Positions 1-34,566 of a DNA stretch of 34,566 nucleotides are shown here, one piece after another. The stretch lies in IMG/VR virus record IMGVR_UViG_3300036864_000063, positions 1-34,566 of that record; one strand, 5' to 3'. The notes beneath the pieces were generated by a model, which searched no databases, had not been told where the DNA came from, and worked only from the letters and a program-made list of their open reading frames with translations. Source of the stretch: a virus. A program made the position numbers and the translations under genes. The number at the start of each line of letters is the position of its first letter. Within the stretch, counting starts at the first letter, position 1.

Positions 1-154
1 TGTGAGGCCCGCGGGCTTCTCGGGCTCCGGCGTGGGCGAGCCCGGTTCCGGCGGCGAGTGGATCTCGCCCTTCGGGGCCGACTTCTTCGCCGTCGAGCGC
101 TTCGCGGTCGTCTTCTTCCGCGTCGCGGTCGTCTTCTTCCGCGTCGCCGTCTTG
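1..154. repeat. Left copy of terminal direct repeat (contig overlap)
   Basis: Bases 1-126 are identical to 34434-34559. Bases 148-154 then match 34560-34566 once one 21-bp unit (127-147) is skipped. This shows the contig is circular or terminally redundant. Overlaps of this kind usually come from circular assembly of a metagenomic phage or of circularly permuted DNA; a true physical end is not shown. Confidence 0.9.
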
Positions 155-402
155 CGCACCGGCTTGGGGGGCTCGGGCGGACCCGGCGGTTCCTCGCCGA
201 CGAACGTCGGCTCGAGATCGGGCGGTTCCCGGAACACCCGCCGCGGCCGGGAGCGATCGTCCACCGGGATGAACAGCTTGAGCATCCCCTTGCCCTTGAG
301 GATCGGATCCGATGCCGCCACGATGGATTCGTTCTTCGTGTACGCCGCTCCGTCCGCCGTGACGAACGACTCCGCCGCGACGTAGTGGGTCGCCTTCGCC
401 AC
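1..402 (-). CDS. Lys/Thr-rich small protein downstream of the capsid gene (continues across the contig junction)
   Basis: Starts with GTG at 402, behind a strong Shine-Dalgarno (GAAGGAGG, about 7 bases upstream). The frame is open to base 1 and, on the circular molecule, continues at 34433 to a TAG at 34398-34400, giving about 145 residues. The N-terminal ~60 residues look like a small folded domain (VAKATHYVAAESF at the start). The middle is Pro/Glu-rich and is followed by a basic tract with a duplicated heptad (KKTTATR), then an acidic/Pro tail. It directly follows the protease-capsid gene, so a head-associated role (decoration or DNA-contacting tail) is plausible but inferred. I do not recognise the family. 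Confidence 0.75.
   Translation of the reverse strand, partial: MAKATHYVAAESFVTADGAAYTKNESIVAASDPILKGKGMLKLFIPVDDRSRPRRVFREPPDLEPTFVGEEPPGPPEPPKPVRKTATRKKTTATRKKTTAKRSTAKKSAPKGEIHSPPEPGSPTPEPEKPAGLT
106..147. repeat. Two perfect 21-bp tandem repeats in the Lys-rich gene
   Basis: Bases 106-126 and 127-147 are identical, each coding in frame for seven residues of the basic tract. The right-end copy of this region (34539-34559) has only one unit. Confidence 0.92.
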
Positions 403-425
403 GTTCTCGCCTCCTTCGCGATCCT

Positions 426-447
426 GCGGGGAGCCCCGGCTCCCCGC
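426..447 (-). promoter_or_regulatory. Perfect 22-base inverted repeat after the capsid gene
   Basis: Ten-base arms (GCGGGGAGCC / GGCTCCCCGC) flank two bases, between the capsid stop (470) and the start of the Lys-rich gene (402). The RNA stem would be very stable. No T-run follows in the direction of transcription, so it is not a canonical intrinsic terminator. It may act as an attenuator or 3' end stabiliser that raises capsid mRNA over downstream genes. Confidence 0.6.
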
Positions 448-469
448 CGACCGTTCTGCTCAGGCCGCC

Positions 470-3187
470 TCAGATGGTCTCGAGGTAGCGGAACCGGTTC
501 ACGTCCAGCGTGCGGCAGCTGTTCCGCCAGAAGGCGAACACGCCGCGCTGACCCGTCGGGATCCCGAAGCCGGTGCCCGCGGTCGCCTGCTGGAACAGGT
601 TCGGGATGACTTCGACTTCCATGCCGACCCGGTCGACGACCATGAACCCCTTCGAGAAGTCGCCGACGACCATGATCTTGTTGCCGGCGCCGGCCAGGGT
701 GACCGTCATCGTCGAGAGCTCATAGCTCCCCATCCCGGCCAACCGTGGCGGGACCCCCTCCTGCAGCTGGACCCACAGCCCCGCGCCGCCGGCCGTGTCG
801 ATCGCACGGATCCGGTTCTGCTGGGTGAGCGAGGCCAGGAACGTCGCCACGCCCGAGCGAGCTCGAGGCGGCAGCGCGTTCTGCAGGTTGTACAGGTCGG
901 CGAGCGCGAACACGCCGGTCGTGCCCGTCTGGACACGCTGGGTAGTCGTGAGCGCCGTCAGGAGCCCCTGCGGGTTCGGGTTCGTGCCGTTCCCGGTCAG
1001 GAACGACGTCGCCTCCTCGATGTCCTTCGCCTCGGCGAACAGGCCCGCCATCTCGGCCTGCAGGGCTTCCCAGTCCTGCCCGACCTCTCGCGAGAACGGG
1101 ACGAACGAGTCGACCCGCTGCACCTGCACCGCCGGCTGCGTCATCGCCGGCGTTGCGTCGGCCGAGACCGCGCCCTCGAGGTTCCTCGTCGCGACCACCG
1201 CGCCGGACGTGGCGCCTCGCCACTCGTTGGTGCCAACGATCGTCTCGAGCCGCGAGATCGCCCGGAACGGGTTGATCACGTAGTTCGAGGTTCGGATAAT
1301 CGTCGGGTCGAGCGTCCACACGACCGGCACGCCGGTTGTGCCCAGCGTGAACGCGCGCTGCAGGGCCGCCTCCTCGAGCTGTGAATAGCCGACCGTCTGC
1401 CCGCGCATCAGCTTCCCGAAGGCGCTCTGGTACGCGGGGGATCCGGTGCCGAGGATGTGCTCGGCGAGCATCACGTCCACGCGCCGTCCCGCGTCGGACT
1501 GCACCCGGCGTCCACCGGGACCGATCCCTCGGACCAGCTTCGAGACGTGGGCGCGGACCTTCGCGTCGTCGATCTTGATCGCGCCGATCTCCGAGTCCCC
1601 GGCGAGCTCCTGAGAGCGCTCCGAGTAGGAGATCTCCGTCGGGATCGACGCGATCTCGACGGCACGCTGCGCGTCCTCGATCAGGAGGCGCTCGGCGTGC
1701 TCGGGCGAGCTCGCGTCCTTCCACCGCGCGACGGGGTCGAAGATGTCGCGCTGGATCGACTTCGTGGTCTGGAACTGGTGCGGCCGGCCCACGGTCTCGG
1801 ACCGACGCTCGTCGGTCGCGCTGCGGGCGACGGTCGCCTGCAGGTCCGCGATCTCCTGCTCACGCCTCTCGATGTCGGCGAGCTCGTCCTTCAGCCCGTC
1901 CCACTCCGAGCGGATCACTTCCTCCATGCCTCCGGCCGGATACTGTTTCGCGATCTCCGCCTGTCGGGCGAGGACCTCGGTCTTCCGGCTGGCGACGTCC
2001 TCCGGTCGGGAGAACTTCGTCTCCGTGTCCACTTCACTAGCCTCCTCGGGTGCTGGGGGCGGAGGTTGCTCCTCGTGAGGCTGCTCCTCGGTGCCCGTGT
2101 CATCGGGTGTGACGGAGGGCGCGGCAGCTGGGGCAACACTTTTAGCCGCCGCGCCCTCCTCCTCGGTCCTGTCGTCGGCGTCTGGGGCCGCGGCGGGAGC
2201 CGCTTCGGTCTCGGTCTCCTCGGACCGAGAGGTCGTGACCTCGATCGGGCGCGCGGCCTTCGCGAACTCCGCGAGCCGCTGCAGGCCCTCACCGTGGGTC
2301 ATCTTCGCGAAGACGTACTCATCGGTCATCGAGCGAGCGACCACTGCGGAAGTCTTCGTACCGACCGGGAACGGCGTCGGGCCGAAGTCCTTCAGCCGCG
2401 TGATCGAGCGCACGACGTGCTCGTCGAGACCCTCGGGGTTGTGCTCGGCGCGTTCGGCGAACCGCGAGACCGTGATCTCAGCGTCGCCGCGGAAGCTCGA
2501 CCCGTACAGGCCGGCCTCGAGCCCTGGCAGGAGCGCCCGGTTGTAGTCGGTGTCCAGGAGCGTGACCTCGTAGTAGGCGCTGCGCGCGGTCTCGCCCACG
2601 GCCTTGACCGGGCCGAGCGGCTTCCGCGCGATCGAGGGGTCCTGCCCGTGGTCATACAGCGGCTGATACCGCCCGCGATCGCGCTCGAACGCGGGGGCGA
2701 ACGAGCCGCGCGCGATCTGCTCGACGAACGGTCTGCCGCCGTTCTCGAATGTCGAGCGGATCGAGGCCCAGTCACCGAAGGTTGCCATGTCGCCGCGCAA
2801 GGTTCCGAGCGAGCCGTCGTGCGCGGCGACGAGCTCGGGAGCCGCGAGCGCGCGAACGATGTCGGTGACGGCTTCGAGCTCCTCCGAGCGCTGCGCGTCG
2901 GGGTTGATCTCGCGCATGTGCGCCTCGAGGTGGGACCGCGCGTCGTCGGTGTTCGTGAGGCCTTCGGTCTGCGGCAACCGCGACAACGCGTTGCGGACAC
3001 CGGCGGCGTTCGGACCCTTGCCGAGGTAGTGATGCGGGAGCGCGTGCGAGCTCCGGAGCGCCGGGTCGCCAGCCTTGCGCCCCGCGCATATCGAGTTGTA
3101 GTCCGAGGCGCTCTCACACGCCGCCATCGCGCGGCCGGCGTCCCAGGTCGACGTATCGACCGCCCGCCCAAGCTCGGTCGTGCTCAC
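470..3187 (-). CDS. Prohead protease-major capsid protein fusion (HK97 fold)
   Basis: A single 905-residue protein. Residues ~10-110 form a separate Cys/His-containing domain (DYNSICAGRKAGDPALR). Residues ~120-295 match the HK97-family prohead protease: YDHGQDPSIARKPLG carries the putative catalytic His180, and GLYGSSF the Ser at 230/231. Residues ~320-395 are an acidic Ala/Pro linker and ~395-480 a charged coiled coil, as in a scaffold/delta domain. From about 490 it has the features of an HK97-like major capsid protein, including GNGTNPNPQGLL and a C-terminal segment typical of the family. Start is GTG at 3187 with a weak ribosome site. It lies just after portal, the usual order. Protease cleavage probably frees the mature capsid subunit; that is inference from HK97 biology. 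Confidence 0.92.
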   Translation of the reverse strand: MSTTELGRAVDTSTWDAGRAMAACESASDYNSICAGRKAGDPALRSSHALPHHYLGKGPNAAGVRNALSRLPQTEGLTNTDDARSHLEAHMREINPDAQRSEELEAVTDIVRALAAPELVAAHDGSLGTLRGDMATFGDWASIRSTFENGGRPFVEQIARGSFAPAFERDRGRYQPLYDHGQDPSIARKPLGPVKAVGETARSAYYEVTLLDTDYNRALLPGLEAGLYGSSFRGDAEITVSRFAERAEHNPEGLDEHVVRSITRLKDFGPTPFPVGTKTSAVVARSMTDEYVFAKMTHGEGLQRLAEFAKAARPIEVTTSRSEETETEAAPAAAPDADDRTEEEGAAAKSVAPAAAPSVTPDDTGTEEQPHEEQPPPPAPEEASEVDTETKFSRPEDVASRKTEVLARQAEIAKQYPAGGMEEVIRSEWDGLKDELADIERREQEIADLQATVARSATDERRSETVGRPHQFQTTKSIQRDIFDPVARWKDASSPEHAERLLIEDAQRAVEIASIPTEISYSERSQELAGDSEIGAIKIDDAKVRAHVSKLVRGIGPGGRRVQSDAGRRVDVMLAEHILGTGSPAYQSAFGKLMRGQTVGYSQLEEAALQRAFTLGTTGVPVVWTLDPTIIRTSNYVINPFRAISRLETIVGTNEWRGATSGAVVATRNLEGAVSADATPAMTQPAVQVQRVDSFVPFSREVGQDWEALQAEMAGLFAEAKDIEEATSFLTGNGTNPNPQGLLTALTTTQRVQTGTTGVFALADLYNLQNALPPRARSGVATFLASLTQQNRIRAIDTAGGAGLWVQLQEGVPPRLAGMGSYELSTMTVTLAGAGNKIMVVGDFSKGFMVVDRVGMEVEVIPNLFQQATAGTGFGIPTGQRGVFAFWRNSCRTLDVNRFRYLETI

Positions 3188-3218
3188 GGGCGCATAGTCC
3201 CGAGCGTCGCAAGGTTCC

Positions 3219-4679
3219 TCACGCCGGCGCCTCCTGCGGCTGGTTCCCGTTCGGCGCGGGTTCCGGCAGCTGCAGCTGCTCGGGCTTGTCGGGGGTGAAC
3301 TTCGTCCCCGGCGGGTGCAGCTGCACCGAGAATAGGTTCGAGTGCTCGAGGCGCTCGAGCTCCCCGGATGTCACCGCGTCGACCGCGGCCTTGGGGATGA
3401 ACCCCGCGTCGGTGAGCTGGCGGATCGCCTGCGCGTTCTGGAACAGGATCCCGGCGCGGTCCTTCGCGTCCTCGCGCAGGAACGCGACGTCGCGGTCGTC
3501 GTACCAGAGCTCGAAGCCGGCCGGCACGCTCACGATCGTCTCGAGCGAACCGCACAGGTTGCGCCACAGCGGGCGAATCGTCATGTCGGCGTAGCGGCGG
3601 ATCGAGCCCTGGTAGTTCTGGATCGAGTAGGACCCCGCGGTCGCCGCGTCGCCGAGACCGACCACGACCGGCGGGACACCTGCGGCGGCGCAGATGATCG
3701 TCTCGCCGGCGCGCTGCGTGGCCGCGAAGTCGAGCTCCTGGAAGTTGGAACCGACCACCGTCGCGTCGGCACCACCGGCCAGGAACAACGTCTTGTAGGC
3801 GTTCGTCGGACCCTCGTGCTCCTCGCGGTAGATCTTCTTGATCCAGGCGAGCTTCTCGTCGGTCTTCACGTCGGGCGAGACCCTGACGATCAGGTTTGGC
3901 GTCGCGGCGTTGGAGAGGTAGCTCGACTTGTGCTCGGTCATCTGCTGGTCGGCCTCGATCTGCCGGATCACCGGCGTCAGCCAGGACATCCCGCGATAGG
4001 ACGCGAGCGGATCCGGCACCGGCGCGAAGTGTGCAACCTCGCTCGCGAGCAGCGGGACGGGATCTTCGCCGGATGATGGCCCACCGGGGAGGTATGCGTA
4101 GCCGATCACCTCAGCGTCGATGTCGTAGCCGTCGACCTCGGGATCCTGCTCGGATCCGCACACGATCACGACCCAGTCGGGCCGCAGACGCTTGATCTTC
4201 GGACCCTGCCGGCGAACGAGGAACGCGTTGCCGGCGAAGTCGGCATCGAGCAGTACCCTCGAGAGCAGATCGCCCGTCGTCGCGCCGGGCCACGGCCGCC
4301 CGAGCAGCTTGAGGTCGCGGAAGCCGGGGTTCCGCTGGTCGGTCCCGGCGATCAGGTCACCGGGTCGACCGTCGGCGAAGTCGCGGAACCCGAACCTGAC
4401 CTCGGAGAACGCCGAGAACCTTGCCAGCTCACACGCGAAGACGGTCCCGTTCGCTGCATAGGCGCCAACGACGAGCTGCGAGAAGCCCTGCCCGACCGTC
4501 TCGCGCTTGGATCCGGGGAGCGACTGGTTCAGTCCCCCGACCGGGTAGGTCATGCCGTTGAACCGCAACGACATCTGGCCGAGCCATTGGTCGAACGTCA
4601 GCGGGTAGTCGGCGCGGCGGATCCCCCGTGGCTGGTCGAGACCGGCCCACCACGAACGAGCGTTGTCGATCAGACCCAC
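3219..4679 (-). CDS. Phage portal protein
   Basis: 486 residues. The dodecameric portal sits at the capsid vertex, where DNA enters and the tail attaches. The family signature is visible in the C-terminal half: GVPPVVVGL followed by SYSIQNYQGSIRRYADMTIRPLW resembles the stretch of HK97/SPP1-type portals before the clip and crown. The N-terminal third holds the wing-like region (TVFACELARFSAFSEVRF). The GTG start at 4679 overlaps the terL stop by ten bases, consistent with coupling. Ends Pro/Gln/Glu-rich. The order terL-portal-protease/capsid supports the call. Confidence 0.93.
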   Translation of the reverse strand: MGLIDNARSWWAGLDQPRGIRRADYPLTFDQWLGQMSLRFNGMTYPVGGLNQSLPGSKRETVGQGFSQLVVGAYAANGTVFACELARFSAFSEVRFGFRDFADGRPGDLIAGTDQRNPGFRDLKLLGRPWPGATTGDLLSRVLLDADFAGNAFLVRRQGPKIKRLRPDWVVIVCGSEQDPEVDGYDIDAEVIGYAYLPGGPSSGEDPVPLLASEVAHFAPVPDPLASYRGMSWLTPVIRQIEADQQMTEHKSSYLSNAATPNLIVRVSPDVKTDEKLAWIKKIYREEHEGPTNAYKTLFLAGGADATVVGSNFQELDFAATQRAGETIICAAAGVPPVVVGLGDAATAGSYSIQNYQGSIRRYADMTIRPLWRNLCGSLETIVSVPAGFELWYDDRDVAFLREDAKDRAGILFQNAQAIRQLTDAGFIPKAAVDAVTSGELERLEHSNLFSVQLHPPGTKFTPDKPEQLQLPEPAPNGNQPQEAPA

Positions 4680-6250
4680 GAGAACATCGTGACCTCGCCC
4701 ACTTCAGGCATCGTCGCGGCTGCCTCAAGGGCGAGAACATCGGCGACCGCGCCGGCCTTCGAGCTCTCGCGCTCGAGCACGTACATCGTGCGGCCGTCGT
4801 CATCGGGATCGCGAGCGGCGACCTTCCGCAGATTCGCGGCGTGCACGTCGGCCGTGACGCGCGGATCGCCGTCGTGGGTGTGCGTCCCCTCGCGGACGGC
4901 CACGAGCCAGCGGTCGACGGCCTGGGAGAACCGTCGCGGTTGGTTCGTCTCGAGCGCGAGGACGACCTCGTCGCCGTACAGCTCCGCCCAGACCTCGACC
5001 TCGGTCCGCCACCGCGGCGGGTCACAGAGCATCCGCCCGACCTGATACATCTCGAACGCCGACGCGATCGCCTCGTGCACTTCCGCGCGCGGAACGACCC
5101 AGTCCTTCGCGCCCGGAGGCGGAGCCCAGTACCCCAGCGAGAACGAGAACCCGTCCGACGTGCAGGCACGCAGCGACGCCGCACCCGTGTAGGCGAACCC
5201 GATCCCGATCGCCGCACCCTCGCGCCCTTCGCGCTTCTCGGTCGCCGCTCGATACGCCGCGACCTTGGTCTTCGGCCTCGCGAGCTCGTCCCACCGACGC
5301 GGATCCACGGCACGGCCCGCTGCGGCGACGCGGAGGTTGTAGAAGTAGCGGAGCGAATCGGTCCAGTCGGTCGCCGGGTCGCGCACCTCGGCGAGGATCC
5401 GGTCGGGATCGACCCACCGCGCGTCGCCGTAGACGTGGACGAGCTCGGCGCGCAGCTGCTCGTCGGACCAGCCCGGATCAGGCTCCGTCGCCGCGCGCCG
5501 CGCGTAGTAGAAGATCCCCGCCGCGCCCTCCTCGGCCTCGGTCCCTGTGGCTTCCGCGACCGAGTGCTCGCCCATCGCCGGCGCGTTCGTGGTCTCGACC
5601 GAGCGGCCGGCCATCTTCGCGAGGTTCCGGCGCAGCGTCGCCGCGAGCTTCGTCCCGTGGTTGCTGGGCAGCCACAGGTGCGGCTCGTCGAGCACCGCGA
5701 ACGTGAGCCGCTGACCTTCCCGCGATCCGCTCGAGGCCGTGACCGGCTCGAGCCGACCAGGGCGGCCGCGCAGGTACAACCGCATCCGACCGACGTCGAT
5801 CCCGAGGTCATCCGCGGCGCGTCCGTCGTTCACGGTGAGCAGCTCGTAGCCGGCGAGGAACGTGTTGTCGGTCTGGTCCTCGCTCACCGCCGCGATCTGG
5901 ACCCAGGGCGGAGGCGAGTCCTGCGTCCCCCACGGCCGACCCACGGGCTCGCCGTTCGCGTCCCAGCCGGCGAACAGCACGGGCAGCGCGAGCTCCGCGA
6001 TCGCGAGCGAGCCGATCATCGGGGACTTACCCCAGCCCTTCGCCATCTCGAGGCACGCGCGCCGGTAGATGAACGCCCCGGTCTCGGGCTCGAGCGCGAA
6101 CCACGCGAGGAACCAGCGCGCCTGCTCGTCGGTGTAGATCAGCGGCTCGTCGGAGTCAGCCGGCGAGGGCAGCGTCTCCGAGAGCGCGTCGAGAACGTCG
6201 TAGCCGAGGGTTGGGAACTCGCCCTCGAACGACTCGCCGCGCCACGGCAC
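4670..6250 (-). CDS. terL: Terminase large subunit
   Basis: 526 residues from the chosen GTG at 6250 (a longer TTG start at 6286 has no better ribosome site and would run into the upstream gene). It is the ATPase-nuclease motor that packages DNA into proheads. Walker A-like motif KGWGKS is near residues 71-76 and Walker B AVLDEPHLW has Asp188/Glu189. The C-terminal half should be the RNase H-like nuclease, with acidic candidates DPPRWRTEVEVW and the late LETNQP stretch. It follows terS and precedes portal. Ends VTMFSWV just inside the portal start. Confidence 0.93.
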   Translation of the reverse strand: MPWRGESFEGEFPTLGYDVLDALSETLPSPADSDEPLIYTDEQARWFLAWFALEPETGAFIYRRACLEMAKGWGKSPMIGSLAIAELALPVLFAGWDANGEPVGRPWGTQDSPPPWVQIAAVSEDQTDNTFLAGYELLTVNDGRAADDLGIDVGRMRLYLRGRPGRLEPVTASSGSREGQRLTFAVLDEPHLWLPSNHGTKLAATLRRNLAKMAGRSVETTNAPAMGEHSVAEATGTEAEEGAAGIFYYARRAATEPDPGWSDEQLRAELVHVYGDARWVDPDRILAEVRDPATDWTDSLRYFYNLRVAAAGRAVDPRRWDELARPKTKVAAYRAATEKREGREGAAIGIGFAYTGAASLRACTSDGFSFSLGYWAPPPGAKDWVVPRAEVHEAIASAFEMYQVGRMLCDPPRWRTEVEVWAELYGDEVVLALETNQPRRFSQAVDRWLVAVREGTHTHDGDPRVTADVHAANLRKVAARDPDDDGRTMYVLERESSKAGAVADVLALEAAATMPEVGEVTMFSWV

Positions 6251-6254
6251 ACAC

Positions 6255-6362
6255 TCACCTGCTCGCCCGGAGCCGCAGCCACGCAACGCCAGCGGTAATC
6301 AGCAGCACCACGACCCATCCCCAGGGCGGCACGTCATAGGGATTCAGATCGAGCCCGGTCAC
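6255..6362 (-). CDS. Small single-pass membrane protein between terS and terL
   Basis: 35 residues: N-terminal VTGLDLNPYDVPPWGW, then a hydrophobic helix (WVVVLLITAGVAWL) and a basic end (RLRASR). GTG at 6362 overlaps the terS stop in a GTGA junction, and its TGA is five bases from the terL start. The polar N-terminus, one helix and basic C-terminus fit a small inner-membrane peptide. Function unknown. The tight fit between two terminase genes argues that it is translated. Confidence 0.65.
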   Translation of the reverse strand: MTGLDLNPYDVPPWGWVVVLLITAGVAWLRLRASR

Positions 6363-6760
6363 CGGACCGCCTCGAGGCGGCGATACCTCGAGACCTTCGC
6401 CACGCTCTGCGTCTGCTCCGGCGGCTTCCACCGACGATCTTGCTGACCTTTCGGCGTGATCCCGTAGGTATCCATCTGCAGCCGGAGCTCCGACGCGCGG
6501 TGGTGGTCGCCGCGCTGGACCTGGTCGTACAGCAGGATCACGACCCGCAAGCCCGGGATGTCCTCGGGCGTCCAGAACGCCGCGAACCACGAACGCATCC
6601 AGATCCGCCAGGCGAACTGCGACTCGCGGCGGAGACCGGCCGGCGCCTTCGGCGGCTTCCCGTACTGCCAGCCGACGCCCGAGGGCGTCTTCCACTCACC
6701 GCGCTCCGGCGTGTTCGCCCGCCGGCGGTCCGAGCTCGGCGCGGGACCCTTGCCGGCCAT
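6359..6760 (-). CDS. terS: Terminase small subunit
   Basis: 133 residues from ATG 6760, which shares one base with the upstream TGA; the GTG directly before it is a less likely start. The segment RVVILLYDQVQRGDHH then ELRLQMDTYGITPKGQQDRRW matches the pattern of actinophage small terminase subunits (ILxLxDxV..., EIRLQxxxFGLTPxDRRRLQW). The N-terminal Trp-rich part (WFAAFWTPEDIPGL) also fits. It recognises the packaging site and recruits TerL; the gene is immediately upstream of terL with only the 35-residue membrane gene between. Confidence 0.85.
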   Translation of the reverse strand: MAGKGPAPSSDRRRANTPERGEWKTPSGVGWQYGKPPKAPAGLRRESQFAWRIWMRSWFAAFWTPEDIPGLRVVILLYDQVQRGDHHRASELRLQMDTYGITPKGQQDRRWKPPEQTQSVAKVSRYRRLEAVR

Positions 6761-6966
6761 CACGTCGGCTCGATCCAGCGACCGCTGGGCTTGCGCCGCT
6801 GCATGTATCTCGAGGAGACCGCGGGTACGGGTGTCCCCTCAGCCGGCTTCGTCTCCTCCGGCTCGGGATCTGCGAGCTCGAAGTGGTCGCCGGCGCGGAA
6901 GCCCACGAACGGCTCGGCCACGAACAGCCCGCTCTCCTCCTGCCGGATCGAGTAGTCGGTTGGCAC
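6760..6966 (-). CDS. Hypothetical protein upstream of terS
   Basis: 68 residues from GTG 6966, three bases after the HNH stop. The N-terminal ~35 residues (MPTDYSIRQEESGLF, FRAGDHFELADPE) look like a short beta-rich fold. The rest is Pro/Glu-rich and ends basic (YMQRRKPSGRWIEPT). Its TGA shares one base with the terS ATG, so translation is likely coupled. Not recognised; its position suggests a packaging accessory. Confidence 0.7.
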   Translation of the reverse strand: MPTDYSIRQEESGLFVAEPFVGFRAGDHFELADPEPEETKPAEGTPVPAVSSRYMQRRKPSGRWIEPT

Positions 6967-6969
6967 TTC

Positions 6970-7368
6970 TCAGACCCCCAGATCCGTACTGTTTCCGCGC
7001 GGGTCACGATCACTGTAGAGAGATTCAATGTGAGGGTGCCGCGACCCACCCCCCCCGTCTCGGGCCATCACGCGGATCGTCTCCGCCACGTGGCAATCGT
7101 GACAGAGCGTCTCGCCGTTGGCCTCGGTCTGAGGCCCGCCGTCACGCGACGGGATGACGTGGTTCACCTCGAGCCGCGTCCTGGACCCGCACCGCCGGCA
7201 CCGATAGCCATCACGCCGCAGGACAGCGAGCTTGACCGACTTCGGGAACCCCTCATACACGTATCCGGGTCGCGCGCCGAATGGGCCACGCGTGGCATGG
7301 ACCCCGCACCGTGACCCTGTGGTGAGACGGGTGCAGCCGCGCACGATGCATCGACGCTTGAGCTTCAC
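6970..7368 (-). CDS. HNH endonuclease
   Basis: 132 residues from GTG 7368 (GTGA overlap with the upstream gene). Two N-terminal Cys (CIVRGC) plus SRCGVH may bind zinc. The HNH core is clear: AVLRRDGYRCRRCG, then LEVNHVIPSRDGG with the catalytic His, and NGETLCHDCH with the last zinc ligands. HNH nucleases next to HK97-type terminases are needed for specific cleavage at the packaging site in several phages; the position just upstream of terS suggests that job. The 3' part crosses a run of eight G (7049-7056 complement) after the core. Confidence 0.9.
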   Translation of the reverse strand: MKLKRRCIVRGCTRLTTGSRCGVHATRGPFGARPGYVYEGFPKSVKLAVLRRDGYRCRRCGSRTRLEVNHVIPSRDGGPQTEANGETLCHDCHVAETIRVMARDGGGGSRHPHIESLYSDRDPRGNSTDLGV

Positions 7369-7619
7369 GCCGGCAACCGTCTCAGCTCGTGCTCGTCGAC
7401 GCTGAGCCTGAGCTCCTCGGTGATGCAATCCTCGGGGATGTGGGTCACGGCCCGGACGTCCGGCCCAGTCTCGGAGGCAACGGAACGCCAACCCGGCCAG
7501 CGCTGCGGCCGGACCCAGCCCACGACCTCGAAGATGCCGGGCTCATCGAGATCGCCCTCGTGCTCCTCGAACCTGGGGTCGAGGTAGCGGATCCGCACGA
7601 GTGCGCCGATCTCGATCAC
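7365..7619 (-). CDS. Hypothetical early protein (84 aa)
   Basis: From GTG 7619 in a GTGA overlap. The N-terminus MIEIGALVRIRYLDPRF followed by EPGIFEVVGWVRP suggests a small SH3-like beta barrel, but no family is recognised. The C-terminus (CITEELRLSVDEHELRRL) is acidic-amphipathic. Both ends overlap neighbours by four bases. Likely a small early accessory protein. Confidence 0.7.
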   Translation of the reverse strand: MIEIGALVRIRYLDPRFEEHEGDLDEPGIFEVVGWVRPQRWPGWRSVASETGPDVRAVTHIPEDCITEELRLSVDEHELRRLPA

Positions 7620-7822
7620 GTCGGGAGCCCCGTGCCGGCGGGCTCACGCGTGACGGTCAGCTGGAATCGCAGCTGTACGCCGCTGCTGCTCGCGATTACC
7701 ACGTCGAGCGGTGGACCATCGGACCGACCTGCATAGAACTCGGCCGCCTCCTGCGGGTTGGCCTCGGCCCACGCCGTCTGCACGTCGAATACTTCGCGCA
7801 TGATCTCCGGGAGCGTGATCAC
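7616..7822 (-). CDS. Hypothetical early protein (68 aa)
   Basis: From GTG 7822, overlapping the upstream stop by four bases, and ending in a GTGA with the next gene. N-terminal acidic helix (LPEIMREVFDVQTAWAEANPQEAAEFY), then a beta segment (LDVVIASSSGVQLRFQLTV). No family recognised. Confidence 0.65.
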   Translation of the reverse strand: MITLPEIMREVFDVQTAWAEANPQEAAEFYAGRSDGPPLDVVIASSSGVQLRFQLTVTREPAGTGLPT

Positions 7823-8049
7823 GCCGCGCCGCCCGGTGTCCAGATCCTCGGCCGCGCCACTCGCACGCCGCGCTCGTACAGGCTCGCCAGGATGTCCGGC
7901 GTCTGATCGGGCTGAGCGGCTGCGCGGATCGCGCCACGCCGACCCCGCTTCCCGGATGCGCGCCGCTGCCCTGCTTCACGGAGCTGACGTCGACGTTCGG
8001 CGCGGGTCACAGTCGGAGGATGCGCCCGAGTGCTAGGCGCGACTGGCAC
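7819..8049 (-). CDS. Hypothetical basic protein (63-76 aa)
   Basis: Very basic protein (RAERRRQLREAGQRRASGKRGRRG in two stretches). Two starts are possible: GTG 8049, which overlaps the upstream stop by 17 bases, or GTG 8010 after it; neither has a strong ribosome site. The basic helical N-terminus could bind nucleic acid. Ends RPRIWTPGGAA. Coding status is supported by the four-base overlap with the next gene, but the gene is short and biased, so confidence is moderate. Confidence 0.5.
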   Translation of the reverse strand: MPVAPSTRAHPPTVTRAERRRQLREAGQRRASGKRGRRGAIRAAAQPDQTPDILASLYERGVRVARPRIWTPGGAA

Positions 8050-8362
8050 GCTTCAGGCCCACGATCTGCTGCGAGCCCTCGAGCGTGTGGCCTTTGTGGA
8101 CACGATCGCGCGAGCTGATCCGGATCCCGCCCTTGTACGACGCGCCGAACTCCACGCCGGTCACGATCACCTCGAGCTGCACGACGACCGTGTCTCCGTC
8201 GAGCAGCGTCAACGCGTTCCCGTCCTCGTCGAGCGCCGCGAACTCCCCCGTTGGGACGGAACCCATGCGGGAACGGGCCACGGAGAGGCCCTCGAACTCG
8301 CCGATCGCGATCGCGAGCTGCTCGGGCACGTCTTCAGCTGGAACCGCTTCGAGCTTCCCCAT
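8033..8362 (-). CDS. Hypothetical early protein (109 aa)
   Basis: From ATG 8362, preceded by GGAGGTCCGAGG and lying 29 bases inside the end of the whiB-like gene. N-terminal MGKLEAVPAEDVPEQL, then a beta-rich part (GDTVVVQLEVIVTGVEFGASYKG) and a basic end (VHKGHTLEGSQQIVGLKRASRA). The pattern of alternating hydrophobic strands suggests a small beta protein. Not recognised. Confidence 0.7.
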   Translation of the reverse strand: MGKLEAVPAEDVPEQLAIAIGEFEGLSVARSRMGSVPTGEFAALDEDGNALTLLDGDTVVVQLEVIVTGVEFGASYKGGIRISSRDRVHKGHTLEGSQQIVGLKRASRA

Positions 8363-8759
8363 CCTCGGACCTCCATGTCTGCACCGGCGTGGTGACGATG
8401 CCCAGTCGAACCTGCTCGTCCAGCACCGCGAGCCCGAAGACGATCGGATCGGGCGCCTGGGCTGCGAACGTGCGCTCGGACGCCGAGAGGCCGCCGAACG
8501 TCCCATCGCGGTACTTGTCGCCTTCCTCCGCCTCGAGCGCCCAGATCAGGCAGTCGACACGGACAGGGCAACCGGCGCAGATCCGCTTCGTCTTCAGCGT
8601 GAGCTCGGTCGCCTGCTGGTGGGCCTCCTCGACGAAGAAGTCCTCGAGCAGCTGGCCCGGCGGGTCGGTCACGCACGCGGATCGGCCTGCCCACGCCGGC
8701 AGCGTCACATCGAGCACGGCGTTCCCGTCGACGTCGACGAGCCGATAGCGCTCCGTCAC
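8334..8759 (-). CDS. WhiB-family iron-sulfur transcriptional regulator
   Basis: 141 residues from GTG 8759. The four Cys of the WhiB [4Fe-4S] site are present and spaced as in the family: Cys29, then Cys61-x2-Cys64-x5-Cys70 (ICAGCPVRVDCLIWAL). The following GTFGGLSASER matches the WhiB G[VI]WGG turn, here FGG. WhiB proteins are confined to Actinobacteria and their phages and act with the host primary sigma factor. The C-terminal ~35 residues after the turn (DPIVFGLAVLDEQVRLGIV) are not the usual short basic tail. A longer TTG start at 8807 is unlikely because a 15-codon reading frame couples to the GTG used here. Confidence 0.92.
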   Translation of the reverse strand: MTERYRLVDVDGNAVLDVTLPAWAGRSACVTDPPGQLLEDFFVEEAHQQATELTLKTKRICAGCPVRVDCLIWALEAEEGDKYRDGTFGGLSASERTFAAQAPDPIVFGLAVLDEQVRLGIVTTPVQTWRSEDGEARSGSS

Positions 8760-8803
8760 GTGTGATGTACCTCGAAGATCTGCACGACTTTCTCCTCGGT
8801 CAT
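8756..8803 (-). CDS. 15-codon coupling ORF ahead of the whiB-like gene
   Basis: ATG 8803 overlaps the previous gene's TGA (ATGA), reads MTEEKVVQIFEVHHT, and its TGA at 8758-8756 overlaps the whiB GTG (GTGA). Its own codons contain GAGGAGAAAG. It fits the operon's coupling pattern exactly, so it may exist to hand ribosomes on to whiB, or may encode a leader peptide. Too short to judge by composition. Confidence 0.45.
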   Translation of the reverse strand: MTEEKVVQIFEVHHT

Positions 8804-9111
8804 CCAAAGTCCAACCATGAAACCTCCATCGCCGTCATGTCTTCGTCCGGTTTCGCCGTCTCGAGGTGGTAGATGGGCCACTGCGGATCGCACCACTCGC
8901 CGTCGTGCTCGATGGTCTCCGTCATCCAGCCAACGTGGAATGGAGCCCGCAGGATGTCGAGTGCTTCGACGCCTTGGTCTCGCAAGTCATCATCGGAGAG
9001 GGCGCGGCCGCGCAGCTTGTCACGAGTCCATCGGCCCGGTTGCCAGTAGGCCCCCAGACTCATGTTGCAAAACTCGAACGCCCCGGACGGCTGGTCGATG
9101 ACGGCGCTCAT
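8800..9111 (-). CDS. Hypothetical early protein (103 aa)
   Basis: ATG 9111 lies about a dozen bases after GGAGGAGAACG; upstream codons in the same frame belong to the neighbour's shadow. Sequence notes: FCNMSLGAYWQPGRWTRDK, then LDILRAPFHVGW and an acidic, Trp-containing C-terminal half (EWCDPQWPIYHLETAKPDEDM) ending VSWLDFG. Its TGA overlaps the 15-codon frame before whiB. No family recognised. Confidence 0.7.
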   Translation of the reverse strand: MSAVIDQPSGAFEFCNMSLGAYWQPGRWTRDKLRGRALSDDDLRDQGVEALDILRAPFHVGWMTETIEHDGEWCDPQWPIYHLETAKPDEDMTAMEVSWLDFG

Positions 9112-9455
9112 GGCTCTCGTTCTCCTCCGGTGTGTCTTGGATCGCGTCGCCAGCCAGAACACACGTCGCACATGCCCATGCCTTCCCAGAACTCTCGGTC
9201 TTTCTCGGTGAGGTCCTTGCCTCGCGGGAAGTGCGTCACGAACCGATGTGGCCCTCGCATGTGAGCCTCGCGGTGCTCTCGCTGGCCTTCGTTCTCAAGC
9301 AAGCAGTTGCCACACAACAGGTCGTCACCGTGGAGCGATGGCTCCTCGCATCGGCAGAAGCGACCCTCATCGGCGGCGAGGAACGCACCGACGGCCATCT
9401 TGAGGATGTCCGCCGGGTCTCCGTGCTCGATGATCTCACTCGCTCGGTCGCTCAT
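9108..9455 (-). CDS. Small protein with two Cys pairs (putative zinc binding)
   Basis: 115 residues from ATG 9455 (ATGA overlap). Cys34-x-Cys36 and Cys48-x2-Cys51 (FCRCEEPSLHG ... LCGNC) could form one zinc site; a second pair Cys96-x2-Cys99 (MCDVCSGW) follows a His-rich middle (EHREAHMRGPHRFVTHF). Ends HTGGEREP, the coupling tail shared with its neighbours. Probably a small zinc-binding early protein; function unknown. Confidence 0.72.
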   Translation of the reverse strand: MSDRASEIIEHGDPADILKMAVGAFLAADEGRFCRCEEPSLHGDDLLCGNCLLENEGQREHREAHMRGPHRFVTHFPRGKDLTEKDREFWEGMGMCDVCSGWRRDPRHTGGEREP

Positions 9456-9616
9456 GGCTCTTGTTCTCCTCCGGTGTCTGTTGTGTCGGTCCATCCGGGG
9501 TAGGCGTTCCACGGTTCGCCGCATCGTCGGCAGGCCGTCCAACCCATCACTCGGAGATGGCGGATCGTTCCCCAGGTCGGCGAGCGCCGATGCCCGAACA
9601 CGTGACAGCGGCTCAC
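9452..9616 (-). CDS. 54-residue zinc-ribbon-like protein
   Basis: GTG 9616 overlaps the upstream TGA (GTGA) and the TGA overlaps the next ATG. Contains Cys4/His5 and Cys29-x2-Cys32 (WTACRRCGEPW), consistent with a minimal zinc site. The last residues (TDTTDTGGEQEP) are the repeated tail that also carries the next gene's ribosome binding site. Resembles small actinophage zinc-ribbon proteins of unknown role. Confidence 0.65.
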   Translation of the reverse strand: MSRCHVFGHRRSPTWGTIRHLRVMGWTACRRCGEPWNAYPGWTDTTDTGGEQEP

Positions 9617-10146
9617 TCCGGCCCTCCGGTGTCTGTTGTGTCGGTGGCGTGCTTGCGTTCCCACAGTTCTTCGATGGCATCACGGCCACGCCAGTACTCC
9701 TCCGCGTCATTCTTCGCCTTCTGCCAGTCAACCGGACCTCGTTCTCCTGTGTCGGTGGCGAGGGCGTCGCGCAGAGCTTCCTCGTTGTAGGCGCTCGGGT
9801 AGTTGATGAACCGGTGGGCCTTCTCTATCACGGCTGATTGCTTGGTGAGTTGGGTTCGAAGCTCGTCAAGTTCCTCGTCCATATCAGCAGCGTGGATGGC
9901 AAGCTCTTCACACCCCGCACGTACCCCCTCGGCGTAGCTTGCCTTCGTGGCCTCGTACAGAAAATGCTTGCGTTCCTCAGCAGTCCAGTCACCCGCCCGT
10001 AGCCTCGCTAGTTCCTCGGCTTGGGTAGCGAGTTGGGCTCGGAGCGAAGCCTCTTCGGATGGGCGGTGCGACAGCACGGCCTTGCACTCGGCGCAGGTTT
10101 CGACGACGCCTTCCAGCGTGACACCGTGGTCACACGTCTCGGTCAT
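9613..10146 (-). CDS. Coiled-coil early protein with N-terminal Cys/His motif
   Basis: 177 residues from ATG 10146 (ATGA overlap with the lysozyme-like gene). N-terminal TCDHG and ETCAECK give Cys5/His7/Cys18/Cys21, a possible zinc site. A long charged coiled coil follows (residues ~33-110, rich in Glu/Ala/Leu). Near residue 140 it contains DTGERGPVDW, which at DNA level resembles the junction cassette between neighbouring genes, and it ends ATDTTDTGGPE. This suggests two former genes joined by loss of a junction. Function unknown. Confidence 0.7.
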   Translation of the reverse strand: MTETCDHGVTLEGVVETCAECKAVLSHRPSEEASLRAQLATQAEELARLRAGDWTAEERKHFLYEATKASYAEGVRAGCEELAIHAADMDEELDELRTQLTKQSAVIEKAHRFINYPSAYNEEALRDALATDTGERGPVDWQKAKNDAEEYWRGRDAIEELWERKHATDTTDTGGPE

Positions 10147-10640
10147 CCGCCCCACGGCCCCCAGCCGCCAGCGGCCACCATCCGCGCCGTCACGATCGCG
10201 TTCGCTCGAGCGTTCAGGATCGGCACATGGGGCCACGTGCGCGAGAACCACGCCGCCCTGCCGAAGGTGAGAACGCGCTCGCCCCAGTACCGCATCAGGT
10301 GCTGGAACGCGCCGCACGAGCCATAAGGGTCCTCCCAGCGACACGCCGAGGGCTCCGAGGGGTTCCTCGCGTCGGCGTGGTAACGGGATTCGCGGTAGGC
10401 GATGTCGAGCGCGTGATCGAGCTGCGCCGGTGCGAACCGGTCGAACGCGCAGCGGATCGCGTGCTTCGTCTCCGAGACCGACCACGTGGGCCGGCCGTCG
10501 TCGAGGCGGAGCCTGCAGATCTCCGAGACCGGCTTCACGCCGACCGCGGTGTAGGGCGAGGCGGCCGAGACACCCATCAGGGACATTCCGAGACTCACAA
10601 TCATCAGAGCGGTTAGCACATAACGCATCTCAGGCTTCAT
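10143..10640 (-). CDS. Secreted lysozyme/transglycosylase-like protein
   Basis: 165 residues from ATG 10640, with GGGGGTGA upstream. Residues ~6-27 are a hydrophobic signal peptide or anchor ending GVSAAS. The catalytic-type segment is LDIAYRESRYHADARNPS with candidate Glu84, followed by a Gly-Ala-Phe-Gln (GAFQHLMRYW) and NARANAIVTARMVAAGGWGPW, the arrangement seen in lytic transglycosylase, resuscitation-promoting-factor and lysozyme-like folds. Predicted to cut peptidoglycan outside the membrane. It sits among early genes, far from the lysis region, so a role in entry, lysogeny or wall remodelling is possible. An intact 65-base gap precedes it. Confidence 0.78.
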   Translation of the reverse strand: MKPEMRYVLTALMIVSLGMSLMGVSAASPYTAVGVKPVSEICRLRLDDGRPTWSVSETKHAIRCAFDRFAPAQLDHALDIAYRESRYHADARNPSEPSACRWEDPYGSCGAFQHLMRYWGERVLTFGRAAWFSRTWPHVPILNARANAIVTARMVAAGGWGPWGG

Positions 10641-10705
10641 GTTTGGGTCACCCCCGGTTCGGTGTTGCCGCGCCGGCGGGCCGACGCGGACGCCTACACG
10701 GTCGG

Positions 10706-10921
10706 TCAGACTTGAGGCATCGCCTCCTCCGCTCGGAGGACCTCGACGGCGAAGCGCACCGCACGTCGATGCTCGATCAGGTCCTGCGCGTTCCACGCTC
10801 TGCGGATGTGTGATCGGAGCTCGGCGGGGAGGCGGTACCAGTGGGTCGAGCACGCGAGGACGTGCGAGGGGAGACGGATCTCACACTCCGGTCCAGGGCA
10901 GACGTGCCAGCGGTCGCTCAC
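10706..10921 (-). CDS. Small Cys/His zinc-finger protein
   Basis: 71 residues from GTG 10921 (GTGA). Cys8-x4-Cys13-x10-Cys24-x2-His27 (HVCPGPECEIRLPSHVLACSTHWYRLP) matches a recurring actinophage small protein with C-x4-C...C-x2-HW. The rest is helical and basic (ELRSHIRRAWNAQDLIEHRRAVRFAVEVLR). Function unknown; nucleic-acid or protein binding is likely. It follows the RusA gene. Confidence 0.75.
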   Translation of the reverse strand: MSDRWHVCPGPECEIRLPSHVLACSTHWYRLPAELRSHIRRAWNAQDLIEHRRAVRFAVEVLRAEEAMPQV

Positions 10922-11424
10922 CCGGCCTCCCGAGGCACGAGCTCGAGCGGCTGTCGAACGTGGGCGCCGCACGACGGACAGAAAAGGTCAGAGCTCGCGA
11001 GGTCGTCGACTAGGTGGTTCCCGCAGACCGGACACGGCTTGGCGATCAGCTCGATCACCTCGACGCGGACGCCGGGCGTACCCCAGCGCTTCGTGACGAA
11101 CATCTCGACGATCTGACCGTCGTCGGCGTAGGCGATCCCGGTCATCGCATCGAAGACCGCTCGCGTGAGCTTGTCGAGATCAGGCCGCGCTGACGGGTAA
11201 GGCTTCGCGCCGGCCTTCGGCGCGTGCAGCGTGAACGAGAGCTTTACCCGCAGCGGACCGGCCAACGGCTGCTCGCGGCGCATCGCGGCCTTCGCGGCCC
11301 ATCCGATCGCCTCACGCCAGTCGCGCAGACGCCGCGAGGAGGCCTCGTAGATCTGGCCGCGCTCGGTGACGCGGTGGTTCCCCTGCACGGCCGGCGGGGC
11401 GTTCACCTCGAACGCGACGATCAC
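10918..11424 (-). CDS. rusA: RusA-type Holliday junction resolvase with C-terminal zinc ribbon
   Basis: 168 residues from GTG 11424 (GTGA). The RusA signature ARPDLDKLTRAVFDAMTG then IAYADDGQIVE carries Asp82, Asp84 and Asp101/Asp102, equivalent to the metal-binding Asp of RusA. RusA cleaves four-way DNA junctions formed during recombination or replication. After the RusA domain (~125 residues) a zinc ribbon is fused: Cys131-x2-Cys134 and Cys149-x2-Cys152 (CPVCGN ... FCPSCGAH). Fits with the RecT-like gene of the same operon. Confidence 0.9.
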   Translation of the reverse strand: MIVAFEVNAPPAVQGNHRVTERGQIYEASSRRLRDWREAIGWAAKAAMRREQPLAGPLRVKLSFTLHAPKAGAKPYPSARPDLDKLTRAVFDAMTGIAYADDGQIVEMFVTKRWGTPGVRVEVIELIAKPCPVCGNHLVDDLASSDLFCPSCGAHVRQPLELVPREAG

Positions 11425-11717
11425 GCCGATTCCCCCAGCCACTCCCGCGTCGCGTACACGCGCTTCTCGCTGGGACTGAATGTGAAGGCGTGCAGCCACT
11501 CCTCAGGCGGGAGCAGGTCAAGCGCTCGCAGCGCCTTGTGCGCGGTGCGCCGGCGCACGGTCGAGACCTCGGCGTCCGCGATCGTCTGCGCGGTCCGCGT
11601 CGTGAAGCCGCATACGCGACCGATCTCGGCGAACGTGTGACCGCGGCGGAACAGCTCGCCGAACAGGTTCACGAACGGCGCCGCGTCGACGTCGGACCGG
11701 TACACGCCCGAACTCAC
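11421..11717 (-). CDS. Small helix-turn-helix protein
   Basis: 98 residues from GTG 11717 (GTGA). Segment ELFRRGHTFAEIGRVCGFTTRTAQTIADAEVSTVRRRTAHK reads as an HTH with recognition helix around TTRTAQTIA. The C-terminal part (LLPPEEWLHAFTF) is acidic/aromatic. Could be an early transcription regulator or a directionality factor; no separate excisionase is otherwise obvious. Confidence 0.7.
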   Translation of the reverse strand: MSSGVYRSDVDAAPFVNLFGELFRRGHTFAEIGRVCGFTTRTAQTIADAEVSTVRRRTAHKALRALDLLPPEEWLHAFTFSPSEKRVYATREWLGESA

Positions 11718-12442
11718 GCCGACACGAGCTCCTGAGCTTCGATCATGCGATCAAGCAGGCCGAAGGCTGAGGACTGAAGTTCGGTGACCGTCTCTGCGAG
11801 AGCCGACCACGCCGCCGACTCCGCCGCCGACTCCGCCGCCGACTCCGCCGCCGACTCCGCCGCCGACCGCGCCGCCGACTCCGCCGCCGACCGCGCCGCC
11901 GACTCCGCCGCCGACCGCGCCGCCGACCACGCCGCCGACCACGCCGCCGACCGCGCCGCCGACCACGCCGCCGACGGCGCCGCCGACTCCGCCGCCGACT
12001 CCGCCGCCGACCGCGCCGCCGACTCCGCCGCCTTGATGATCGGCAGGGCCGCGGTCACGAGGTCATCGGTCGTCAGCTCGTCGAGCTGCTCGAGCGCGAC
12101 CGCGTGTTCCTCGAGTCCGGCCTTCCGCAGCCACGTCGGCGCACACGTCCGAGCGAGCCAATCGGTCGCCATCCACGCGCGACGCTCCTCGACCTCCGCC
12201 GAAGCGGCGGTGCCGACCAGTCGCGGGATGTACGGCTTGAGCTTCTGTCGCGTCTCGGCGTCGAGCGCGTCGTTCCAGGAGCGCATGAACGCACCGATCA
12301 CCTTCGATGCGCACTCGGGCGAGTCGGAGTGCTTCTCGCCGGCGAACCAGGCGACAGCCTCCATCGCGCAGACCGAGGACTTCCCTCGGCGATTGTGCGA
12401 GCCAGTCTTGAGCACGAGCTGGTCCAGGTCGACGTGATTCAT
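11714..12442 (-). CDS. Conserved phage protein with Ala-rich tetrapeptide repeats
   Basis: 242 residues from ATG 12442 (ATGA). The N-terminal ~135 residues (MNHVDLDQLVLKTGSHNRRG, CAMEAVAWFAGEKHSDSPEC, GAFMRSWNDALD, ERRAWMATDWLAR) match a conserved actinobacteriophage protein type of unknown function. Residues ~138-213 are 19 units of Ser-Ala-Ala-x with x = Glu, Arg, Trp or Pro. A short leucine-rich end follows. The repeat would form a long Ala-rich helix with the variable residue on one face. The conserved Cys/His-rich N-terminus could bind metal. Confidence 0.8.
   Translation of the reverse strand: MNHVDLDQLVLKTGSHNRRGKSSVCAMEAVAWFAGEKHSDSPECASKVIGAFMRSWNDALDAETRQKLKPYIPRLVGTAASAEVEERRAWMATDWLARTCAPTWLRKAGLEEHAVALEQLDELTTDDLVTAALPIIKAAESAARSAAESAAESAAPSAAWSAARSAAWSAAWSAARSAAESAARSAAESAARSAAESAAESAAESAAESAAWSALAETVTELQSSAFGLLDRMIEAQELVSA
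11805..12032 (-). repeat. 19 tandem 12-bp units encoding SAAx
   Basis: Units of 12 bases (GCGGCG plus variable codon plus TCG on the coding strand) run without interruption for 228 bases. Only the first bases of the variable codon change (GAG, CGG, TGG, CCG), so the DNA is kept nearly identical while the residue differs. Not CRISPR: no spacers. Confidence 0.95.
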
Positions 12443-13002
12443 GCAGCCTCCTCGGGTTCGAGATTCAGTAGGCCCAACGGCATCTCGCCGGTCAGGTTCT
12501 CTGACGCCCATCGAGCACGGCGGAACGCCGCCTCGACGAGAGGCGGGAAATCCTTCCCCTCGGTGAACGTCTGCGCCGACAGCACCCACACGGGCCAGTC
12601 GTGAAGCTCCGAGGACACGCGCTCGGGATCGGGCGGCACGTCGGAGAACCACATCTGCGCCGCGACGAACGCCGCGAGGTCACGATCGCCCTCGACGCGC
12701 GGTGCGATCAGCTTGACGGCCTCGGTCCGCCACCACGTCTCGATCCTGGGTGCGAGCTGAGGCGCGCCGATGTGAGGCACGTGGGCGCCGCTGTTCATCA
12801 CCTCGCGTGCCTCGGCGAGCAGCTCCGAGAGCTCGGGCATTCGCTTCGAGGACCGCATCAGGTTCCGCGCCGAGAGCTCGCAGCACTCGCCGCAGGAGAT
12901 CTCGCGGCGTAGCTCCTCGGCGAACAGCCGCGCGCGATCCGATTCACGCTGACGACCGAACGCGATAAACAGCTGGATCACGGCGTCGTCGACCGAGCTC
13001 AC
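12439..13002 (-). CDS. Hypothetical early protein (187 aa)
   Basis: From GTG 13002 (GTGA). N-terminal helical part (VDDAVIQLFIAFGRQRESDRARLFAEEL), Cys-x2-Cys-Cys (ISCGECCELS), a charged middle, then Trp-rich beta segments (IETWWRTEAVKL, HDWPVWVLSAQTF). Ends EPEEAA, where the GAGGAGG codons are the ribosome site of the next gene. Not recognised. Confidence 0.72.
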   Translation of the reverse strand: MSSVDDAVIQLFIAFGRQRESDRARLFAEELRREISCGECCELSARNLMRSSKRMPELSELLAEAREVMNSGAHVPHIGAPQLAPRIETWWRTEAVKLIAPRVEGDRDLAAFVAAQMWFSDVPPDPERVSSELHDWPVWVLSAQTFTEGKDFPPLVEAAFRRARWASENLTGEMPLGLLNLEPEEAA

Positions 13003-13217
13003 GATGCGCGCTCCCGCCGCAGACGCTGCTCCTCGTGCCGCCGCGCTGCCTCCTGCAGGCCATCGGCTCGATAGCGGCCCTCGAGCTCTGCGGCATTCAC
13101 GAGCGGCGTGATCGCATGGATCCCGCGCCAGCGCAGTGTCGCGTGCGCTCGACACTTCGGGCCAGGGTTAGACGCCGACAGGAGCGTGATGCAGCCGGGC
13201 TCGACGCAGCGCGTCAC
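12999..13217 (-). CDS. Small Cys/His zinc-finger protein
   Basis: 72 residues from GTG 13217 (GTGA). Cys4-x4-Cys9-x12-Cys22-x2-His25 (RCVEPGC ... PKCRAH) forms a likely zinc site; Trp/Arg and a basic helical C-terminus (EEQRLRRERAS) follow. Sits between the replication initiator gene and the 187-residue protein. Similar in plan to the other early zinc-finger proteins here. Confidence 0.68.
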   Translation of the reverse strand: MTRCVEPGCITLLSASNPGPKCRAHATLRWRGIHAITPLVNAAELEGRYRADGLQEAARRHEEQRLRRERAS

Positions 13218-14059
13218 GCCGAGGCCCTCCCGCGCTCGAGCTCGCGGCGGAGCTTCGCCGCGTCGCCTTCGTCGGTTCCGCGCGCCACGTAGCCGCGCGA
13301 GATCCACGCCGCGAGCGCCGGCCAGTGTTCGACCGCCGCGTTCGGGGTCCACGTCGGCATGGACCGTCCGGGGAATACGCCGCACCACGCCTCGGGCAGC
13401 CGGCGGATCATCTCGGGGGTCGCACCGGCAGCCTTGAGCTGAGCGGCAGCGGTACCGAGGCGATCACGGTTGCGCGGCGTCAGGCCAGCGTCAGCCCTGC
13501 CCGGGTACGGCTGCCCGACCCATATCTCGTAGAGACCCTCGAAGATCAGGTCTCTGCCGCGAGTGAGGGCCTTCGAGGGCTTCGTAGGCGGACCCGAGCC
13601 CAGGTGAACCGTGATCCCGGAGGCGGCCTGATCTGCGGCCGCCTCCGCAGGTTCTCTCTCGTTCCAGTAGCTCTCGTTAGATGGCTCTACTTCCTGCCGC
13701 ATCCGTGCGGCTACCCCCTCCGCATCCGTGCGGCTACCTGTGGCCGCATCCGTGCGGCTACCTGGCCGCAGACTGCGGAGCCGATAGAGGTTCGTGTCGG
13801 CTTCCTTGGTCCCCTCGACACGCCGTTTCTCGATTTCCACGGCGCCCAAGCCGACGAGCTCTCGCATAGCGCGGTCGAGCGTGTCAACGGAGATGTGCAT
13901 TTGCTCAGCCATGCGAGACCGCGAGGGGAACGCCGTCCCCTCTCGATCCGCGTGGCGCCGCAACACCGCGTACAAGCGAACCGCGTTTGCTGAGATGTCC
14001 GCGTAGAGCACGAACTCCGGAACGATCGCGAAGTGCTCGTCTGCACGTACCGAGGTCAT
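13214..14059 (-). CDS. Winged-helix replication initiator-like protein
   Basis: 281 residues from ATG 14059 (ATGA). Residues ~1-80 are a winged helix of the phage replication HTH type (ISANAVRLYAVLRRHADREG, FPSRSRMAEQMHISVDTLDRAMRELVGLGAVEIEKR). Residues ~95-150 are a low-complexity linker (GSRTDAATGSRTDAEGV, EPAEAAADQAAS). The C-terminal ~125 residues (LIFEGLYEIWVGQPYP, LKAAGATPEMIRRLPEAW, AVEHWPALAAWISRGY) form a second helical domain as in DnaD/replisome-organiser-like proteins. The linker DNA contains four iteron-like sites, so the gene probably carries its own origin, as lambda O does. No polymerase or helicase gene is present, so host machinery would be recruited. Confidence 0.78.
   Translation of the reverse strand: MTSVRADEHFAIVPEFVLYADISANAVRLYAVLRRHADREGTAFPSRSRMAEQMHISVDTLDRAMRELVGLGAVEIEKRRVEGTKEADTNLYRLRSLRPGSRTDAATGSRTDAEGVAARMRQEVEPSNESYWNEREPAEAAADQAASGITVHLGSGPPTKPSKALTRGRDLIFEGLYEIWVGQPYPGRADAGLTPRNRDRLGTAAAQLKAAGATPEMIRRLPEAWCGVFPGRSMPTWTPNAAVEHWPALAAWISRGYVARGTDEGDAAKLRRELERGRASA
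13619..13646. repeat. Inverted repeat beside the iterons
   Basis: Ten-base perfect arms GGAGGCGGCC / GGCCGCCTCC around eight bases, inside the replication initiator gene, 50 bases from the iteron array. Could extrude a hairpin at an origin, or only reflect Ala-rich codons (AADQAAS). Confidence 0.6.
13697..13778. repeat. Iteron-like array, candidate replication origin
   Basis: Three perfect 19-bp copies of CCGCATCCGTGCGGCTACC at 13697-13715, 13720-13738 and 13744-13762 (spacing 23 and 24), then a degenerate fourth, CCGCAGACTGCGG, at 13766-13778. Every unit contains the inverted pair CCGCA...TGCGG. They lie in the linker of the initiator gene, where lambda-type phages keep their origin. The adjacent 13647-13690 stretch is less GC-rich than its surroundings. 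Confidence 0.65.
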
Positions 14060-14352
14060 GCGGAACCCCTAGAGTTTTGTTGTGGGGTACCGCCAGACCG
14101 CCGAGAGCGCGCCCCAGCGTCCGCTTTCACCTTGAGACGCTCCTCGAGCGCTCTGGAGCCCTGAGAGGGCCAAAGTCGAAGGCGGCGTTGCCCGGTCGGG
14201 GGCGCCTGATGCCAGACGGCGCGGCGGTCGCGCCGCAGCCCGCGCAGCCGCAGCTCGCCGGGCGTCCGACAACGATCGCCGCGCCGGTCGATGTGACGGT
14301 CGTAGACGAACTGACCGCCGAAGCGCTGCCGGCAGAGCTCGCAGCGGATCAC
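14056..14352 (-). CDS. Small Cys2-His-Cys zinc-finger protein
   Basis: 98 residues from GTG 14352 (GTGA). Cys4-x2-Cys7-x12-His20-x7-Cys28 (RCELCRQRFGGQFVYDRH ... RCRTP) followed by GELRLRGLRRDRRAVWHQ matches a widespread small actinophage protein (CxxC...H...CRTPxELRxRGL...VW). Basic throughout. Usually found with early replication genes; here it is between the RecT-like and initiator genes. Role unknown, DNA binding likely. Confidence 0.8.
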   Translation of the reverse strand: MIRCELCRQRFGGQFVYDRHIDRRGDRCRTPGELRLRGLRRDRRAVWHQAPPTGQRRLRLWPSQGSRALEERLKVKADAGARSRRSGGTPQQNSRGSA

Positions 14353-15311
14353 GCCGAGGCCTCCTCACTGAGGGAGCTGAGCGCGAGCTGGATCTCCTCG
14401 GCGGTCGCGATCTGGACCGTGCGCTCGGTGAACCTGTTCAGCGTCGCCCGGTTGAGGATGCTCAGGGCTCGCGGCACTGAGCCGCCGGACGCGAAGACCA
14501 GCGAGTTCCAGAGGCCCTCGGTCTCAGGCAGAGACGGATCCGAGCCAGGTTCGACCGGAAGAGCTACCTCGGGCTTCGGACGATCGGAGGAGCGGTCAGC
14601 CTCCCCCGCCTCGGGATCCGTCGGTTCCCCGTCCACAGGCATCCCGACCTGCGGGCCGTCATCCACGGTGGACGGGGAGGATGTGCTCGAGGAGGCGGCC
14701 ATCTCGGCATGTCCGTCCGCCGGGGCGGCTTGGGACGTGCTTTCCAGCGCCTCCTCGAGCAAGGGGCCATCGACGCCCTGCGGGGAGGGATCCGCGCGCA
14801 GGGCGTCGATGACATCTGGGGCGAACCACGCGACCCCGTTGGTCATCGCGCGGCTGAACAGCATGTTCCGCGGGTACCTCTCCCACGAGCTCGGCGCACC
14901 CGATGGGCCGCGCTTGCCGAGCCCGGCGCGCTGCGCGTCCTCGATCGTGAACCGCGACACGAAGGCCTCGACGTCGACGACGCCCTCACGAAGCTCACCC
15001 TGTTCGCGGTCGAAGAAGTGCAGCGCGCAGACCTCGTCGGTCAGCTCGAGGACGCGGTAGTCGTAGCGCGGGTGACGCCGGATCAGGCGCGCGAGCAGGT
15101 CCGCCGAAGGCTGCACGCCGCCGTTGGCAAAGTGGAACGACCGTATCGCCTCGATCGGGCCGAGACCGATCTCGCGGCCGGCGACCATCGCGACCGCGGC
15201 GCGCTCGACCGACGTGATCCCCTGCTGGGTGAACAGCTGCGAACCTACGACCGCCTTCGCGAACGTCAACAGCTCGGCCTGCTCCTGCTGGCGCAGCACG
15301 ATCGCGGTCAT
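14349..15311 (-). CDS. RecT-like single-strand annealing protein
   Basis: 320 residues from ATG 15311. The core reads as a RecT/Bet-type annealase: LTFAKAVVGSQLFTQQGI, AAVAMVAGREIGLGPIEAIRSFHFANGGVQPSADLLARLIRRH, then FTIEDAQRAGL ... WERYPRNMLFSRAMTNGVAWFAPDV. In this family the YP[RK]xMLxARAxS.GxR stretch is typical. It anneals ssDNA for phage recombination; RusA is in the same operon. Residues ~185-260 are a Ser/Pro/Asp-rich linker before a short C-terminal helix pair. No partner exonuclease gene is visible. Ends SEEASA, which carries the next gene's ribosome site. Confidence 0.72.
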   Translation of the reverse strand: MTAIVLRQQEQAELLTFAKAVVGSQLFTQQGITSVERAAVAMVAGREIGLGPIEAIRSFHFANGGVQPSADLLARLIRRHPRYDYRVLELTDEVCALHFFDREQGELREGVVDVEAFVSRFTIEDAQRAGLGKRGPSGAPSSWERYPRNMLFSRAMTNGVAWFAPDVIDALRADPSPQGVDGPLLEEALESTSQAAPADGHAEMAASSSTSSPSTVDDGPQVGMPVDGEPTDPEAGEADRSSDRPKPEVALPVEPGSDPSLPETEGLWNSLVFASGGSVPRALSILNRATLNRFTERTVQIATAEEIQLALSSLSEEASA

Positions 15312-15439
15312 CGGGTGATCTCCCGAACGTGACGCTCCCAGCGCTGCTGCCGCCGCCGACCCTCGGCCAACATCGCGCCGACGGCGCGACACATCACGAG
15401 GAACAGGCCGCCCAGCACGAACCCGGCCCAGAACGTCAC
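15308..15439 (-). CDS. Small membrane protein (43 aa)
   Basis: GTG 15439 overlaps the upstream TGA (GTGA) and its TGA overlaps the annealase ATG (ATGA), so it fills a gap exactly. N-terminal hydrophobic segment VTFWAGFVLGGLFLVMCRAV, then a basic helix (EGRRRQQRWERHVREITR). Topology: one helix with a cytoplasmic basic tail. Function unknown. Confidence 0.7.
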   Translation of the reverse strand: MTFWAGFVLGGLFLVMCRAVGAMLAEGRRRQQRWERHVREITR

Positions 15440-15726
15440 CGCAGCTCCCCTGGCTTGTGGCCGTTGCCGAGCTGGCGGAGCTGGTCAGGCGTTGCGATGG
15501 CGATCGCCGGCGCGATCCCGCGTGCTACTTGAGCTATCCCAGCGAGACTCGCCGCGATCTGGTCGGCCTGATCGGCGGTGATGAAGTACACGGCCTCGCC
15601 GGTCGCCGAGAAGATGCGCAGCGCGCAGATCGCCTGGCCGTCGGGCAGCTTGAACGGATCGACGTGGAACGTCTGGGACGTCGGCATCGGCCGCACGACG
15701 TCGACGACGGGCTGCAGCTCGATCAC
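15436..15726 (-). CDS. Hypothetical early protein (96 aa)
   Basis: From GTG 15726 (GTGA). Beta-rich N-terminal half (TFHVDPFKLPDGQAICALRIFSATGEAVYF) then an Ala/Ile helical region (ADQADQIAASLAGIAQVARGIAPAIAI). No family recognised. Confidence 0.7.
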   Translation of the reverse strand: MIELQPVVDVVRPMPTSQTFHVDPFKLPDGQAICALRIFSATGEAVYFITADQADQIAASLAGIAQVARGIAPAIAIATPDQLRQLGNGHKPGELR

Positions 15727-16037
15727 GCGCTCGCCTCCGTGTGAAGGATCCGCCCTCGCCAGACCGCGATCGGGTGAGCGTGGAGAATCTGTCGGGCCGA
15801 CTTCCTGTATCCGGTCCTCTCGATCAGGCCGCGCCGCGCTGCGGCGTGGAACCGCGCGCCGGCGGCGTTGGGATGGTCGAGCGGCGGTCCCGCGATCCTT
15901 CGCACGTCGTCGGCCGTGAACTCCTCACCCGTGCGGGCGAGCGCCGCGATCGCGCGGTCCCATCGGTCTTTCCACTCCTCGGACGCCGCGCCGTCGGCCA
16001 GGGTCATTCCCTCGAGCGCGAGCTGCGCGCCGCTCAC
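15723..16037 (-). CDS. Hypothetical winged-helix-like early protein (104 aa)
   Basis: From GTG 16037 (GTGA). Segment WDRAIAALARTGEEFTADDVRRIAG then HPNAAGARFHAAARRGLIERTGYRKS reads like a compact winged-helix fold seen in other actinophage early proteins. Ends with the EASA junction tail. May bind DNA. Confidence 0.68.
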   Translation of the reverse strand: MSGAQLALEGMTLADGAASEEWKDRWDRAIAALARTGEEFTADDVRRIAGPPLDHPNAAGARFHAAARRGLIERTGYRKSARQILHAHPIAVWRGRILHTEASA

Positions 16038-16504
16038 AGCTGCGCTCCCACCGCGCGGAGACGGACGACGGGCTCGCGCAGCGCCTGACGCTCCGCGATC
16101 TCGCGCCGGACGCGAAGGCACGTCTCGCGGTCGATGGCGAGGCCCTCGGGCGTCCTCACGACCCGGAACAGCAGCTGGTGATAACGCAGCAGCGAGATCC
16201 CGAACTCGCGCCGCACGGCGTTCGCCTTTGAGGCCGGATGTGTGGGCGAGGTCCGCTCGAAGTCGATCAGCTCTCGAGCGCCGGGGAAGTCGCGCCGCGC
16301 CGGTGACCCGGAGAGGGTAGAGACCCGACGCGGCGCGAGTGGCACAGGGGCCGCAGCTTCAGCGAGCTCGGGAGCCGCGAGCTGGGCGAGGAAGACAGTC
16401 GACGGCGCGACGCCGTACCGGTCGAGTGCGCAGGATCCGCAGAGCATCTCGCCGTTGAACCGGACGTCCGGAGGGGAGCCGCAGCGGCAGGGCCGCCACA
16501 TCAC
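16034..16504 (-). CDS. Zinc-ribbon plus DUF3263-like protein
   Basis: 156 residues from GTG 16504 (GTGA; an ATG follows at 16501). Cys6-x-Cys8 and Cys22-x2-Cys25 (PCRCGSPPD ... MLCGSC) form an N-terminal zinc site. Residues ~90-150 match the actinobacterial DUF3263 pattern: ELIDFERTSPTHPASKANAV then REFGISLLRYHQLLFRVV and ETCLRVRREIAERQALRE. DUF3263 proteins are small HTH-like proteins of unknown function. Supports an actinobacterial host. Confidence 0.75.
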   Translation of the reverse strand: MMWRPCRCGSPPDVRFNGEMLCGSCALDRYGVAPSTVFLAQLAAPELAEAAAPVPLAPRRVSTLSGSPARRDFPGARELIDFERTSPTHPASKANAVRREFGISLLRYHQLLFRVVRTPEGLAIDRETCLRVRREIAERQALREPVVRLRAVGAQL

Positions 16505-16692
16505 GCCGAGCCCTCGCCGAGGAGAAGCGCGAGCGCGGCGCGCCGGCCCGTCCGCTGCCGGTCGAGCATCTCCTGACGCCGGCACTCGAGGTGCTTCGGC
16601 TCGGGGTCAGCCTTCTGACGCGTAACAGGGTTGCCCTTCCAGCCGAGCTGCCCGCAGATCGAGCAGGGGTTCCGGGCGTGCTCGGTCTTCAC
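16501..16692 (-). CDS. Small zinc-finger protein (63 aa)
   Basis: From GTG 16692 (GTGA). Cys10-x2-Cys13 (NPCSICGQLGW) and His34-x2-Cys37 (PKHLECRRQ) make a likely zinc site, followed by a basic, Ala/Leu-rich helix. Second gene of the early operon. Function unknown. Confidence 0.7.
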   Translation of the reverse strand: MKTEHARNPCSICGQLGWKGNPVTRQKADPEPKHLECRRQEMLDRQRTGRRAALALLLGEGSA

Positions 16693-16880
16693 GCCGAGGC
16701 CTCCTCACGCTCGGGCAGGAACCCCCGCTCGCGCAGGATCGCCATGTGCTGGTACACGCGCTGGGTCGACATCTCGAGCTCGCGTGCGATCGCGCGGACG
16801 CTCTGACCCTCGCGCCGCAGCTCGAGGACGCGTCGACGACGCGGACCGAGGCTGGCTTCGGTGGGGGTTGTGCTGCTCAC
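16689..16880 (-). CDS. First leftward early gene: Cro-like HTH protein
   Basis: 63 residues from GTG 16880. HTH: RRRRVLELRREGQSVRAIARELEMSTQRVYQHMAILRERGF, similar to LuxR/sigma-4-type HTH. A longer frame from TTG 16916 is rejected because that TTG is the -35 box. It is divergent from the repressor across one operator-promoter region, as cro is from cI. The transcript predicted from the promoter would start within about two bases of this GTG, so the message is probably leaderless. Confidence 0.75.
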   Translation of the reverse strand: MSSTTPTEASLGPRRRRVLELRREGQSVRAIARELEMSTQRVYQHMAILRERGFLPEREEASA

Positions 16881-16881
16881 G

Positions 16882-16898
16882 TGCGGGAGTTTCCCGCA
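16882..16898. promoter_or_regulatory. Operator-like perfect palindrome over the leftward -10 region
   Basis: TGCGGGA-GTT-TCCCGCA, seven-base perfect arms around three bases. It covers the predicted -10 hexamer and start point of the leftward early promoter. I saw no second copy. Best candidate for the binding site of the repressor or of the Cro-like protein. Confidence 0.7.
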
Positions 16899-16916
16899 TA
16901 CTTTTGGGCTTGTCAA
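16888..16916 (-). promoter_or_regulatory. Leftward early promoter
   Basis: On the minus strand, perfect -35 TTGACA at 16916-16911, then exactly 17 bases, then GAAACT at 16893-16888 as a weak -10. Predicted start about 16882-16880, at the GTG of the first early gene. Overlaps the 17-base palindrome, so a bound repressor would block it. Confidence 0.62.
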
Positions 16917-16918
16917 GC
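16908..16918. promoter_or_regulatory. Short palindrome spanning back-to-back -35 boxes
   Basis: GCTTGTCAAGC is a perfect 11-base palindrome containing the leftward TTGACA and, on the plus strand, TTGTCA (16910-16915), a possible -35 for the repressor transcript. No convincing -10 (best candidate ATTAGT near 16931-16936) was seen for the rightward promoter. Confidence 0.45.
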
Positions 16919-16984
16919 TTGGGACCGCGGATTAGTGTCCCCCATGCAGGTGATTCCCATATCCCCCCGAGGGAGGGACCAGAG

Positions 16985-17275
16985 ATGGCCCAGTTAGGAA
17001 CCACCGAGGCCGGCCTGTCGACGATCGTGGGGGCGAACGTCCACGGGCTCCGCGTGCTGACGGTCCCCAAGCTCAGCCAGGACGACCTGGCGCGCCGAGC
17101 CGGGATCCACGTCGAGACCGTGCGGATGATCGAGGCCGCGCGCGACCCATCGAAGCGTCAGCTCGACGTGCGTCTGTCGACGATCAGGGCGCTCGCAGAT
17201 GCCCTCGGCGTGCAGCCGGCGGACCTTCTCGCCTACGATTCACCTACGCGGGTGTGGCTCAATCCCGCGGCGTAA
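16985..17275 (+). CDS. XRE-type phage repressor
   Basis: 96 residues from ATG 16985, behind GAGGGAGGGA. HTH core: LRVLTVPKLSQDDLARRAGIHVETVRMIEAARDPSKR, then LSTIRALADALGVQPADLLAY. There is no C-terminal peptidase or dimer domain; only ~12 residues follow, ending LNPAA, a C-terminus like an ssrA-type degradation signal. It overlaps the integrase gene by 22 bases in the same direction and is divergent from the early operon, so it is the best candidate for the immunity repressor. Confidence 0.82.
   Translation: MAQLGTTEAGLSTIVGANVHGLRVLTVPKLSQDDLARRAGIHVETVRMIEAARDPSKRQLDVRLSTIRALADALGVQPADLLAYDSPTRVWLNPAA
17245..17274 (+). promoter_or_regulatory. Inverted repeat at the rep-int overlap (int start in the loop)
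   Basis: TACGCGGG at 17245-17252 faces CCCGCGGCGTA at 17264-17274, with three unpaired bases, around an 11-base centre that contains the integrase GTG (17254). The stem would bury the integrase start unless ribosomes translating the repressor open it. The same arrangement, two inverted arms around a short centre, would also suit integrase core binding, so this is my first candidate for attP. Confidence 0.5.
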
Positions 17276-18207
17276 GACCGAAGGTCGTACCCCTCCGAGC
17301 CGACGCGAACAGTAGCCCAGCGGGACTACCGCGCGGCGCACCGGCGACGCATCCTGGGCAGGTGCTCGGAGAGGCATCCCCGGATGACTTCCCGGCCGTG
17401 TTCGCAGCGTTCGCGGCCTACATGGTTGCGGCCGGCTTCGCCTCCACGACCCAGCACAAGTACCGGTACGAGCTGCTCTGCTGGGTCTGCGACTGTTGCT
17501 GGGTCCGTGGACTCGATCCGATCACCGCGACCGAGGTCGACATCAGCCGCTACATCGTCAGCCTTCCCGCCCATGGGAAGAAACGCGGCGACGCCGCGCG
17601 TGCGCTGAAGGCGTTCGGCAGCTGGCTCGCAGGCCGCTACCGCGCCGACGATCCAGCCAGGGAGATCCGGATCCCGCGCGACAGGGCCACGCCGGCGCCG
17701 GAGCTCACCGACGAGGCGGTCCAGCAGCTGCTCGCCGCAGCGTTCCGACAGGAACCGCGCCGAGGGTGGGCGATGATGCTCGCCCTGGCGACCGGCGCGC
17801 GTGTCGGTTCGCTCGTGGCGATCCGTCGAGAGGATGTCCATCTCACCGACGCCAGCGGCCCTTGGATCTGGTTCGACAAGGCCAAAGGGTCACGACCCTA
17901 CGCGGTACCTCTGAACGCCAGAGGTCGGGCAGCTTCAGCGCACCTGCTGAGTCTCGGTCACGACCCGATCATCGGTGTCGGCGCCGCGCGGTTCCGTCAA
18001 TGGGTCCACGCGGCCGAGGAATCAGCAGGGCTCGAGCGAGTCTGGCCGCATCTGCTCCGGCACACGTTCGCCTCGAAGGTTGCGCGTGCCGGAGACGTGG
18101 AAGCCTGGCGTCGGCTCATGGGACATTCGGACCTGACCCAATGGCCGCGCTACGTTCACGCGGCTGACGAGCGGCTCCGCGCGGCGATCGAGGCCGCGGA
18201 CCGGTAG
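17254..18207 (+). CDS. int: Tyrosine-type integrase
   Basis: 317 residues from GTG 17254. N-terminal SAM-like core-binding domain at ~45-125 (FAAYMVAAGFASTTQHKYRYELLCW). Catalytic domain: Arg in ATGARVGSLVAIR, Lys in DKAKGSRPYAVPL, HLLRHTFAS with the H-x-x-R box, LMGHSDL with the second His, and YVHA with the likely nucleophile Tyr. Integrates and, with a directionality factor, excises the prophage. The ~40-residue N-terminus before the core-binding domain is low in signal, so the true start could be later (GTG 17362). Confidence 0.92.
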   Translation: MAQSRGVRPKVVPLRADANSSPAGLPRGAPATHPGQVLGEASPDDFPAVFAAFAAYMVAAGFASTTQHKYRYELLCWVCDCCWVRGLDPITATEVDISRYIVSLPAHGKKRGDAARALKAFGSWLAGRYRADDPAREIRIPRDRATPAPELTDEAVQQLLAAAFRQEPRRGWAMMLALATGARVGSLVAIRREDVHLTDASGPWIWFDKAKGSRPYAVPLNARGRAASAHLLSLGHDPIIGVGAARFRQWVHAAEESAGLERVWPHLLRHTFASKVARAGDVEAWRRLMGHSDLTQWPRYVHAADERLRAAIEAADR

Positions 18208-18299
18208 AGACGTGGCCCCTTCATACTGTTGCACCGTCGGCCGATACGTTGCGACGAAGGATCAGCGCGTGCGCGACGCGGTCGACAGGGCCTGAGGGG
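18208..18299. other. Convergent gap between integrase and holin genes
   Basis: 92 bases between two genes that end towards each other. Contains a weak hairpin (GGCCTGA / TCAGCC, 18289-18305) without a T-run. No tRNA-like T-arm, no long repeat. Could hold a terminator or attP arms; nothing decisive is visible. Confidence 0.4.
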
Positions 18300-18521
18300 T
18301 CAGCCTCGCGAGCGTCGCCAGTTGACGAACCAGGTCACGATGCCCGGCAGCGCGGCGACCACGACGACCAACACCTTGAGCTGATCATCGGTGAGCGCCA
18401 CACCTGCTGCCCCAAGGGCCGCGATGATGACCGCGATCCAGGGAGCGGTTTCCGCCGGGTGGTCCGTGGTGGTCTGGACCGGATGTCTCACTGCCTTCGC
18501 TACGGTCTTGTGCGGTTGCAT
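18300..18521 (-). CDS. Holin-like two-helix membrane protein
   Basis: 73 residues from ATG 18521, preceded by a very strong ribosome site (AGGAGGAAACG). Two hydrophobic helices at ~27-43 (APWIAVIIAALGAAGVAL) and ~47-67 (LKVLVVVVAALPGIVTWFV) joined by a short acidic turn, then a basic end (NWRRSRG): the layout of class II holins of actinophages. It would form the membrane lesion that releases the endolysin. It is the last gene of the late operon. Confidence 0.8.
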   Translation of the reverse strand: MQPHKTVAKAVRHPVQTTTDHPAETAPWIAVIIAALGAAGVALTDDQLKVLVVVVAALPGIVTWFVNWRRSRG

Positions 18522-18530
18522 CGTTTCCTC

Positions 18531-19067
18531 CTAGCAGTCTGGGTCCGGGAGGATGGTCCCGGTGAACCCCGAGTGGTCGTCCGTGACGTCGTCGTCGCAT
18601 CGGTGCCACACGTCCTCGTCCCCGCCGATGATCTCGTCGGCTCCGAACCCGTCGTAGAGGTCGTCGCGGACCCCGTCACCGCCTGCGCGAAGCGTGTCCG
18701 CGCCGGCGTAGCCCCGAAGCGTGTCCGCGCCAGAACCGCCCCAGAGGTCGTCGTTGCCGCCGAACCCGGCGAGGTTGTCGTCGCCCGCGCCACCGTTCAG
18801 TTGATCGGGACCAGCCTCGCCGACGAGGAGGTCCGCGCCATCGTTGCCGCAGAGCTCGTCACCGCCATCGCCGGCGAAGTACTGATCGTCCCCGTCCCCG
18901 AGCGCGGCGACATCGGCGTCGTCGGTCCCCGACAGGAAGTCGTCGCCCTCGGTCGAGCGGCTGTCGTTCACGTCAGCCCCGAAGCATGTGGGCGGCGGCT
19001 GAGCCGAGACACGCGCCGGGACGATTAGGACGCTCGCAACGACCACCGCCAAGACCAGCCGCCTCAT
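18531..19067 (-). CDS. Secreted RTX-like calcium-binding repeat protein (178 aa)
   Basis: From ATG 19067 (ATGA with its paralogue). Signal peptide MRRLVLAVVVASVLIVPARVSAQ. Then about ten Gly/Asp nonapeptide-like units of the RTX type (GDDFLSG, GGDELCGND, GGAGDDNLAG, GGSGADTLRG, GYAGADTLRA), which would fold as a calcium-loaded beta roll outside the cell. Two Cys near the ends (PPTCFGAD, PDPDC). No enzyme domain. Lies between the holin gene and a tandem paralogue in the lysis region. Role unknown: lysogenic surface protein, wall-binding factor or lysis helper. Confidence 0.82.
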   Translation of the reverse strand: MRRLVLAVVVASVLIVPARVSAQPPPTCFGADVNDSRSTEGDDFLSGTDDADVAALGDGDDQYFAGDGGDELCGNDGADLLVGEAGPDQLNGGAGDDNLAGFGGNDDLWGGSGADTLRGYAGADTLRAGGDGVRDDLYDGFGADEIIGGDEDVWHRCDDDVTDDHSGFTGTILPDPDC

Positions 19068-19453
19068 GGCTGCACCCTCACGACGTGCTCGCAGGTCTCG
19101 TCGAAGGTGTCCCCGTCGTCTCCATAGCAGCGGTCGTTGCCGCCGCCTCCGGCGAGCGTGTCGCCGGGATGACCATCGGCGGCGAACAGGTCATCCGCAC
19201 CGGCACGGCCTTGGATAACGTCGGCCCCGTCACCGCCCACCAGCGTGTCGGCACCGCGACCACCGCGGACGAGGTCGCCGCCTCCGTTGCCGATCGCGTA
19301 GTCCGCCCCTCGGTGAGCACAGATCACGTCACGCGACGGACCGCCGATGATCTCGTCAGCCTGCGCGGTGCCGACCTCGGTGCAGTGAACCGGTGAAGCG
19401 GTTGCCGGGGTCTGCATCATCACGACGAGTGCGAGCGCGAGTGCCAACCTCAC
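19064..19453 (-). CDS. Secreted RTX-like calcium-binding repeat protein (129 aa)
   Basis: From GTG 19453 (GTGA). Signal peptide MRLALALALVVMMQTPATAS. RTX-like units: TAQADEIIGGPSRD, GGRGADTLVGGDGADVIQG, GRAGADDLFA, LAGGGGNDRCYGDDGD. Four Cys. Clearly related in plan to the following 178-residue protein, so a tandem duplication is likely. The same uncertainty about role applies. Confidence 0.82.
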   Translation of the reverse strand: MRLALALALVVMMQTPATASPVHCTEVGTAQADEIIGGPSRDVICAHRGADYAIGNGGGDLVRGGRGADTLVGGDGADVIQGRAGADDLFAADGHPGDTLAGGGGNDRCYGDDGDTFDETCEHVVRVQP

Positions 19454-19737
19454 GGGCAGTTCAGCCCCTCGACGTCGGGCGGAACGATGTCTTCGACCGG
19501 CAGCCCGAGCTTGAGGCCGATCTTCCGAACGGCCACGGTGATGTCATGCTGGGCGCAGAGCTGGGCGTCGTTCTGCTGAGACACGCCGGCGATCTGACGC
19601 TGGTTGATGTTGTAGAGCAGCGCCGCCATCACCAAGACCCCGATAACGACGAACGTCATCACCGCGACGAACAGCACGTCCACCCAGCGTCGTGAGCGGA
19701 CGTTGTCGGTCGAACGCCGGAGCTGCGAATCCTTCAC
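19450..19737 (-). CDS. Lysis-region membrane protein with periplasmic-type tail
   Basis: 95 residues. Start chosen at GTG 19737 because it overlaps the upstream TGA (GTGA); an upstream start would overlap the neighbour heavily. One membrane helix at ~19-42 (VDVLFVAVMTFVVIGVLVMAALL) with a basic N-terminus, then an external part with Cys61 and Cys94. Could be a second holin-like or spanin-like component. Not assigned to a family. Confidence 0.7.
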   Translation of the reverse strand: MKDSQLRRSTDNVRSRRWVDVLFVAVMTFVVIGVLVMAALLYNINQRQIAGVSQQNDAQLCAQHDITVAVRKIGLKLGLPVEDIVPPDVEGLNCP

Positions 19738-20024
19738 GGATGCGCCTTGTCGATCAGGAACTGCACGAACCACAACCCCAGCGCCACCGCCGCCCCAAAC
19801 AGGGCCGTGAGCATCATGCGCCTGGTCCACTGGCTTTCCTCCCGCCGGGCTTCAACCATGCCGGTGATCGCGGTGTTGATCGCGTCGATGTCCTTCTTGA
19901 TCTCGCGGATCTCCACCTGAGTGACCGACGCGCCGGAACGGTCCATCTGCTCGACCCGCTGCCGGAGGTCACGGAGGTCGGTGATAAGCCGTTCGACGTC
20001 CCTGATGACCCCTGGATCACCCAC
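19734..20024 (-). CDS. Coiled-coil protein with C-terminal membrane anchor
   Basis: 96 residues from GTG 20024. Residues ~5-62 are a coiled coil (DVERLITDLRDLRQRVEQM, EIREIKKDIDAINTAITGM) and ~70-91 a membrane helix (MMLTALFGAAVALGLWFVQFLI). This plan resembles XhlA/haemolysin-type holin accessories. It follows the endolysin, so it probably helps lysis at the membrane. Confidence 0.75.
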   Translation of the reverse strand: MGDPGVIRDVERLITDLRDLRQRVEQMDRSGASVTQVEIREIKKDIDAINTAITGMVEARREESQWTRRMMLTALFGAAVALGLWFVQFLIDKAHP

Positions 20025-20033
20025 ATCGCCCCG

Positions 20034-20804
20034 TTACTTCGCGCATGGGGGGATGCCGGTGTGGTTCAAACAGGTGTTGTGGACGTGCCATAGGTGCGAG
20101 CCGTTGCCGGAGTAGGGTTCGACCTTCCACGCCGAAGCCTTCGCCTGACGCTCGATCTTGCCGTCGACGGTCCCGATGACCTGGACCACCTTGAGCTGAC
20201 CGGCTGCGGCCATCCGCCGGCCCCAGTCGAACACCGAGGCCGTGGGTCCGTGACTCACGTCGACCGCGTCACCCCAGGCGTGCGCCGAGTAGCCGACCTT
20301 CGGGTCGGTTGAGCCACCGAAGCGCTTGCAGTTGTAGATACCGCCGAAGGCGCACGTCGGCCACGCCCGGTGGTACAGCGCCCAGACCTCGTTCGCCTTG
20401 TTCGTCGCCGAGGGATAGGCAACGACCTGGATGACGCTTCCCAGGACCCCGACCAGGATCAGCCCGTCTTTGCCCCGAAGCTGCATCCGGTCTTGATCTC
20501 GCTTCAGCCCCCGGCACCACGTGTCCATCGCCTCGATCGCGCTCGCACGCTTTCCAACGTCTTTCCAGTTCGTCCATCCCTCGGCTTTGGTCTGACGCAT
20601 CTCGAACGGCCCCAGCGTCGCGATGATGTCCTCGGTCACCGCGAGGGCGCTCGTCTTGGTCCGCAGCAGGTCCGGACCTTTCGTCGTCCAGTCCTGCTTC
20701 GGGGTCTTGACCTGGAACCGGTTCACCGCCCAAGGGTCGACGTCGCGTCTAGGCGTGATGCCGCTTGCGGTGACCGGGATGACGATGGTGCTTGCGCGCC
20801 ACAT
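20034..20804 (-). CDS. Endolysin, M15-type peptidase
   Basis: 256 residues from ATG 20804 (a shorter GTG start at 20726 is possible; the ATG start overlaps the upstream tail gene by 56 bases). The peptidase M15 (VanY/endolysin) zinc site is visible: H175-x2-G-x-A-x-D182 (SAHAWGDAVDVSHG) and the C-terminal SHLWHVHN with His242. Two Cys (WPTCAFGG, YNCKRF) flank the site. Cuts peptide cross-links of peptidoglycan. The N-terminal ~110 residues lack a recognised wall-binding repeat. Followed by the membrane lysis genes. Confidence 0.9.
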   Translation of the reverse strand: MWRASTIVIPVTASGITPRRDVDPWAVNRFQVKTPKQDWTTKGPDLLRTKTSALAVTEDIIATLGPFEMRQTKAEGWTNWKDVGKRASAIEAMDTWCRGLKRDQDRMQLRGKDGLILVGVLGSVIQVVAYPSATNKANEVWALYHRAWPTCAFGGIYNCKRFGGSTDPKVGYSAHAWGDAVDVSHGPTASVFDWGRRMAAAGQLKVVQVIGTVDGKIERQAKASAWKVEPYSGNGSHLWHVHNTCLNHTGIPPCAK

Positions 20805-22284
20805 GGCGGACCAGCGTGTCTAGATGCAGGTCTCGCTCGAGCGAGCAGGTCACCGACCCGTCGCGGTTGTACGTGACACCGGCGACCCGTTGCGCCGGGA
20901 TCTTCGGTTCGAAGTCCCCGATCCGCAGCGCGTCGCCGGGCAAGATGTCGAACGGAACACCGGGAGGGCGGACCGCGTTGACCTTCACCGATCCTTGGAC
21001 CCGGAGCTTCGTGAGTCGCTGCAGTGCTCGCGTGTTGATCGCCGCCGCGAGCGCGTTATCCGGCTGGGGGTCGGGGATGTGCGCCGGTTCGGGGTAGTCG
21101 AATGTCTTCCCCGGGAGTGGGTCGGTGAGTCCGACACCGACCGCGGTCGACCGGAGCTTCTGCGGCATCCCTCGAGCGTTCTCCCACGTCGTCGCGTAGG
21201 CGTCGTAGAGCGGGAGGACCGTCAAGCCGTTGTCCTCAGCCATCCCGTCCAGCCGCGTGTGCCAGACGTGATGTCCCCAGGCTCGGAAGTGGAGCTTGCC
21301 CCAGCTGCGGCCGCTAGGATCGTGCAGCACGAGCCACGTCGAATCTTCGAGGGCCGCGATGTAGTCCAACAGGTCGGTGGCGGCCCCGGTCCAGTCCAGC
21401 GGAAGCACGTTCAGCGATCCCGAGGTCACCGAGGCATAGCCGCAGCGATCTGCGACGTCGGAGGCCACGTCCGCCGTCGTGAACGTATCCGCCGGCGTGA
21501 TGACCCCGACCCTCAGATCGTCGACCCAATACTTCCGGGTGACGGCGGGCGTGTTGGCCGCGGTCGCGTTCCAATCGATGATGGCGGTGTCGGCCGAGGC
21601 GTCGAAAGTGACAGCGAACGTCGTTCCGTCGGGGTTGGCTGCATCCGATAGGACGAAGGTCTGAACGTCCGTCTGGGTCCCAAGTGACGACGCCCGCCGA
21701 ACGCGCATCGAGAAGTTGGCGGTCTGGGTGACCGTCTTCTTCCGGATGGTCCCCGAGACCCGTTGGATGTCGTAACCGTCGACCCACAGATAGAACCCAC
21801 TGCGGTCGCTGATGGCGAACGCCTCGCCTTGTTTCAGGACGACGCCGATCGCGTTGCCTTTGTGTGTGGGCGAGTAGAGCTCGTTCACCGAATAGTGCGC
21901 TGGGTCCGCATCGAGGGACTGCCACGCGTCCCCTCCCCGGATCTGATAGGGCAGGCGATCGGCGAACTGATCCACCGTCGAGCGCGGCCCGTAGGCAGAC
22001 ACGATCGCTACATCGTCGACGTACTTCGGCGGCGCGGTGAGCTTGCCCTGATAGATGATCTTGCCACTGGGCCGGCGCGCCACGACCTTGTCGCCCTGCC
22101 AGCACCGCATGCGTCGACCCTTCCGGGGAAGGACGCGAGCCTCGTGAAGGGCTCCGTATCCTCCGGGCGCGGTCGCGTCGAACGACTCCCAGTCCATATC
22201 CACCGGGGACCCGGCGACCGACCAATGCAGCAAGCCAGGATCGACCGCCGCGCGGACGGACGTGTGAACGTCGAACGCACTCAT
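20749..22284 (-). CDS. Tail-tip/baseplate protein (Gp37-like)
   Basis: 511 residues from ATG 22284 (ATGA). Beta-rich N-terminus with SVAGSPVDMDWESFDATAPGG, a strand-rich middle (GKIIYQGKLTAPP, SGFYLWVDGYDIQRV), and C-terminal GDALRIGDFEPKIPAQRVAGVTYNRDG, similar to siphovirus tail-tip proteins that follow a distal tail protein. The last 20 residues are His/Arg-rich (KHHRHPGHRKRHH). Position after the big tail protein and before the endolysin supports a host-contact role. Confidence 0.68.
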   Translation of the reverse strand: MSAFDVHTSVRAAVDPGLLHWSVAGSPVDMDWESFDATAPGGYGALHEARVLPRKGRRMRCWQGDKVVARRPSGKIIYQGKLTAPPKYVDDVAIVSAYGPRSTVDQFADRLPYQIRGGDAWQSLDADPAHYSVNELYSPTHKGNAIGVVLKQGEAFAISDRSGFYLWVDGYDIQRVSGTIRKKTVTQTANFSMRVRRASSLGTQTDVQTFVLSDAANPDGTTFAVTFDASADTAIIDWNATAANTPAVTRKYWVDDLRVGVITPADTFTTADVASDVADRCGYASVTSGSLNVLPLDWTGAATDLLDYIAALEDSTWLVLHDPSGRSWGKLHFRAWGHHVWHTRLDGMAEDNGLTVLPLYDAYATTWENARGMPQKLRSTAVGVGLTDPLPGKTFDYPEPAHIPDPQPDNALAAAINTRALQRLTKLRVQGSVKVNAVRPPGVPFDILPGDALRIGDFEPKIPAQRVAGVTYNRDGSVTCSLERDLHLDTLVRHVARKHHRHPGHRKRHHA

Positions 22285-24635
22285 GACCAGTCGCGGCGGT
22301 AGACGGTCGGAGTGACCGTCATCGTTCGCCCGAGCGTGGCCTGGTTCTCGACATAACCGGCAGCCGACACGTCGAGCTCGTTGAGCCACACGAGCGAGAG
22401 ACCGGGCGGGACCCAGAACGGCGTCGCGCTCGGGTCCATCTGCGTGAGCAGGTTCCCCGAGCTGTCGAGCGTCTCCACGTCGTCCCGCGTAGGAAGCGAG
22501 CCCGGGTCGGAGCGAACGCGCTGGTTCTGGACGATCAGAGGAATGACCGTATGGGACATCGAGTGGATCGTTGTCGTGCCTAGAGAGGTCTGGACCGTGT
22601 GAACGACCCGCGGCTGATAGACCTTCGCAGCAACGCCATCGAACGCGAGGATCAGCGTCTGGTGACCGCTCGTGTTCGGCGAAGGAGTGAACGATTGCGA
22701 GGCCACGATCGTGTTGTCGGTGAGGTTCGCCACTTCGACCTTGTACGTGTAACCGGAGTCCCCCGAGACAAAGTTCCAATCAAACGTGATCGCATGATGC
22801 CCCACCCCGCCGAACGCGCCGTTCGTGTTGTCGCCCCACCCAGCGCCGTCATTGAGGGTGTCCAGCACCATCGACGTACCTGAGACCGTGCCCGCGGTCC
22901 ACGTCGGATCCCCAGCTCCCAAGTCCTTAGGCGGCGTCGTCAACGCCGAGCCGAAGACTGACTGCTCGCCGCCCGACGAGACAGTCGCCGCTGCGGTGTC
23001 AACGGCTGGCACGAGCCAAAGGTCGTCGACATCAAGGTTCTGCGCCGTGCCTGAGTCCTGCCGGGTCCAGAGCTGCATCGTGAAGTTCCCAAGCTGGACG
23101 CCGAGCTCCTCAGGCAACTCGATCTCACCGAGGTTGACCGGGACGTAGTTGAACGTCGTCGCGTTCGTCAGATCGTGGTCGACCTCGTCGTTCGAATACT
23201 GCGGCGAGGTCCCCGGTCCCCAGACGAGCTGCAGCTTGAACAGCCGCGCCGCAGCGCCCTTCACGCGGGCCATAACGACGAACCGTCCACGGAGACAATC
23301 CATCATCGTTGACCGAGTCAGGTTGACCCGCTGCTTCGCCGTAGTTGGGTCGGTCGCGTGGGTGATGCGCAGCGTGTTCCCACCGGAGGCGTTGCCGTCC
23401 GCGACGGAGGACGCATCCGTGCCGAGCGTCGCCGTCCAGCCGTTAGCGGTCGCCTCAGCCTGAGCGAAGTTCGGTCCGTTCAGGAAGTCCGCGAGCCGGT
23501 TCCGGCCCATCACGCCGTCATTCGACAGGCGGGCATAGTCGGCCTCGACCCCGGCAGTCGAGGCATCGGGGAACGCGACGTCGAGGACACACGGCGCCGG
23601 CGCGGTGCCAGGGTTGTACACCGGCATCATGAACGGCGGGCTCGTGGTGGACGCCGGATCAACGACGATGGTCTGCGAGCCGGCCACGCGGAACGGCGAG
23701 GCCGAGGCAGACTGCTCGAGCTGAACGTTCCGCACGTCGAAGGTCGCTGCGGCGCCCGAGGACTCGATGCGCACGCGGATGTGGTCGGTCGTCCCCGGCG
23801 CAGTGCCGGTGATCGAGATCCGCTTCCACCCTGCCGCGGCTTGCGTGACCGAGACGTTCGAGATGGTCGCGTCCGCGGCCGTGCGCCAGTCGGTGATCAA
23901 CGCCATCGTGCCGGAGGCGACCTGAACCTCGCAGCTGAGCGTCCACGTCTGGCCGCTCGCCGCCGACGCCGCGCCGGTCGCCTGGAAGATCCCGCGTGTC
24001 GCCGCGCCGGCGACCACGTGCAGCGAGTCGGTCGCTGCGACGATCGAGAGCGTCGGGGTCGACGTGATCGTCCAGCCGTTGGGCGTGCCGTCATCGTTCG
24101 AGTCGAGCAGCAGCGTTGCGTTCGCAAGTTTGTTGAGCGCCGGATCCAGCGCGTCGCTCCGCAGATACGGGAGGGACGAGAGCGCGATCTCCACTCCGGC
24201 CGGCGTCTGGAACAACTGCGTCGCCTCGTATAGCGCGGCCTCACGACCCGACAGCAGCGCCGGCGCGTTCGTGGGATCGCAGTCGATGAACTTACGGTCG
24301 GATGACCCGTCGGCGATCCAGCGGAGCGTCGCTCCGTCGGCGAGGTAGCGGCCAAGCACGCCGACCGCCTTCGTGAGGTTGTCGTAGCTCGAGGCCTTGA
24401 TGATCGAGTGGAAGCTCACCGGTCGCCGCGCGAGGCGGTTGAACGCCACCGAGCGCGGCGTGGCGGCCGCGACCGAAGCGTCGTTGCCCAGCGTCGCAGA
24501 CCCGAACGAGACGTCCTGTACGAGCAGCGTCTGCACGCCGCCGTAGAACGCCGAGTTCGCCCCGGCTGAGTCGTTCAGGTCGAACAGGATGTTCGTCTCG
24601 GCGTCGACGTCGACCAGCTGCAGTACGGAGGCCAT
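22281..24635 (-). CDS. Large minor tail protein with carbohydrate-binding-like modules
   Basis: 784 residues from ATG 24635. Distal-tail-like N-terminus (residues ~1-175). Residues ~180-315 look like a CBM4/9-type beta sandwich: NGWTITSTPTL, QTWTLSCEVQVASG, GWKRISITGTAPGTTDHIRVRI, FDVRNVQLEQS. A related module follows near ~405-530 (NGWTATLGTDASSVADG, LRGRFVVMARVKG), then a third beta-rich part with HTVQTSLGTTTIHSMSHTVIPL. Binding of host surface glycans is inferred. It directly follows the tape measure gene. Confidence 0.75.
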   Translation of the reverse strand: MASVLQLVDVDAETNILFDLNDSAGANSAFYGGVQTLLVQDVSFGSATLGNDASVAAATPRSVAFNRLARRPVSFHSIIKASSYDNLTKAVGVLGRYLADGATLRWIADGSSDRKFIDCDPTNAPALLSGREAALYEATQLFQTPAGVEIALSSLPYLRSDALDPALNKLANATLLLDSNDDGTPNGWTITSTPTLSIVAATDSLHVVAGAATRGIFQATGAASAASGQTWTLSCEVQVASGTMALITDWRTAADATISNVSVTQAAAGWKRISITGTAPGTTDHIRVRIESSGAAATFDVRNVQLEQSASASPFRVAGSQTIVVDPASTTSPPFMMPVYNPGTAPAPCVLDVAFPDASTAGVEADYARLSNDGVMGRNRLADFLNGPNFAQAEATANGWTATLGTDASSVADGNASGGNTLRITHATDPTTAKQRVNLTRSTMMDCLRGRFVVMARVKGAAARLFKLQLVWGPGTSPQYSNDEVDHDLTNATTFNYVPVNLGEIELPEELGVQLGNFTMQLWTRQDSGTAQNLDVDDLWLVPAVDTAAATVSSGGEQSVFGSALTTPPKDLGAGDPTWTAGTVSGTSMVLDTLNDGAGWGDNTNGAFGGVGHHAITFDWNFVSGDSGYTYKVEVANLTDNTIVASQSFTPSPNTSGHQTLILAFDGVAAKVYQPRVVHTVQTSLGTTTIHSMSHTVIPLIVQNQRVRSDPGSLPTRDDVETLDSSGNLLTQMDPSATPFWVPPGLSLVWLNELDVSAAGYVENQATLGRTMTVTPTVYRRDWS

Positions 24636-24639
24636 TCGA

Positions 24640-26253
24640 TCAGACCCCTTCCCTCGCGAGCTCGCGAACGATGATCGCGCGCACCTGCGTCGCGAAGTCG
24701 GCCTGGCCCGACAGGCCCGCGATCTGCAGGTCGATCGGGACCGTGACCTTCGTGCTCCCGAGCTTGTTCACACGGTCCTGCAGCTGATCCAGCGTCGTCA
24801 CGCCGCGCTGCCCGTGTTCATTGACCCCGTCGAGCATGTCGATCAGGGCCTGCCGCGAGATCCCCGCGTCATGGGCGACCCCGGAGAGCACCTGTCGGAA
24901 CGTCAGGGACGTGTCGCCGGCGTCCTTCGCGTTCTGGATGTAGTCGTCGAACGCCTGCGTCAGCGAGACCTGATCCTCGAGCTCCTGTTGAACGAGCTCG
25001 TGACCCCTCTGCGAGTCAAGGTGGCCTTGCTGCTTGAGCTTGTTGTACTTCTCCTGATCGGCCTGCAGCGCCTGCAGCGAGGAGATCACGCCGAGCGCTC
25101 CGCCGGCGAGCTCGTCCTCGGCCTGCTTCTGATCACGCGCCGCGGCCGCGACCGCGCGCTGCTCCTCGGCGAGGTGGTGCGTGACCCCGGCGGATCGCTC
25201 CGCCGCAGGGATGTAGTCGTCGAGACTAGCGACAACGTTGTCGATGGCTTCCTGCGACAGGCCGAACTGATCGCCCCAGCCCTTAACACGCTCCTGTGCG
25301 TCTCCCAGCGTCACGTTCCCGCTCTCGAGGTCGCCCTGCAGCTCATGCGCGGCGGCCTTGAGGTCGTCGGCCCCATGCGAGGCCTGCTGCATCCCCTGCA
25401 GGAAGTTCGCCGCGCCGGTCTGACCAGTGACCTTTAGAGCGAACCCGAACGCGCCGAGCGCACCCTCAGCTGAGGGGAGGCGTTTGTTCGCGACCGCGTC
25501 GAGGTCCGAGCCGAACGCCTGCAGGGTAGGTAGGACATCCTCACCGATCGTTTGCCCGAGCTCGTGGACCGTCTCGCCGAACTTCTTCCAGGGCTCGGCG
25601 TCGGCCTGCTGCGCGGCGTAGCCCTCCACCGCGCCGAGGGCCTTCAGTGTCGCGCCGTAGTGATCCGTCGCGAACTGCGTCTTGTCGACGGCGAGCTTGA
25701 GCCGCGACAGGGCTCCCGAGTTGCCGTTGACGGCCTTCCCGACCGCCGACATAGCGGTCGTGAGGTCGACCCCGTTCTTGACCGAGAGGTCGACGACCAG
25801 CGGGATCAGGGTCTTCACCTGATCCGCTGTCAGGCCGAACTGCACGGCCATCGACTCCGCCGAGATAATCGCATCGTTCGAGACGCCGGTCTGCTTGGCG
25901 ATCGCGTCGGCCTGCTCGAGGAAAGCGTCCTTCGAGTCGAGGGAAACCTTCGTGCTGTTCTCGATCGAGTTGGTCAGCTTGTCGGTCGCCTGGTTCAGCT
26001 CGATCGCGGCTCCGACCGAGGCCTTCTCGACCAGGACCGCCGCGACAGCGGCGGCGGTCCACGCGTTGGTCATCGCCGCGGAGGACTTCGCGGCCGCCGC
26101 GGACATCTTGCCGGTCGAGGACTCGGTCGCGGCCTCCGACTCCGCCAGTTGGCCCTTGTACTTCCCCGCGTCGAGGAACAGCTCCACCTTGGCCGCCGCG
26201 ATGGCGCCGCCACCTCCGAGAGCGCCCCCCAGACCCCCGAGGAGGCTAGACAC
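24640..26253 (-). CDS. Tape measure protein
   Basis: 537 residues from GTG 26253, with GGAG about nine bases upstream. Gly/Ala-rich N-terminus, long helical Ala/Lys/Gln-rich stretches (EATESSTGKMSAAAAKSSAAMTNAW, split here by a hydrophobic AVAAVLV), and the segment AVNGNSGALSRLKLAVDKTQF typical of phage tail length proteins. The protein spans the tail tube; at about 1.5 angstrom per residue the tail would be near 80 nm, short for a siphovirus. Flanked by tail chaperone and distal-tail genes. Confidence 0.88.
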   Translation of the reverse strand: MSSLLGGLGGALGGGGAIAAAKVELFLDAGKYKGQLAESEAATESSTGKMSAAAAKSSAAMTNAWTAAAVAAVLVEKASVGAAIELNQATDKLTNSIENSTKVSLDSKDAFLEQADAIAKQTGVSNDAIISAESMAVQFGLTADQVKTLIPLVVDLSVKNGVDLTTAMSAVGKAVNGNSGALSRLKLAVDKTQFATDHYGATLKALGAVEGYAAQQADAEPWKKFGETVHELGQTIGEDVLPTLQAFGSDLDAVANKRLPSAEGALGAFGFALKVTGQTGAANFLQGMQQASHGADDLKAAAHELQGDLESGNVTLGDAQERVKGWGDQFGLSQEAIDNVVASLDDYIPAAERSAGVTHHLAEEQRAVAAAARDQKQAEDELAGGALGVISSLQALQADQEKYNKLKQQGHLDSQRGHELVQQELEDQVSLTQAFDDYIQNAKDAGDTSLTFRQVLSGVAHDAGISRQALIDMLDGVNEHGQRGVTTLDQLQDRVNKLGSTKVTVPIDLQIAGLSGQADFATQVRAIIVRELAREGV

Positions 26254-26257
26254 GGTC

Positions 26258-26263
26258 TACACT
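26258..26263 (+). promoter_or_regulatory. Rightward -10-like element for the contrary-strand gene
   Basis: TACACT (TAnnnT type) on the plus strand; a start seven bases downstream falls on the A of ATG 26270, so the message would be leaderless. No good -35 is visible. The element lies within the 5' end and leader of the tape measure gene, read from the other strand. Confidence 0.45.
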
Positions 26264-26269
26264 CCAGAC

Positions 26270-26449
26270 ATGGACACGAAGACCGTCTCCGGCCGCGGCT
26301 CGAGCTTCCTGAACTCGACGATCGCGAACCACGAACAGCAGGGCTGGAAGGTCGAACAGATCGACCGCTCGACGCTGGGGAAGTTCTGGATCACGTTCCG
26401 TCGCGAGGCCGGCGCGACCGTGAGCTCGGTCCCCAAGCGTCCCGACTGA
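26270..26449 (+). CDS. Contrary-strand DUF4177-like small protein (moron candidate)
   Basis: 59 residues from ATG 26270: MDTKTVSGRGSSFL, then NSTIANHEQQGWKVEQIDRS and KFWITFRREAG. The pattern LN..IA..E.QGW.VE....... ITF+R is that of DUF4177-type small proteins. The opposite frame here is an Arg-rich shadow, and the leftward operon has a 198-base gap exactly where this gene lies. It converges with the tail chaperone gene (two bases between stops). A lone rightward gene in a leftward late operon is typical of genes expressed from a prophage. Function unknown. Confidence 0.72.
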   Translation: MDTKTVSGRGSSFLNSTIANHEQQGWKVEQIDRSTLGKFWITFRREAGATVSSVPKRPD

Positions 26450-26451
26450 GA

Positions 26452-26871
26452 TCATCGAGCTACCGCCGCCCGCGAGCCTTCGAGCCAGATGCGGCGGTTC
26501 TCCTCGGCCGCTCGAGCCCAGCCCTCCTCGACCGTCGCTGCCTCGTCCGGGCTCGGTCCGGCCGCTGCCTCCGGTGTGACCGTGTCGGGCAGCGCCAGGT
26601 CGTAGAGCTCGCGGCGCTCGTCGGGCGTCAGGGCGGCGACGATCGCGCGCCGGTCATCGCGTGGCAGGATCTCCTCGCCCTCGACCGAGTCGAGCATCTC
26701 GGCGACCATCCGCTGCTTGGCCTCCCAGATCCGCCACGGCTGCGAGGCCTCGATCGACAGGACCTCGGCGAGGCACCGCTCGGAGTCGGGCAGATGCCAG
26801 GACACCGCGAGGCCCGTCCTCAGCGTCGTGAAGTGCCGGTTCCGCTGACGGAGCTTCGAGAGTGCGTCCAC
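26452..26871 (-). CDS. Tail assembly chaperone-like protein
   Basis: 139 residues from GTG 26871, lying between the major tail and tape measure genes, the place of tail chaperones. Helical, charged sequence (AVSWHLPDSERCLAEVLSIEASQPWRIWEAKQRMVAEML, split here for length). I see no slippery heptamer feeding a second reading frame, unlike the usual G/GT pair. The ribosome site AAGGGG lies inside a predicted hairpin arm. Called from position and length; sequence evidence is weak. Confidence 0.65.
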   Translation of the reverse strand: MDALSKLRQRNRHFTTLRTGLAVSWHLPDSERCLAEVLSIEASQPWRIWEAKQRMVAEMLDSVEGEEILPRDDRRAIVAALTPDERRELYDLALPDTVTPEAAAGPSPDEAATVEEGWARAAEENRRIWLEGSRAAVAR

Positions 26872-26874
26872 GGC

Positions 26875-26914
26875 CTGGCCCCTTCGTGATGCTCGGTATG
26901 GGTGATGGGGCCAG
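26875..26914 (-). promoter_or_regulatory. Hairpin covering the chaperone ribosome site
   Basis: Minus-strand RNA pairs CTGGCCCC (26914-26907) with GGGGCCAG (26882-26875) over a 24-base loop. The second arm contains most of the AAGGGG Shine-Dalgarno of the gene starting at 26871. It also stands 37 bases after the major tail stop, so it could additionally protect or attenuate the transcript. Confidence 0.55.
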
Positions 26915-26950
26915 CCCTGGGATAGGCCGGGCGAGTATGTTGCGCCGCAG

Positions 26951-27967
26951 CTAATATGCCGGTGTCACGTTGTTCACGAGGGTGGGCTGTACGTGATCCC
27001 CGGACGCGGGCTTGAGGATCTCCGGGGTTACGGTCACGGTGAGGGTGTCCCCGCTCGGGTCGGGCTGAGGCGGCACCGCGACGAGCGAGACCTTCGGGAT
27101 CACGAACTTCAGCGTCGAGACCTCGACGGTGTGCACCGCGTTGATCTCGATGCTTCCGGCGACCATGACCGCCGAGGCGCTACTGCCTCCCACTGCGCCG
27201 TAGTACGAGCTGCGATAGGCTGCCCAGTCTTCCCAGACCATCTCGATCTGGAATCCGTCGAAGTTGACGATCCCCAGGCCGAGGTATCCGACGTTCACGC
27301 CGTCGGCAGTCTTCACCGGGGTAACGGGCCGTTTGATCGGGAGCGTCACGTTCTGAATGTTCGTGTGCGCGACCGGAGTCGACGAGTCCTCCTCGAACTT
27401 GAGCGTCGCGCCGACCACGCGGAACCAGCCGGCCTGCATCGAGTCCGTTACCGTGATCGTCGGCGCCGCCACGACCGCCGGCACCTGGCCCACGGCCTCG
27501 ACGAGGAACTCGAGCGGATCGCCGTTCTCGTTGAACGAGATGGTCAGACCGGAGCAGATGCCCTTCGACATCGACTCGGGCAACACGAGCGAGCCGCCGG
27601 GCAGCGACCACATCGTCCAGAACGCCGGCGCGGCTCCCAGGCCCGTGAACGGATGGGTCCTCGTCGGCGCCGTGCCTGAGGGGGTGTCCGTGGGCCACAT
27701 CCCCGAGAGGAACCTGCCCGCGACGTCGGCGAACCCGGCCACCGGGATCCCGCTGCCGGCGTTCCAGTACTCACCGGCCTGCCAATACGCGTCGGCCTGG
27801 ATTGCGTTGCCGTCGGTCATCGCCACACGACCGAGATCGTGCACGGGCTGCACGCGCTGCGTTCCGATTAGCGGGAACGCGTACTCAGCGGTTGTCGGGA
27901 CCGTTCCCTCCGCGGATTGTTTCGCGATCGCGTTGAACCAGTTTCCGGATGATGGCGCGATCGGCAC
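26951..27967 (-). CDS. Major tail protein
   Basis: 338 residues from GTG 27967, with GGAGGAG in the codons of the previous gene just upstream. Pattern: SSGNWFNAIAKQSAEGTVPTTAEYAFPLIG at the start, a Gly/Thr/Val-rich beta protein throughout (TITVTDSMQAGWFRVVGATLKFEEDS, split here), and an extended C-terminal strand-rich tail that may be a surface Ig-like or decoration segment. Position before tail chaperone and tape measure supports the tail tube call. Confidence 0.82.
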   Translation of the reverse strand: MPIAPSSGNWFNAIAKQSAEGTVPTTAEYAFPLIGTQRVQPVHDLGRVAMTDGNAIQADAYWQAGEYWNAGSGIPVAGFADVAGRFLSGMWPTDTPSGTAPTRTHPFTGLGAAPAFWTMWSLPGGSLVLPESMSKGICSGLTISFNENGDPLEFLVEAVGQVPAVVAAPTITVTDSMQAGWFRVVGATLKFEEDSSTPVAHTNIQNVTLPIKRPVTPVKTADGVNVGYLGLGIVNFDGFQIEMVWEDWAAYRSSYYGAVGGSSASAVMVAGSIEINAVHTVEVSTLKFVIPKVSLVAVPPQPDPSGDTLTVTVTPEILKPASGDHVQPTLVNNVTPAY

Positions 27968-27970
27968 GGG

Positions 27971-28237
27971 CTACTCCTCCGCCTCGGTGGCTTCGGCCAC
28001 GGTCTCGCCTGCGGCCTCGGCCGCAGCCTGTTCGCGAGCCTTCGCCTTCGCCTTGTAGTCGGCCGCGCTCAGCGCGACCGGCGAGTCGGGATGCGCGGCG
28101 GCGTCTATCAGCGCCTTCTCGATCTGCGAATCTACCGCCTCGAGGATCCCGTTCGAGTCGAAGGTGACGTGCCAGGTTTCGCCGTTGCCGAAGGCGCCGC
28201 CGGCCTCCTCGTTCGGGTCGCCGTAGAACTTCGTCAC
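27971..28237 (-). CDS. Small connector-region protein
   Basis: 88 residues: MTKFYGDPNEEAGGAFGNGE, WHVTFDSNGILEAV, then an Ala/Glu-rich helix ending AEATEAEE. The final GAGGAG codons are the ribosome site of the major tail gene. Possibly a tail completion or connector accessory; unrecognised. Confidence 0.7.
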   Translation of the reverse strand: MTKFYGDPNEEAGGAFGNGETWHVTFDSNGILEAVDSQIEKALIDAAAHPDSPVALSAADYKAKAKAREQAAAEAAGETVAEATEAEE

Positions 28238-28270
28238 GCGGTCACCTTCCGATGGGTGTCATGGATGCGC

Positions 28271-28729
28271 TCACGTGTAGGAGACCGCCGCGCGGACCGT
28301 GAAGCTCACCGCGATCACGCGCATCGAGCCCGAGAGCTGCCAGCCGATCCCGGCCGGCCGCGTGTAGCCGCTGGTCTCGCCGGCCGCAACGTTCGCCTTC
28401 ACGCGGAGACGCCCGAGCACCCGCTCGGTCAGATCCAGCCAGGCGCCGTCGGCGTCCTGGTCATCGACGAACCGCGACACGTCAAGCTCGGCCGGTTCCC
28501 ACACGAGGATCGTGTAGGCGGTCGTCACCTCGTCGGTGGGGCCGGTGTCCAGCGACACGATCTTCTGCGGCGAGGGCTCCGGCCATACCGCGAGATGGAT
28601 CGTGCCAAGCTCCGCCTTCAGCTTCTCGACCGATTGCGGCGAGTAGAGGTGGACCTCGGCCGAGGAAAGCTCCGCGACGTTCGAGCGCAGATCCGCCGCC
28701 CAGGCCTCGCAGACCGATCGAAGGCTCAT
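28271..28729 (-). CDS. Head-tail connector or tail terminator protein
   Basis: 152 residues from ATG 28729 (ATGA). LRSVCEAWAADLRSNV, IHLAVWPEPSPQKIVSLDTG, TAYTILVWEPAELDV and a C-terminal beta part (QLSGSMRVIAVSFTVRAAVSYT) resemble the neck or terminator proteins that sit between head connectors and the tail tube. Order within the cluster supports it. Confidence 0.68.
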   Translation of the reverse strand: MSLRSVCEAWAADLRSNVAELSSAEVHLYSPQSVEKLKAELGTIHLAVWPEPSPQKIVSLDTGPTDEVTTAYTILVWEPAELDVSRFVDDQDADGAWLDLTERVLGRLRVKANVAAGETSGYTRPAGIGWQLSGSMRVIAVSFTVRAAVSYT

Positions 28730-29121
28730 ATCCCCGAGAACCCCGACGCGGCACAGGACTCACGCATCGCGCCCTGACAGCCACCGTGCATCCACCGCTG
28801 CGCCGCCTCGCCTAGATAGGGCTTCCGCGGCGATCCGGGGTGCTCGACGACGCCGGAGACGAACTTGCCGCCGCCGAGGTAGAGGTAGCCACGTGAGCCC
28901 TCGATCTCGTGGGGACGGGCGCCCTCCTCGAAGATCGGGCCGAGCTCGCCGGCCGCGCGGAGCTCCGCCGAGGTCGGCCCCGTCTGGTGAACGGTCGCGG
29001 TCGCCTTCGGCGAGCCCGAGGTCGCAGACGCGTCGGCAGCGACCTCCACGAGCGAGGCCTCGAACCCCTTCGCGATCGCGGCATCGAGCGGTGCCGGGTT
29101 CCAGTAGACAACCCCCATCAC
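28726..29121 (-). CDS. Neck protein (HK97 gp10-like)
   Basis: 131 residues; ATG 29118 shares one base with the upstream TGA, and GTG 29121 is a second option. IAKGFEASLVEVAADAS, ATATVHQTGPTSAELRAAG, IFEEGARPHEIEG and HPGSPRKPYLGEAAQRW fit the HK97 gp10-type neck family (...ARPHxI......HPGxxxxPFL..A). Ends MHGGCQGAMRESCAASGFSGI. Confidence 0.75.
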   Translation of the reverse strand: MMGVVYWNPAPLDAAIAKGFEASLVEVAADASATSGSPKATATVHQTGPTSAELRAAGELGPIFEEGARPHEIEGSRGYLYLGGGKFVSGVVEHPGSPRKPYLGEAAQRWMHGGCQGAMRESCAASGFSGI

Positions 29122-29819
29122 GCGAGCCCCGCGAAGTTGTCTCGATAGAGCTCGGCGACGATCTCGTCGACCTCAGGCAGACCGCTCGAGGCGACCTTGT
29201 CGTTGTAGGGGTTGCGCCCATCCGGCACGAACACGATCGACGTGTCGCCAGCGCTCGCAGACTTCGCCCGTCGCAGGTCCGCGTTCAGCGTCGTGAAGTG
29301 GTTCCATACGAGCAGCGCGACGGCACGGAGCGCGTCGGGATGCGGCACGGTCCAACCGGTCGCGCCGATCACCTGCACCGTCTGCGGGCCGTAGGGCCAC
29401 TCATACTGCGATCCCGTGACCCCGGCGATCCCCAGGCCCAGCCCGAGGATCTCGAGCGAGTCGAAGTCCCCGACCGCCCGGTCACCGCCGGACGAGAGCG
29501 AGCTGTTCAGGCGGTAGACGCTCGAGGAGGCCTGCAGCGTGAGGTTCCCGGCATAGTCGCGCGTGTTCACCGACGCGATCGAGGTCGTCCGCTTCGTCAG
29601 CGGCACCGACGAGGAGCAGACCCAGACGTCGAGCTCCATCGTGTCGGCCGCGATCTGCTCGAACTGATCATTCGCCAGGTCATCGACCCGGCGCGTCATC
29701 CGCGCGATCGAAGCGGTCAGGTCGGCGTCGTCGGCCTGCGCGAGCGCGAGTGCCAGCTGCCGGCAGGGCTCGGCCGTGGACTCTGGGCGGAAGTCGGCGG
29801 GAGTCAGCAGCGGCGCCAT
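29118..29819 (-). CDS. Head-tail adaptor protein
   Basis: 233 residues. MAPLLTPADFRPE, helical NDQFEQIAADTMELDVWV, beta-rich middle, and PHPDALRAVALLVWNHFTTLNADLRRA are consistent with gp6-type head-tail adaptors (HK97 connector), which form the ring under the portal. First of the connector genes. Confidence 0.7.
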   Translation of the reverse strand: MAPLLTPADFRPESTAEPCRQLALALAQADDADLTASIARMTRRVDDLANDQFEQIAADTMELDVWVCSSSVPLTKRTTSIASVNTRDYAGNLTLQASSSVYRLNSSLSSGGDRAVGDFDSLEILGLGLGIAGVTGSQYEWPYGPQTVQVIGATGWTVPHPDALRAVALLVWNHFTTLNADLRRAKSASAGDTSIVFVPDGRNPYNDKVASSGLPEVDEIVAELYRDNFAGLA

Positions 29820-29820
29820 C

Positions 29821-30156
29821 TCAGAAGACCTCGAGCGTGCCGCGAGCCTTGATCTTCGGGAGCTCGGGCGAGTGCGTGACCTCGACCCACTTGTCGTATA
29901 GCCCGGCGACCAAGACCACGGTCCCGCTGGGACCGACCAGGCACCGCGCGTAGTACCGCGAGGGTGTCGTCGTCGCGTCGACCTCCCAGCTGGCAGTTTT
30001 CCAATCGCCCGAGACCGGCGCGACGTCGTGGGCCGGGAACGCCATCCGGACCACGTCGGTCGACAGGTTCGGGACCGATCCCGAGTCGCGGACGATGACC
30101 TCGGCCCGCACGTATCCGAGTGCCAGGGCCGAGATCCTTTCGTTGCTCACTCCCAT
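29821..30156 (-). CDS. Hypothetical virion protein (111 aa)
   Basis: From ATG 30156 (or GTG 30150, which makes a GTGA with the repeat protein's stop). Beta-rich: ALALGYVRAEVIVRDSGSVP, VVRMAFPAHDVAPVSGDWKT, YYARCLVGPSGTVVLVAGLYDKWVEV. Resembles small decoration or tail-terminator-like proteins, but no family is clear. Precedes the adaptor gene. Confidence 0.68.
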   Translation of the reverse strand: MGVSNERISALALGYVRAEVIVRDSGSVPNLSTDVVRMAFPAHDVAPVSGDWKTASWEVDATTTPSRYYARCLVGPSGTVVLVAGLYDKWVEVTHSPELPKIKARGTLEVF

Positions 30157-31010
30157 CGGTCCTTTTGGTCGGCCTTCCAGCGGTCGGCGCCGACCGCGTC
30201 CCAGCGCTCCTGCGAGTCTGCGTCCCACCGCAAGGCGCCCACGGCCTCCCAGCGGGTCCGCCCGATCGCCTCGAGGAAGTCCGGACCCGTCCCCGTGATG
30301 ATCCCGGCCTGGTTCACGACGGGCGCGAACGGCGCGCCGGCCTGCGAGATCAGCCCGAGCGCGATCGACAGATTGACCTTCGGCGAGAACAGCACGCCCG
30401 AGCGGTCGATCAGGCCCGCCGCGATCGCGCGGTTCACCGCCGGCGAGAACAGCGTCCCGGAGCGGTCGATCAGGCCGGGCGAGACCGTCTGCGGGCCGCC
30501 CGAGATGTTTACGTTCGGTGCGAACGTGACGCCGCTCTGGTCGATCAGACCGAGGAAGATCTTCAGGTTCAGCTGCGGCGAGAAGACCGTCGGCGTCTGC
30601 GAGATCAGGCCGGGTGAGACCGAGAGGTTCACCTTCGGCGTGAACACGACACCGCTCTGGTCGATCAGGCCGGGCTTGACGTTCAGCCCGATCGTCGGCG
30701 AGAACAGCACCCCGCTCTGGTCGATCAGCCCAGGCTTGATCGCGAGATTGACCTTCGGCGCGAACAGCGTCCCCGACTGATCGATCAGCCCAGGCTTGAC
30801 GTTCTGGTTCACCTGGGGCGCGAACACGATGCCGCTCTGGTCGATCAGCCCAGGCGAGACCGTCGACGCCCCGCCGGCAGCGAGCGCGTCGGTGAAGATC
30901 TGCACCCCTCGAGCCGCGGGGCGCGCGCCTGCCGTCGAGCGGTTATAGAAGACGTGCGCGGTGCCTGGGATCGTGACGCGGTACCGCCCGACCAGTTGGC
31001 CGGTGCTCAT
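30147..31010 (-). CDS. Repeat protein of the head region (20-residue and RW-octad repeats)
   Basis: 287 residues from ATG 31010. N-terminal 45 residues are a small beta domain (GQLVGRYRVTIPGTAHVFYN). Residues 53-238 are nine units of about 20 residues, each PGLIDQSGxxFxPxVNxxxx; five are exactly 20. Residues 250-287 then switch to an 8-residue period with RW at 253/254, 261/262, 269/270, 277/278 and 285/286 (RWEAVGAL RWDADSQE). No matching enzyme motif. The first array suggests an elongated beta-solenoid or fibre; a virion surface role is inferred from place in the operon. Confidence 0.75.
   Translation of the reverse strand: MSTGQLVGRYRVTIPGTAHVFYNRSTAGARPAARGVQIFTDALAAGGASTVSPGLIDQSGIVFAPQVNQNVKPGLIDQSGTLFAPKVNLAIKPGLIDQSGVLFSPTIGLNVKPGLIDQSGVVFTPKVNLSVSPGLISQTPTVFSPQLNLKIFLGLIDQSGVTFAPNVNISGGPQTVSPGLIDRSGTLFSPAVNRAIAAGLIDRSGVLFSPKVNLSIALGLISQAGAPFAPVVNQAGIITGTGPDFLEAIGRTRWEAVGALRWDADSQERWDAVGADRWKADQKDRWE
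30297..30854 (-). repeat. Nine ~60-bp coding repeats (GLIDQSG units)
   Basis: Copies start with codons for (P/L/A)GLI(D/S)(Q/R)SG and are 60 bases apart except for the sixth, which is longer. Sequence between units is diverged in the last third, so this is an old or selected array, not a recent duplication. Confidence 0.9.
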
Positions 31011-31013
31011 GGG

Positions 31014-31466
31014 TTACTCGTCCCAGACGAAGTACAGCTTGTTCGCCGCCATCGTGGCCGCGCCCCAGTTCCACACCACGAGCCACGTCGAAGCCAACAG
31101 CTCGATCGGGCGGTCGTAGAACGACCAGACGATGCCCGCGCCGATGTTCGCCGGCAGCGTCACCCCCCGGCCTTGGTTCGCGGCGGTCGGAACGGTGGGC
31201 GCGGTACTCCACGCCGTATCGAGGGCGGATGCCGACGTGAGCAGGGCGGACCCGAACCCGTCGTAGTCCAAGGATGACGTCTGCGAGGTCGTGGCGACCG
31301 GCGTGTTCGCGGGCTTCCCGAGGTAGATCGAGGACGCGACCGCCGAGGTGTTGAACAGCCCGAACTCCACGATCTGGATCGCGTGCGTGGAATCGGTGTG
31401 GATGGTCGCACACGCGGCGGCAGATGCTGCGGTGACCCCCGTGACTCCCAGCTCGTAGCGCGGCAT
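31014..31466 (-). CDS. Virion decoration-like protein (150 aa)
   Basis: From ATG 31466. Ala/Ser/Thr-rich beta protein: RYELGVTGVTAASAAACATIHTDSTHAIQIVEFGLF (split for length), GVTLPANIGAGIVWSFYDRPIELL and a Trp-rich end (STWLVVWNWGAATM). Typical of small decoration proteins; unrecognised beyond that. The stop falls just before the start of the repeat protein. Confidence 0.7.
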   Translation of the reverse strand: MPRYELGVTGVTAASAAACATIHTDSTHAIQIVEFGLFNTSAVASSIYLGKPANTPVATTSQTSSLDYDGFGSALLTSASALDTAWSTAPTVPTAANQGRGVTLPANIGAGIVWSFYDRPIELLASTWLVVWNWGAATMAANKLYFVWDE

Positions 31467-31467
31467 C

Positions 31468-32661
31468 TCAGATCCCCCAGCTCGTGTTGAACGCCGCGAT
31501 CGCGGCGGCCAGCGCCGGCGCCTGCCAGGCCTGCGAGCCCGTGTACGTGAAGCTCGGCGCGTACACCTCGATCCAGTTGATCCCCGAGTCGAAGCAGGTC
31601 GAGAACAGGTCCGCCCACACGTAGTCAGTCCTGCTCGTCCCGTCGTACATCTGCTCGCCGTCATAGATGTCCTGCGAGCCGCCGGGGTTGATCACCTGAC
31701 CTACGTCCTGGTACTGGCCCAGACCCGTCAGCAGCGTCTGGATCTGCGCCGAGCCAGGACCCCACAGCTCGAGCATCCGGTTCCGGTTGGCGTCGGTGAT
31801 CTGCTGCCCGACGCCGCCCGAGAACAACCCCGACGACGTGAACGACACTGCGAGGTCATCTCCGGAGACCTGCCGGCCGACACTCAGGAGCGAAAGGTTC
31901 CCCTCGACGCAGTTGGGAACCGCCCATCCTGGGACCGCCTGGATGTCGGCGTCGGCGTTGTACTCCGCCCAGAGGCGCCCGTACCAGGGCAGGTGCAGCA
32001 GGTGGACCTCGTTCGCGCGGCACCACGACGAGAGCTCGCCCACGAGCCGCGCGTAGGCATCCTCGAACGCCGGGTTCCCCGCGATCCCTTCGCGCGAGAA
32101 CGGCAGCGGCACTCGGGCGCCCGGATCCTGGGTCGCCAGCGTGTACAGATAGTCGGGTCCCATCGCGTCGTAGAGCGCGGCCGGCAGGTAGCGGCCAGCC
32201 ATGAACCGGACGGAGAGCTCGACCCCTGCGGCGTCGGCCCTGGTCCGCGCCGCGTCGAGCGGCCCCGGCAACAGCGCGCCGTGCTCGTCGCCGATCGAAC
32301 TCCACGGGAACCGGGCCGCGAACCCACGCACACCGGGCGTCTGCAGCGCGATCGTGATATCGCCGGCGTCGATCGAGCTCGACGTCGTGACCTGCTTCAG
32401 CGCCCAGACCCCGCGGCAGTACGCCGCGAGGTCGAAGGTCTTCGGCAGCTGCGCCTGGCACTCCGCGAGCTGGGCCTTCAGGTCGGCGATCTGCGCGTTC
32501 GCCTGGTCGAGCTCGGCTTCGACCTGCGTGAGCTGCGTCTGACAACTCACGTGCGAGGCCTCGAGCTGGTCGGCCTGCGCGGCGTCGCCACGGATCTGAT
32601 CTCCGAGAAGACCCACGCCTAACCCCACGGTCCCCGCCAGGAGCTCTCGTCGCGAGAGCAC
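31468..32661 (-). CDS. Tat-signal glycoside hydrolase-like protein
   Basis: 397 residues. MLSRRELLAGTVGLGVGLLG is a twin-arginine-type signal (SRRELL then a Gly/Leu helix). Residues ~31-72 are a coiled coil (LTQVEAELDQANAQIADLKA). From ~75 it reads as a TIM barrel of the glycoside hydrolase 4/7 type: Glu233 in RLWAEYNAD at the expected strand 4 place and Glu365 in GINWIEVYAPSF at the strand 7 place. Aromatic FPWSSIGDEHG and PWYGRL lie near. Substrate unknown. The gene is in the head/decoration block, so it may be a virion or exported glycan-degrading protein. Confidence 0.7.
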   Translation of the reverse strand: MLSRRELLAGTVGLGVGLLGDQIRGDAAQADQLEASHVSCQTQLTQVEAELDQANAQIADLKAQLAECQAQLPKTFDLAAYCRGVWALKQVTTSSSIDAGDITIALQTPGVRGFAARFPWSSIGDEHGALLPGPLDAARTRADAAGVELSVRFMAGRYLPAALYDAMGPDYLYTLATQDPGARVPLPFSREGIAGNPAFEDAYARLVGELSSWCRANEVHLLHLPWYGRLWAEYNADADIQAVPGWAVPNCVEGNLSLLSVGRQVSGDDLAVSFTSSGLFSGGVGQQITDANRNRMLELWGPGSAQIQTLLTGLGQYQDVGQVINPGGSQDIYDGEQMYDGTSRTDYVWADLFSTCFDSGINWIEVYAPSFTYTGSQAWQAPALAAAIAAFNTSWGI

Positions 32662-32662
32662 A

Positions 32663-33103
32663 TCAGTACTTCCAGATCCCGGAGGCGCTCCACACGACGG
32701 TCACGTCGCCGCCGTTAGGTGTGAGCGGCAGACCCGTCGCGGTGTCCCAGGCAGCCAGGAACGGCGAGTCGCCGGCGACGGTCACGAACTTGAACACGAC
32801 GAGCCACTCGACCGAGGTCGACCCCGTGAGGACCGAGCCAGCGGTGAACACGGTGTCGTTCGCATCGAACACGCCTACCGCGACGACGCCGGCCGTCCCG
32901 CCGGCGAGCGCCTGAGCGTTCGCGAACGTCGGGTTGATCCCGGTGTGGGAGCTCTCGAACACGTCGGTCACGACCGGGGTGTCGGTACCCTGATCCATAA
33001 AGTACGCCTTCAGCGTGTCGGTGTCCGCGTCGACGCGGCCCGAGTAGTCCGACGTCTTTCCGACGGTCGAGTTGCGGTAGGCGTCCGCGAGGAAGTTAGC
33101 CAC
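32663..33103 (-). CDS. Virion protein (146 aa), decoration-like
   Basis: MANFLADAYRNSTVGKTSDYS, then beta segments (LKAYFMDQGTDTPVV, VEWLVVFKFVTVAGDS, GGDVTVVWSASGIWKY). N-terminal FLADAYRN resembles some phage capsid- or tail-attached proteins. Stop is two bases before the glycosidase start. Function inferred from place only. Confidence 0.7.
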   Translation of the reverse strand: MANFLADAYRNSTVGKTSDYSGRVDADTDTLKAYFMDQGTDTPVVTDVFESSHTGINPTFANAQALAGGTAGVVAVGVFDANDTVFTAGSVLTGSTSVEWLVVFKFVTVAGDSPFLAAWDTATGLPLTPNGGDVTVVWSASGIWKY

Positions 33104-33302
33104 CGGTCAACGCCTCTCGGAGCGTCACGAGCTCGGTCTCGGAGAACCGCGACACCAGCGCGCGGCGATCGAGCTCGGCGTTGATCGGCTCGAGCTTTGT
33201 CAGGAACCCCGCCTCCGCCTTCTCACGCGCGACCGTGATCGTCTGCTTCAGGTGCAGCAAGTCCTCGGTCGAGGCCTTCGCGAGGTTGCGGCGCCCGGTC
33301 AT
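33096..33302 (-). CDS. Small helical protein (68 aa)
   Basis: MTGRRNLAKASTEDLLHLKQ, ITVAREKAEAGFLTKLEPINAELDRRAL, ending LVTLREALTGG. Amphipathic helices, possibly a coiled-coil assembly factor. Overlaps the next gene by eight bases. Confidence 0.65.
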   Translation of the reverse strand: MTGRRNLAKASTEDLLHLKQTITVAREKAEAGFLTKLEPINAELDRRALVSRFSETELVTLREALTGG

Positions 33303-33658
33303 CGGATCAGCCCCACCTCTTGGTCGTAGGTCATCGGGACCTCGAACTTCTCGATCTCGACGACCTGCCGATCCGGGTGCGGTATCGTCGCCATCGCGAC
33401 GAGACCCGCCTCACGCAGCAAGCCGGTGCGGTGCATCATCTCGACGAGCTCCTCCGCGACCACGACATCGCCGGCCGCGTCGATCTGCAGGTGATAGGTC
33501 TTGAACTCGTGGATCACGGCGCGCGGCGTCGTCGTATCCGCCTCCGGGCCGCCAGAGCACGCCCAACAGAACATCGGCGAGACCAGCCGAACGGCGTAGT
33601 TCGTGATCGTGTAGGTCACGCCGCGCAGCTGCGGGTGATGCAACCGGACGCCGCTCAT
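33299..33658 (-). CDS. Hypothetical virion-region protein (119 aa)
   Basis: From ATG 33658 (ATGA). Contains FCWACSGG, a single Cys pair, and IHEFKTYHLQIDAAGDVVVAEELVEMM, then a basic/Val-rich end (RQVVEIEKFEVPMTYDQEV). Not recognised. Confidence 0.65.
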   Translation of the reverse strand: MSGVRLHHPQLRGVTYTITNYAVRLVSPMFCWACSGGPEADTTTPRAVIHEFKTYHLQIDAAGDVVVAEELVEMMHRTGLLREAGLVAMATIPHPDRQVVEIEKFEVPMTYDQEVGLIR

Positions 33659-34044
33659 AGATACACGTCCACGTTGGCGACCAGGTTCGCCATCTCCGAG
33701 AAGCGGACACGCACGAACCGATAGAAGAAGGCCTCGAGGATCAGCGTGTAGAACCCGGTCCCGATGAACACGGCGTCTGCCACCGTCGGCGCTGGGAGCT
33801 CCGTCGAGGTCAGGCTCACCGGCTCGTAGGGGAGGCGGAACCAATCGACGTAATCGACCGAGGCTTCGACCGTGACCTTGCCGGTACCGTTCGGCGGATC
33901 CGTGTCCGTCACCGCGATCACGATCGCCCCGCCGCGGTCGGTCATCGTGTCCTGCTGCTTGGCGGTGTGAGGCGACAGGCCGTTCACGGTTTGACCCTCC
34001 GCGATGCGGGCCGGCGCGCCGGTGAAGGCGTCGAGCGTGGTCAC
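33655..34044 (-). CDS. Decoration-like protein, paralogue of its neighbour (129 aa)
   Basis: MTTLDAFTGAPARIAEGQTVNG, then VTVEASVDYVDWFRLPYEPVSLTST and FFYRFVRVRFSEMANLVANVDVYL. This aligns with the neighbour at 34041 (VNIEGSVDGVNWFNIPYA, PWQFVRLNVTANVNVTLSAKAYL), so the pair looks like an old tandem duplication of a beta-rich virion protein. Confidence 0.72.
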   Translation of the reverse strand: MTTLDAFTGAPARIAEGQTVNGLSPHTAKQQDTMTDRGGAIVIAVTDTDPPNGTGKVTVEASVDYVDWFRLPYEPVSLTSTELPAPTVADAVFIGTGFYTLILEAFFYRFVRVRFSEMANLVANVDVYL

Positions 34045-34397
34045 AGATAGGCCTTCGCGCTGAGGGTGACGTTGACGTTCGCCGTGACGTTCAGTCGGAC
34101 GAACTGCCAGGGCTGGTTCGCCTGCAGCAGGTACGTCGTCGTCACGGCCGTCGTGATCGTGAGCGCCGAGACCGTGTAGGTCGACGGCGTCGCAACGAGC
34201 GCATACGGGATGTTGAACCAGTTCACGCCGTCGACCGAGCCCTCGATGTTCACGGTCGCCGATGGCGTGGCACCGATCGTCGACGTGATCACCACCGCGC
34301 CGGGTCCCGACAGATCCTCACGCTCGGCGGAAGCGGCAGGGCTCGGACCAGTCGCAAGCGACGTGGTCAGCAGCGTCGTCGGCTCGAGAGGCGGCAT
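34041..34397 (-). CDS. Decoration-like protein, paralogue of its neighbour (118 aa)
   Basis: From ATG 34397, sharing the junction TAG-ATG with the end of the Lys-rich gene. Ser/Thr/Ala-rich beta protein: EDLSGPGAVVITSTIGATPS, VNIEGSVDGVNWFNIPYA, QFVRLNVTANVNVTLSAKAYL. Likely head decoration or fibre, by place and paralogy. Confidence 0.72.
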   Translation of the reverse strand: MPPLEPTTLLTTSLATGPSPAASAEREDLSGPGAVVITSTIGATPSATVNIEGSVDGVNWFNIPYALVATPSTYTVSALTITTAVTTTYLLQANQPWQFVRLNVTANVNVTLSAKAYL

Positions 34398-34566
34398 CTA
34401 TCCCCCTGCCGGCGCGCCCGGCATGTCTGCCGTTGTGAGGCCCGCGGGCTTCTCGGGCTCCGGCGTGGGCGAGCCCGGTTCCGGCGGCGAGTGGATCTCG
34501 CCCTTCGGGGCCGACTTCTTCGCCGTCGAGCGCTTCGCGGTCGTCTTCTTCCGCGTCGCCGTCTTG
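34398..34566 (-). CDS. C-terminal end of the Lys-rich gene (right-hand copy, wraps to base 1)
   Basis: Continues the frame that begins at 402: codons from 34433 down to TAG 34400-34398 read TADMPGAPAGG. The duplicated segment 34434-34566 is the same gene with one heptad fewer. On the circular genome 34434-34566 and 1-154 are one locus, not two genes. Confidence 0.8.
   Translation of the reverse strand, partial: KTATRKKTTAKRSTAKKSAPKGEIHSPPEPGSPTPEPEKPAGLTTADMPGAPAGG
34434..34566. repeat. Right copy of terminal direct repeat
   Basis: Matches 1-154 with one 21-bp unit absent (see left copy). The first 126 bases are identical. Confidence 0.9.

Follow-up and report, generated by a model that had tools for sequence, protein, structure and literature searches.

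The minus-strand gene described here, which lies in the virion operon of a phage contig, encodes a 397-aa protein that looks, by its sequence, built for shipping from the infected cell and for cutting a sugar polymer. The explanation that we prefer, and to which we give roughly even chances, is an accessory glycosidase-like enzyme, exported by the Tat system late in infection and active on glycan outside the membrane, where it would help lysis or release. The protein would be made together with the virion proteins, fold and self-associate via its coiled coil, and leave through the host Tat system, its signal being removed by a cut after AAQA. The mature enzyme would then hydrolyse a glycan in the host envelope or in the extracellular matrix, and this would ease lysis, release or spread of progeny. 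Tat export, its late timing and the enzyme activity are what we infer. The domain that would carry the activity is, as far as sequence comparison can tell, a previously undescribed family, of which two members were found.

The gene and its surroundings

The window, that is, the whole stretch of DNA that was analysed, is a viral contig of 34.6 kb with 68% GC. A preliminary description of this DNA had given an interval for the gene that coincides exactly with an open frame (32661..31468, 397 aa). No strand had been named; the minus strand carries the gene and the plus strand does not. The GC3 of the gene is the same as that of the portal, terminase and capsid genes of this phage. Its start lies 1 base past the stop codon of the gene before it (TGATGTG), and a ribosome-binding-like stretch, GGAAG, is found shortly 5' of the GTG codon.

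The first 116 bases of the window are repeated exactly at its end, after which the two copies are shifted by one 21-bp repeat unit. Given this overlap, circular permutation or terminal redundancy of the genome is probable, and gene order continues over the contig ends. The minus strand there seems to encode a Lys/Ala-rich repeat stretch directly after the capsid gene. On that strand the order is small terminase, large terminase, portal, a 905-aa protease/capsid-like protein, the contig join, several small genes, PHROG 644, the 397-aa gene, a 150-aa protein, a LIDQSG-repeat protein, a head-tail adaptor-like gene (PHROG 442) and the tape measure. The gene had been placed within a virion operon, and it does lie in one, with the capsid gene on one side and the head-tail adaptor on the other. 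Relatives of the 150-aa downstream neighbour were sought and none was found. The LIDQSG protein is built from repeated units some 20 residues long (GLIDQSGVLFSPKVN), and its copy in the related phage locus L002 is longer.

The portal is 44-46% identical to portals of Gordonia phages, which makes an actinobacterium, and one of soil type, the probable host. An integrase is present at 17254-18207, and the phage is best read as a temperate actinobacteriophage.

Table 1. Coordinates of the gene, its parts and its neighbours in the window
Feature	Position	Strand	Basis or remark
Exported glycosidase-like protein gene (putative)	31468..32661	(-)	397 aa, GTG start; open frame, GC3 0.90, coupled start
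Tat-type signal peptide (predicted), about residues 1-31, VLSRRELLAGTVGLGVGLLGDQIRGDAAQA followed by D	32569..32661	(-)	sequence; shuffle test
Coiled coil, residues 30-72, about six heptads	32446..32574	(-)	heptad test, AlphaFold helix, coiled-coil profiles
Barrel domain (likely), residues 75-397	31471..32439	(-)	conserved in L223; BLASTP, model, TIM-barrel matches
WYGxxWAE motif ending in E233, putative acid/base	31963..31986	(-)	pattern match, conserved in L223
IEVYAPSF motif with E365	31549..31572	(-)	aligns with AEVYCGPSF in L223; strand 8 by count
Upstream neighbour, 146 aa, PHROG 644 (no known function)	32663..33103	(-)	85-89% identical in L002/L003
Downstream neighbour, about 150 aa (MPRYELG...)	31014..31475, approximate	(-)	start inferred
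LIDQSG-repeat protein	30147..31010	(-)	homologous to L002:6454-7827
Head-tail adaptor-like (PHROG 442)	29118..29819	(-)	downstream border of slot
905-aa protease/major capsid-like protein	470..3187	(-)	upstream border of slot, across contig join
M15-peptidase-like gene	20034-20804	(-)	lysis region
XhlA-like gene	19734-20024		lysis region
Overlapping contig ends	1-154 and 34434-34566		116 exact bases common, then 21-bp repeat number differs

Tat-like signal and coiled coil at the N-terminus

Residues 1-31 hold what is looked for in the sequence of a Tat substrate: a twin arginine, a mildly hydrophobic stretch and an A-x-A site. SRRELL stands at residues 3-8; behind it come a hydrophobic stretch rich in Gly, a c-region with an Arg, and the AAQA cleavage site. 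A Tat-like pattern (S/T-RR-x-[FLVIM]-[LIVMA], an uncharged hydrophobic 13-mer and an A-x-A-type site) occurred by chance in 7 of 48,560 shuffled N-termini, so that the SRRELL motif and hydrophobic helix noticed earlier as a putative Tat signal go beyond chance. Among 2,428 coding-like ORFs from related phage loci and the window, eight carry the pattern. One is the 397-aa protein; the remaining seven are read from the strand that does not carry the structural genes.

The coiled coil that had been proposed is also present. Hydrophobic a/d positions are kept over residues 30-72, a heptad pattern reached by 92 of 5,000 shuffles, and AlphaFold run on the single sequence makes residues 4-70 one helix (block pLDDT 67-89). 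Cys40 and Cys68 both fall at heptad d positions and could form interchain disulfides if the protein is exported. Matches to coiled-coil profiles were rejected as a signal of kinship, being compositional. In the phage loci compared, residues 1-76 match no other protein, and no virion-attachment domain common to other virion proteins was found in them.

A relative in an unrelated phage

No relative of the protein was found in Pfam, PHROG, NCBIfam, PDB sequences or isolate phages, nor did scans with the whole protein turn one up in viral and genome collections or among isolate phages and plasmids. Weak matches from the genome collections were rejected as chance (the top one, L096, is by eye a peptidase S15-like protein), as were phosphoribosylaminoimidazole-synthetase-like matches of about 40 residues with E 0.003-9. 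A degenerate DNA pattern for WYGxxWAE gave 29 matches and one true relative, L223:5420-6565 (BLASTP 33% identity over 330 columns, E 2e-36). The two proteins have only the barrel in common (33-37% identical). Residues invariant in both include R117, R152, R157, H223, W226, Y227, W231, E233, D239, Q337 and E365. The L223 protein has a different N-terminus with neither signal nor coil, so export is no constant feature of the family. A two-row profile of the pair found nothing in samples of 396 and 395 actinobacterial genomes, which is weak evidence because the samples had no positive control.

The relative stands directly after an Amidase_2 endolysin and a 61-aa holin-like membrane protein. The order in L223 is tape measure, two minor tail genes, a structural gene, the endolysin, the 61-aa protein, the relative and an integrase. 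Structural proteins of the window tested against this phage gave no match except a weak stretch of the tape measure. Since the structural genes of the two phages do not match, the barrel domain moves between phages, and its presence in unrelated phages and in different modules is easier to reconcile with an accessory gene than with an essential part of the virion. The gene is best read as a mobile accessory gene, probably moved horizontally.

A variable slot behind the capsid gene

Related phages differ in what follows the capsid gene. In L002, for example, PHROG 644 (85% identical) is directly followed by the LIDQSG protein; the 397-aa gene is absent and nothing in the slot looks exported. 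In L003, a lipoprotein-type and a Sec-type protein lie between a capsid-side gene and PHROG 644. The slot was surveyed in 47 related loci that were anchored on the portal gene and extend 4.5 kb or more downstream of it. Proteins with convincing signal peptides were found in four of these (L020, L043, L046 and L049), and all are confined to 4.1-6.9 kb past the portal, directly after the capsid gene. The first begins 4.1-4.9 kb past the portal in each of the four loci, and L049 has a second at 6.1 kb. The proteins of L043 and L046 have similar starts and are therefore probably one family. The same filter flagged weaker signal-like N-termini in L020, L033 and L045, which were discounted by eye; terminases and tape-measure proteins flagged by the exported-protein pattern were set aside.

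Because export signals of three kinds recur there, though in a minority of loci, the slot can be seen as a variable cargo site. By signal the cargo would be Tat, Sec or lipoprotein, and by kind glycosidase-like, phosphoesterase, SGNH-like or DUF1996. A wider proposal, which we regard as tentative and on balance rather unlikely, is that a lineage of soil actinophages keeps this slot for exported proteins, its own pre-lysis secretome, and that the 397-aa gene represents the Tat-exported type and is the first of a new family of glycosidases. Such a secretome would remodel the cell surface or the surrounding matrix late in infection, before lysis.

Several of the slot proteins have recognizable parts. 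L003:2046-2699 (217 aa) is of lipoprotein type, SGNH esterase-like by eye, and lies directly after a homologue of window gene 34397-34041. L020:6986-8785 (599 aa), in a virion operon, is exported-looking, with a part that is barrel-like by eye, a Thr-rich linker and a metallophosphoesterase domain; it stands two genes past a gene that by eye is glycosyltransferase-like. L049:15419-17398 and 17426-18208 are tandem signal-bearing DUF1996 proteins in a virion operon, and a further DUF1996 protein with a signal occurs on a phage contig at L055:2181-3122.

The preliminary description had left two options for the 397-aa protein, export before lysis or anchoring to the particle. Coiled coils are common stalks, and under the second option the N-terminal helix and coiled coil would fix the barrel to head or tail as a virion-borne depolymerase that clears surface glycan at adsorption. 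The gene does stand among virion genes, adjoining PHROG 644 and near a repeat protein, and the coil is there. Against this, every element of the Tat layout, AAQA among them, is present in the N-terminus, which resembles no other protein in the phage loci compared, and the L223 relative lacks both coil and helix. Export is favoured and anchoring disfavoured, since exported proteins recur in the slot and the relative has its place in a lysis cassette; the depolymerase is possible but doubtful.

The probable barrel domain

Predicted strands alternate with helices over residues 75-397 in a barrel-like manner. In the AlphaFold model of the single full-length sequence the barrel is not visible (pLDDT 41). 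The model of the barrel alone, made from two sequences (window and L223), has pTM 0.58 and pLDDT 48.7, with strands 1, 6 and 7 unresolved. With this model, the best Foldseek matches in the PDB are GH1 and GH5 enzymes (E 0.008-0.013); all have E > 0.007, and nothing is significant at 0.001. VIA-align gave GH164 at Z 9.0, GH5 at Z 8.7 and GH42 at Z 8.4. Of the 50 best VIA-align rows, about three in four belong to glycosidases and the remainder to other TIM-barrel enzymes; the highest row, 3g8r (Z 9.1), is not a glycosidase. In a BFVD structure search the second-ranked match was a phage GH5 protein. The TIM barrel suggested earlier thus has moderate support from the pTM and from the predominance of TIM-barrel glycosidases, with matches that are weak (Foldseek E at least 0.0076), and the two-sequence model leaves it standing. 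From the models, residues 75-397 likely form a barrel, and a glycosidase barrel is plausible.

The description had given the positions of Glu 233 and Glu 365 correctly, and both are kept in L223, the sole relative found, so that this check of conservation did not refute the reading. The WYGxxWAE pattern, for which 0 matches are expected by chance, ends in E233. In clan GH-A the acid/base Glu lies on strand 4 and the nucleophile on strand 7. By the sequence-based count E233 is at the end of strand 4, past the strand at 220-223 (the model lacks strand 1), and so would fit the acid/base of the clan. The same count puts E365 on strand 8, and L223 has Val in place of E336, the acid near strand 7. 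Of the two Glu called well placed, the term would suit E233; for E365 as a GH-A nucleophile it is not supported. We infer catalysis by E233 (and E365); the protein is at most a candidate member of the clan, because E365 counts to strand 8. The protein resembles the clan GH-A glycosidases (GH5, GH42, GH164, GH35) in its predicted (beta/alpha)8-like domain, the Glu that by count follows strand 4 and its best structural matches. It differs from them in matching no GH family profile (Pfam, NCBIfam), in its second conserved Glu and in the low confidence of its model.

A barrel that binds glycan without cleaving it, lectin-like or a degenerate glycosidase, would account for the lack of a conserved canonical strand-7 acid, and the barrel held in common does not by itself show a function. 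We consider this improbable, given that the two Glu are invariant together with W226, Y227, H223, R117 and R152 at such low identity. Least probable of all is a membrane-anchored or secreted conversion factor, made by the prophage to alter the host surface (e.g., for superinfection exclusion): uncut Tat-like anchors exist and the phage carries an integrase, but the gene is embedded with a coupled start in the late structural operon, outside the lysogenic region, and has the AAQA site.

Relation to known systems

Phage carbohydrate enzymes are usually seen as virion spikes or as endolysins released by holin. If the preferred reading, a late Tat-exported glycosidase-like enzyme, is true, an enzyme of the virion operon with its own export signal acts on the host exterior before lysis, which is a third route. 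That unrelated proteins of exported appearance keep turning up in the slot points to a habit of some soil actinophages, and the family is small, with an activity that could be measured. No description of a Tat-exported phage glycosidase was found in the open-access literature.

Like bacterial Tat-exported glycosidases, the protein has a twin-arginine signal with an AxA site ahead of a glycosidase-like domain. Unlike them, it is encoded in a phage virion operon, has a coiled coil between signal and barrel, and has no relative in the two samples of about 395 actinobacterial genomes. An accessory carbohydrate-active gene in a soil-type phage has a parallel in V-Csn, an auxiliary GH75 chitosanase of a soil virus with demonstrated activity (PMC9485262). 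GH75 is a different family, its activity is shown, and the terms 'signal peptide' and 'secret-' are absent from the text of that paper.

The position of the L223 relative, directly after endolysin and holin-like genes, is like that of genes in the lysin A / lysin B cassettes of actinophages. Unlike lysin A and lysin B, the 397-aa protein belongs to no peptidoglycan hydrolase or esterase family (profile searches matched no peptidoglycan hydrolase domain), and the window copy carries an export signal of its own and stands at a distance from the lysis genes. Since the window has this separate lysis region, the gene is not needed as an endolysin. The product of 20034-20804 is by eye a probable M15-type peptidase endolysin (HAWGDAVDVSHG ... 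HLWHVHN), without a Pfam match. A second exported-looking protein, with a Sec-type signal and RTX calcium-binding repeats, is encoded in the lysis/integrase region at 18531-19067 (-).
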